This document shows, in pieces, positions 1-42,188 of a DNA stretch of 42,188 nt. Both the position numbers and the translations under genes were made by a program. How positions within the stretch are numbered: position 1 is the stretch's first letter; each line of letters begins with the position of its first letter. The notes beneath the pieces were generated by a model. The model saw only the letters and a list, made by a program, of their open reading frames with translations, was not told the DNA's origin and did no database searches. The DNA is from Bacteroidaceae bacterium (GTDB lineage Bacteria; Bacteroidota; Bacteroidia; Bacteroidales; Bacteroidaceae). The stretch lies in NCBI GenBank assembly GCA_017455585.1, contig JAFSZU010000004.1, positions 1 to 42,188 of the forward strand, read 5' to 3'.

Positions 1-279
1 AAGATTGGCTTCTACAAGTTCGACAACAATGGCACGACCACCATCACGCTCGGTGCCAACAGAGCCTACCTCGACACCACAGCCTCTGGCGGCACTGTCA
101 AGGGCTTCACTCTCAGCTTCGACGGTGCGGAGGACGGCATCAACGAAATGGTCAATGGTCAATCCGTCAACGGTCAATCCGTGAATGGTCAGTGGTATAA
201 CCTCGCAGGACAGCGCATCTGCCAGCCCACCGCCAAGGGCGTTTACGTCGTCGGCGGAAAGACCATCGTGATCAAGTAA
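1..279 (+). CDS. Secreted protein, 3' end only
   Basis: The open frame runs from the first base to a TAA at 277-279 and gives 92 residues; the start lies outside the window. The tail reads NLAGQRICQPTAKGVYVVGG followed by KTIVIK. This resembles the short C-terminal module on many secreted or surface Prevotella and Bacteroides proteins (x-L-x-G-[QR]..KG[IV]Y). Just before the tail the codons for VNGQS/VNGQ are tandemly repeated at about 148-195, and this DNA looks like the simple repeats found between genes here. What the main part of the protein does cannot be judged. A 61-aa gene follows after 31 bases. Confidence 0.75.
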   Translation, partial: KIGFYKFDNNGTTTITLGANRAYLDTTASGGTVKGFTLSFDGAEDGINEMVNGQSVNGQSVNGQWYNLAGQRICQPTAKGVYVVGGKTIVIK

Positions 280-310
280 CCCACCAGTCTCACCTTAACA
301 ATCAGACAAA

Positions 311-496
311 ATGAAAAAGTTATATATTTCTCCCATCACCACCTTGACGACCATTCGCAGTGAACAACCCATCACGACATCCATGGCGGTGAACAACACC
401 GAGAAGGTCAGCGACACCCAGAATATCGGCTTCGTCAAGGGCGACAACACATCGCGCGGTAGCCAAAGCGTCTGGGATGATGACTGGAGCGACTGA
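311..496 (+). CDS. Small hypothetical protein, 61 aa
   Basis: The gene begins with ATG at 311 and encodes a 61-residue protein that opens MKKLYISPITT and ends in an acidic, aromatic tail, SVWDDDWSD. There is no signal peptide or membrane segment. Short proteins that open with MKK.Y..P.T and end acidic are common near secreted-protein genes in Bacteroidales, but I know of no assigned role. It sits 31 bases after the upstream secreted-protein gene and may share its transcript. A repeat element follows at 541. The start context is A-rich, as is usual for Bacteroidetes, rather than a clear Shine-Dalgarno. It could be an unmodified peptide precursor, but no modification genes are nearby. Confidence 0.6.
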   Translation: MKKLYISPITTLTTIRSEQPITTSMAVNNTEKVSDTQNIGFVKGDNTSRGSQSVWDDDWSD

Positions 497-540
497 TGCG
501 TCTCCAGACACCTTTATAGTTTCGCAAGTTCTTATTCGGA

Positions 541-703
541 CCACAGATTACACAGATTACACGGATTCCCGGTCCTCTGGCTTTCAATTGTTATCTGTAT
601 TGCACAGATTCCTTGAGCACCTGCGTGGCGTGCTGCGCGATAATCTGTGAATATATGATAGAGATTTCATCAACAGAGGACATGTAATCCGTGAAATCTG
701 TGG
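541..703. repeat. Intergenic inverted-repeat element, CACAGATT family, copy A
   Basis: The left arm starts CCACAGATTACACAGATT and the right arm ends AATCCGTGAAATCTGTGG, an imperfect inverted repeat around about 120 bases of interior. The interior includes CACCTGCGTGGCGTGCTGCG, which recurs almost unchanged in copy B (18654-18930), so the two are homologous elements and not chance simple repeats. It fills much of the 380-base gap between the 61-aa gene and the efflux operon. No gene is visible in it. Confidence 0.8.
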
Positions 704-735
704 TAAGAAAGGACATGCGGAACTTAAATCATGTT

Positions 736-775
736 AAAAGTTGTGCAGAACGGAAGTTTTGCACAACTTTTCTTC
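736..775. terminator. Probable bidirectional terminator hairpin
   Basis: AAAAGTTGTGCA (736-747) and TGCACAACTTTT (760-771) form a perfect 12-bp stem with a 12-base loop. The T-rich 3' side on one strand and A-rich 5' side on the other would allow termination in both directions. It lies about 45 bases upstream of the efflux operon promoter and would insulate it. Confidence 0.6.
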
Positions 776-793
776 TGCATCGGCAATACTTTT

Positions 794-827
794 TTTGCGC
801 GCAATCCAATAATATTTCGTACCTTTG
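794..827 (+). promoter_or_regulatory. Promoter of the RND efflux operon
   Basis: TACCTTTG at 820-827 matches the Bacteroidetes -7 element TAnnTTTG exactly. TTTG at 794-797 is a good -33 element with a 22-base spacer. Transcription would start near 834, about 43 bases before the adaptor ATG at 877. Confidence 0.75.
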
Positions 828-876
828 CGCCCGATTTCTGAAACATCAACAATAACCTCAGATAGAAAAAGTGAAA

Positions 877-1998
877 ATGAAAAGAAGCATCAAGACATTG
901 GGGCATGTCGTTGCCCTGGCTGGCATTGCCCTGCTCGCTTCCTGTGGAGGCAAGCAACAACAGCAACGAGCCAACGCTCCCGTGGCCTATAAGACCATCA
1001 AGGTGAAGGCCGAGGACCGCACCATCGACACCAAGTACAGTGCCACCATCCGTGGTCGCCAAGACATCCAGGTGATGCCGCAGGTCAGCGGCACCCTGCA
1101 GCAGCTGCTGGTGAAGGAAGGCCAGCGCGTGAGCCGCGGACAATCCATGTTCATCATCGACCAGGTGCCCTATCAGGCTGCACTCAACACCGCCAAGGCC
1201 AACCTCACTGCCGCCAAGGCTGCCGAGGCCACGGCCAAGCTCTCCTATGAGAGCACCAAGAACCTGGCCGACCAGAACATTGTCAGCGACTTTGACCTGC
1301 AGACCGCTGCCAACGCCTACGCCCAGGCTCAGGCTGCCGTGGGACAGGCCGAGGCTGCTGTCACCAACGCAGCCAACTCACTCTCATACACCGTGGTGAA
1401 GAGTCCGTCCAACGGCGTCGTGGGCACACTGCCCTACCGCGTCGGTGCCCTCGTGGGTCCCAGCATCCCAACCCCTCTGACCACCGTCTCGGACAATCAT
1501 CAGATGTACGTCTATTTCTCTCTGACCGAGGCCATGATGCTGCAGAAGACACGCGAGGCCGGCAGTGCTGAGGCCGCCGTGAAGGCCATGCCTCCCGTGC
1601 GTCTGCAACTGGTGGATGGTTCTGAGTATGAAGAGACTGGCATCGTGGAGACCGCCAGCGGTGTGGTGGATCAGGGCACGGGCAGCGTCAGTCTGCGTGC
1701 CGTGTTCAACAACCCCAAGGGTCTGCTCCACTCCGGCAGCACAGGCAACGTCATCATCCCCGTGGAATATAAGGACCAGCTCATCGTGCCCGCCGCTGCC
1801 GTCAAGCAGTTGCAGACCGTTTACCAGGTCTTCAAGGTGGTGCAGAAGGATGGCCAGCGTGTGGCAGAGGGCACAAACATCCAGGTTGCCCCCTACTCCA
1901 CCGGCAAGGAGTTCATCGTCCTCTCCGGCCTGAAAGCTGGCGACGAGATCATTGCCGACGGTGCTGGCATGGTCAAGGAAGGAGCATTAGTACAATGA
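877..1998 (+). CDS. RND efflux periplasmic adaptor (membrane fusion lipoprotein)
   Basis: This is the periplasmic adaptor (AcrA/MexA type) that joins an inner-membrane RND pump to an outer-membrane channel. ATG at 877 is preferred over GTG at 871. The N-terminus is a lipoprotein signal with lipobox LLASC and modified Cys23. Then follow a biotinyl-lipoyl half-motif (VKEGQRVSRGQSMFIID), an alanine-rich coiled-coil hairpin (about 95-165) and beta-barrel and membrane-proximal domains ending EGALVQ. At 373 residues it is a usual length. It is the first gene of the operon, followed by an inserted four-helix-bundle gene, the pump and the outer-membrane factor. Substrates cannot be told from sequence; hydrophobic drugs, bile acids or detergents are typical for the family. 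Confidence 0.93.
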   Translation: MKRSIKTLGHVVALAGIALLASCGGKQQQQRANAPVAYKTIKVKAEDRTIDTKYSATIRGRQDIQVMPQVSGTLQQLLVKEGQRVSRGQSMFIIDQVPYQAALNTAKANLTAAKAAEATAKLSYESTKNLADQNIVSDFDLQTAANAYAQAQAAVGQAEAAVTNAANSLSYTVVKSPSNGVVGTLPYRVGALVGPSIPTPLTTVSDNHQMYVYFSLTEAMMLQKTREAGSAEAAVKAMPPVRLQLVDGSEYEETGIVETASGVVDQGTGSVSLRAVFNNPKGLLHSGSTGNVIIPVEYKDQLIVPAAAVKQLQTVYQVFKVVQKDGQRVAEGTNIQVAPYSTGKEFIVLSGLKAGDEIIADGAGMVKEGALVQ

Positions 1999-2000
1999 TC

Positions 2001-2045
2001 TCGCGCAAGCGCGAAGTTTAAGGTTTAAAGTTTAATGTTTAATGA
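2001..2045. repeat. Left arm of TTTAA-family element T1 with GC hairpin
   Basis: Two bases after the adaptor stop codon a hairpin TCGCGC-AA-GCGCGA (2001-2014) begins. It is followed by AGTTTAAGGTTTAAAG and TTTAATG repeats, the reverse complement in kind of the TTAAACATTAAAC units at 2429-2609. The same hairpin and repeat order is found after the stop codons at 16561 and 39940. Confidence 0.8.
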
Positions 2046-2053
2046 GGCCGCGC

Positions 2054-2449
2054 ATGGAGTTAGCTCACTTCCAAAAGCTTGATGTATACAAGCGTTCAAA
2101 GGAACTAGTGAAAGATGTTTACCGGACGATGAAGACTTTCCCCTCCGAAGAACGGTATGCATTGTGTGAGCAGTTACGCCGTTCCGTCATCTCTATTCCT
2201 TCAAATATAGCAGAAGGCATGGGGCGTTGGTCTCCCAAAGAACAGATGCACCATCTGGAATTTGCATTTGGTTCACTTGCAGAAGTGCTCAGTCAAATGG
2301 ATATCGCCTGTGACCTAGGCTATATTACAGATTCTGAACTGACAACAATCATGAATCATTATTATGTCATTTCTCGTATGTTATCCGGCCTCAAGACTTC
2401 TATTGAGAAGCGCATTGATAATCAAGCCTCATTAAACGTTAAACATTAA
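2054..2449 (+). CDS. Four-helix-bundle protein (23S rRNA intervening-sequence protein family)
   Basis: The protein is 131 residues from ATG 2054; ATG 2042 would add four residues encoded by the repeat arm. The core LRRSVISIPSNIAEGMGRWS plus a later GSLAEVLSQMDIA..LGYI is characteristic of the S23/IVP-like four-helix-bundle family (PF05635/TIGR02436). Members occur inside 23S rRNA intervening sequences of Leptospira and Coxiella, and the DGR protein Avd is a relative. The cellular role of free-standing members is unknown; binding to nucleic acid or to an RT partner is an inference from relatives. The DNA is visibly A+T-richer than the flanking efflux genes. Both ends of the frame run into inverted repeat arms, and the last residues (ASLNVKH) are encoded by a TTAAAC repeat. 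It interrupts an otherwise standard adaptor-pump operon, which suggests insertion. Confidence 0.85.
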   Translation: MELAHFQKLDVYKRSKELVKDVYRTMKTFPSEERYALCEQLRRSVISIPSNIAEGMGRWSPKEQMHHLEFAFGSLAEVLSQMDIACDLGYITDSELTTIMNHYYVISRMLSGLKTSIEKRIDNQASLNVKH

Positions 2450-2609
2450 ACTACGGCCAAAGGTCGTGTCATTAAACGTTAAACATTAAACATTAAACTA
2501 CGGCCAAAGGTCGTGTCATTAAACGTTAAACATTAAACATTAAACTACGGCCAAAGTTCGTGTCATTAAACGTTAAACATTAAACATTAAACTACGGCCT
2601 CTGGCCGTG
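2429..2609. repeat. Four tandem TTAAAC/GC-hairpin units, right side of element T1
   Basis: Four units start at 2429 (40 bp), 2469, 2516 and 2563 (47 bp each). Each has TCATTAAACGTTAAAC, one or two ATTAAAC copies, and a hairpin ACGGCC-AAA-GGTCGT or a variant. The third hairpin is weakened (GTTCGT). The fourth is ACGGCC-TCT-GGCCGT, a perfect stem, and lies immediately before the pump start. The repeats are inverted relative to 2001-2045. The first unit encodes the C-terminus of the four-helix-bundle gene. Confidence 0.85.
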
Positions 2610-2615
2610 CAAAAA

Positions 2616-5600
2616 ATGAAAGGCAATATATTCATCAAACGGCCGGTGATGGCCATGTCCATCGCCATCGTCATCCTGCTCATCGGCGGCATCAGCTATT
2701 TCAGTCTGCCTGTGGAGCAGTTCCCTGACATTGCACCGCCAACGGTGATGGTCAGTGCCACCTACCCCGGTGCCTCGGCCGAAACTGTCACTAAGGCGGT
2801 CATCCAGCCGCTGGAAGAGAGCATCAACGGTGTGGAGAACATGACCTACATGACCTCCACAGCCACCAACTCAGGCTCCGCCAGCATCACCATCTACTTC
2901 AAGCAGGGCTCCAACCCCGACATGGCCGCCGTGAACGTGCAGAACCGCGTCAGCATGGCACAGGGTCTGCTGCCACAGGAGGTCACCATGATCGGTGTCA
3001 CCACCTTCAAGCGCCAGACATCCTTCCTCCAGATCAACGCCATGGTCAGCGAGAACCCCGACTATGACCAAGCATTCATGGGCAACTACATGAACATCAA
3101 CGTCACGCCGCAGCTCAAGCGCGTGCAGGGCGTGGGTGAGGTGTTTGCCCTGGCGGCCAACTACTCCCTGCGCGTCTGGCTGAAACCCGAGATCATGGCC
3201 CAGTACGGCCTGATACCCTCCAACATCAGTGCCTGTCTGGCCGAGCAGAACCTGGAAGCCGCCGTAGGCAAGTTCGGCGAGAAACCCATGGAAGGCGGAC
3301 ACGGTGACTACGTAGATAACGTCTATCAATATACCCTCCGCTACACCGGCCGACTCAAGGAGGTCAGCGAGTTCGAGAACATCGTCATCATGGCCAAGAG
3401 CGACGGCTCGCTGCTGCGCCTGAAGGACGTGGCCGACGTGGAGCTGGGACAGGTCGATTACGGCTACAAGGGCATGGTCAACGGCAAGCCCGCTGTCATC
3501 TTCATGGCCTTCCAGCTCGCCGGAGCCAACGCCAAGGAGACCAATGACCGCTTCTCTGCCGCGCTGGAAGAGATGCAGAAGACACTACCCAAGGGCTTGC
3601 GCTTCGAGAAGATGATGTCCAGCAACGACTTCCTGCTGGAATCCATCGCCAATGTGGAGGAGACACTCGTCATCGCCCTCATCCTCGTCATCCTCGTGGT
3701 CTATTTCTTCTTGCAGGACTTCCGGGCCACACTCATTCCATCCATCTCCATCATCATCTCGCTGGTCGGAACCTTCGCCGCGCTGGCTGCCGCGGGCTTC
3801 ACGCTCAATCTGCTGACGCTCTTCGCCTTGGTGCTGGCCATCGGTACGGTGGTGGATGATGCCATCGTGGTCGTGGAGGCCGTGCAGGCCAAGTTCGATG
3901 CCGGATACACCTCTTCTTATAAAGCCACCAAGGACGCCATGTCCGACGTGACCATGGCCGTCATCACCTGTACCCTCGTCTTCATGGCCGTGTTCATTCC
4001 TGTGGCTTTCATGCCAGGCACAAGTGGCATGTTCTACACCCAGTTCGGTGTCACCTTGGCCACCGCCGTGGGCATCTCCTGCGTCAGTGCCCTCGTAGTA
4101 TGCCCCGCCCTCTGCGCCATGCTCATGCGTCCCGCCAAGAAGAATCGTAAGGCCGAGAACGGCATCAACGCTTTCTTCATCGGCCTGAACAAGCGCACCC
4201 GTGCGGCTTACGAAGCCAGCTTCGGAGCCATCATGGGCAAATACACCCGCCGTCTGCGCAGCGTGGTCAACCACCGCTGGGTGGCTCCCGTCTCCTTCGT
4301 CATCGCCGCAGTGCTGCTCGTCTTTTTCATGAATGCCCTGCCCAAGGGCTTGGTGCCACAGGAAGACCAGGGTGTGATGATGGTCAACGTCACCTGTCCT
4401 CCTGGCAGCAACCTGGCCTACACAGAGAGCGTCCTGGACCGCGTGCAAGCCATCGTGGAGAAGGACGAGGACATCCAAACCTACTCACGTGTCAGCGGTT
4501 ACGGCATGATGTCCGGCCAGGGTGCCGCCAACGGTATGGTGATTCTGAAGATGAAGCACTGGAACGAGCGTTCCGGCAATCTCGTGCCTGGTTCTGGCTT
4601 CATCCACACCACAGGAATCAAGAAACTCATGCTGATGGGACAGATGATGAAGGAGATCCCCGAAGCACAAATCTTTGTCTTCGAGCCGGGTATGATTCCC
4701 GGATACGGCATGGGTTCCAACGTTGACCTGCACCTGCAGGATCGCAGCGACGGCGACAAGGGCCTCTTCCTCGAGCAGACACAGGAGTTCCTGGCAGCCC
4801 TCAACGCCCGCGAGGAAATCCAGATGGCGCAGACCTCCTACGCCCGCAACTTCCCGCAGTACCAGGTGGAAGTGGATGCGGCCCAGTGCAAGCTCGCTGG
4901 TCTCTCACCCTCCACGGTGCTCTCCACCATGAGCGGTTACCTCGGCGGCTCCTACGTCAGCAACTTCAACCAGTTCGGTAAGGTCTATCGCGTGATGATG
5001 CAGACCGATCCCAAGTACCGCACCAACGAGGCCGACCTCAGCAATATGTATGTGCGAGGCACTACAGGCATGGCACCACTCTCGCAGTTTGTCAAGCTCA
5101 CACCTGTCGTAGGCCCGGAAATCGACACCCACTTCAACCTCTTCTCCGAGATCTCCTGCATGGTGCAGCCCGCACAGGGCTTCACCACCACCGATGCCAT
5201 GAAGGCCATCGAGGAAGTGCGCCAGCAGACACTGCCCGACCACGTGACCTACGAGTACGGCAGCATCAGCCGTGAGGAATTCCAGCAGATGAACTCCAAC
5301 CAGACTATCCTCATCTACGCCATCTGCGTCATCCTCATCTTCCTCATCCTCAGCTGTCTCTATGAGAGCTTCCTCGTGCCATTCGCCGTCATCCTCTCCG
5401 TGCCCGCAGGCTTGATGGGAAGTTTCGGTTTCGCATGGCTCTGGAACCAACTCTACAGCGTTTTCCCGCCCGTGGGACAGATAGAGAACAACATCTACCT
5501 ACAGACGGGTGTCATCATGCTCATCGGCCTGCTCGCCAAGACTGCCATCCTGATTACCGAGTTTGCACTGGAACGTCGCCGCAAGGGCATGGGCATCGTC

Positions 5601-5918
5601 CAGGCCGCCTATGCTGCTGCCGAGGCACGTCTGCGTCCTATTCTGATGACTGTTCTCACCTGCGTGCTCGGCATGATGCCGCTGCTCTTCGCCACGGGTG
5701 CCGGTGCCAACGGTAACCGCACCATCGGTGCCGGTGTTGTCGGTGGTATGATTGTGGGAACCCTGGCCATCCTCTTCACCGTACCCGTCTTCTTCATCTT
5801 CTTCGAGTATCTACAGGAGAAAATCCGTCCCGCCATGAAGGTGGAGGCAGACCTGCAGTTCCTCAAGGAGCAGGAGCACAGCAAGAAGGAACGCGAAGAA
5901 GCAGAAGAAGAGCTATAA
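2616..5918 (+). CDS. RND multidrug efflux pump, inner-membrane (AcrB/MexB, HAE1 type)
   Basis: This proton-driven RND transporter has 1100 residues from ATG 2616 (GTG at 2607 overlaps the repeat hairpin and is less likely). TM1 begins after FIKRPVMA and leads to the family motif LPVEQFPDIAPPTV. The proton-relay residues are present: the VDDAIVVVE aspartates of TM4 (D414/D415) and the TM10 lysine in GLLAKTAILITEFA (K975). The two-fold repeat of TM bundles and large periplasmic porter loops fits the length. The C-terminus is a charged cytoplasmic tail (KKEREEAEEEL). It works with the adaptor at 877 and channel at 5972 to export compounds across both membranes. The 47-bp repeats directly upstream place an RNA hairpin about 8 bases before the start codon. 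Confidence 0.95.
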   Translation: MKGNIFIKRPVMAMSIAIVILLIGGISYFSLPVEQFPDIAPPTVMVSATYPGASAETVTKAVIQPLEESINGVENMTYMTSTATNSGSASITIYFKQGSNPDMAAVNVQNRVSMAQGLLPQEVTMIGVTTFKRQTSFLQINAMVSENPDYDQAFMGNYMNINVTPQLKRVQGVGEVFALAANYSLRVWLKPEIMAQYGLIPSNISACLAEQNLEAAVGKFGEKPMEGGHGDYVDNVYQYTLRYTGRLKEVSEFENIVIMAKSDGSLLRLKDVADVELGQVDYGYKGMVNGKPAVIFMAFQLAGANAKETNDRFSAALEEMQKTLPKGLRFEKMMSSNDFLLESIANVEETLVIALILVILVVYFFLQDFRATLIPSISIIISLVGTFAALAAAGFTLNLLTLFALVLAIGTVVDDAIVVVEAVQAKFDAGYTSSYKATKDAMSDVTMAVITCTLVFMAVFIPVAFMPGTSGMFYTQFGVTLATAVGISCVSALVVCPALCAMLMRPAKKNRKAENGINAFFIGLNKRTRAAYEASFGAIMGKYTRRLRSVVNHRWVAPVSFVIAAVLLVFFMNALPKGLVPQEDQGVMMVNVTCPPGSNLAYTESVLDRVQAIVEKDEDIQTYSRVSGYGMMSGQGAANGMVILKMKHWNERSGNLVPGSGFIHTTGIKKLMLMGQMMKEIPEAQIFVFEPGMIPGYGMGSNVDLHLQDRSDGDKGLFLEQTQEFLAALNAREEIQMAQTSYARNFPQYQVEVDAAQCKLAGLSPSTVLSTMSGYLGGSYVSNFNQFGKVYRVMMQTDPKYRTNEADLSNMYVRGTTGMAPLSQFVKLTPVVGPEIDTHFNLFSEISCMVQPAQGFTTTDAMKAIEEVRQQTLPDHVTYEYGSISREEFQQMNSNQTILIYAICVILIFLILSCLYESFLVPFAVILSVPAGLMGSFGFAWLWNQLYSVFPPVGQIENNIYLQTGVIMLIGLLAKTAILITEFALERRRKGMGIVQAAYAAAEARLRPILMTVLTCVLGMMPLLFATGAGANGNRTIGAGVVGGMIVGTLAILFTVPVFFIFFEYLQEKIRPAMKVEADLQFLKEQEHSKKEREEAEEEL

Positions 5919-5923
5919 CCGTT

Positions 5924-5953
5924 GGTGCCCAGCGGTTTCCCCGCTGGGCCACC
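5924..5953 (+). other. Intercistronic hairpin between pump and outer-membrane factor
   Basis: CCCAGCGG (5928-5935) and CCGCTGGG (5941-5948) pair, extended by GGTG/CCACC, with a short loop. No T-run follows, so it is more likely an RNA stability or processing hairpin than a terminator. Confidence 0.5.
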
Positions 5954-5971
5954 CTCTAAAATAACAGAACA

Positions 5972-7357
5972 ATGAAAAAGCAACTTTTTATAGTAGCAAT
6001 AGCAGCCGCCAGCCTCACCTCCTGCGGAGTAATGAAGTCCTACGAACGCCCCTCTGACCTACAGACCGACGGTCTCTACGGCACCACCGTTACAGTTCCT
6101 GAGGGTTCTCCCGAAGGCCTCGGTGCCAAGGCATGGCGCGAGTTCTTCACCGACCCCACCCTGCAACAGCTCATTGAGCGAGGTCTGGCACAGAACGTCT
6201 CTATGCGCCAGATAGACCTCCAGATACAGGAGGCCCAAGAGTACCTCAAGTGCTCCAAGCTCGCCTATATCCCCAGCCTGGCCATCGCACCGCAGGGACA
6301 GCTCTCCAGCCGCGACTGGGCCAGTCCACTGAAGTTCTACACCATACCACTCTCCGCCTCCTGGCAGATCGGTAGCTTCGGCACACTGCGCAATGCCAAG
6401 AAGAAAGCCGAGGTGGGCGTGGAGCAGACCAAGGTGGCACGCATGGCTGTGCAACAGAGCCTCGTGGCCAACATCGCCAACCTCTACTACACCCTCTGTA
6501 TGCTGGATGCTCAACTGGAGACCAGCGAGCAAACCGCTCAGAACTGGCGCGAGACCGTGGCCTATACCAAGAAACTGATGGATGCTGGACGCAGCAACCG
6601 CGCCGCCGTGGCACAGACCGAGGCCAACGCCCTTAACGTAGAAGCCACGCTGCTGGACCTGCGCGAGGGCATTGCCACCGCCGAGAACGCCCTCTGCACC
6701 ATCCTCGGCGAGGCACCCCACCACATCCAGCGCACCAGCCTCAACACCTTCACGGCACCGGCTATCGAGACCGGCATCCCCATGGCCCTGCTCCAAAACC
6801 GCCCGGACGTGAAACAGGCTGAACTCAAACTGGCCAGCACCTTCTATGATGTCAACAGTGCCAAGGCTGCCTTCTACCCGGCCCTCAACATCAGCGGCAC
6901 ACTGGGCTACACCAACAACGGTAGCACCATTGAGCTGAATCCCGCCATCTGGATATGGAACGCGCTGGCATCACTCACGCAGCCCATCTTTCAGAACGGA
7001 CGCCTCATCGCACAGAAGAAGGTGGCCAAGATGCAGCAGGAAGAAGCCAAGATGGCCTTCCAGCAGGCACTCATCGCCGCAGGTAATGAAGTCAACACCG
7101 CCCTTGTCTCACTACAGACGGCACAGGGCAAGCGCGACATCATCGCCCAGCAGATAGCCTCCCTCCAGACAGCCGTCGAGGCCACCGAGGCCCTCTATAA
7201 GGACAATGTCAGCCGGCAGGTCAACTATCTCAATGTCCTGACCGCACAGACGGGACTACTCTCTGCCCAGCTCGGCCAGATCAGCAACCAGTTCGCCATC
7301 ATCCAGGCCACCATAGACCTATATCAGGCCCTCGGCGGCGGCTCTATACAGTATTAG
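5972..7357 (+). CDS. RND efflux outer-membrane factor lipoprotein (TolC/OprM, NodT family)
   Basis: This is the trimeric outer-membrane channel of the tripartite pump: 461 residues, starting MKKQLFIVAIAAASLTSC with the lipidated cysteine at 18. The body is mostly long helices with the duplicated OMF pattern. RPDVKQAELKLAS with VNSAKAAFYPALNISGTLGY is the characteristic stretch of the second repeat. It ends in IDLYQALGGGS, a usual OMF ending. It is the last gene of the operon, 53 bases after the pump, and is followed by a terminator. Assignment is by family; the specific substrate is not visible. Confidence 0.94.
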   Translation: MKKQLFIVAIAAASLTSCGVMKSYERPSDLQTDGLYGTTVTVPEGSPEGLGAKAWREFFTDPTLQQLIERGLAQNVSMRQIDLQIQEAQEYLKCSKLAYIPSLAIAPQGQLSSRDWASPLKFYTIPLSASWQIGSFGTLRNAKKKAEVGVEQTKVARMAVQQSLVANIANLYYTLCMLDAQLETSEQTAQNWRETVAYTKKLMDAGRSNRAAVAQTEANALNVEATLLDLREGIATAENALCTILGEAPHHIQRTSLNTFTAPAIETGIPMALLQNRPDVKQAELKLASTFYDVNSAKAAFYPALNISGTLGYTNNGSTIELNPAIWIWNALASLTQPIFQNGRLIAQKKVAKMQQEEAKMAFQQALIAAGNEVNTALVSLQTAQGKRDIIAQQIASLQTAVEATEALYKDNVSRQVNYLNVLTAQTGLLSAQLGQISNQFAIIQATIDLYQALGGGSIQY

Positions 7358-7403
7358 TTTGGGAATGCTCTAAGACTTTTTCCGAGCATCTTTGCCTTCA
7401 TTT

Positions 7404-7438
7404 ACAGAGATACGGAATTCCGTATCTCTGTTTGTTTT
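7404..7438 (+). terminator. Terminator of the efflux operon
   Basis: ACAGAGATACGGAA and its exact inverse TTCCGTATCTCTGT form a perfect 28-base palindrome at 7404-7431, followed by TTGTTTT. It lies 47 bases after the outer-membrane factor stop codon. Confidence 0.75.
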
Positions 7439-7535
7439 GACCATTAAACACTTAAACAAATCTGATGCGTTCCTCTTTTATCGATTGTAACCATTTTGTA
7501 ACAGATAATTCAACACTTGTTCGCTGATTTTTGTG

Positions 7536-7543
7536 TAACTTTG
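7536..7543 (+). promoter_or_regulatory. -7 promoter element of the Na/Pi transporter-wHTH gene
   Basis: TAACTTTG is an exact TAnnTTTG match. It lies 30 bases before ATG 7573 and argues against any start upstream of 7550. No convincing -33 TTTG was found. Confidence 0.65.
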
Positions 7544-7572
7544 CTGCGAAAATCATAACAGTAAGGTCTATT

Positions 7573-9540
7573 ATGCTTACAATCTTATTCAAACTATTAG
7601 GCTCGCTGGCACTGCTCATCTACGGAATGAAAACGATGAGCGAGGCACTGCAGAAGATGGCGGGCCCGCAGTTGCGCCACGTCCTGGGTGCGATGACCAC
7701 CAACCGCTTCACAGGCATGTTGACGGGTGTGGGGGTGACGGCCGCCGTTCAGTCTTCAACAGCCACCACGGTGATGACGGTCTCGTTCGTCAACGCCGGT
7801 CTGCTGACACTGGCCCAGGCCATCAGCGTCATCATGGGTGCCAACATCGGCACAACACTGACGGCATGGATCATCTCGGCCGGTACATCGTTCAATATCA
7901 CCAACGCCGTCTTCCCCGCCTTCATCGTCGCCATGTTGCTCATCTACAAGAAGCGTCACCGCATTGTGGGCGACTTCATATTCGGCGTGGCCTTCCTGTT
8001 ATTAGGACTGGGCACGCTCCGCCAGACGGGTTCAGACATGCAACTGGGTCAGAACGAGACAGTGATGCAGTTTTTCTCTTCTTTCGACCCCAACGCGTTC
8101 TCCACGACACTCATCTTCCTGCTGTTAGGTGGCCTACTGACCATGTGCGTGCAGTCGTCTGCTGCCATCATGGCCATCACCATGATGCTCTGCTCCAGCG
8201 GCGTGATGCCCATATACCAGGGCATTGCTCTGGTCATGGGCGAGAATATCGGCACCACTGTCACCTCGAACCTCGCTGCGATGACAGCCTCCACCGAGGC
8301 ACGCCGCGCGGCCTTTGCCCACATGTTCTTCAACCTCTTCGGCGTGGCGTGGATGATTGTCGTCCTGCATCCGTTCGTCGATCTCATTTGCAGCATCGTG
8401 GGAACAGACATGAGTTTTGTCCTCGCCGCATTTCACACAGGTTTCAATGTCATCAATACGGGCATCCTCATCTGGTTCATCCCACAGATTGAACGCTTCG
8501 TGTGCTTTGTCATCCAGCCCCGCAAAACGGCAGCAACAGGAAGCGGCCACCTTCGTTTCATCGAAGGCGGCTTGATGGCCACGCCTGAAATCTCAGTCCT
8601 GCAAGCACAAAAGGAAATCACGCTGATGGCCGAGCGAATGCAGCAGATGTTCGGTCTGGTGCGCACACTCCTTGACGAGCGTGACCGCAAGGAACAAGAG
8701 CGACTCCATGAGCGTATAGACAAATACGAGGAGTTATCCGACAGCATGGAGATTGACATTGCCAACTACCTGGACCGCGTCAGCCGCGACCACCTCTCTG
8801 ATGACACAAAGGGCAAAATCCGTTCCATGCTGCGACAGATCAGCGAACTGGAGAGCATTGGCGATGCCTGCTCCAGCATTGCACGTTCCATCCGCCGCAC
8901 CCGCGAGAGCCGCGAGGATTTTACTGCCGAACAGTATGGACACCTGCATGAGATGCTAAGGTTGACCAGCGAGAGCATCGTGCAGATGATGGTGGTGGTC
9001 AGCGGGCGTCGTGATAATCTCTCGCTGGACCTCTCCAAAGAGATTGAGAGCGACATCAACACCTTGCGTGACCGACTGAAGACGCAGAATATTCAGGATG
9101 TGAACGCCCACCTTTACTCATACGCCATCGGCACATACTATATTGACATCGTGTCCGCCTGCGAGAAACTGGGTGACTATGTGATAAACGTCGTGGAAGC
9201 TCGTCTCGGCCGTCCCGCCCTCCGCTTCAAGGGGTTGGTTGTCAACACAGAGCAGAAAACGGTCAGTATCGACGGTACGGAAGTATCGCTCACCCGCATA
9301 GAGTTCATGTTGCTGAGGTTGCTGCTGGCACATCGTGGCGAAGTCTTTTCCCGTCAACAACTCATGGAACGCGTGTGGCACGATGTCGTTGTGTCAGACC
9401 GCACCGTTGATGTCTCCATGACCCGCTTGCGCAAGAAACTCGGTCCCTATGCCCCACACATCGCCAACCGCCCCGGCTTTGGTTATTATTTCTTGGAAGA
9501 CAAAGCGGTTGCCCCGACGAATCCACCCGTGAATTTATAG
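7573..9540 (+). CDS. Na+/phosphate cotransporter with PhoU-like domain fused to an OmpR-type winged helix
   Basis: Residues 1-320 are the NptA/PNaS transporter: two inverted repeats each with a QSS motif (AAVQSSTATT at 57-66 and MCVQSSAAIMAIT), plus GANIGTTLT and GENIGTTVT. About 340-550 is a charged helical PhoU-like region with ELESIGDAC and ACEKLGDYV (ExxxD metal motifs). About 555-640 is an OmpR/PhoB-type trans_reg_C winged helix: SLTRIEFMLLRLLL, SRQQLMERVW, a recognition helix with DRTVDVSMTRLRKKLG, and a wing RPGFGYYFLE. Usual NptA-PhoU proteins of Bacteroidetes stop before the winged helix. The reading frame is continuous, so it would be a membrane-tethered DNA-binding phosphate transporter (655 aa). 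ATG 7573 follows a -7 element at 7536, so an upstream TTG is excluded. Domain calls are from motifs; the regulatory role is inferred. Confidence 0.9.
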   Translation: MLTILFKLLGSLALLIYGMKTMSEALQKMAGPQLRHVLGAMTTNRFTGMLTGVGVTAAVQSSTATTVMTVSFVNAGLLTLAQAISVIMGANIGTTLTAWIISAGTSFNITNAVFPAFIVAMLLIYKKRHRIVGDFIFGVAFLLLGLGTLRQTGSDMQLGQNETVMQFFSSFDPNAFSTTLIFLLLGGLLTMCVQSSAAIMAITMMLCSSGVMPIYQGIALVMGENIGTTVTSNLAAMTASTEARRAAFAHMFFNLFGVAWMIVVLHPFVDLICSIVGTDMSFVLAAFHTGFNVINTGILIWFIPQIERFVCFVIQPRKTAATGSGHLRFIEGGLMATPEISVLQAQKEITLMAERMQQMFGLVRTLLDERDRKEQERLHERIDKYEELSDSMEIDIANYLDRVSRDHLSDDTKGKIRSMLRQISELESIGDACSSIARSIRRTRESREDFTAEQYGHLHEMLRLTSESIVQMMVVVSGRRDNLSLDLSKEIESDINTLRDRLKTQNIQDVNAHLYSYAIGTYYIDIVSACEKLGDYVINVVEARLGRPALRFKGLVVNTEQKTVSIDGTEVSLTRIEFMLLRLLLAHRGEVFSRQQLMERVWHDVVVSDRTVDVSMTRLRKKLGPYAPHIANRPGFGYYFLEDKAVAPTNPPVNL

Positions 9541-9582
9541 GCATATTGACAGAACCATATCCTCTCATAAGCCACGGCAATA

Positions 9583-11010
9583 TCAACCGAAGAGCGCACG
9601 GAAAGCATCTTCCACGCGACGGCAGGGGGTAATTTCAATAGAGTAATGATGGGGATTGACAGCCTTGAGGTTGGCAGCGGGGATGATGATGCGACGGAAG
9701 CCCAACTTCTGTGCTTCGGCAATGCGCTGCTCAATGCGGCTGACGGGACGTATCTCACCCGAGAGCCCCACCTCGCCGCACAATGCTGTATCATGCTCGA
9801 TGGCTGTATCGACGTTGGAACTGAGGATGGCAGCGATGACGGCCAAGTCAATGGCGGGGTCGGTAACGCGCAGACCTCCGGCAATGTTAAGGAACACGTC
9901 TTTCTGCGCCAACTTGAAGCCCACACGCTTCTCCAACACCGCCAGCAACATGTTCAGACGACGATAGTCGAAGCCATTGGCCGAACGTTGAGCTGTACCG
10001 TAGGCGGCAGTGCTGACAAGAGCCTGTGTCTCTATAAGGAATGGTCGCACGCCTTCGATGGCCGCAGCGATGGCGATGCCGCTGAGGCCGTCCTGATTGT
10101 CGGTCAGCAAGAGTTCCGACGGGTTGGCGACAGGACGCAGTCCGTCGCTGCGCATCTCATAGATGCCGAGTTCGGCCGTGGAACCGAAACGGTTCTTCTG
10201 TGACCGCAGGATACGGTAGAGATAATGTTGATCGCCCTCGAATTGCAGAACAGTATCCACAATGTGCTCCAGCACCTTGGGACCGGCGATGGTGCCTTCC
10301 TTGTTGATGTGCCCGATGAGGATGATGCTGGGGCCACCGCTCTTGGCATACTTCAACAACGCTGCTGCACACTCTCGGATCTGGCTGAGGCTACCAGGCG
10401 AACTCTCCACTGCCTCAGTGCTGACGGTCTGGATAGAGTCGATGATGACAAGGTCTGGTTGTTCGGTCTCTATGTGCTGGAATATATTCTCGAGGGAAGT
10501 ATCACACACCACCATCAAATCCGATGGCCCTTCTGTCTCTTCTATCTTTTCTTTTCTCTCTACTCTCTTATCCCGGCTCTCCAATCTTTCTGCCCTCATC
10601 TTCAATTGGCGCGCACTTTCTTCACCGCTGACATAGAGCACTTTCTTGTCCGCCAGACGCAGGACAGTCTGCAGGACAAGAGTAGATTTGCCGATACCGG
10701 GTTCACCGCCCAAGAGGACAAGACTGCCGGGAACGAGGCCGCCACCCAGGACGCGGTTCAGTTCCTCGTCATGAAGATCCATGCGCGGCTCTGCATCGGC
10801 CTTGATTTCAGAGAGAGGAATGGGCCGGGACGACGTTGAGCGTTTAGCATTGAGGGTTGAGGGTATGCCTTTCCCGCTCTGGGCCGTTGAGCCACTCACC
10901 CGGAACTCCTTGAACGTATTCCACTGTCCGCAACTGGGGCACTTGCCCATCCACTTGGTGCTCTCCTGTCCGCAATTGTCGCAGACAAACATCACTTTGT
11001 CTTTTGCCAT
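9583..11010 (-). CDS. radA: DNA repair protein RadA/Sms
   Basis: RadA is a hexameric DnaB-like helicase that promotes branch migration during recombination. The 475-residue protein has the N-terminal zinc finger (C10, C13, C24, C27 in CDNC..CPSC), Walker A GGEPGIGKST (101-110), the RadA signature KNRFG (272-276) and a C-terminal Lon-like domain. Two linkers are unusual. After the zinc finger there is a low-complexity stretch (about 39-66). Residues 143-164 (RLESRDKRVERKEKIEETEG) are an extra charged insert encoded by purine-rich, repeat-like DNA at about 10515-10585. It is convergent with the transporter gene, 42 bases apart, with no clear terminator. A TAATTTCG sequence upstream on the minus strand may be a weak -7 element. 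Confidence 0.95.
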   Translation of the reverse strand: MAKDKVMFVCDNCGQESTKWMGKCPSCGQWNTFKEFRVSGSTAQSGKGIPSTLNAKRSTSSRPIPLSEIKADAEPRMDLHDEELNRVLGGGLVPGSLVLLGGEPGIGKSTLVLQTVLRLADKKVLYVSGEESARQLKMRAERLESRDKRVERKEKIEETEGPSDLMVVCDTSLENIFQHIETEQPDLVIIDSIQTVSTEAVESSPGSLSQIRECAAALLKYAKSGGPSIILIGHINKEGTIAGPKVLEHIVDTVLQFEGDQHYLYRILRSQKNRFGSTAELGIYEMRSDGLRPVANPSELLLTDNQDGLSGIAIAAAIEGVRPFLIETQALVSTAAYGTAQRSANGFDYRRLNMLLAVLEKRVGFKLAQKDVFLNIAGGLRVTDPAIDLAVIAAILSSNVDTAIEHDTALCGEVGLSGEIRPVSRIEQRIAEAQKLGFRRIIIPAANLKAVNPHHYSIEITPCRRVEDAFRALFG

Positions 11011-11136
11011 ATTGTTGTCTATAGTTGGGCACGAAATTACTCATTATTTCTTACTCTCGAATGGGATGAGCGTTAAATATATTAAAAAAAGGACATTTTA
11101 TTATTCATACACGCGCGTACCTTTATATAAATATAT

Positions 11137-11144
11137 TACCTTTG
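11137..11144 (+). promoter_or_regulatory. -7 promoter element of the rnf operon
   Basis: TACCTTTG is an exact TAnnTTTG match, 35 bases before the rseC ATG at 11180. A second TACCTTTA lies 20 bases upstream at 11118 and may be a remnant or alternative site. Confidence 0.7.
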
Positions 11145-11179
11145 TAGCACTTTTGCAAAGCAAAGTTTACAGAATCAAT

Positions 11180-11596
11180 ATGAGGAACGAAGTAATCACG
11201 CATGACGGCGTGGTGAAAAGCGTTATAGATGAGTGCGTTCGTGTCTCCATCGTGCAGGCATCTGCCTGTGCGGGCTGTGCAGCAAAACAAATATGCAATA
11301 GTGCTGAGGCCAAAGAAAAGGAGGTGGACGTACTGACATCGGATGCAGCATCCTTCAGGATCGGACAGAAGGTCACCTTGGAAGGACATATTTCTGATGG
11401 GCGCAAGGCTGCACTCATTGCATACGGTTTGCCCCTTGCATTCCTGTTGCCAATTTTGTTTATCGCAATCCATTTCACAGGCAGCGAACCTATTGGTGCA
11501 TTATGCGCTTTAAGCGCTGTAGCCCTCTACTATACAGTCATTTTTCTGTGTTTCCGTAAACAGTTGCAGCAGCAGTTCTCTTTCCGAATTAAATAA
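11180..11596 (+). CDS. rseC: RseC/MucC family membrane protein at the head of the rnf operon
   Basis: This 138-residue protein has an N-terminal cytoplasmic cysteine motif (C30-x2-C33-x5-C39 in SACAGCAAKQIC), then two membrane helices (AYGLPLAFLLPILFIAI and LCALSAVALYYTVIFLCF). This is the RseC architecture; family members are linked to SoxR reduction and Rnf function in Proteobacteria. It directly precedes rnfB by 27 bases, the common arrangement in Bacteroidales. ATG 11180 is the only plausible start given the promoter at 11137. A redox-sensing or Rnf-maturation role is an inference from gene context; no sigma-E partner is seen here. Confidence 0.85.
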   Translation: MRNEVITHDGVVKSVIDECVRVSIVQASACAGCAAKQICNSAEAKEKEVDVLTSDAASFRIGQKVTLEGHISDGRKAALIAYGLPLAFLLPILFIAIHFTGSEPIGALCALSAVALYYTVIFLCFRKQLQQQFSFRIK

Positions 11597-11623
11597 CACT
11601 AAACTCATAAACTCAAACAAATT

Positions 11624-12610
11624 ATGAATGTAATCCTGATTGCAGTGATTGTTCTTGGAAGCATCGGACTGGTGGCCGCACTCATCCTGTTCCTTGCCGG
11701 CAAGAAGTTCGCTGTTCATGAAGACGAGCGCATCGCGAAGGTGGCTGAGGTCTTGCCCCAAGCCAACTGCGGCGGCTGCGGTTTCCCAGGCTGTAGCGGT
11801 TTCGCAGGAGCCTGTGTGAAGGCTGCCGACAAGGGTTCGCTCGAAGGACTGCTCTGCCCCGTGGGCGGACAGCCCGTGATGGAGCAGGTGGCTGGCATCC
11901 TGGGCTTGAAAGCCGAAGCCTCAGCCCCAAAAGTCGCTGTGGTGCGCTGTAACGGCACCTGCGAGAATCGTCCGCGCATCGCCGAGTTCGACGGCGCTCA
12001 GAGCTGTAAGGTGCAGCAAATGTTAGGCTCAGGCGAGACAGCTTGCGCCTATGGCTGCTTGGGCTGTGGCGACTGTGTGGCCGCTTGCCAGTTCGATGCC
12101 ATCCGCATGAACCCTGAGACGGGTCTGCCCGAAGTCGATGAAGAGAAGTGTACCGCTTGCGGTGCCTGTGCCAAGGCTTGTCCGCGTGGCATCATTGAGA
12201 TTCGTCTGAAAGGCTTGAAGAACCGCCGCGTGGTGGTGCTGTGCAACAACAAGGACAAGGGTGCTCAGACGCGCAAAGCTTGTAGCGTTGGTTGCATCGC
12301 TTGCCAGAAGTGCGTGAAGGTCTGCAAGTTCGAAGCCATCACCGTGGACCAGAACCTTGCCCACATCGATGCCGAGAAGTGCAAGCTCTGCCGCAAGTGC
12401 GAGGATGAATGCCCGCAGAACGCCATCCACGCTTTCAACTTCCCGCCCAAAAAGGAGAAACCAGCCTCACCCCCAACCCCTCTCCAAGGGGAGAGGGGAG
12501 TAGATACCCAAGCGGCTCCCGTTACAGAGAAAGCAGCAGCACCCGCAGCTCCTGCTACAGAGAAGCCTGCTACCAATGTTGAACCCGCTAAAGAACAAGA
12601 AAAAGCATGA
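11624..12610 (+). CDS. rnfB: Rnf electron transport complex subunit B (ferredoxin-type)
   Basis: RnfB accepts electrons from ferredoxin in the Rnf complex (ferredoxin:NAD+ oxidoreductase, ion-pumping). The 328-residue protein has one N-terminal membrane helix (about 3-25), then the RnfB Fe-S domain (CGGCGFPGC..) and several ferredoxin-like clusters: CLGCGDCVAAC, CTACGACAKAC, CIACQKCVKVC and CKLCRKCEDEC. The C-terminal 50 residues are a P/A/K/E-rich tail. Its beginning (SPPTPLQGERG) is encoded by DNA at 12465-12501 matching the CCTCACCCC intergenic repeats near rnfD/rnfG. The stop overlaps the rnfC start (ATGA), suggesting translational coupling. Confidence 0.95.
   Translation: MNVILIAVIVLGSIGLVAALILFLAGKKFAVHEDERIAKVAEVLPQANCGGCGFPGCSGFAGACVKAADKGSLEGLLCPVGGQPVMEQVAGILGLKAEASAPKVAVVRCNGTCENRPRIAEFDGAQSCKVQQMLGSGETACAYGCLGCGDCVAACQFDAIRMNPETGLPEVDEEKCTACGACAKACPRGIIEIRLKGLKNRRVVVLCNNKDKGAQTRKACSVGCIACQKCVKVCKFEAITVDQNLAHIDAEKCKLCRKCEDECPQNAIHAFNFPPKKEKPASPPTPLQGERGVDTQAAPVTEKAAAPAAPATEKPATNVEPAKEQEKA
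12465..12501. repeat. CCTCACCCC-family repeat embedded in rnfB
   Basis: CCTCACCCCCAACCCCTCTC followed by a hairpin (CCCCTCTCC-AAGG-GGAGAGGGG) matches the intergenic arms at 15160-15192 and 15261-15293. Here it is translated in frame in the RnfB C-terminal tail. Confidence 0.8.
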
Positions 12611-13977
12611 AGACATTTAATATTGGCGGCGTTCATCCCGCAGAGAATAAGCTTTCGGCAGCTTCGCCCATTCGCGTGGCTGCTATACCTAAGCAGGCCG
12701 TCTTCTCGATGTTCCAGCACATCGGTGCTCCCGCTGTGCCCGTGGTCAAGAAAGGAGACACCGTGAAGGTGGGCACACTGCTCGGCGAAGCTGGCAAGGG
12801 TCTCAGCGTTCCCGTCTTCTCCAGCGTCAGCGGCAAGGTCAACAAGGTCGATGCCGTGTTGGACAGCAGCGGCACACGCCGCATGGCTGTCGTTGTCGAT
12901 GTGGAAGGCGACGAATGGGAAGAGACCATCGACCGCTCCGACAAGCTCGTAACCTTCAAAGACCTGGGCAACATCACCGCCGCAGAGGTCGTCAACCGCA
13001 TCAAGGCCGCCGGCATCGTGGGTATGGGCGGAGCCACCTTCCCCACAGGCATCAAGCTCATGCCGCCTCCGGGCACCAAGGCCGAGGCCATCATTGTCAA
13101 TGCTGTTGAGTGCGAACCCTACCTCACTGCCGACCATCGTCTGATGCTGGAGAAACCGGAGCAGATCCTCGTGGGCGTGCAGCTCATCAAGCACGCCGTG
13201 AACTGCCCAAAAGCATTCATCGGCATCGAAATGAACAAACCCGATGCCATCAAGCTGCTCACCGACCTCCTCAAGGAGAAGGCCGCTCAGTACCCAGGCA
13301 TCGAGGTCGTACCCTTGAAGGTGAAGTACCCGCAGGGTGGTGAGAAACAGTTGATTGACGCCGTCATTGGTCGTCAAGTACCAGCACCTCCTGCCCTGCC
13401 CATCAACGTGGGTGCCATCGTGCAGAACGTGGGTACAGTGTATGCCATCTACGAGGCTGTGACGAAGAACAAGCCCCTCATCGAGCGCATCATCACCGTC
13501 ACGGGTAAGAGCGTGAAGCAGCCCAGCAACTTCCTCGCCCGCATCGGTACACCCATGCAGCAACTCATTGACGAAGCTGGCGGTCTGCCCGCAGACACAG
13601 GCAAGATTATCGGTGGTGGCCCCATGATGGGACGCGCACTGATGTCCTTGGAAGTGCCTGTCACCAAGGGTTCCAGCGGTCTGCTACTCATGACCGAGAA
13701 AGAGAGCCGTCGCGGCGAGGTCTCGCCATGCATCCGTTGTGGCAAGTGCGTCACAGCATGCCCCATGGGCCTCGAACCCTACCTCCTCGCTTCCTACACC
13801 CGCTTGAAGGACTGGGACGGCTGTGAGAAGAACGACGTCACCTCCTGTATCGAATGCGGCTCTTGCGCCTTTACTTGCCCCAGCAACCGTCCGCTGCTTG
13901 ACAACATCCGTGTAGCCAAGCAGACCGTCATGAGCATCATCAAGGCACGTCACATGGAGGCTATTGCAAAGAAATAA
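12607..13977 (+). CDS. rnfC: Rnf electron transport complex subunit C (NADH/FMN, Fe-S)
   Basis: RnfC is the peripheral subunit that exchanges electrons with NAD(H). This 456-residue protein opens with TFNIGGVHPAENK, has the Nqo1-like nucleotide-binding region GMGGATFPTGIKL and NAVECEPYLTAD, and two [4Fe-4S] motifs near the C-terminus (CIRCGKCVTACP at about 375, CIECGSCAFTCP at about 414). It lacks the long Ala/Lys-rich C-terminal extension of E. coli RsxC. It overlaps rnfB by four bases. A 204-base gap of hairpins and 35-bp repeats separates it from rnfD. Confidence 0.95.
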   Translation: MKTFNIGGVHPAENKLSAASPIRVAAIPKQAVFSMFQHIGAPAVPVVKKGDTVKVGTLLGEAGKGLSVPVFSSVSGKVNKVDAVLDSSGTRRMAVVVDVEGDEWEETIDRSDKLVTFKDLGNITAAEVVNRIKAAGIVGMGGATFPTGIKLMPPPGTKAEAIIVNAVECEPYLTADHRLMLEKPEQILVGVQLIKHAVNCPKAFIGIEMNKPDAIKLLTDLLKEKAAQYPGIEVVPLKVKYPQGGEKQLIDAVIGRQVPAPPALPINVGAIVQNVGTVYAIYEAVTKNKPLIERIITVTGKSVKQPSNFLARIGTPMQQLIDEAGGLPADTGKIIGGGPMMGRALMSLEVPVTKGSSGLLLMTEKESRRGEVSPCIRCGKCVTACPMGLEPYLLASYTRLKDWDGCEKNDVTSCIECGSCAFTCPSNRPLLDNIRVAKQTVMSIIKARHMEAIAKK

Positions 13978-13985
13978 TCGGTGAG

Positions 13986-14037
13986 AGCGCCTACGGCGCA
14001 GTGAGAGGTGAGAACCGCTTTGCGGCGGTGAGAAGTA
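13986..14037. repeat. GC hairpins with 3-nt loops after rnfC
   Basis: Within GTGAGAG/GTGAGAGGTGAGAA repeats lie two short hairpins, GCGCC-TAC-GGCGC and CCGC-TTT-GCGG. They follow the rnfC stop codon by about 10 bases and precede the 35-bp tandem repeats. Confidence 0.6.
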
Positions 14038-14042
14038 ACCTC

Positions 14043-14172
14043 TAACCGTTGCGAAGCAACTCTAACCCTTAAACAACTAACCGTTGCGAAGCAACTCTAA
14101 CCCTTAAACAACTAACCGTTGCGAAGCAACTCTAACCCTTAAACAACTAACCGTTGCGAAGCAACTCTAACC
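14043..14172. repeat. 35-bp tandem repeat, nearly four copies, between rnfC and rnfD
   Basis: Units start at 14043, 14078, 14113 and 14148; the last is truncated. Each carries the hairpin GTTGC-GAA-GCAAC followed by TCTAACCCTTAAACAAC. Copies are essentially identical. There are no unique spacers, so this is not a CRISPR. The final hairpin ends about 16 bases before the rnfD ATG. Confidence 0.9.
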
Positions 14173-14181
14173 AAATAAAGA

Positions 14182-15159
14182 ATGAAACCAATAATATCTT
14201 TATCACCCCATGTCCACGGCGGCGACTCGGTGCAGAAGAACATGTACGGCGTGTGCATCGCGCTCGTACCTGCACTTGTGGCCTCGCTCTACTTTTTCGG
14301 GCTGGGGTCTGCCATCGTCCTCGCTACGTCGGTGGCTGCTTGCGTGTTCTTTGAGTGGGCCATCACACGCTTCATCCTCGGTCGTGAGCGACTGACCATT
14401 TGCGACGGCTCTGCCGTCCTCACGGGTCTGCTCCTCGGCTTTAACCTGCCCTCGAATCTTCCCATTTGGATTATCATCATCGGCGCCCTCGTGGCCATCG
14501 GCATCGGCAAGATGACATTTGGCGGCCTGGGCACCAATCCTTTCAACCCCGCCCTCGTGGGACGTGTCTTCCTGCTCATCTCCTTCCCCGTGCAAATGAC
14601 CTCATGGCCTGTCAGTGGTCAGATGGGCTATGTGGATGTGGAAACCGCTGCCACACCGCTGGCCATCATGAAGGCCGCCATCAAGAGCGGCGATGCCAGC
14701 CTCCTGAGCCAGCTGCCCTCGTCCATGGACATGCTGCTGGGACAGACGGGCGGTTCACTGGGTGAGGTCAGTGCCATCTGTCTGCTCATCGGCTGCATCT
14801 TCATGCTCGTCCGCAAGATCATCACCTGGCACATCCCCGTCTCCATCCTTGGCACCGTCTTCGTCCTCGCTGGCCTCTTCCACCTCATCGACCCCAGCTA
14901 TGCCGCCCCCTTCCAGGTCATCCTCTCGGGTGGTCTCATGCTTGGTGCCTGTTTCATGGCCACCGACTACGTCACCTCGCCCATGACAGGAAAAGGCCAA
15001 CTCATCTACGGCATCGCCATCGGTGTACTGACGGTGCTTATTCGTGACTTCGGCTCCTATCCCGAGGGCATGAGCTTTGCCATCCTCATCATGAACGGCT
15101 TCACACCGTTGATTAACACATACATAAAGCCCAAGCGATTTGGGGAAGTGAAGAAATAG
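14182..15159 (+). CDS. rnfD: Rnf electron transport complex subunit D (membrane flavoprotein)
   Basis: RnfD is a polytopic membrane subunit carrying covalently bound FMN and forms part of the ion-translocation path. The 325-residue protein has multiple hydrophobic helices, the N-terminal SPHVHGGDSVQKNMYGV motif, GGLGTNPFNPALVGRVF, and VETAATPLAI. T158 in that last motif is the expected flavinylation threonine. It ends with a cytosolic YIKPKRFGEVKK. It starts with ATG 14182 after the 35-bp hairpin array. An inverted CCTCACCCC repeat begins at the base right after the stop codon. Confidence 0.95.
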   Translation: MKPIISLSPHVHGGDSVQKNMYGVCIALVPALVASLYFFGLGSAIVLATSVAACVFFEWAITRFILGRERLTICDGSAVLTGLLLGFNLPSNLPIWIIIIGALVAIGIGKMTFGGLGTNPFNPALVGRVFLLISFPVQMTSWPVSGQMGYVDVETAATPLAIMKAAIKSGDASLLSQLPSSMDMLLGQTGGSLGEVSAICLLIGCIFMLVRKIITWHIPVSILGTVFVLAGLFHLIDPSYAAPFQVILSGGLMLGACFMATDYVTSPMTGKGQLIYGIAIGVLTVLIRDFGSYPEGMSFAILIMNGFTPLINTYIKPKRFGEVKK

Positions 15160-15293
15160 CCTCACCCCCATCCCCTCTCCCAAGGAGAGGGGCGTAGTAA
15201 CCAATTACACATTACAAACCCTTTAACATGAAAGTCCTCAATCTCCAAAAGTATATACTCCCCCTCTCCTTGGGAGAGGGGTCGGGGGTGAGG
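15160..15293. repeat. CCTCACCCC inverted-repeat element between rnfD and rnfG
   Basis: The left arm (15160-15192) and right arm (15261-15293) are 33-base inverted copies matching at about 31 positions. Each contains a CCCCTCTCC/GGAGAGGGG hairpin with a 3-base loop (CAA left, TTG right). The left arm starts on the base after the rnfD stop and the right arm ends 8 bases before the rnfG ATG. Confidence 0.85.
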
Positions 15294-15305
15294 CTCCTGT
15301 TATGA
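15228..15305 (+). CDS. Possible 25-aa leader peptide coupled to rnfG
   Basis: ATG 15228 opens a 25-codon frame whose TGA (15303-15305) overlaps the rnfG ATG (15302) as ATGA. The peptide ends LPLSLGEGSGVRLLL and its second half is encoded by the right arm of the CCTCACCCC repeat. It could couple translation into rnfG or be an accident of the repeat; no homology is claimed. Confidence 0.25.
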   Translation: MKVLNLQKYILPLSLGEGSGVRLLL

Positions 15306-15922
15306 AAAAGTTACCATCCACACTACCCAATATGCTCTGCGTGCTGACCCTCATCTCGGTCATCGCCGCCGGAGCATTGGCCTACGTGAACAAAATCACG
15401 GCTGGCCCCATCGAAGAAAATAAGGCACGCACCCTGGCCGAAGGTATCAACTCGGTGTTGGGCGTTTCTGATGCCCAAGTGCAGGACACCAAGACCGTAC
15501 AGGATGCCAACGGCAACGATGTCATCATCTATGCCACCGACAAGGGCGTGGCCGTGCAATCCATCGACCCCAACGGCTTCGGCGGCAAGTTGAAGGTGCT
15601 CGTCGGTTTTGCCGACGAAGGCTCCATCAAGGGCTACACCGTCCTGGAACACGCCGAGACCCCCGGCCTTGGTGCCAAAGCGGGCTTTTGGTTCCAGAAG
15701 GGCGAGAAGGGCGACATCATCGGCAAGAACCCCGGTGAGAAGGCACTGACCGTCTCCAAGGACGGTGGCGACGTGGATGCCATCACCGCCTCCACCATCA
15801 CCTCCCGCGCCTTCCTCCGTGCCGTCAACGTCGCCTTCCAAGCCTATGCCGGAGCCTCTGCAACGGACGGGCAGACGGGTGCAAGTCAACAGCAACACCC
15901 GAAAATTAAAAATGAAAAGTGA
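15302..15922 (+). CDS. rnfG: Rnf electron transport complex subunit G (periplasmic flavoprotein)
   Basis: RnfG is anchored by one N-terminal helix (LPNMLCVLTLISVIAAGALAY) and carries a covalent FMN on the periplasmic side. The 206-residue protein has the FMN-binding domain with HAETPGLGAKA and a flavinylation motif reading T-A-S-T-I-T (162-167) instead of the usual [ST]GAT; T165 is the expected attachment residue. The last codons (IKNEK) run into a GAAAAGTGAAAAGT repeat shared with the following gap. ATG 15302 overlaps the stop of a 25-codon frame. Confidence 0.92.
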   Translation: MKKLPSTLPNMLCVLTLISVIAAGALAYVNKITAGPIEENKARTLAEGINSVLGVSDAQVQDTKTVQDANGNDVIIYATDKGVAVQSIDPNGFGGKLKVLVGFADEGSIKGYTVLEHAETPGLGAKAGFWFQKGEKGDIIGKNPGEKALTVSKDGGDVDAITASTITSRAFLRAVNVAFQAYAGASATDGQTGASQQQHPKIKNEK

Positions 15923-15973
15923 AAAGTAAACAATAAATGTTTCACTTTTCACTCCTTCACTTTTCACTTCAAT
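15906..15973. repeat. GAAAAGT/ACTTTTC inverted repeat between rnfG and rnfE
   Basis: ATGAAAAGTGAAAAGTAAAC overlaps the rnfG stop codon, and TGTTTCACTTTTCACT with a further CACTTTTCACTTC lies just before the rnfE ATG. The two sides can pair with small interruptions and fill the whole gap. Confidence 0.7.
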
Positions 15974-15976
15974 AAT

Positions 15977-16561
15977 ATGAAATATATTAAAATACTTTGG
16001 AACGGCATCCTCAAGGAAAATCCGACCTTTGTCCTTCTCCTTGGCATGTGCCCCACGCTGGGAACCACATCCAGCGCCATCAATGGAATGTCGATGGGCT
16101 TGGCAACAATGGCCGTGCTCATCTTCTCGAACCTCATCATCTCCTGCATCAAGAGCCTCGTGCCAGACATGGTGCGCATACCCTCGTACATCGTGGTGAT
16201 TGCCAGCCTCGTGACGGCGCTGCAGATGATCATGCAAGCCTTCACGCCAGAGGTATATAAGACCCTTGGCCTCTTCATTCCGCTCATCGTGGTAAACTGC
16301 ATCATCCTCGGTCGCGCCGAAGCATTCGCAGCCAAGAACGGTCCCGTGGAGAGCCTCTTCGACGGCATCGGCATTGGCCTCGGCTTCACCATCGCCCTAA
16401 CGCTTCTCGGCGGCATCCGCGAACTCCTCGGCACCGGCAAGCTCTTCGATACCACCATCTACAGCGAGAACTACGGTATGCTCCTTTTCGTCCTCGCCCC
16501 TGGTGCCTTCATCGCCCTCGGCTATCTGATTGCTGCGGTGAAGAAAGTAGCAAAGATATAG
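15977..16561 (+). CDS. rnfE: Rnf electron transport complex subunit E
   Basis: RnfE is one of two homologous six-helix membrane subunits (NqrD/RnfE family). This 194-residue protein opens KYIKILWNGILKENPTFVLLLG and keeps MCPTLGTT and VVNCIILGRAEAF, whose cysteines hold an intramembrane iron-sulfur cluster together with RnfA in related complexes. It ends in LIAAVKKVAKI. A TTTAA-family repeat element starts 3 bases after the stop codon. Confidence 0.94.
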   Translation: MKYIKILWNGILKENPTFVLLLGMCPTLGTTSSAINGMSMGLATMAVLIFSNLIISCIKSLVPDMVRIPSYIVVIASLVTALQMIMQAFTPEVYKTLGLFIPLIVVNCIILGRAEAFAAKNGPVESLFDGIGIGLGFTIALTLLGGIRELLGTGKLFDTTIYSENYGMLLFVLAPGAFIALGYLIAAVKKVAKI

Positions 16562-16563
16562 GA

Positions 16564-16716
16564 CTCGCGCTGTGCGCGAAGTTTAAAGTTTAAGGTTTAA
16601 TATTTAATGTAAATACCGTTAGACCTAAGAGAACCTAAATGGCAAACATCGCAAACAGCAAGAACACTCCTCATTAAACTTCAAACATTAAACATTAAAC
16701 TGCGGGCTTTGCCCGC
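16564..16716. repeat. TTTAA-family stop-to-start element T2 between rnfE and rnfA
   Basis: The hairpin TCGCGC-TGT-GCGCGA (16565-16579) is followed by AGTTTAAAGTTTAAGGTTTAA, then about 70 unique bases. The inverted TTAAAC..ATTAAACATTAAAC arm and the hairpin GCGGGC-TTT-GCCCGC (16702-16716) complete it. The second hairpin ends 8 bases before the rnfA ATG. The layout matches 39948-40073. Confidence 0.85.
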
Positions 16717-16724
16717 GAACAGAT

Positions 16725-17342
16725 ATGGCTTATCTCTTAATATTCTTCTCAGCCATCTTCGTCAACAACATCGTGTTCTCGCAGTTCCTCGGAATCTGCC
16801 CGTTCCTCGGTGTGTCGAAGAAAGTCGATACCGCACTCGGCATGTCGGCTGCCGTGGCTTTCGTGCTTACTATCGCCACGATTGTCACCTATCTCATCCA
16901 GGGGCTCTTGGAGAGCTACCATCTTGAATACCTGCAGACGATCGCTTTCATCCTCGTCATCGCCGCCCTCGTGCAGATGGTGGAGATTATCCTGAAGAAG
17001 GTGTCGCCCGCACTGTACCAGGCTCTCGGTGTCTTCCTGCCCCTCATCACCACCAACTGCTGCATCCTCGGCGTCGCCATCCTTGTTGCACAAGGAACCT
17101 ACAACGCTCAGGGACTGGAGCCTAACCTGCTCACGGGTGTCATCTATGCCGTGAGTACCGCCCTCGGCTTCGGCCTCGCCCTGACCATCTTCGCCGCTAT
17201 CCGCGAGCAGCTGGCCATGATGGACGTTCCCAAAGGCATGGCAGGAATGCCCATAGCCCTCGTCGTTGCCGGTCTCCTCGCCATGGCCTTCATGGGCTTC
17301 GGAGGTGTTGATAACGGCCTCGCCAAAGTCTTCGGGCTTTAA
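16725..17342 (+). CDS. rnfA: Rnf electron transport complex subunit A
   Basis: RnfA is the second six-helix membrane subunit (NqrE/RnfA family), pseudo-symmetric to RnfE. The 205-residue protein starts MAYLLIFFSAIFVNNIVFS and has the cysteine motifs FLGICPFLGV and TTNCCILGVAI, which bind the intramembrane Fe-S cluster with RnfE in related complexes. The C-terminus FMGFGGVDNGLAKVFGL is typical. It is the last gene of the operon, followed by a strong terminator. Some Bacteroidales attach extra genes here; none follow on this strand. Confidence 0.95.
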   Translation: MAYLLIFFSAIFVNNIVFSQFLGICPFLGVSKKVDTALGMSAAVAFVLTIATIVTYLIQGLLESYHLEYLQTIAFILVIAALVQMVEIILKKVSPALYQALGVFLPLITTNCCILGVAILVAQGTYNAQGLEPNLLTGVIYAVSTALGFGLALTIFAAIREQLAMMDVPKGMAGMPIALVVAGLLAMAFMGFGGVDNGLAKVFGL

Positions 17343-17367
17343 GCGCCCCCACCTATCACATTCTAAC

Positions 17368-17410
17368 ATGAGGGATGTGCCATATCAACTGGCACATCCC
17401 TCATTTTTTC
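17368..17410 (+). terminator. Terminator of the rnf operon
   Basis: ATGAGGGATGTGCCA pairs perfectly with TGGCACATCCCTCAT (15-bp stem, short loop), followed by TTTTTC. It lies 25 bases after the rnfA stop codon. Confidence 0.9.
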
Positions 17411-17435
17411 GGTATATTCTCTGTTTCTTTCAGAA

Positions 17436-18602
17436 TTACATCACGCCGACAGGGAACTGCATGGTAGAACAGTGGAGGGAGCCGTGCTGGCGGATGAGGA
17501 CACGGCAGTCGATGGGCACGATGTCATAGCGCGGGAAGGCTTTCTGCAACTGTCGGCGGGCTTGCTCGTCGCGGTCGGGCTGGCCATAGGTGGGCATGAG
17601 CACGGCGCGATTGATGACGAGGAAATTGGCGTAGGTGGCCGGGAGACGGTGCCCGTCTTCGGGGTCGTTGATGGGGGCTGGGAGGGGCAGGGGGAGGAGG
17701 CGGAAGCCCATGTCGGCGGACGCACCGCCAACAATAGAGCACGCGGAGGTGGGACAGAAGGATTGCAGTTGCAGTTCCATGGCGCGGAGGGCTTCGTAGT
17801 GCTCATCAGCTGGGTTTGTGCACTGGACGTAGGCGATGGTGCCGTTGGGGCAGAAGCGAGCGAGGGTGTCGATGTGGCTGTCGGTGTCGTCACCAGCCAG
17901 ATAGCCGTGATCCAGCCACAGGACACGGTCGGCGTGGAAGTAACGCAGAAGCCGGGTCTCTATTTCCTGCGGGGTGAGTTCGGGGTTGCGATTGGGCGAA
18001 AGCAGACACTGGCTGGTGGTCATGAGTGTGCCGTGGCCGTCGCTCTCGATGCTGCCACCTTCGAGGACAAAGTCGAGGTGGGGTTCGTAACAACCGTTTA
18101 AAAGCTCTGTTTGAGCTTTTAAACGGTTGTTAATTTGATTATCCAACTCCGCGGGGAACTTGTTTCCCCATCCGTTGAACTGGAAGTCCAAAAGGCGTGG
18201 TCCGTCCTCGGTGAGGAGGGTGAGGAAGCCGTGGTCACGTGCCCAGGTGTCGTTGGTGGGACACTCGAAGTAGCGGACATGGGGCAGCAGACGGGCGGGA
18301 ATGCGCTCTTGCAATAAAGCCTTGATGCGGTCCGGCTCGGGGGTGACGATGAGCAGCAACTCGCCGTGGATAAGGATTTCGAGGGCGATGCTGACATAGC
18401 AGTTATCAACCTCATGAAGCAGGGGTTCCCAGTCGGTGCCGGCATGGGGCCACGTGAGCTGCACGCCGCTCTGGGGGTGCCACTCGGGAGGGAAGAAGGT
18501 GCCCACAACTTCTGTCTGATTGACAATGGGGAGGTCTGCACGCTTCAAGTGAAGAGTGAGATCACTGATAACAGGGGTGGAGGGGGTGTAATGGAGAGCC
18601 AC
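17436..18602 (-). CDS. aguA: Agmatine deiminase
   Basis: The enzyme converts agmatine to N-carbamoylputrescine plus ammonia in the agmatine route to putrescine. The 388 residues carry the guanidine-modifying-enzyme catalytic set: NDTWARDHG (D118/D123), EGGSIESDGHGT, DDTDSHID (H243) and GSLHC (nucleophile C378). The partner amidase lies upstream in the same direction. The start is uncertain: GTG 18602 gives about 38 residues before the first family motif, and a later GTG (residue 33) is possible. Residues 158-171 (NNRLKAQTELLNGC) are encoded by a perfect 19-bp inverted repeat. A peptidylarginine deiminase is less likely given length and neighbour. Confidence 0.9.
   Translation of the reverse strand: MALHYTPSTPVISDLTLHLKRADLPIVNQTEVVGTFFPPEWHPQSGVQLTWPHAGTDWEPLLHEVDNCYVSIALEILIHGELLLIVTPEPDRIKALLQERIPARLLPHVRYFECPTNDTWARDHGFLTLLTEDGPRLLDFQFNGWGNKFPAELDNQINNRLKAQTELLNGCYEPHLDFVLEGGSIESDGHGTLMTTSQCLLSPNRNPELTPQEIETRLLRYFHADRVLWLDHGYLAGDDTDSHIDTLARFCPNGTIAYVQCTNPADEHYEALRAMELQLQSFCPTSACSIVGGASADMGFRLLPLPLPAPINDPEDGHRLPATYANFLVINRAVLMPTYGQPDRDEQARRQLQKAFPRYDIVPIDCRVLIRQHGSLHCSTMQFPVGVM
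18089..18131. repeat. Perfect 19-bp inverted repeat inside aguA
   Basis: AACAACCGTTTAAAAGCTC (18089-18107) and GAGCTTTTAAACGGTTGTT (18113-18131) are exact reverse complements separated by TGTTT. The DNA is far more A+T-rich than the surrounding gene. It is translated without disrupting the frame. Confidence 0.9.
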
Positions 18603-18603
18603 G

Positions 18604-18645
18604 GAGAGTTGAAAGTTGAAAGTTGAGAGTTGAAAGTTGAAAGTT
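18604..18645. repeat. GAAAGTT/GAGAGTT simple tandem repeat
   Basis: Six GAAAGTT or GAGAGTT heptamer copies lie just upstream of the aguA start (minus strand), next to repeat element B. Confidence 0.8.
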
Positions 18646-18653
18646 CTTTTTCA

Positions 18654-18930
18654 CCACAGATTACACAGATTACACGGATTCCCGAAACTCTGGCTTCCAA
18701 TTATCATCTGTATTTCACAGATTTCTTGAAGCGTCAAGCGTCTCTTCGAGCCGAGCGCAGAGCGAAAGGCTACGCTGCTTTCGAATGCACTGCACAGGAT
18801 ACTTCGAGAAAGATCAGCACAGGATTACATTCAGCACCTGCGTAGCGTGCTGCGCGATAATCTGTGTCATATTCGATAGAAATTTCATCATCAGAGGACA
18901 TGCAATCCGTGTAATCTGTGTAATCTGTGG
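18654..18930. repeat. Intergenic inverted-repeat element, CACAGATT family, copy B
   Basis: The two 27-base ends are exact reverse complements; the left begins CCACAGATTACACAGATT. The interior is clearly related to copy A (541-703), sharing CTGCGTAGCGTGCTGCGCGA and GAGGACATG. It has about 110 extra bases in the middle that copy A lacks. It fills most of the 340-base gap between aguB and aguA, in which no gene is visible. Confidence 0.85.
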
Positions 18931-18942
18931 TGTAATAGAGAA

Positions 18943-19818
18943 TTAGTCGCGGAATCGGCGGGTGAGGTCTTGATAGGCATCGATGCGGCGGTCACGGAGG
19001 AAAGGCCACCAGCGGCGCACCTGTTCGGAGCGACGGAGGTCGATATCCACGATGAGGTTCTCTGCCTCGGTCTGCGAGGCTTCGGCAAGGAGTTCACCCT
19101 GCGGCCCGCAGACAAAGCTGGTGCCCCAGAACTGGATGCCGCGCGTCTGACCGCTGGGGTCGGGTTCGTGCCCCACACGGTTCACGGCAATGACGGGCAG
19201 TCCGTTGGCCACGGCGTGGCCGCGCTGCACAAGTTGCCATGCCTGACGCTGGCGCGCCTGCTCCTCGGGCGTGTCGCTGCTTTCATAGCCAATGGCGGTG
19301 GGATAGATGAGAATGTCTGCTCCGGCAAGAGCCATGAGTCGGGCCCCTTCGGGATACCACTGATCCCAGCATACCTGCACACCGAGTTTGCCAACAGAAG
19401 TCTCAATAGGCCGGAAACCGAGGTCACCGGGGGTGAAGTAAAACTTCTCATAGTAGGCCGGGTCGTCGGGGATGTGCATCTTGCGGTGAATACCGGCGAT
19501 GCTGCCATCACGCTCAAAGACCACAGCGGTGTTGTGATAGAGACCAGGCGCACGACGCTCGAAGAGGCTGGTGACAAGCACCACATTGCACTCGCGCGCG
19601 AGCGCACTATAATAAGAGGTGGAGGGACCGGGGATGGATTCGGCGAGGTCGAAGCAATCGACGTTCTCTGTCTGACAGAAGTAAAGCGTGTTGTGCAATT
19701 CCTGCAAGACGACGAGTTGTGCTCCGCGAGCAGCCACGTCACGGATGGAAGCGGCGAGACGCTGACGGTTCTCGTCAACGGAAGGTATGCAGGATTGCTG
19801 GATGAGGGCGGCGAGCAT
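18943..19818 (-). CDS. aguB: N-carbamoylputrescine amidase
   Basis: This nitrilase-superfamily amidase hydrolyses N-carbamoylputrescine to putrescine, CO2 and ammonia, completing the AguA pathway. The 291-residue protein has the catalytic triad: E40 (VVLQELHNTLYF), K113 (IHRKMHIPDD) and C150 (GVQVCWDQWYPE). HNTLYF, HIPDDP and CWDQWYPE are typical of the AguB subfamily. It lies downstream of pheS and an ABC ATPase on the same strand and about 340 bases upstream of aguA, a gap filled mainly by repeat element B. The upstream gap (19819-19928) holds AATGAAGA simple repeats. Confidence 0.93.
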   Translation of the reverse strand: MLAALIQQSCIPSVDENRQRLAASIRDVAARGAQLVVLQELHNTLYFCQTENVDCFDLAESIPGPSTSYYSALARECNVVLVTSLFERRAPGLYHNTAVVFERDGSIAGIHRKMHIPDDPAYYEKFYFTPGDLGFRPIETSVGKLGVQVCWDQWYPEGARLMALAGADILIYPTAIGYESSDTPEEQARQRQAWQLVQRGHAVANGLPVIAVNRVGHEPDPSGQTRGIQFWGTSFVCGPQGELLAEASQTEAENLIVDIDLRRSEQVRRWWPFLRDRRIDAYQDLTRRFRD

Positions 19819-19819
19819 T

Positions 19820-19897
19820 TATTGATGAATGAATAATGAAAAATGAAGAATGAATAATGAAAAGTGAAGAATGAAGAATAAAGAATGAAGAATGAAG
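19820..19897. repeat. AATGAA(GA/TA) simple repeats upstream of aguB
   Basis: About nine imperfect AATGAAGA or AATAATGA units fill the gap between the ABC ATPase and aguB. Confidence 0.75.
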
Positions 19898-19898
19898 G

Positions 19899-19921
19899 GC
19901 CTGGCGGGAAAACCGTCAGGC
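19899..19921 (-). other. Hairpin after the ABC ATPase gene
   Basis: GCCTGGCGG and CCGTCAGGC pair (one G-T) around GAAAA, 8 bases after the ATPase stop on the minus strand. There is no T-run, so termination is doubtful. Confidence 0.4.
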
Positions 19922-19928
19922 GCACTGG

Positions 19929-20549
19929 TCACAGGTGGATGACCTGGTCGCAGAAGGAAAGGAGGATGGGGTCGTGGGAGACGACGAGGGCGGCACGCTC
20001 CTCTTCATGACAGGCACGCAGGAGGGACAGGGCCACCCGCTGTGTGCAGTCCTCGTCAAGGGCGGAAGTGGGTTCGTCAAGGAGAAGAAGGGGTTTGGGC
20101 AGAGCGAGGGCGGCAGCAAGCAGCAGGCGTTGCCGCTGCCCGCCCGAAAGTTTGGTGGCATCCTGTTTCAGGAGGCCGTCTTCCAGTCCCAGTGATTTCA
20201 TCATTGCCGGCAAGAGCCGTGCGCCATTCAACGGCACATTGTGCTCCAGGCTGTGGGTGAGAGAAACAAGGTCTGCCCCTTTCTCGGCCAGAGGCTGCAA
20301 CTCTTGTGGCACGTATGCCGTCTGACGACGAATCTCATGGATGTGTGCTACATCCAGAGGGTGGCCGCACACCTCTGCCGTGCCAGCTGTGAAAGGGACA
20401 AAACCCAGGACGGCACGCAGAAGCGATGTCTTTCCACAACCGCTCTCGCCGGTGATGCCTACAAGCTGGCCTCGGCCCACCACGAGGTCAAGGCCAGTAA
20501 AGAGGGTATGATTGCCAAAGGCGATGGAAACGGAACGGAGGGTGAGCAT
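19929..20549 (-). CDS. ABC transporter ATP-binding protein without adjacent permease
   Basis: This 206-residue nucleotide-binding domain has Walker A GESGCGKT (34-41), signature LSGGQRQR (134-141), Walker B LLLLDEP (154-160) and the H-loop VVSHD. It is short and ends soon after the H-loop, like FetA/YbbL-type ATPases. No membrane partner gene is near. Its ATG overlaps the pheS stop (TGATG), so the two are probably translationally coupled, yet they have no known functional link. The transported substrate cannot be told; a permease elsewhere in the genome is expected. Confidence 0.88.
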   Translation of the reverse strand: MLTLRSVSIAFGNHTLFTGLDLVVGRGQLVGITGESGCGKTSLLRAVLGFVPFTAGTAEVCGHPLDVAHIHEIRRQTAYVPQELQPLAEKGADLVSLTHSLEHNVPLNGARLLPAMMKSLGLEDGLLKQDATKLSGGQRQRLLLAAALALPKPLLLLDEPTSALDEDCTQRVALSLLRACHEEERAALVVSHDPILLSFCDQVIHL

Positions 20550-21568
20550 CAGTTGGCAGCCGTGAACTCTTCGAGGAAGCGGACATCATTCTCCGAGAAG
20601 AGGCGGAGATCCTTGACCTGGTACTTGAGGTTGGCAATGCGCTCGATACCCATACCGAAGGCGTAGCCTGTGTAGATGGTGGAGTCGATGCCATTGGCCT
20701 CCAGAACAGCGGGGTCAACCATGCCGCAACCCAGGATCTCGAGCCAGCCGGAACCCTTGCACATGGAACAGCCCTTGCCGCCGCAGATGGTGCAACTGAC
20801 ATCCATCTCTGCCGACGGCTCGGTGAAGGGGAAGAAGCTGGGACGCAGACGAATCTGTGTCTCGGGGCCGAACATTTCCTGTGCAAAGAGCAGCAGTACC
20901 TGCTTCAAATCCTTGAAGCTGACGTTCTTATCGACATACAATCCCTCCACCTGATGGAAGAAACAGTGCGCTCGGGCACTCACGGCCTCGTTGCGATAGA
21001 CACGTCCCGGACAGATGACACGGATGGGTGGCTGTGTGCGCTCCATCACGCGAGCTTGGACGCTGGAAGTGTGTGAACGCAGGATGATGTCGGGATGCGC
21101 CTCCACGAAGAAGGTGTCCTGCATGTCGCGTGCCGGATGGTCGTCGGCAAAGTTCATGGAACTATAGACGTGCCAGTCATCTTCCACCTCGGGGCCTTCA
21201 GCCAGTGTGAAGCCCAGCCGCGAGAAGATATCCACGATCTCGTTCTTCACGATGGTCAGGGGATGACGCGTACCCATTGCGATGGGATAGGGTGTGCGCG
21301 TGAGGTCCACATCATCGGCGGTAGTCTCCTGTGCAGCGGCGGCCGCCTTCAGTTCGTTAATGCGCTCCGTGGCGCGATTCTTGAGTTCATTGATGCGCAT
21401 GCCGAGTTCCTTTTTCATCTCGGCGGGCACGGTGCGGAAGTCCTCCATGAGGCGGCTGATCTCTCCCTTCTTGCTGAGATAGCGGATGCGCAGTGCCTCG
21501 GCTTCTTCAGGGTTGGCAGCCGTGAGCTGGCTGACTTCTTCGAGCAGTTGCTTGATTCTTTCGAGCAT
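20549..21568 (-). CDS. pheS: Phenylalanine--tRNA ligase alpha subunit
   Basis: PheS is the catalytic subunit of the alpha2-beta2 class II synthetase that charges tRNA-Phe. The 339-residue protein has the N-terminal coiled coil (1-80), motif 2 (GRVYRNEAVSARAHCFFHQVEG, split here as RVYRNEAVSA then HCFFHQVEG), motif 3 (GYAFGMGIERIA) and a CTICGGKGCSMC insert near 260 also seen in other Bacteroidetes PheS. pheT is not adjacent. A promoter at 21608 on the minus strand drives it. Confidence 0.96.
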   Translation of the reverse strand: MLERIKQLLEEVSQLTAANPEEAEALRIRYLSKKGEISRLMEDFRTVPAEMKKELGMRINELKNRATERINELKAAAAAQETTADDVDLTRTPYPIAMGTRHPLTIVKNEIVDIFSRLGFTLAEGPEVEDDWHVYSSMNFADDHPARDMQDTFFVEAHPDIILRSHTSSVQARVMERTQPPIRVICPGRVYRNEAVSARAHCFFHQVEGLYVDKNVSFKDLKQVLLLFAQEMFGPETQIRLRPSFFPFTEPSAEMDVSCTICGGKGCSMCKGSGWLEILGCGMVDPAVLEANGIDSTIYTGYAFGMGIERIANLKYQVKDLRLFSENDVRFLEEFTAAN

Positions 21569-21607
21569 GTGTAACTATTTCTGTTGATATATATTCAAAA
21601 ATGTGTG

Positions 21608-21615
21608 CAAAGTTA
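21608..21615 (-). promoter_or_regulatory. -7 promoter element of the pheS operon
   Basis: On the minus strand this reads TAACTTTG, an exact TAnnTTTG match, 40 bases upstream of the pheS ATG. It is divergent from the promoter at 21659. Confidence 0.7.
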
Positions 21616-21658
21616 CACATTTCTTCCCAAATGTGAACGATGAATGGAAAGAAAAGTG

Positions 21659-21666
21659 TACTTTTG
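21659..21666 (+). promoter_or_regulatory. -7 promoter element of the lipoprotein-murB operon
   Basis: TACTTTTG is an exact TAnnTTTG match, 42 bases before ATG 21708. Confidence 0.65.
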
Positions 21667-21707
21667 CACGATTTTAGCCAAAAAGAAATAGAAAAAGCAC
21701 CCTTGTC

Positions 21708-22583
21708 ATGAAAGGAACGCGGTTGTTACCGCTCTTATTCGTCCTCCTGTTGGGCTTAGGCTGTACGCATCAGCCGTCCTTTGTCAACGTGTCCGTGAAT
21801 ACTGTTTCCACCTCCCAGCAGGACAGTTCAGATGTCGATTTGGAGGAAGCCGAAGACACCTTTTTGATGGATGAGGAAATGGATGAAGAGCCGTTACCCG
21901 TCACGGTGGACGAGCTTTTCGATGACTTCCTGTTTGCCTTCGACCAGAACAGCCGCCTCCAGCGCCAGCGCATTCGCTTCCCGTTCCCCATTGTAGAAGC
22001 CAACGGCGAGACACGACATATACAGCCATCCGAGTGGACAACGCGCTCGCTCTTTCCCGGACAGGATTTCTGCACAGTCCTGTGGAACAGCCGTTCACAA
22101 ATGTCTCTTGTCCAGGACTCAGCGGTCTGCCGTGCCACGGTGGAACAAATCTATCTGCACAGCCGACAAATCGAAGCCTATCTCTTTGAACGTGACAGCA
22201 CCACCGGCCAGTGGATGCTTGCAGAGCAGCGCCAACTGCCATTCGAGCACTCCGAGCTACAGGACTTTCTGGATTTCTACCGCGAGTGGGCCACAGACAG
22301 TATCTATCAGCGACAACATGTTCAAGATCCGTTGAGCATGGTGCTCACCGATGAGAATGAGGAAAACGGCACCATCGAGGGCACCATCGACGTGGACCAG
22401 TGGTTTGAGTTCGCGCCCGACCTGCCGGGCGATGTCATCACCAACATCGACTACGGGCAGACCTATCACCATCCCCACCGCATGATTCTGCAGGTGAGAG
22501 GCTTCAGCAACAGCCTCCAGATCCTGCTGACGTTCCACCGCGACGCTGCCGGCAGTTGGCGGCTGACTAAATATGAGAACTGA
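21708..22583 (+). CDS. Lipoprotein of unknown function, DUF4348-like
   Basis: This 291-residue protein starts with a lipoprotein signal (FVLLLGLGC, lipidated Cys19), has an acidic linker (about 42-66), then a folded domain from [19 protein letters not shown] to SWRLTKYEN. The layout of the domain (FDDF..F..D..LQ..RI.FP and a final [10 protein letters not shown]) recalls DUF4348, a family of Bacteroidales lipoproteins without known function; this match is from memory. It is followed 5 bases later by murB, so the pair is likely one operon and a cell-envelope role is plausible. Confidence 0.75.
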
Positions 22584-22588
22584 CACCT

Positions 22589-23620
22589 ATGACATGTATC
22601 AATCATTGTTCCTTGCGCGAGCGCAACACGTTTGGCATTGACGCCACGGCCTACCGGCTGCTGGAATATTACATCGTGGAAGAACTGCAAGCCTTCATCC
22701 GCCAGCGGCGGGAGAACGGCGACACCACTCCCCTACTCCACATCGGCGGCGGCAGCAACCTGCTGTTCCTCGGCGACTTCGAGGGGACAGTCCTTCACAG
22801 CGGCATCCGCCACATTGAGGTGACGGCCGAGGAAGGCGACAGCGTCTATGTGCGTGTCGGTGCCGGTGTCATCTGGGATGAGTGGGTACAGTATGCCATC
22901 GACAGCAGCTGGTATGGTCTGGAGAATCTGTCTCTCATACCCGGCGAGGTGGGTGCCAGCGCCGTGCAGAACATCGGAGCCTACGGTGCCGAGGCCAAGG
23001 ACTTGATACTCTTTGTCGATACAGTAGATCTGCGAACGGGCGAGGTGCGCCACTTCACGGCAGAAGAGTGCCGGTATGGTTATCGAGACAGCATCTTCAA
23101 GCGAGAACTGCGGGGCCGCTATGCCGTCACCCACGTCCACTTCCGCCTCTCACACAACTTCCAGCCCCGTCTGGACTACGGCAATATCCGCCACGCCCTG
23201 CAAACCCGGGGCATCGAAGAATGCGACCTGACGCCACAAGCGCTGCGACAGGTCATCATAGAGATTCGCCGTTCCAAACTGCCCGAACCCAGCGAAATGG
23301 GCAATGCCGGCAGTTTCTTCACCAACCCCATAGTGCCGCGAGCCGACTACGAGCGCATCGCAGCCCTGCACCCCGATGCCCCCCATTATGACGTGGACGC
23401 AGACCGCGTGAAGATTCCCGCAGGGTGGATGATCGAGCAATGTGGCTGGAAGGGTCGCTCGCTGGGGCGTGCCGGTGTCTATGAGAAGCAGGCACTCGTG
23501 CTGGTCAATCGCGGCGGTGCCACAGGTCAGGAGGTGGCAGCACTGTGCCACGCCATCCAGCACGACGTGCAGGAACGCTTCGGCATCCGCATCACGCCGG
23601 AGGTGAACTTCATCGGTTGA
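22589..23620 (+). CDS. murB: UDP-N-acetylenolpyruvoylglucosamine reductase
   Basis: MurB reduces UDP-GlcNAc-enolpyruvate to UDP-MurNAc with NADPH and FAD in peptidoglycan synthesis. The 343-residue protein has the FAD motif GGGSNLL (53-59), [28 protein letters not shown], the catalytic-serine segment [12 protein letters not shown] and the C-terminal Glu in ITPEVNFIG. It is type I in length. ATG 22589 lies 5 bases after the lipoprotein stop. The 3' end overlaps the convergent barrel gene by 11 bases. Confidence 0.95.
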
Positions 23621-24887
23621 AGGTCTTCAGCAGGAAGCTTGGCGCGCAGCGCAGACAGACCCCGAAGGAGAAGTTATTGGCAAAGGTGGCAGCATCCACA
23701 CGCCCGTCGGCATGAGTGAGGCGGCCCGCCGACAGCGGATAAACATCAACTTTAACCCCAAGCTCATAATCCGCTGAGAAAGAATATCTCCACTCAGTAC
23801 CAATATTAGGTGTCAGCAGGTGTGCAAAGTGCGCACCTGCTTCTTTTTGCGAGAGCGTGGAATAGAACGGAGCACCGTAGAGCGACACAAAGTCACGCGC
23901 ATAAAACAGTCCGCCAAACAACCGGAAGCCACCTGCCAGCTGCGCATCCACCTGTGCCATGCCAGCCACTCCCGCGTCAAAGGGCCACATCTTTCCACTC
24001 TGCTGCCAGCAGCCCAAAACGGCGGTTTCAACGGTGAGCGAGCGCAGCAAACGCCCCGCTGCGTTCCACGTCATTCCCACGCCCACGGCACCGTTGGTGA
24101 TGGTCTGCACACCCATGTCCGTGTTGTCCTGCTCGCCGCCACGGTGCTGGACGAGGATGTTGACGGGGATGTACCAGTTGAGAGATGAGAGTTTAGAGTT
24201 TAGAGTTATGCACTGCGTGATGCCCACGGTGAAAGCCTCCTGATGGGTGTCCTCCTCGAAGATATAGCTTTGCCAGTTCAGCCACGCATCCATCTTCCAT
24301 CGCGGACGGTTCACCAGCAGTTGGAACCCCGCTTCGGGGTCCTGTGTCAGCGTCAGTTCAGGATTCCACAACGGCCGCAGCACTCCGTGGCGTTCGCCAC
24401 CATGGATGTTACCCAGCACAAAATCTACACAGCCCACCCGTGCCTGTGCCCGCAGCAGCGGCAGCACATGGGCACCACGCTGATACTGATTACCTTTCCA
24501 GCGACCTATATCGTGATAAGCGTAGCATGGATATTTGTTGGCTCCGTCATAGACCAGCGCATGGAAACCCGCCTCCAGCAGCACGTTCTCCAGCGGCTGA
24601 TAGGTCAGCCGCGGCTGCACCCAGAATCCCGGCAGCGAATAGCCTTTGGACTGTTCCCCCTCAAACTCATTGTCTTTGAAAAAGGAGATATTGTCAATGG
24701 ACAGACGCAATGTGCCCGCAGCAGCAGCATCCAATGTGCCCGTCACAGCATCCATGCGCCGATCGGCAGAGAGCGCCGGGGTTGCGAGGTCGTGCCCCGC
24801 CGCATCGGACTGTGCATGAATGGGTTGTGCAGCAAGCAAGCATGACATGCACATGGCGAAAGGAATAACAGAAAGCACTCTGGACAT
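23610..24887 (-). CDS. Outer-membrane beta-barrel-like protein
   Basis: The protein is 425 residues from ATG 24887, with a signal peptide [20 protein letters not shown] ending at IHAQ. The rest has alternating polar and aromatic beta-strand patterns ([24 protein letters not shown], split as [11 protein letters not shown] and [10 protein letters not shown]) typical of outer-membrane barrels; I do not recognise a named family. A frame upstream to 24935 is excluded because a promoter element at 24911 lies inside it. A stretch [10 protein letters not shown] is encoded by AGAGTTTAGAGTTTAGAGTT repeats (about 24180-24208). Convergent with murB. Confidence 0.75.
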
Positions 24888-24910
24888 CACAGATTTGATA
24901 TTTACCGGGG

Positions 24911-24918
24911 CAAAGATA
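24911..24918 (-). promoter_or_regulatory. -7 promoter element of the barrel-protein gene
   Basis: On the minus strand this reads TATCTTTG, an exact TAnnTTTG match, 24 bases upstream of ATG 24887. Confidence 0.7.
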
Positions 24919-24983
24919 GAGATAAATCCCGACATACAAGCCCACAGACAAAAAAAAGTTGCTGGAAACCCCTAAATTACAAC

Positions 24984-25107
24984 ACGTCCGCATGTGATAA
25001 AATTCACATCCGCATGTGATAAAATTCACGTCCGCACGTGATGAAGTTTACGTCCGCACGTGATGAAGTTTACGTCCGCACGTGATGGCCTTTACGTCCG
25101 CACGTGT
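24984..25107. repeat. Six 22-bp direct repeats (CACGTG-type array) in a divergent control region
   Basis: Repeats start at exactly 24984, 25006, 25028, 25050, 25072 and 25094, a strict 22-bp period with consensus ACGTCCGCACGTGATGAAGT+TT. Copies 1 and 2 have GCATGTGATAAAATTC in place of GCACGTGATGAAGTTT. The spacing of two DNA turns puts every core on the same helical face. The region lies between the divergent barrel and MFS genes and has no coding sequence. Confidence 0.9.
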
Positions 25108-25292
25108 TTCAGCAAAACAACTTGTATTACTTCGGCAGGCCCGCCTCCTCTGACATCTACACCTGCTTCTTATCCCTTCAACGGCCGCCCTCAACCATTT
25201 GAATACCTGGTCAAATTGTTAAAAAACAACAAAAAACAGGGAACCCACATCAAAATGTTGAGGAAAACCTTGTCGGAAGAGAAAAATTGAAT

Positions 25293-25300
25293 TACCTTTG
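25293..25300 (+). promoter_or_regulatory. -7 promoter element of a short transcript upstream of the MFS gene
   Basis: TACCTTTG is an exact TAnnTTTG match, with CTTG at 25269-25272 as a partial -33 at 20 bases. Transcription would start near 25307. Confidence 0.65.
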
Positions 25301-25306
25301 CGACGT

Positions 25307-25376
25307 GTTTTTCATGGTATTAGATTTAAGGTTAATGAAGAGCGGGTTGTCGTGATGACAACCTGCTCCTTTTTTC
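25307..25376 (+). ncRNA. Candidate ~70-nt small RNA or attenuated leader
   Basis: A perfect -7 element ends at 25300 and an intrinsic terminator runs 25340-25375. No plus-strand gene lies upstream that could need this terminator. The transcript would be about 70 nt and contains no convincing reading frame. The MFS gene downstream has its own promoter at 25455, so this RNA is either a stand-alone sRNA or the terminated leader of a longer transcript. Confidence 0.5.
25340..25375 (+). terminator. Intrinsic terminator of the short transcript
   Basis: GAGCGGGTTGTC (25340-25351) pairs with GACAACCTGCTC (25357-25368) with one G-T and a 5-base loop, followed by a run of six T. Confidence 0.85.
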
Positions 25377-25454
25377 TGTGCATTCATTTGTTAAAAAAAC
25401 ACATACGCGCGCATAATTTTTAACATTAAGCACTTCTTTCCCGTAAATTATACG

Positions 25455-25462
25455 TAACTTTG
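25455..25462 (+). promoter_or_regulatory. -7 promoter element of the MFS transporter gene
   Basis: TAACTTTG is an exact TAnnTTTG match, 27 bases before ATG 25489. Confidence 0.7.
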
Positions 25463-25488
25463 CCGCCAAATTTGTAAATCATAACAAA

Positions 25489-27111
25489 ATGGCACAAACA
25501 ATTCAAAAGACTCTCAGGGACAGCGCGGCCATGCGCTGGACCGCACTGCTGCTGCTGGCACTGGCCATGTTCTGCAGCTACATCTTCATGGACATCCTCT
25601 CTCCCATCAAGGACCTGATGCAGGAGACGCGCGGCTGGGACAGCACCGCCTTCGGCACGATGCAAGGTTCCGAGGTGTTTCTCAACGTCTTCGCCTTCTT
25701 CCTCATCTTCGCCGGCATCATCCTGGACAAGATGGGCGTGCGCTTCACCGCTGTGCTCTCCGCGGCCGTGATGCTGGTGGGAGCCTGCATCAAGTGGTAT
25801 GCAGTGAGCGAGGGGTTCATGGGCAGCGGCCTAGAGGCCTGGTTCACCCATAACCTCAACTATATCCCCGTCTTTGAGGAGCTGGGCGTGTCGCCTTTCT
25901 ATGAAGGCATGCCCGCCTCGGCCAAGTTCGCGGCGTGCGGCTTCATGATTTTCGGCTGCGGCTGTGAGATGGCCGGCATCACGGTGTCGCGCGGTATCGT
26001 CAAGTGGTTCAAGGGCCGCGAGATGGCACTGGCCATGGGCTCGGAGATGGCGCTGGCCCGTCTGGGCGTGGCCACCTGCATGATTTTCTCGCCGTTCTTT
26101 GCCCGTCTGGGCGGTGTGGTGAGCGTCAGCCGCTCAGTGGCCTTCGGCGTGGTGTTGATGTGCATCGCCTTGATTATGACCATTGTCTATTTCGTCATGG
26201 ACAAGAAACTGGATGCCCAGACGGGCGAGGCCGAGGAGAAGGACGACCCCTTCAAGATCAGCGACCTGGGACAGATTCTCACCTCCAGCGGCTTCTGGCT
26301 CGTGGCCCTGCTCTGCGTGCTCTACTACTCTGCCATCTTCCCCTTCCAGAAGTATGCCGTGAACATGCTGCAGTGCAACCTCACGCTGACGGCTCCCGCC
26401 GAGGGCACCTTCTGGGCCGGCAGCAGCGTGACCATCATCCAGTATGTGATCATGCTTGTGGTGGCCATTGCCGGTTTCGCCAGCAACTTCCAGAAGCAGA
26501 GCGCCAGCAAGTTCAGCTTGCTGGGCATCAGCATCGTAGCCCTCATCACCTATTGCTATATGGGCTTCATGCGCCAGTCCGCCGAGAGCATCTTTGCCGT
26601 CTTCCCGCTGCTGGCCGTGCTCATCACGCCCATCCTGGGAAGCTATGTTGACCACAAGGGCAAGGCCGCGTCCATGCTCATCCTGGGGTCGCTCCTGCTC
26701 ATCGGCTGCCACCTGACCTTCGCCTTCATCCTCCCGCTGTTCAAGGGGTCGGCGGTCGGCGGCGTGGCCATTGCCTATCTGACCATCCTCGTGCTGGGTT
26801 CCAGCTTCTCGCTGGTGCCCGCCAGCCTGTGGCCCAGCGTGCCCAAGCTCGTCGATGCCAAGGTGATAGGCTCGGCCTACGCGCTCATCTTCTGGATACA
26901 GAACATCGGCCTGTGGCTGTTCCCACTGCTCATCGGCAAGGTGCTGGACAGCACCAACCCCGGTGTCACAGACCCCACACAGTTCAACTACACCGCCCCG
27001 CTGGTCATGCTGGCCGGTCTCGGCGTGGCGGCCCTCCTCCTCGGCTTCGTCCTCAAGATGGTGGATAAGAAGAAAGGGCTGGGGCTGGAAGAACCCAATA
27101 TCAAGAGTTGA
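25489..27111 (+). CDS. Major facilitator superfamily transporter
   Basis: This 540-residue protein has about 12 hydrophobic helices, for example ALLLLALAMFCSYIFMDIL near the N-terminus. A loop DKMGVRFTAVLSAAV follows the A-motif pattern, and the segment VPASLWPSVPKLVD lies in the C-terminal half. No signature allows a substrate to be named. It is preceded by a complex control region (22-bp repeats, a terminated short transcript, its own promoter), which suggests tight regulation. A repeat element (27122-27209) follows the stop codon. It may or may not be cotranscribed with the CotH gene downstream. Confidence 0.88.
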   Translation: MAQTIQKTLRDSAAMRWTALLLLALAMFCSYIFMDILSPIKDLMQETRGWDSTAFGTMQGSEVFLNVFAFFLIFAGIILDKMGVRFTAVLSAAVMLVGACIKWYAVSEGFMGSGLEAWFTHNLNYIPVFEELGVSPFYEGMPASAKFAACGFMIFGCGCEMAGITVSRGIVKWFKGREMALAMGSEMALARLGVATCMIFSPFFARLGGVVSVSRSVAFGVVLMCIALIMTIVYFVMDKKLDAQTGEAEEKDDPFKISDLGQILTSSGFWLVALLCVLYYSAIFPFQKYAVNMLQCNLTLTAPAEGTFWAGSSVTIIQYVIMLVVAIAGFASNFQKQSASKFSLLGISIVALITYCYMGFMRQSAESIFAVFPLLAVLITPILGSYVDHKGKAASMLILGSLLLIGCHLTFAFILPLFKGSAVGGVAIAYLTILVLGSSFSLVPASLWPSVPKLVDAKVIGSAYALIFWIQNIGLWLFPLLIGKVLDSTNPGVTDPTQFNYTAPLVMLAGLGVAALLLGFVLKMVDKKKGLGLEEPNIKS

Positions 27112-27121
27112 GTTTTGCTTT

Positions 27122-27209
27122 GAACACGGATTTCACGGATTTGACGGATTCCTTTCCGTGGGTCGTTCCATCAACAATCATATCCGTTTCATCCGTGATA
27201 TCCGTGTTC
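27122..27209. repeat. Inverted-repeat element, CACGGATT variant, copy D
   Basis: GAACACGGATTTCACGGATT on the left faces CATCCGTGATATCCGTGTTC on the right, an imperfect inverted repeat with about 40 bases between. The motif (CACGGATTT units) resembles the CACAGATT ends of copies A-C but the interior differs. Confidence 0.7.
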
Positions 27210-27245
27210 GTAAATATATGAATAATTGATAATTAAAAGTTGAGA

Positions 27246-30200
27246 ATGAAAAGGTTTTCCTGTATCCTCCTGTTTGCCGTCTGCACCGCAGCATCGGCAC
27301 AGGAGTGGATAGACATTACCAGCCAGTATATCGAGGATCCCGCCTACAGCCGAGGCAACTACGACGAGTGGGACTACTGGGGCTGGGCCAGCTCCACCGC
27401 CACGCGCGCCGGAACACAGGAGTTCTGGAACGGCACATGGGACTTCAGCAAGACGGTGGAGGTGCCGGCCGCCGGACAATACCGCATCCGTGTCCAGGGC
27501 TACTACCGCCCTGGCGATTTCAGCAACGAGGGCGTAGCAGCATACCAGAACGGCACAGAGCAAATAGGGTGCTATCTCTACGCCAATGATGACGCCGTGC
27601 CCATGGCCAGCGTCTATGAGGCATCTTCAGATCACAGCCTGGGCGACTGCTGGCCATACGTCTATCGGGACAATGCCGGCACACGCGTCCGCATCTACTA
27701 TCCCAACTCCATGGAGACAGGTGCGGCCATGTTCAGCATGGGCCACTACCAGAATGAGTTGCAAACCACCGTGGGCTCAGACAAGCAGCTCACCTTCGGC
27801 ATCCGTCTTGACTGGGATGCCTTTGTCAACAGCAACTGGGTACTCTTCACCAACTGGCAGCTGGAGTGGTATGGCCAAGAGGTGCAGGTCACCAATATCA
27901 GCCTCTCACAGAAAGCCATCACCATGGCCGTGGGCGAGCAGACAACCCTCGAGGGGTCTGTGTGGCCCGCCAACGCCACTTTCAAGAAGTTGCAATTTGA
28001 GAGTTCAGACGAAAGCGTAGCCACCGTGGATGCCGAGACGGGGGTCATCACCGCCGTGCGGCCGGGCACCGCCACCATCACGGTGACCATGGCCATTGGC
28101 AACAGCACCGCCAAGGCCACCTGCCAAGTCACGGTAGAGAAGTCACAGGTCAAAGTCGGCGACCTGCTGGTCAACGAGGTGCAGCAGGCCAATGTGGATA
28201 TGTATATCGATCCGAGTTTCAACTTCGGAGGATGGATAGAATTGTATAACGCCACTGACAACAGCGTGAGCCTGAACGGACTATATATCTCCGACGACCC
28301 GCGGAACCTGCTCAAGATGCCACTGGACTCACGCTTTGGTGCAGTGCCGGCCCACGGTTTCCACAACATCTGGTTCGGCCATCATTCATGGTGGACACCC
28401 AAGACCGTGAACTTCAAGCTCGACTGTGACGGAGGCACCATCTATTTATCCGACGCCACAGGACACATCATCATCGAGCAGAGCTATCCGGCTGCCATCG
28501 CACGCACATCCTACGCCCGCAAAACCGACGGCGGCAACGAGTGGGGCTACACAGACCAGCCCACACCCGCAGCAACCAACGCCACATCGGCTTTTGCCCA
28601 GACACGTCTGGAAGCACCACGCTTCGACCGGGAAGGTGGTTTCTTCACCGGTCGCTTCAGCACGCAAGTGAAGAATATCCCCAGCGGAGCCATCCTGCGC
28701 TATACCACCGACGGCAGCACACCGACACTCACCAACGGCCAGACAAGCACCAACGGCATCTTCGAGAGTCAGGAGACAACCATCCTGCGCGTGCGCTTCT
28801 TCCAGGAAGGAATGCTCTCCAGTCCCGTGGTCACACGTTCCTTTATCAAGAAAACACGTGACTTCACACTCCCCGCCATCTCGCTCGTCTCTGATGAGCG
28901 CAACCTGACCGGTGCCGACTATGGCATCTTTGTCCAAGGCAACGGCAACGGCCGGCCAGGCAACGGACAGGCAGGCAACTGCAACTGGAACATGGACTGG
29001 GACCGCCCGGCCAACATCGAGTTCATCACCCCCGAGAAAGGAGTGACCGAGTTCAACCAGGAGGTGGGCATCGAGTCCAGCGGAGGCTGGAGCCGCGCGT
29101 GGTCACCCCACTCATTCAACATCAAGGCCAACAAGATTTACGAGGGCGTGAACCACATGGACTATCAGTTCTTCCCCAACAAAGCCTTCCTGCGCCACAA
29201 GGGACTGAAGGTGCGCAACGGCGGCAACGACACCAGCCAGCGAATCAAGGACGGTGCCGTGCAGGAGGTCGTCAGGACATCGGGACTGTATGTGGAGACA
29301 CAGTCCTTCCAGCCCGTGCACATCTACCAGAACGGCCGATACATCGGCGTGCTCAACCTGCGCGAGCCCAACAACAAGAACTACGCCTATGCCAACTACG
29401 GCATCGGCACCGACGATGACGAGATAGACCAGTGGAAGATGAGCCCCGACAGCGGCTATGTGCAGCAGGTGGGCACCAAGGACGTGTTCAATGAGTGGTA
29501 TTCGCTTGCCGAGAACGCCGCCGATGCCTTGGCCTATGAGCGCATCAAGCAGATTGTCGATATCGAGGAGATATGCAACTATCTGGCCGTGCAGTTCTAT
29601 CTGGCCGGCAACGACTATCCCAAGAACAACATCAAGAGTTTCCGCGAGCGCTCCGAGGGACAGAGCAACAGCCGCTTCCGCGCCATCCTCTTCGACCTCG
29701 CCTTCGCCTTTGCCCAGTCCAACGGCTTCACATGGTTCTTCGACAACTCACAGTATTGGACCTACGACCGCCTCTACGGCGCACAAGTCATTGCCAAGTA
29801 CGGCACAGACCGCCTGTATGGTGAGATAGAGTTCGTCACCATCATCAAGAATATGCTGCAGAACGCGGAGTTCAAGAAGCAGCTTGTTGACCAGTGCTGC
29901 ATCGTGACGGGCAGCGTCTTCGAACCCACTCGCGCACGGGAAGTCGTCACGGAACTCATCAACCGCATGGCTGCCGACGGACATAACGCCAGCAGCAGCG
30001 GAAACAGCATCATCAACAATATCACCACCAGCCGCCAGAACAGCACCTATAACAATATGCGCAGCTACTTCGGCCTCAGCAATCCATTGACGGTAAACCT
30101 CTCTGCCAACATCGAGGAAGCGGGGTTGCTCATCAACGGACTCAACGTGCCCACCGGCAAGTTCGCGGGCAAACTCTTTGCTCCCGTCACCGTGTCGGCA

Positions 30201-31523
30201 GCCGCACCCGCAGGCTACCGCTTCGCCGGCTGGCGCTCCAGCATGAGCTCAAAGGTTACCGAGATGTTCGGTAAAGGCACCACATGGTCCTATTATGACC
30301 AAGGTTCATTGGACGAGGAAGACTGGAAAAGCACGTCCTACGATGCCAGCGACTGGCAGACGGGAGCTGCACCCCTCGGCTATTTCGTCACAGACGGAAA
30401 CAACTCACGCGGCTATCAGACCTTCCTGGAATACGGAGGCAACAACAGCAACAAATACCCCACCTACTATTTCCGCAAGGAAATAACGCTCAAGAATGCC
30501 AACGCCACGGCTTTCACCCTTGACTGGGTGGCCGACGACGGCTTTGTCATCTACGTGAACGGACAGGAGGCCGGGCGCTACCTCATGCCCTCCGGTCAGC
30601 CGTCCTTCAACACGTTCGCTACCACCTATGCACAAGGCAACCCGGACTCCGGCACCATGACCCTCAACAGCAGACTCTTCCATACCGGGCGCAACGTGAT
30701 TGCGGTGGAACTGCACAACAACGCCGCCAACTCAACCGACGTCTTGTGGGATGCAGCATTGAGCATGGAAGAAGAGAGCGATGCCGATTTCGCCTCCCAG
30801 GAGCCCGACTATGAACTGCCCTCTGCCGGCAACATGACACTCGTGGCGATGTTCGAGCCGCTCACAGCAGAAGAACTGGCCGCCACAGACGCACACCCCG
30901 TCAAAATCAACGAGGTCAGCGCGGGCAATGACCTTTATGTCAACGACTACTTCAAGCGCAATGACTGGATAGAACTCTACAACACCACCGAAGAGGATAT
31001 TGACGTGGCAGGCATGTATCTCTCAGACAAACTGGAGAACCCACTGAAGTACCAGATTCCTGCCTCCGATGCCGTTTCGACAGTGATACCGGCCCACGGG
31101 CACCTCGTCATCTGGACCGACAAGCTCGAGAATCTCACCCAGCTCCACGCTGACTTCAAGCTCAACAACGAAGACAGTTGCTGTGTCCTGCTCACGGCTG
31201 CCGACGAGAGCTGGAGCGACACCCTCTCCTACTGCCGCCACAATGGCTACCAGAGCGTGGGCCTCTACCCCGACGGCGGTTCACAGCTCTATGTCATGGA
31301 CCGTCCCACCATCGGACAAGCCAACATGCTCACCACCACAGCCCAGCTGTGGCAGGAGCCCAAGGACTTCACAGACGGTGTGACGCCACTGCAACAGAAC
31401 AAGCAGGAGTCTGGTATCATCTATGATCTCTCCGGACGACAAATAGTAAATGGTAAATCTGTAAATGGTAAATTACCACGCGGCATCTATATCATCAACG
31501 GTAAGAAAATTATTAAAGATTGA
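27246..31523 (+). CDS. Giant secreted CotH-domain protein with LTD, Ig-like and chitobiase-type modules
   Basis: The protein is 1425 residues from ATG 27246, with signal peptide KRFSCILLFAVCTAASAQ. Modules in order: a beta-sandwich (about 20-210), a BIG2 Ig-like domain (214-295), a lamin-tail domain (304-432; LLVNEVQQAN..WIELYN), a chitobiase C-terminal-like repeat (454-535; ILRYTTDGSTPT), a CotH region (539-905), a second beta-sandwich (1009-1175), a second lamin-tail domain (1215-1332; VKINEVSAGN..WIELYNT) and a tail DLSGRQ..RGIYIING. CotH proteins can be protein kinases in spore coats, but bacterial surface members are little studied. The usual DLD-type metal motif reads FDLAFAF (D817, A819), so activity is doubtful. 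VNGKSVNGK before the tail is encoded by a short tandem repeat. Confidence 0.85.
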   Translation: MKRFSCILLFAVCTAASAQEWIDITSQYIEDPAYSRGNYDEWDYWGWASSTATRAGTQEFWNGTWDFSKTVEVPAAGQYRIRVQGYYRPGDFSNEGVAAYQNGTEQIGCYLYANDDAVPMASVYEASSDHSLGDCWPYVYRDNAGTRVRIYYPNSMETGAAMFSMGHYQNELQTTVGSDKQLTFGIRLDWDAFVNSNWVLFTNWQLEWYGQEVQVTNISLSQKAITMAVGEQTTLEGSVWPANATFKKLQFESSDESVATVDAETGVITAVRPGTATITVTMAIGNSTAKATCQVTVEKSQVKVGDLLVNEVQQANVDMYIDPSFNFGGWIELYNATDNSVSLNGLYISDDPRNLLKMPLDSRFGAVPAHGFHNIWFGHHSWWTPKTVNFKLDCDGGTIYLSDATGHIIIEQSYPAAIARTSYARKTDGGNEWGYTDQPTPAATNATSAFAQTRLEAPRFDREGGFFTGRFSTQVKNIPSGAILRYTTDGSTPTLTNGQTSTNGIFESQETTILRVRFFQEGMLSSPVVTRSFIKKTRDFTLPAISLVSDERNLTGADYGIFVQGNGNGRPGNGQAGNCNWNMDWDRPANIEFITPEKGVTEFNQEVGIESSGGWSRAWSPHSFNIKANKIYEGVNHMDYQFFPNKAFLRHKGLKVRNGGNDTSQRIKDGAVQEVVRTSGLYVETQSFQPVHIYQNGRYIGVLNLREPNNKNYAYANYGIGTDDDEIDQWKMSPDSGYVQQVGTKDVFNEWYSLAENAADALAYERIKQIVDIEEICNYLAVQFYLAGNDYPKNNIKSFRERSEGQSNSRFRAILFDLAFAFAQSNGFTWFFDNSQYWTYDRLYGAQVIAKYGTDRLYGEIEFVTIIKNMLQNAEFKKQLVDQCCIVTGSVFEPTRAREVVTELINRMAADGHNASSSGNSIINNITTSRQNSTYNNMRSYFGLSNPLTVNLSANIEEAGLLINGLNVPTGKFAGKLFAPVTVSAAAPAGYRFAGWRSSMSSKVTEMFGKGTTWSYYDQGSLDEEDWKSTSYDASDWQTGAAPLGYFVTDGNNSRGYQTFLEYGGNNSNKYPTYYFRKEITLKNANATAFTLDWVADDGFVIYVNGQEAGRYLMPSGQPSFNTFATTYAQGNPDSGTMTLNSRLFHTGRNVIAVELHNNAANSTDVLWDAALSMEEESDADFASQEPDYELPSAGNMTLVAMFEPLTAEELAATDAHPVKINEVSAGNDLYVNDYFKRNDWIELYNTTEEDIDVAGMYLSDKLENPLKYQIPASDAVSTVIPAHGHLVIWTDKLENLTQLHADFKLNNEDSCCVLLTAADESWSDTLSYCRHNGYQSVGLYPDGGSQLYVMDRPTIGQANMLTTTAQLWQEPKDFTDGVTPLQQNKQESGIIYDLSGRQIVNGKSVNGKLPRGIYIINGKKIIKD

Positions 31524-31525
31524 GA

Positions 31526-32122
31526 ATGAATCACACCTTATTATATATACATGGATTTGCCAGCAGCGGAGCCACCGGCACGGCCACCAACATGCGGAGT
31601 GCATTGTACCCCGACGGCGTGCAGGTGATAGCCCCCGACGTGCCCGTCATGCCGGCTGAGGCATTACCCTTCCTGCGCCAGCAGGTGGAGACGCTGCAAC
31701 CTGATCTCATCGTGGCCACCAGCATGGGTGCCATGTATGCCGAACAACTGCGAGGCTACCGGCGCATCCTTGTCAACCCCTCGTTCTTCATGGCCAAGCT
31801 CCTCACCTTCATGGGTATGGGGCGCAAAACTTTCCGCAACCCACGGCAGGACGGAGCCAAGGACTTCAAGGTCGATAAGGAAATGATTGCACAGTTCCGC
31901 GAAGTGGAGAAACAGAGTTTCCAAGGCATTACACCAGAGGACAAGGCACTGGTCTATGGTCTCTTCGGTGAGCATGACAAGCGCGTCAACTGCCAGCCGC
32001 AGTTCCTGAAGCACTACGGCCGCGACCACTTCCAGCTCTTCGACGGCGAACATTTCCTGAACGATGCCGTCCTCAAGCACACCGTCCTGCCCCTCGTCCG
32101 GCAACTGCTGAAAGCTGAATAA
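31526..32122 (+). CDS. YqiA/YcfP-type alpha/beta hydrolase
   Basis: The protein is 198 residues from ATG 31526, 2 bases after the CotH stop. LLYIHGFASSGATG is the oxyanion-side strand and loop. VATSMGAMYAEQL holds the nucleophile serine in a relaxed GxSxG, as in YqiA. GEHDKRVNC and DGEHFLND supply the acid and histidine (FGEHDKRV, GEHFL). YqiA-family proteins are small esterases with no firm physiological role. The tight spacing suggests cotranscription with the CotH and downstream regulator genes. Confidence 0.85.
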   Translation: MNHTLLYIHGFASSGATGTATNMRSALYPDGVQVIAPDVPVMPAEALPFLRQQVETLQPDLIVATSMGAMYAEQLRGYRRILVNPSFFMAKLLTFMGMGRKTFRNPRQDGAKDFKVDKEMIAQFREVEKQSFQGITPEDKALVYGLFGEHDKRVNCQPQFLKHYGRDHFQLFDGEHFLNDAVLKHTVLPLVRQLLKAE

Positions 32123-32145
32123 TCAATAAACCATCAAATACAAGC

Positions 32146-32733
32146 ATGACAACACCAAGAACCACCATCGTAGGCGCCAAGATCCGTGGCCTGCGTGAAT
32201 CCAAAAATCTAAGTATCGAAGAGATTGCCGAGCACAGCGGACTGTCTGCAGAACAGATCCTCTCCATCGAGAACGACCAGAACCTGCCCTCTCTGGGGCC
32301 GCTCATCAAGATTGCACGTGCACTGGGCGTGCGACTGGGCACCTTCATGGATGACAACGACGCGCTGGGACCCGTGGTCACCCGCGCCGCAGACCGCGAA
32401 CGAGACAGCAGCATCAGCTTCAGCAACGGTGCCACCGATGCCCGCAAACACATGGAGTATCACCCGCTGGCACAGCAGAAAGCCGGCCGACACATGGAAC
32501 CCTTCATCATTGACATCAACCCCGAGGATACACCCGACTTCCAGCTCTCTGCCCACGAGGGCGAGGAGTTTATCTATGTGATGAGCGGCGAGGTGGAGAT
32601 TGTCTATGGCAAGGAAAAGTATCTCCTGACCGAGGGCGACAGCATCTTCTATGACAGCATTGTGAAGCACCACGTCCACGGTGCCCCCAGCAAATCAGCA
32701 AAGATACTCGCTGTGGTGTATATCCCTTTCTGA
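32146..32733 (+). CDS. XRE-family regulator with cupin sensor domain
   Basis: This 195-residue protein has an N-terminal helix-turn-helix of the Cro/XRE type (about 8-65; [20 protein letters not shown]) and a C-terminal cupin (about 110-190; [19 protein letters not shown] then DSIFYDS..HHVHGAP). XRE-cupin proteins bind a small ligand in the cupin. It lies 23 bases after the hydrolase and 58 bases before an acyl-CoA synthetase, an order common in Bacteroidales, so control of that gene is a reasonable inference. A 9-bp repeat begins at the stop codon. Confidence 0.93.
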
Positions 32734-32776
32734 TTATTCAGATTATTCAGATTATTCAGATTACTCAGATTACTCA
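32732..32776. repeat. 9-bp tandem repeat (GATTATTCA) between regulator and acyl-CoA synthetase
   Basis: Five copies of GATTATTCA or GATTACTCA start two bases into the stop codon of the XRE gene. The unit is three codons long, so read in frame it would give DYS repeats. It sits in the 5' leader of the synthetase. Confidence 0.9.
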
Positions 32777-32791
32777 GAAATCAATCAGACA

Positions 32792-34522
32792 ATGGAGAGT
32801 AACATGAAATTAGACATGGCAGGCCGTCCCCTGCCAGACAGGACCTACCCAGCTGAAACAGGCAGTGCCGGCTACACGCTCTATGAGCGCACCCTCGGCC
32901 AGTGGCTCGAACACTGGGCAGAGACCACACCCGATAAAGAATATATTGTCTATAGCGATAGAGACCTGCGCTTCACATGGGCACAGTTCAACCAGCGAGT
33001 CGATAACCTGGCCAAGGGTCTCATCTCCATCGGCGTCAAGAAAGGCAGCAATGTGGGCATCTGGGCCACCAACGTGCCCGACTGGCTCACCTTCCTCTAC
33101 GCCACCGCCAAGATTGGCGCCGTGCTCGTTACCGTCAACACCAACTACAAGCAGAACGAGCTGGAATACCTGTGCAAGGACAGCGACATGCACACCCTCT
33201 GCATCACCGACGGCACGTGGGACTGCAACTATGTCGATATGACCTACACCATGCTGCCCGAACTCAAAACCTGCGAGCGCGGACACCTCCACAGTGAACG
33301 CTTCCCGCACATGAAGAACGTGGTATTCATCGGCATGGAGAAATACCGCGGCATGTATAATACAGCAGAACTGCTGCTGCTGGGACAGAACATCGAGGAC
33401 GAAGAGCTGGACGAGATGAAAAAGAACGTCTCCTGCCACGACGTGTGCAACATGCAATACACGAGCGGCACCACGGGATTCCCCAAGGGCGTGATGCTCA
33501 CCCATTTCAATATTGCCAATGATGGCTACTTCACGGGCGAGAACATGGGCTTCACCCAGGACGACAAGCTCTGTGTCTGCGTGCCCCTCTTCCACTGCTT
33601 CGGCGTGGTGCTGGCCACGATGAACTGCCTCACCCACGGCTGCACAGAGGTCATGGTGGAGAAGTTCGACCCGCTGCTGGTGCTGGCCTCCATCCACAAG
33701 GAACGCTGCACCGCCGTCTATGGTGTGCCCACCATGTTCATTGCCGAGCTCAACCACCCCATGTTCTCCATGTTTGACCTCACTTGTCTGCGCACGGGCA
33801 TCATGGCCGGCAGCCTCTGTCCCGTGGAACTGATGAAGCAGGTGAGCGAGAAGATGTATATGACCATCACCAGCGTCTATGGCCTCACCGAAAGCTCACC
33901 CGGCATGACACAGACTTGCCTCAACGATACCTTCGAGCAGCGTTGCACCACCGTGGGGCGCGACTTCCCCTTCGTGGAGGTCAAGGTGCTCGACCCCGAG
34001 ACGGGCGAGGAATGTCCTGTGGGCGTGCAAGGCGAGATGTGCTGCCGCGGCTTCAACGTGATGAAGGGCTACTACAAGAACCCCACCGCCACCGCCGAGG
34101 TCATCGACAAGAACGGCTTCCTGCACAGCGGCGACCTGGGCATCAAGGACGAGCAGGGTTTCTACAAGATAACGGGCCGCATCAAGGACATGATTATCCG
34201 CGGCGGCGAGAACATCTATCCCCGTGAGATCGAGGAGTTCCTCTACCATCTGCCCGGCGTGCGAGACGTGCAAGTGGCCGCCGTACCCTCTAAGAAGTAT
34301 GGCGAGGAGGTGGGGGCCTTCATCATCTTGGAAGAAGGTGCTAAGCTGGAACCCGAGGACGTGCGCGAGTTCTGCCGCGGCAAGATTGCCCGCTACAAGA
34401 TTCCCAAGTACGTCTTCTTCATCGACCAGTTCCCCCTCACGGGTAGCGGCAAGATCCAGAAGTTCAAGCTCAAGGAGATGAGCCTCGACCTCTGCCGCCA
34501 GCAGGGCATCGAGGTCATTTGA
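32792..34522 (+). CDS. AMP-forming acyl-CoA synthetase
   Basis: The enzyme activates a fatty or other carboxylic acid through an acyl-AMP to acyl-CoA. The 576 residues have the AMP-binding motif [11 protein letters not shown] (about 223-233), [31 protein letters not shown] with the hinge Asp, [15 protein letters not shown] and the C-terminal lysine in [14 protein letters not shown]. This is typical of medium- or long-chain acyl-CoA ligases. ATG 32792 is chosen; ATG 32804 is possible. A frame continues upstream through the 9-bp repeat but is not needed by the family. It converges with the DUF1846 gene 21 bases away. Confidence 0.92.
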
Positions 34523-34543
34523 CGATTGCCGGAAGATGACAGC

Positions 34544-36010
34544 CTACACCTTGCGCACGGGGTCGCAGGTGAGACCGCAGCCTAATTTCTTGAATATCTT
34601 GCGATCGACCTCACCCAACATGACGGTGGCGTGAACTTGACAGCCGTCCAGGAGGGGCAGGCTGTCAAGGGCACGACGACAATTCTCGTCGTGCTGTGAG
34701 AGGACAGCCAATGCCACAAGGACCTCGTCGGTATGCAGTCGCGGGTTATTGCCATGCAGCATCGATGTCTTCATCCGCTGTATGGGCGTGATCATGTCCT
34801 GCGGAATCAGTTTCAGGCTGTGGTCGATACCCGCCAGATATTTAGTGGCATTGAGCAATAAGGCAGCACAGGGTCCCAGGAGGTCTGAGGTGTCAGCGGT
34901 AATGATGGTTCCGTCTTCCAGTTCGATGGCGGCGGAGGGGTTTCCGCTCTGGAGGCGACGCTCGTAGGCCGCAACGGTCGTGGGACGGTAGGCGGTGGTG
35001 AGCTTCATCTGTTTCATCAGCAGCGCAATCTTGTTCACTTCCTCGTTGCCCTTCTTGCCGTCCAGCATCTCGCCCAAGGCAGCGTAGTAGCGACGAATAA
35101 TCTCCTGCTTGGAGGCCTCGCAGCACACTTCATCGTCAGAAATGCAGAAGCCAGCCATGTTCACACCCATGTCTGTCGGCGACTTATAGGGACTCTCGCC
35201 GTAGATGCCCTCGAAGATGGCATTCAGCACAGGGAAGATCTCAATGTCACGGTTATAGTTGACCGTGGTCTTGCCGTAGGCTTCAAGATGGAAGTGATCA
35301 ATCATGTTGACATCATTGAGGTCGGCCGTGGCAGCTTCGTAGGCCACATTGACGGGGTGCTTCAGGGGTATGGACCAGATGGGGAAGGTCTCGAACTTGG
35401 CATATCCAGCCTTCACGCCACGTCGGTTCTCGCCCCAGAGCTGACTGAGGCAGACGGCCATCTTGCCACTGCCGGGGCCGGGAGCCGTCACGACGACAAG
35501 TGGCCGTGTGGTCTCCACGAAGTCATTCTTGCCAAAGCCCTCCTCTGAATCTATCAACTCCACATTGGTGGGATAGCCTTCTATTAAATAATGGTAATAC
35601 ACGCGCACGCGACCCAGACGTTCCAGTTGCTCCCGGAAAGCGACGGCACTGCCCTGACCGTTGAAGTGGGTGATGACCACCGAAGTGACCAGAAGACCGC
35701 GCTCCGTGAACACGTCGCGTAGGCGCAGCACGTCCTCGTTGTAGGTGATGCCCAGGTCTCGACGCACCTTGTTGCGCTCGATGTCCTCAGCGGATATCAC
35801 GATGACGATTTCTGCATCATCCTTCAGTTGCATAAGCATACGCAGCTTGCTGTCTGGTTGGAAACCGGGCAGTACACGGCTGGCATGGTAGTCGTCATAG
35901 AGTTTGCCACCAAACTCCATGTAGAGCTTATCACCGAACTGGGCGATGCGTTCCTTGATGTGCTCCGACTGGATGCGGAGATATTTCTCGTTATCGAATC
36001 CCTGTTTCAT
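34544..36010 (-). CDS. DUF1846 protein
   Basis: The 488-residue protein matches the DUF1846 family: opens GFDNEKYLRIQSEHIKERI, has VVVTAPGPGSGKMAVCLSQ (P-loop-like GPGSGK at 178-183), KFETFPIWSIPLKHPVN and LIPQDMITPIQRMKTSMLHG. Length is the family norm. The biochemical function of DUF1846 is not established; a nucleotide-binding role is inferred from the P-loop-like segment. The start ATG is followed upstream by repeat element C. Confidence 0.9.
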   Translation of the reverse strand: MKQGFDNEKYLRIQSEHIKERIAQFGDKLYMEFGGKLYDDYHASRVLPGFQPDSKLRMLMQLKDDAEIVIVISAEDIERNKVRRDLGITYNEDVLRLRDVFTERGLLVTSVVITHFNGQGSAVAFREQLERLGRVRVYYHYLIEGYPTNVELIDSEEGFGKNDFVETTRPLVVVTAPGPGSGKMAVCLSQLWGENRRGVKAGYAKFETFPIWSIPLKHPVNVAYEAATADLNDVNMIDHFHLEAYGKTTVNYNRDIEIFPVLNAIFEGIYGESPYKSPTDMGVNMAGFCISDDEVCCEASKQEIIRRYYAALGEMLDGKKGNEEVNKIALLMKQMKLTTAYRPTTVAAYERRLQSGNPSAAIELEDGTIITADTSDLLGPCAALLLNATKYLAGIDHSLKLIPQDMITPIQRMKTSMLHGNNPRLHTDEVLVALAVLSQHDENCRRALDSLPLLDGCQVHATVMLGEVDRKIFKKLGCGLTCDPVRKV

Positions 36011-36030
36011 AACTCATTATTATAGAAGAA

Positions 36031-36154
36031 CCACAGATTTCACAGATTAAACAGATTCTTTACTGCTTCTAATAATCTGTGTAATTGTTATCTAATTTTC
36101 ACATATTTCCCATAATGGAAAGAGTTCAATCCGTGTAATCTGTGTAATCTGTGG
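36031..36154. repeat. Intergenic inverted-repeat element, CACAGATT family, copy C
   Basis: Begins CCACAGATTTCACAGATT and ends with a right arm identical to that of copy B (TGTAATCTGTGTAATCTGTGG, shown without its first base: GTAATCTGTGTAATCTGTGG). The interior is shorter and A+T-rich. It fills the gap between the DUF1846 gene and the first deoxynucleoside kinase. Confidence 0.8.
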
Positions 36155-36188
36155 TTTTGTTTAAGAAAAAATGTTCATCAACTAAATA

Positions 36189-36812
36189 TCAGCTCTCCAG
36201 CGGGAAGAGGCCATAGAGCTTGGCATCTATCATGTCTGTGATGGAGGAGAAGTCCTGCGGGTTGGACTCGAACTTGCAGGTGTCACCATCCACGATGATG
36301 AGATTGCCCTTGTAGCCGGCAATCCATTCTTCGTAGCGGGCACCGAGTCCCTGTAGGTAATCAATGCGTATGCTCTGCTCATACTCCCTACCCCGCTTCT
36401 GTATCTGGCTGATGAGATTGGGGATGGTGGAGCGAATGTAGATCATCAGGTCGGGCAGCTTGACCAGCGACATCATGAGGTCGAAGAGGTCTGAGTAGTT
36501 CTCGAAGTCTCGGTCACTCATGTAGCCCTGCGCATGCAGGTTTGGCGCAAAGATGCGTGCATCCTCAAAGATGGTGCGGTCCTGGATGATGGTGTCCTGT
36601 GACTTGGAGATTTCCACCACATCCTTGAAGCGCTTGTTCAGGAAATAGACCTGCAGGTTGAAGGACCAGCGGGCCATGTCGTGGTAGAAGTCGTCGAGAT
36701 AAGGGTTGAACTCAACAGATTCAAAGTTCGGCTTCCAGCCGTAGTGGTGGGCAAGCATCTTGGTGAGGGTGGTCTTGCCTGAACCGATGTTTCCTGCGAT
36801 GGCGATATGCAT
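36189..36812 (-). CDS. Deoxynucleoside kinase 1
   Basis: The enzyme phosphorylates deoxynucleosides for salvage. The 207-residue protein has P-loop GNIGSGKT (7-14), the substrate-binding FNLQVYFLNKRF region, the DR motif IIQDRTIFED (78-79) and a lid RGREYEQSIRIDYLQGL. This is the dCK/dGK family. It is closely similar to the gene upstream at 36916, with the same length and motif order, so they are tandem paralogues. In Lactobacillus the analogous pair is a dAK/dGK heterodimer; which nucleosides are used here is unknown. Confidence 0.9.
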   Translation of the reverse strand: MHIAIAGNIGSGKTTLTKMLAHHYGWKPNFESVEFNPYLDDFYHDMARWSFNLQVYFLNKRFKDVVEISKSQDTIIQDRTIFEDARIFAPNLHAQGYMSDRDFENYSDLFDLMMSLVKLPDLMIYIRSTIPNLISQIQKRGREYEQSIRIDYLQGLGARYEEWIAGYKGNLIIVDGDTCKFESNPQDFSSITDMIDAKLYGLFPLES

Positions 36813-36856
36813 GAGGGTAATTTACGATTTGACGATTTACAATTTACAATTTATTT

Positions 36857-36912
36857 ATAAGTCTTATAAGTCATTTAAGTCTTATAGGTCATATAGGTCA
36901 TATAGGTCTTAT
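36857..36912. repeat. TATAGGTCA-type 9-bp repeats between the two kinases
   Basis: About six imperfect copies of TATAGGTCA or TATAAGTCT fill the leader of kinase 1, next to TTTACAATTTACAATTTA repeats. Confidence 0.8.
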
Positions 36913-36915
36913 GAT

Positions 36916-37533
36916 TCAACTGAAAAGTCCGAAGAGGGTGGTGTCTATCTTGTCAATGATGCCGGCGAAATCGGCGGGCCGATGCTGATAGTCAAGGTCA
37001 TCGACCTCGATGGTGAGCACGCGCCCCTTGTATTTCTTGAAGATAAAATCCTCGTAGAGTGTGTTGAGGTTGCGCAGGTAGTCGATGGGCATGGACTGCT
37101 CATAGTCTCGCCCACGCTTCTGGATGTTCTGCACCAGATGCGGCACCGAGGCCCGCAGATAGATCATCAGGTCGGGATAGCGCACAATCTCCGTCATCTG
37201 CTCAAAGAGTTCCATATAGGTCTGGAAATCCCGGTCGGAGAGATTGCCCATTGCATAGTTGTTGGCCGTGAAGACATAGACGCCCTCATAGATGGAGCGG
37301 TCTTGAATAATGGTCTTCTCTGTCTTTTCCAGCTCCAGCAGATCACGGAAGCGTTGCTTGAGGAAGTAGATTTCAAGGTTGAACGACCAACGGGCAATGT
37401 CCTGATAGTAGTCCTCCAGATAGGGATTGACATCCACGGGTTCGAAATGCGCCTCCCAGCCATAATGCTGGGCCAGCATATTCGTGAGGGTGGTCTTGCC
37501 AGAGCCTATGTTTCCTGCAATAGCGATGTGCAC
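36916..37533 (-). CDS. Deoxynucleoside kinase 2
   Basis: The protein is 205 residues from GTG 37533, chosen because HIAIAGNIGSGKTTL then aligns exactly with kinase 1; a longer TTG start would translate repeat DNA. P-loop 7-14, DR motif IIQDRSIYEG (78-79) and lid RGRDYEQSMPIDYLRNL are conserved. Differences near the DR motif (TIFEDARIF in kinase 1, SIYEGVYVF here) hint at different specificity. It lies between kinase 1 and a GH25 lysozyme gene on the same strand. Confidence 0.88.
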   Translation of the reverse strand: MHIAIAGNIGSGKTTLTNMLAQHYGWEAHFEPVDVNPYLEDYYQDIARWSFNLEIYFLKQRFRDLLELEKTEKTIIQDRSIYEGVYVFTANNYAMGNLSDRDFQTYMELFEQMTEIVRYPDLMIYLRASVPHLVQNIQKRGRDYEQSMPIDYLRNLNTLYEDFIFKKYKGRVLTIEVDDLDYQHRPADFAGIIDKIDTTLFGLFS

Positions 37534-37586
37534 GGTTGTATTTGACGATTTAATGATTGGACAATTTATGATTATAGAGCAACCTT

Positions 37587-37633
37587 TCAATTCTCAATTT
37601 TCAATTCTCAATTTTCAATTCTCAATTCTCAAT
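37587..37633. repeat. TCAATTCTCAATTT tandem repeat before kinase 2
   Basis: Three and a half imperfect copies of a 14-15 bp unit lie between the GH25 stop codon and the kinase 2 start (minus strand). Confidence 0.8.
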
Positions 37634-38464
37634 TTATGGGAGCAGGATGTCCTGCAAGGTGTAATGGTCGATGAAACAACTGCGGTCCACATTGCCACGA
37701 ATGCCCGGCACACGGCCGCTGGCGGAGTACTGCCACATCACGAAGGCGGCATCATCACACAATTCGGGCACATCGGTGGCATAGCGGGCAACCATATATT
37801 TATAGCCCGTGAAAGGACCTGACAGATGTTTGTTATAGAAGTCTCGGGAGGTGTAGAGGATGGGTTTCACGCAGTAATGCTTCTCCACCATGTTCAGGAA
37901 GTTGCGCAGCTTTTGCTGGAAGCGGGGAAGCGGCTCGCGACCGCGAATCTCAATGTCAATGATAGGAATGAGATCCTGATGGCGCAGATTGACCACGGAA
38001 ACCATATTCTGGAACTGTAATTGCGGGCTTACATTGGGGCGGTAGAAATGATAGCACCCCACTTTCAGCCCCGCCTTGCGTGCCCCCTGAATATTGGTGC
38101 GATAGGTATCATCCACGAGCTGGGCACCCTCCGTGGCTTTCACATAGACGTAGGATACACCTCCTGCCCGTGCCACTGTTCGCCAGTCGATGTGTCCCTG
38201 ATAATGTGAGACATCAATGCCTTGTAGCGTCTGATTGACTGTGTGGTGCCGCACATCGGCAGGCAGCTCCATCACATCGTCGGCCAGTGGCTCATTGGGT
38301 TGCAGACAAGCGACAAAAGGATCCGGCACGGGCAAGTCGTCTTCGCGCAACAGCTCCGCCTCACTCTTGCGGGTGCGCTTGTCCTTCTTCCCACGGTCAG
38401 TGGCAGCACTGGCCACAACACAGCACAGCGACACCATCAGCGCTATCCACAACAGGCGCTTCAT
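37634..38464 (-). CDS. GH25 family lysozyme (muramidase), secreted
   Basis: The enzyme would cleave the MurNAc-GlcNAc bond of peptidoglycan. The 276-residue protein has a signal peptide (KRLLWIALMVSLCCVVASAA), a charged linker, then the GH25 barrel: GIDVSHYQGHIDW (D84), YVYVKATEG, GCYHFYRP, and the catalytic DIE in IIDIEIRG (D170, E172), ending near MWQYSASG. Its ATG overlaps the cytidine deaminase stop (ATGA). Cell-wall turnover or competitor lysis are possible uses. Confidence 0.93.
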   Translation of the reverse strand: MKRLLWIALMVSLCCVVASAATDRGKKDKRTRKSEAELLREDDLPVPDPFVACLQPNEPLADDVMELPADVRHHTVNQTLQGIDVSHYQGHIDWRTVARAGGVSYVYVKATEGAQLVDDTYRTNIQGARKAGLKVGCYHFYRPNVSPQLQFQNMVSVVNLRHQDLIPIIDIEIRGREPLPRFQQKLRNFLNMVEKHYCVKPILYTSRDFYNKHLSGPFTGYKYMVARYATDVPELCDDAAFVMWQYSASGRVPGIRGNVDRSCFIDHYTLQDILLP

Positions 38465-38940
38465 GCGAGTTCAGAACCGTCGAAGTCCAACGGCAACAGT
38501 GCTTTCATGCTCTGGATGACATAAACACCTTCCGTGCCGTAGAGCAGCACACGGATGGGTTGGTGATAACGCGTCTCGGCTTCCAGCAATGCCTGCCGGC
38601 AGGAGCCACAGGGAGATACCGGTTTCTCGGTAAAGGCTCCGTTGGTGTAAGCAGCGATGGCGATGGCCACAGGAGCCACCTCCGGCGCATTGGCCTGTGC
38701 GGCAAAAAAAACGGTTCGCTCGGCACACAGACCTGTGGGAAACGCGGCATTCTCCTGATTGCTGCCACGGAACAAACGCCCATCTGCCAGCCGCAATGCA
38801 GCACCCACCTGGAAATGAGAATAGGGAGAGTAGCTGGTGCGGGTCATCTGCCGGGCTTCTTCCACCAGTTGCCGGTCCTCGGCAGACAGCTCATCAAGGC
38901 TGAAGAACTGTATTTGAGTGCTAATGATGAACTCTTTCAT
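38461..38940 (-). CDS. cdd: Cytidine deaminase
   Basis: The zinc enzyme deaminates cytidine and deoxycytidine to uridine forms. The protein is 159 residues from ATG 38940, with the zinc motif C72-A-E74 (TGLCAERT), PCGSC (C111, C114), and substrate motif GSNQENAAFP. The upstream extension to 38994 is excluded because a promoter lies at 38964. It is the first gene of a minus-strand group with GH25 lysozyme and two deoxynucleoside kinases; with the kinases it forms a nucleoside-salvage set. Confidence 0.94.
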   Translation of the reverse strand: MKEFIISTQIQFFSLDELSAEDRQLVEEARQMTRTSYSPYSHFQVGAALRLADGRLFRGSNQENAAFPTGLCAERTVFFAAQANAPEVAPVAIAIAAYTNGAFTEKPVSPCGSCRQALLEAETRYHQPIRVLLYGTEGVYVIQSMKALLPLDFDGSELA

Positions 38941-38963
38941 ACGTCTTTTTTCTTTTGACGGCA

Positions 38964-38971
38964 CAAATATA
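38964..38971 (-). promoter_or_regulatory. -7 promoter element of the cdd operon
   Basis: On the minus strand this reads TATATTTG, an exact TAnnTTTG match, 24 bases upstream of the cdd ATG. Divergent from 39006. Confidence 0.7.
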
Positions 38972-39005
38972 CGGCGTTTTTTTCGGGTATTCAAGAAAAA
39001 ACGCG

Positions 39006-39013
39006 TACTTTTG
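39006..39013 (+). promoter_or_regulatory. -7 promoter element of the glucosaminidase-LysM gene
   Basis: TACTTTTG is an exact TAnnTTTG match, 25 bases before ATG 39038. Confidence 0.7.
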
Positions 39014-39037
39014 TGCGCGAATCACATTATTTTATTT

Positions 39038-39940
39038 ATGAAGTGTCGATTTCTTACGTTTTTAGCAGCCCTCACGCTTATCACCGACGCATTTGCACAG
39101 TCGGGTATGAACGCACAATGGCGCTACATTGAGAAATACAAAGACATGGCCATCGACCAGATGCACCGATATCATGTGCCCGCGTCCATCACCCTGGCTC
39201 AGGGTCTATGCGAGAGTGCCGCCGGCCAGAGCCGTCTGGTGCGCGAGGCCCACAACCATTTTGGCATCAAGGTGGGAACAGGATGGAACGGCCCTTATAT
39301 TGTGATGGCCGACGACCGGCCCAACGACCGTTTCCGCAAGTACAAGAACGATGCCGAGAGCTATGAGGACCACTCACGTTTTCTGCGTGGTAATCAGCGC
39401 TATTCATCCCTTTTCCAATTAAAGATTACCGACTACAAGGGCTGGGCCCACGGCTTGAAGCGCTGTGGCTATGCCACCAATCCCAACTATGCCCCCATGC
39501 TCATCGGCATGATCGAGCGTTATAACCTCACCCAGTTCGACGGTCAGAGAACCGGCAAACATCTCCGGGCCGTCGGAGAGAGCACTTTCTTTGCCGAGCA
39601 TATTGTGTATAAGGTCAACAAGCGTTATATGATTATCGCCAACTCGGCCGACAGTTGGGAACGGATTTCACTGGAAACGGGAGTCAGTGTGCGCAAGTTG
39701 CACAAGTACAACGAGCGACCCAAGAACTCGGAAGTGCGCACCGGCGACATCATCTATCTGGAGAAGAAGCGCACTAAGGGCGACCGCTCGCTCCGGGGTG
39801 TGCCGCACACCGTGCAGGCTGGCGAGTCTGTGTATGACATCGCCCAGCGATATGGCATCCGCCTCAAGAACCTCTACCGCCTCAATGCCCTCTCACCAGA
39901 TTACGAGCCCCAAGTGGGTGACCTTATCTGGGTGAGGTAA
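39038..39940 (+). CDS. Secreted glucosaminidase with LysM domains
   Basis: The protein is 300 residues from ATG 39038 with signal peptide KCRFLTFLAALTLITDAFAQ. A FlgJ/LytG-type N-acetylglucosaminidase domain (about 30-170) has the catalytic Glu in LAQGLCESAAGQS (E59) and HNHFGIK. Two LysM-like repeats follow (about 188-245 and 255-300; HTVQAGESVYDIAQRYGI is the clearer). It should bind and hydrolyse peptidoglycan in the periplasm. A start further upstream is ruled out by the promoter at 39006. A TTTAA-family element begins 7 bases after the stop codon. Confidence 0.92.
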   Translation: MKCRFLTFLAALTLITDAFAQSGMNAQWRYIEKYKDMAIDQMHRYHVPASITLAQGLCESAAGQSRLVREAHNHFGIKVGTGWNGPYIVMADDRPNDRFRKYKNDAESYEDHSRFLRGNQRYSSLFQLKITDYKGWAHGLKRCGYATNPNYAPMLIGMIERYNLTQFDGQRTGKHLRAVGESTFFAEHIVYKVNKRYMIIANSADSWERISLETGVSVRKLHKYNERPKNSEVRTGDIIYLEKKRTKGDRSLRGVPHTVQAGESVYDIAQRYGIRLKNLYRLNALSPDYEPQVGDLIWVR

Positions 39941-39947
39941 TTTTTGG

Positions 39948-40073
39948 CTCGCGCTGCGCGCGAAGTTTAATGTTTAAGGTTTAAGGTTTAATGTGAGGAC
40001 CTTTGACAGCAGACTTTGCAAGCAACAGAGCAAACACCATTAAACATTAAACATTAAACTGCGGCAAGGCCGC
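39948..40073. repeat. TTTAA-family stop-to-start element T3 before ettA
   Basis: Hairpin TCGCGC-TGC-GCGCGA (39949-39963), then AGTTTAATGTTTAAGGTTTA and one more unit, about 45 unique bases, inverted CATTAAACATTAAACATTAA and hairpin GCGGC-AAG-GCCGC (40061-40073) ending 10 bases before ATG 40084. The arms are long inverted repeats of each other. Confidence 0.85.
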
Positions 40074-40083
40074 GCTAACACAC

Positions 40084-41775
40084 ATGGCAGACGACAAGAA
40101 GATTATCTTTTCCATGGTCGGCGTCAGCAAGACCATTCAGCAGACACAGAAGCAGGTGCTCAAGAACATCTACCTCAGCTTCTTCTACGGAGCCAAGATC
40201 GGCATCATCGGCCTCAACGGCTCGGGTAAATCCACGTTATTGAAAATCATTGCAGGCCTGGACCAGAGCTATCAGGGACACGTCGTGTTCTCGCCCGGCT
40301 ACAGCGTGGGCTATCTGCCCCAGGAGCCACAGCTCGACGACCAGAAGACCGTGCGCCAAGTGGTGGAGGAAGGTGTGCAGCACATCGTGGATGCGCTGGC
40401 AGAATATGAGGAAATCAACGTGAAATTCGGTTTACCCGAATTTTATGAAGACGAAGACAAGATGAACGCCCTCTTTGCCCGGCAGGGAGAGTTGCAGGAC
40501 ATCATCGACGCCACAGATGCCTGGAACCTGGACACCCGGCTGGCCCGCGCCATGGACGCCCTGCGCTGCCCGCCACAGGACCAACTCTGTGGACAGCTCT
40601 CCGGCGGCGAGCGCCGCCGCGTGGCCCTTTGCCGTCTGCTGTTGCAGAAGCCCGATGTCCTGCTGCTTGACGAGCCCACCAACCACCTCGATGCCGAGAG
40701 CATCGACTGGCTGGAGCAGCACCTGAACCAGTATGAGGGAACCGTCATCGCCGTGACCCACGACCGCTATTTCCTCGACGATGTGGCAGGATGGATTCTG
40801 GAGCTGGACCGCGGCGAGGGCATCCCTTGGCAAGGCAACTACAGTGGCTGGCTGGAGCAGAAGAGCAAGCGTCTGGAACAGGAAGAGAAGACCGAGAGCA
40901 AACGTCGCAAGACGCTGCAACGAGAACTGGAGTGGGTGCGCATGGCACCCAAGGCGCGCCAGGCCAAGGGCAAGGCACGTCTCAGCTCCTACGAGAAGAT
41001 GCTCAACGAGGACCAGCGCGAGAAGGAACAGCGGCTGGAAATCTACATCCCCAGCGGCCCGCGCCTGGGCAACAAGGTCATCGAGGCACATGGCGTAGCC
41101 AAGGCATACGGCGACAAAGTGCTCTTCCGCGACCTCAACTTCATGCTTCCGCCCAACGGCATCGTGGGAGTCATCGGTCCCAACGGTGCCGGCAAGACCA
41201 CCCTCTTCCGCCTCATCATGGGACTGGAGAAGGCCGACGCGGGCACCTTCGAGGTGGGCGAGACGGTGAAGCTGGCCTACGTCGATCAGAGCCACCACGA
41301 CATTCACGCCGATGCCACCGTCTATCAGACCATTTCGCAGGGCAACGAGTTGCTGCGGATGGGAGGCCGTGACATCAACGCGCGCGCGTACCTTAGTAGA
41401 TTTAACTTCTCCGGTGCCGACCAGGAGAAGAAGTGCGGCGTGCTCAGCGGCGGTGAGCGCAACCGTCTGCACCTGGCCATGGCACTGAAAGAAGAAGGGA
41501 ATGTGCTACTGCTTGACGAACCCACCAACGACATCGACGTCAACACCCTGCGCGCACTGGAAGAGGGTCTGGAGAGCTTTGCCGGCTGTGCCGTCGTCAT
41601 CAGCCACGACCGCTGGTTCCTCGACCGCATCTGCACACACATCCTCGCCTTCGAGGGCGACGGCAACGTCTTCTTCTTCGAGGGAAGCTACACCGACTAT
41701 GAGGCCAACAAGCTCAAACGCCTCGGGCTGGAGGAACCCCGACGCATCCGTTATCGCAAACTCACCGAGGACTGA
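40084..41775 (+). CDS. ettA: ABC-F protein EttA (energy-dependent translational throttle)
   Basis: EttA binds the ribosomal E site and gates early elongation by ATP level. The 563-residue protein has two ABC domains without membrane parts: Walker A GLNGSGKST (43-51) and GPNGAGKTT (365-373), signatures LSGGERRRVAL and LSGGERNRLHL, and Walker B LLLDEPTNHLD and LLLDEPTNDID. The P-site interaction arm lies between them (about 240-305; RELEWVRMAPKARQAKGKAR). N-terminus and length fit EttA rather than Uup or resistance ABC-F proteins. The T3 hairpin sits just upstream of the start. Confidence 0.93.
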   Translation: MADDKKIIFSMVGVSKTIQQTQKQVLKNIYLSFFYGAKIGIIGLNGSGKSTLLKIIAGLDQSYQGHVVFSPGYSVGYLPQEPQLDDQKTVRQVVEEGVQHIVDALAEYEEINVKFGLPEFYEDEDKMNALFARQGELQDIIDATDAWNLDTRLARAMDALRCPPQDQLCGQLSGGERRRVALCRLLLQKPDVLLLDEPTNHLDAESIDWLEQHLNQYEGTVIAVTHDRYFLDDVAGWILELDRGEGIPWQGNYSGWLEQKSKRLEQEEKTESKRRKTLQRELEWVRMAPKARQAKGKARLSSYEKMLNEDQREKEQRLEIYIPSGPRLGNKVIEAHGVAKAYGDKVLFRDLNFMLPPNGIVGVIGPNGAGKTTLFRLIMGLEKADAGTFEVGETVKLAYVDQSHHDIHADATVYQTISQGNELLRMGGRDINARAYLSRFNFSGADQEKKCGVLSGGERNRLHLAMALKEEGNVLLLDEPTNDIDVNTLRALEEGLESFAGCAVVISHDRWFLDRICTHILAFEGDGNVFFFEGSYTDYEANKLKRLGLEEPRRIRYRKLTED

Positions 41776-41779
41776 ACAG

Positions 41780-41837
41780 ATAAGAAAATAAGATAATAAG
41801 ATAATAAGATAATAAGAAAATAAGATAATAAGAAAAA
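41780..41837. repeat. TAAGATAA simple tandem repeat before the DUF3467 gene
   Basis: About seven copies of an 8-bp TAAGATAA or TAAGAAAA unit follow the ettA stop codon and end at the promoter element at 41838. Confidence 0.85.
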
Positions 41838-41845
41838 TAATTTTG
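41838..41845 (+). promoter_or_regulatory. -7 promoter element of the DUF3467 gene
   Basis: TAATTTTG is an exact TAnnTTTG match, 20 bases before ATG 41866. It directly follows the 8-bp repeat, so it could also be a chance match in A+T-rich DNA. Confidence 0.5.
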
Positions 41846-41865
41846 TTCATCTACTTATATCAATT

Positions 41866-42186
41866 ATGGCAAACAACAACGAACAACAAAAACAGGGCCA
41901 AGTCCAAGTGAACATGACCCCCGAAGTGGAAAAAGGTGTCTATTCCAACCTCGCCATCATGGGCTTCACGCCCACCGAGTTCATCATGGACTTCGTGTTT
42001 CACCATCCCGGTATGCCCCGGGCAAACGTGCAGAGCCGCGTGGTGATGTCGCCCGTCCAGACCAAGCGCCTCATGCGCCTTCTGGAGCAGAACATGGCAA
42101 ACTACGAAAAGAACTTCGGCACCATTCGCCTGGCCGAGGAGAACACCCCGCAGAACGGTCCCATCTCACCCTTCAAGGTCAACTGA
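41866..42186 (+). CDS. DUF3467 protein
   Basis: A 106-residue cytoplasmic protein with the DUF3467 pattern: VNMTPEVEKGVYSNLAIM, TEFIMDFVFHHPG, ANVQSRVVMSPVQTKRLMRLL and NMANYEKNFGTI. The family is widespread in Bacteroidetes and often next to rpoC, with no established function. Here it follows ettA. The start context is A-rich. The gene ends 2 bases before the window edge. Confidence 0.9.
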   Translation: MANNNEQQKQGQVQVNMTPEVEKGVYSNLAIMGFTPTEFIMDFVFHHPGMPRANVQSRVVMSPVQTKRLMRLLEQNMANYEKNFGTIRLAEENTPQNGPISPFKVN

Positions 42187-42188
42187 GG

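Follow-up and report, generated by a model that had tools for sequence, protein, structure and literature searches.

A Na/Pi cotransporter fused to a PhoB-type winged helix: a candidate autoregulated phosphate transporter

Can a transporter act on DNA from within the membrane, and if so, at which promoter? The question is raised by one gene in the window (the whole stretch of 42,188 nucleotides analysed here, from a Bacteroidaceae assembly), which a preliminary description read as an NptA-type Na/Pi transporter, a PhoU-like helical region, and an OmpR-type winged helix joined in a single uninterrupted frame. The answer matters for two wider problems, namely by what means a polytopic transporter could act on DNA at the membrane and by what route operons become fusion proteins. 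To the original observation we add a Pho-box-like repeat upstream of the gene, the PhoB-specific character of the winged helix, and the occurrence of the same parts as adjacent genes in relatives.

Domains and setting of the fused protein

The frame is indeed unbroken, running for 655 aa on the forward strand to a TAG stop codon, and all three domains score over their Pfam cut-offs: Na_Pi_cotrans (PF02690) with 188.5 bits in two stretches, PhoU (PF01895) in a single stretch at residues 349–439 (31.7 bits against a cut-off of 23.5), and Trans_reg_C (PF00486) with 75.3 bits against a cut-off of 26.2. The NCBIfam model for Na/Pi cotransporters, TIGR00704, was also matched over its cut-off (217.9 bits versus 210.1). 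The combination of PF02690, PF01895, and TIGR00704 is what we take to define an NptA-type Na/Pi cotransporter with a C-terminal PhoU domain, the YjbB type; as a member of this cotransporter family, the protein presumably carries out sodium-driven phosphate transport. The two QSS repeats attributed to the NptA-type part are both present (Table 1), and the OmpR-type winged helix is as complete as had been claimed, with all 77 positions of the PF00486 profile matched (1–77 of 77) and the recognition helix DRTVDVSMTRLRKKLG in place. Pfam gave no Response_reg match in the fused protein.

Many hydrophobic segments lie within residues 1–315, and none over threshold was found from residue 331 to the C-terminal end. 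As only a few residues separate the last PhoU helix from the winged helix, the latter should lie on PhoU's side of the membrane, which in the Na/Pi cotransporter family is the cytoplasm. The gene is preceded by genes for an RND pump (2607–5918) and an outer membrane efflux protein (5972–7357) and followed on the opposite strand by a RadA-like gene (9583–11010), so named from its domains. A terminator-like repeat separates the efflux genes from the fused gene, which therefore probably has its own promoter and stands alone in its transcript. No known RNA (Rfam) was found in 7300–9700.

Table 1. Positions in the window of the fused gene, its domains, and its upstream elements.
Feature	Position	Strand	Basis
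Terminator-like hairpin (perfect inverted repeat) with T-rich tail, between efflux genes and fused gene	7404–7431	+	
Pho-box-like putative operator TTGTAAC-N4-TTGTAAC, two identical 7-mers, 11-bp period	7485–7502	+	Repeat search, conservation
TAACTTTG, TAnnTTTG-type promoter −7 element, 51 bp after box start	7536–7543	+	Spacing analysis
Fused gene, Na/Pi cotransporter, PhoU-like region, PhoB-type winged helix, 655 aa	7573–9540	+	ORF, Pfam, NCBIfam, full-length relatives
Na_Pi_cotrans repeat 1; QSS at residue 60, GANIGTT at 89	7612–8022	+	Pfam, motif scan
Na_Pi_cotrans repeat 2; QSS at residue 194, GENIGTT at 223	8095–8343	+	Motif scan
PhoU-like helical region, residues about 331–547	8563–9213	+	Pfam PhoU at 349–439; outer borders estimated
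PhoB-type winged helix, Trans_reg_C, residues 568–640	9274–9492	+	Pfam, alignment
Recognition helix DRTVDVSMTRLRKKLG	9397–9444	+	Translation; family profile aligned with E. coli PhoB (1gxp)

Among the NCBIfam regulator models, the winged helix was matched best by Bacteroidota PhoB (NF053854, 108.6 bits) and next by PhoB TIGR02154 (64.7 bits). The score falls far under the whole-protein cut-off of NF053854 (270 bits) because the receiver is absent from the fused protein, which matched only profile positions 132–224. The best solved-structure match to a profile of the fused winged helices was the DNA-binding domain of E. coli PhoB (1qqi/1gxp, 76 bits); judged by this match and by the 100-row tree described below, the winged helix is of PhoB descent. 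W64, RKK at 82–84, G97, G99, and Y100 are invariant in all 15 aligned fused copies. In the recognition helix, 10 of these 15 have NITRxRKK, the window has SMTRLRKK, and some fused copies have DHT or DST in place of DRT; the fused version resembles the NITRMRKK of a PhoB in an unfused relative (L066), a complete protein with receiver and winged helix by Pfam. PhoU and winged helix are joined by only a few residues; clade B has two more of them than clade A (both defined below), and the length is otherwise constant. Across 12 pairs, dN/dS by a simple counting method was 0.02–0.17 for the winged helix, 0.02–0.29 for the membrane part, and 0.03–0.22 for the PhoU part, with several of the dS values saturated; the low ratios point to purifying selection, and thus to a winged helix that is maintained rather than decaying.

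Distribution and origin of the fusion

Relatives do not always stop before the winged helix, an outcome that the preliminary description had set against its own reading; a large set of them carries the fusion. A whole-protein search gave some match in all 201 of 201 family genomes; among the matches listed, the majority stop close to residue 547 and fewer extend into the winged helix, and full-length relatives at 57–68% identity finish in the same winged helix. With a profile of the junction and winged helix run over 399 family genomes, the fusion or a remnant was found in at least 39, of which 38 are set apart at E-values of 1.6e-46 or better and one holds a diverged copy in a 659-aa frame (G230); fused copies occur under six genus codes. 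Thirty-six of these carriers, at least 39 in number, hold the fusion in frames of 637 aa or more, and the partial copies are one of 288 aa (G063), one with a broken frame (G375), and one near a contig start (G152).

In a separate named collection, from which the best 80 of 528 relatives were kept, 70 of these best 80 loci have full-length fused frames above 600 aa (71 were scored as full-length, but L259 among them is really 208 aa with an internal deletion); the remaining loci are three that run off a contig end, three with a partial transporter, and three ordinary response regulators. The carriers among these best 80 are mostly rumen and gut assemblies of Prevotellaceae or Bacteroidales. Genomes entered in public records as Prevotella isolates also carry the fusion, which was found in five whose titles read as strains: Prevotella ruminicola KHT3, P. 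aff. ruminicola Tc2-24, Prevotella sp. khp7, and Prevotellaceae bacteria MN60 and HUN156. A sequencing or assembly artefact as the source of the fusion is ruled out by these many independent genomes, strains included.

Three contigs labelled Salinivirgaceae (L201, L202, and L204, from yak stomach and Tb.RUG assemblies) also hold the fused gene, which in L204 extends past the contig end; either wider spread or misnaming could account for them. Short forms occur as well: the PhoU half with the winged helix in 288 aa (L117, the same as L256; 2657–3523), the first membrane part with the winged helix in the 208 aa of L259 (2029–2652), and a 180-aa remnant (L216, 2773–3312), which are possibly products of decay, assembly faults, or soluble regulators. 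Outside the family our thresholds were strict, given that the diverged copy in G230 scored just 1.4e-36 within the family search, and more distant fusions may have been missed. At E ≤ 1e-37, an order-level search of 295 genomes with the winged-helix profile returned only the window and an ordinary 243-aa frame (G465); at E ≤ 1e-40, a phylum-level search of 395 genomes with a profile of PhoU and winged helix matched both parts in the window only, and the PhoU part alone in three genomes. A transporter–PhoU–winged helix fusion is named in no title or abstract opening among the best-listed open-licence literature matches.

In unfused relatives, at loci chosen for PhoB near a transporter, genes for a transporter with PhoU, a complete PhoB, and a short histidine kinase are consecutive in 21 cases; the kinases are mostly 304–322 aa, and L150 has transporter and PhoB with the kinase absent. 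These kinases have a short N-terminal part ahead of the histidine box (e.g., L066, 5732–6652) and may sense through the transporter. We built a winged-helix tree of 100 rows (39 fused, 60 PhoB, and 1 outgroup) and 98 columns, and a transporter tree of 71 rows, having excluded ten repeat loci and transporter matches under 600 bits from both and L126, with its broken frame, from the latter. In the winged-helix tree, clade A (19 fused rows, the window included) is nested by starred branches among operon-type and a few stand-alone PhoBs, the branch to its nearest sister not being starred. Clade B, with 20 fused rows from genus code g24, is placed apart from clade A, next to two stand-alone PhoBs (97/70, not starred). 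The two clades are joined in no bootstrap tree of the winged helix. The transporter tree places the fused copies in three groups; in AU tests on a quick tree of 70 of the 71 rows, with the long-branched L070 left out, it rejects one fused group (p = 0.0022) as well as a tree that merges both clade A groups (p = 0.0040). We have therefore set aside a single origin of all fusions on the strength of the transporter tree, although the winged-helix tree alone, with its 98 columns, does not reject one (AU p = 0.346).

These rejections, together with the separate places of clades A and B, make at least two fusion events likely. Three events, or a single one with later swapping of transporter segments, may also account for the pattern; several origins could be mimicked by recombination among transporter paralogues. 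Two loci (L019 and L154) hold a tandem pair of Na/Pi transporters, a possible source of such exchange.

Fused genomes differ from the family at large in their content of PhoB, which scored over the cut-off in 120 of 201 family genomes overall versus 3 of 39 fused genomes. Of those three, G346 and G285 have full-length matches, and G122 has a PhoB with a shortened receiver. The latter (G122:C6, L064, 2374–4311) is accompanied by a kinase apparently split in two frames, in a genome that also holds the fused gene, and looks like a case of PhoRB decay. By counts transcribed by hand from search listings, a crude contrast among the 201 genomes has PhoB in 1 of 18 fused genomes and in 119 of the 183 others (Fisher p = 8e-7). 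Restricted to fusion-bearing genera, the figures become 1 of 18 for fused and 11 of 32 for unfused genomes, a difference that is not significant (stratified chi-square 1.26). Loss of PhoB is thus frequent in this part of the family and does not merely accompany the fusion; we dropped a strict replacement of PhoB by the fusion on the same ground. Many genomes have neither, since the 81 of the 201 without PhoB over the cut-off far exceed the 18 that are fused.

The full N-terminus of the operon-type kinase, sought with a profile of that kinase type only, was found in none of the 39 fused genomes and in all 4 operon controls; nine fused genomes gave weak partial matches (28–33 bits) to the end of the profile, and four controls with a stand-alone PhoB likewise gave only partial matches there. 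With ABC candidates partly scored, just 7 of the 39 fused genomes gave a match over 300 bits to a PstB-like ATPase, so that sodium-driven uptake may be the main phosphate route in these organisms. None over 300 bits was found in the window's genome (an 80% complete assembly), which retains one ordinary OmpR-type response regulator.

An operator-like repeat ahead of the promoter

The repeat upstream of the window gene consists of two 7-mers at an 11-bp period, which is the geometry of the E. coli Pho box, and is followed by a TAnnTTTG sequence, presumably the promoter −7 element of Bacteroidota (Table 1). A possible TTG start at 7531 was rejected, as it precedes this promoter element. We scored the box at 14 fixed positions within 200 bp upstream, on both strands, with 1360 dinucleotide shuffles as the control; because the window gene supplied the pattern, that gene's own score is not evidence. 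Scores of at least 11/14 were reached by 32 of 34 fused genes (the others being L127 with 8 and L138 with 10), 21 of 22 operons, 8 of 12 solo transporters, and 4.1% of the 1360 shuffles, and scores of at least 12/14 by 18 of 34, 19 of 22, 4 of 12, and 0.15%, respectively. Of the 69 fused genes scored in the named collection, 65 reached at least 11/14, as did 52 of the 56 on contigs not recognised from the earlier set, and 62 of the 69 have TAnnTTTG at the right distance from the box.

Measured from the start of the box, that distance is 50–51 bp in every one of the 17 clade A fused genes tested; 18 of 22 operons show the same spacing, and one more has 61 bp (two of the operons are near-identical). 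In clade B it is 54 bp in 14 of 17 genes and 57 bp in one, with no such element found in the other two; the clade B repeat scores mostly 11–12/14, and its orientation is opposite to that in clade A. At L013, L014, L015, L018, L118, and other clade B loci, the reversed repeat stands about 83 bp before the start. Two of the solo transporters, with PhoB elsewhere in the genome (L012 and L021), have the box at 51-bp spacing, and the unfused paralogue in the window's genome (L080) is without it (score 9). Since the box is not specific to fused genes, another OmpR-type regulator may read it.

Genome-wide scans were limited to exact or one-mismatch patterns and would miss degenerate sites. On this basis, TGTAAC-N5-TGTAAC occurs exactly once in the window's genome (80% complete), at the fused gene, and allowing one mismatch gives 4 matches versus 6 in a backward control. 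A looser pattern, with a pyrimidine allowed at one place, has 0–2 exact copies in each of 19 clade A fused genomes, 16 in total; 10 of these are the fused gene's own, and the other 6 are fewer than the 12 control matches, so a large regulon is not indicated. In 19 operon genomes, the same pattern has 34 copies versus 36 in the control (hand count). One genome (G010), which also has an operon (L070, G010:C5), carries, next to a further transporter gene, a pair of exact boxes that face opposite ways and lie 26 bp apart (G010:C18:79504–79546).

Proposed mechanism, alternatives, and known systems

We think it likely that the fused protein is an autoregulated phosphate transporter, which would import phosphate with sodium, sense it through the PhoU-like domain, and act on DNA through the PhoB-derived winged helix. 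Transport, phosphate sensing, the PhoU gate, DNA binding, and activation rather than repression are the elements that we infer, and a relay to DNA of a transport state read by the PhoU-like domain is a reasonable supposition. The putative contact of the winged helix with DNA is well supported, if indirectly, by its PhoB descent, purifying selection, and the conserved operator-like repeat with its fixed spacing to the promoter element. The protein would sense either its own working state or cytoplasmic phosphate, and its main target would be its own promoter, via the repeat just upstream of the core promoter. Under scarce phosphate, the PhoU-like domain would free or position two winged helices, supplied by a dimer or by adjacent transporters, on the pair of 7-mer half-sites, and the transporter gene would be transcribed more strongly; while phosphate is flowing, PhoU would keep the winged helix away. 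Receiver-free PhoB DNA-binding domains act constitutively, so some restraint on the winged helix is needed, for which the PhoU-like domain with its short junction is a natural candidate. The geometry of the site asks for two winged helices side by side, and at least two chains would therefore have to meet at the promoter. Activation is favoured because the box lies upstream of the promoter, a placement shared with the PhoB operons. In evolutionary terms, a module of transporter, PhoB, and PhoR would have collapsed, with the receiver and kinase lost and the DNA-binding domain joined to the PhoU end of the transporter. That a single polypeptide would serve as transporter, sensor, and transcription factor of its own gene, through two or three independent collapses of the module within one bacterial family and with phosphate homeostasis free of any phosphorelay, we regard as probable on balance. 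Weighing against the autoregulated reading are the mostly weaker, reversed repeat of clade B, the genomes that lack both PhoB and fusion, the three in which both occur, and the chance that a second regulator reads the box.

The winged helix might instead block its own promoter, high phosphate or a high level of the transporter shutting the gene off. Autoregulation is compatible with either sign, and the reversed box of clade B may mean a different contact with RNA polymerase; but the spacing from box to TAnnTTTG in clade A (17/17) and in the operons (18/22) puts the box outside the core promoter, in an activator-like place, and such an autorepressor seems to us unlikely. Slightly less likely still is cleavage, in which a protease would release a soluble regulator made of the winged helix alone or of the winged helix together with the PhoU part. 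The few genomes that have the winged helix with little or no transporter (L117, L259, and L216) would fit such an arrangement, but these short forms may be decay or assembly faults, and a junction of few residues and near-constant length leaves little room for a cleavage site.

It is also conceivable, although we rate it as improbable, that the box serves another OmpR-type regulator, with the fused winged helix acting at other targets or in a structural capacity, as the same box stands before PhoB-adjacent unfused transporters and some solo transporters and the window's genome keeps its one ordinary response regulator. Against this, 36 of 39 fused genomes are without PhoB over the cut-off and yet the box reaches 11/14 or better in 32 of the 34 fused genes scored, and the fused recognition helix is like that of the operon PhoB. 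A winged helix that is merely left over, its DNA binding lost, could account for the recognition-helix variation of some copies (DHT or DST) and for the few loci that appear broken (L126, L216, and L259). The low dN/dS in 12 of 12 pairs, the residues invariant in 15 of 15 copies, and the retention of all three parts together in both large fused clades make such a relic very improbable.

The route by which a phosphate transporter conveys its state to PhoB via PhoU has long been debated, in systems where the signal crosses several membrane proteins. With the path reduced to one chain and a very short junction, PhoU signalling could be examined in isolation from any kinase or phosphorylation step; if the autoregulated reading is true, the fused protein is, to our knowledge, the shortest known path from a transporter to its own promoter. 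CbrA-type proteins, in which a transporter is fused to a histidine kinase, likewise join a transporter module to a signalling module, but their output is a kinase that needs a response regulator, whereas the output here would be the DNA-binding domain itself. NptA/YjbB-type cotransporters share both transporter repeats, the QSS motifs, and the PhoU-like region with the fused protein, but ordinary members stop after PhoU, where the fused protein continues into a PhoB-type winged helix. In PMC13170248, NptA and its PhoU domain are counted among bacterial phosphate transport proteins, and PhoU-domain proteins that also carry Na_Pi_cotransporter domains are omitted from the PhoU tree. With Bacteroidota PhoB (NF053854) and the PhoRB of Bacteroides fragilis (PMC3547664), the DNA-binding domain is shared and the operator probably so; unlike PhoB, the fused protein is without receiver or phosphorylation site and is joined to a transporter. 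ToxR and CadC, as described in PMC5936718, carry the winged helix at the N-terminus and have a single membrane helix with a periplasmic sensor, and the lysine signal of CadC comes from a separate permease, LysP. Like them, the fused protein has a membrane-anchored OmpR-type winged helix and no phosphorelay; unlike them, and in agreement with the difference that the preliminary description had drawn, its winged helix is C-terminal, behind a polytopic transporter with many hydrophobic segments and a PhoU domain.
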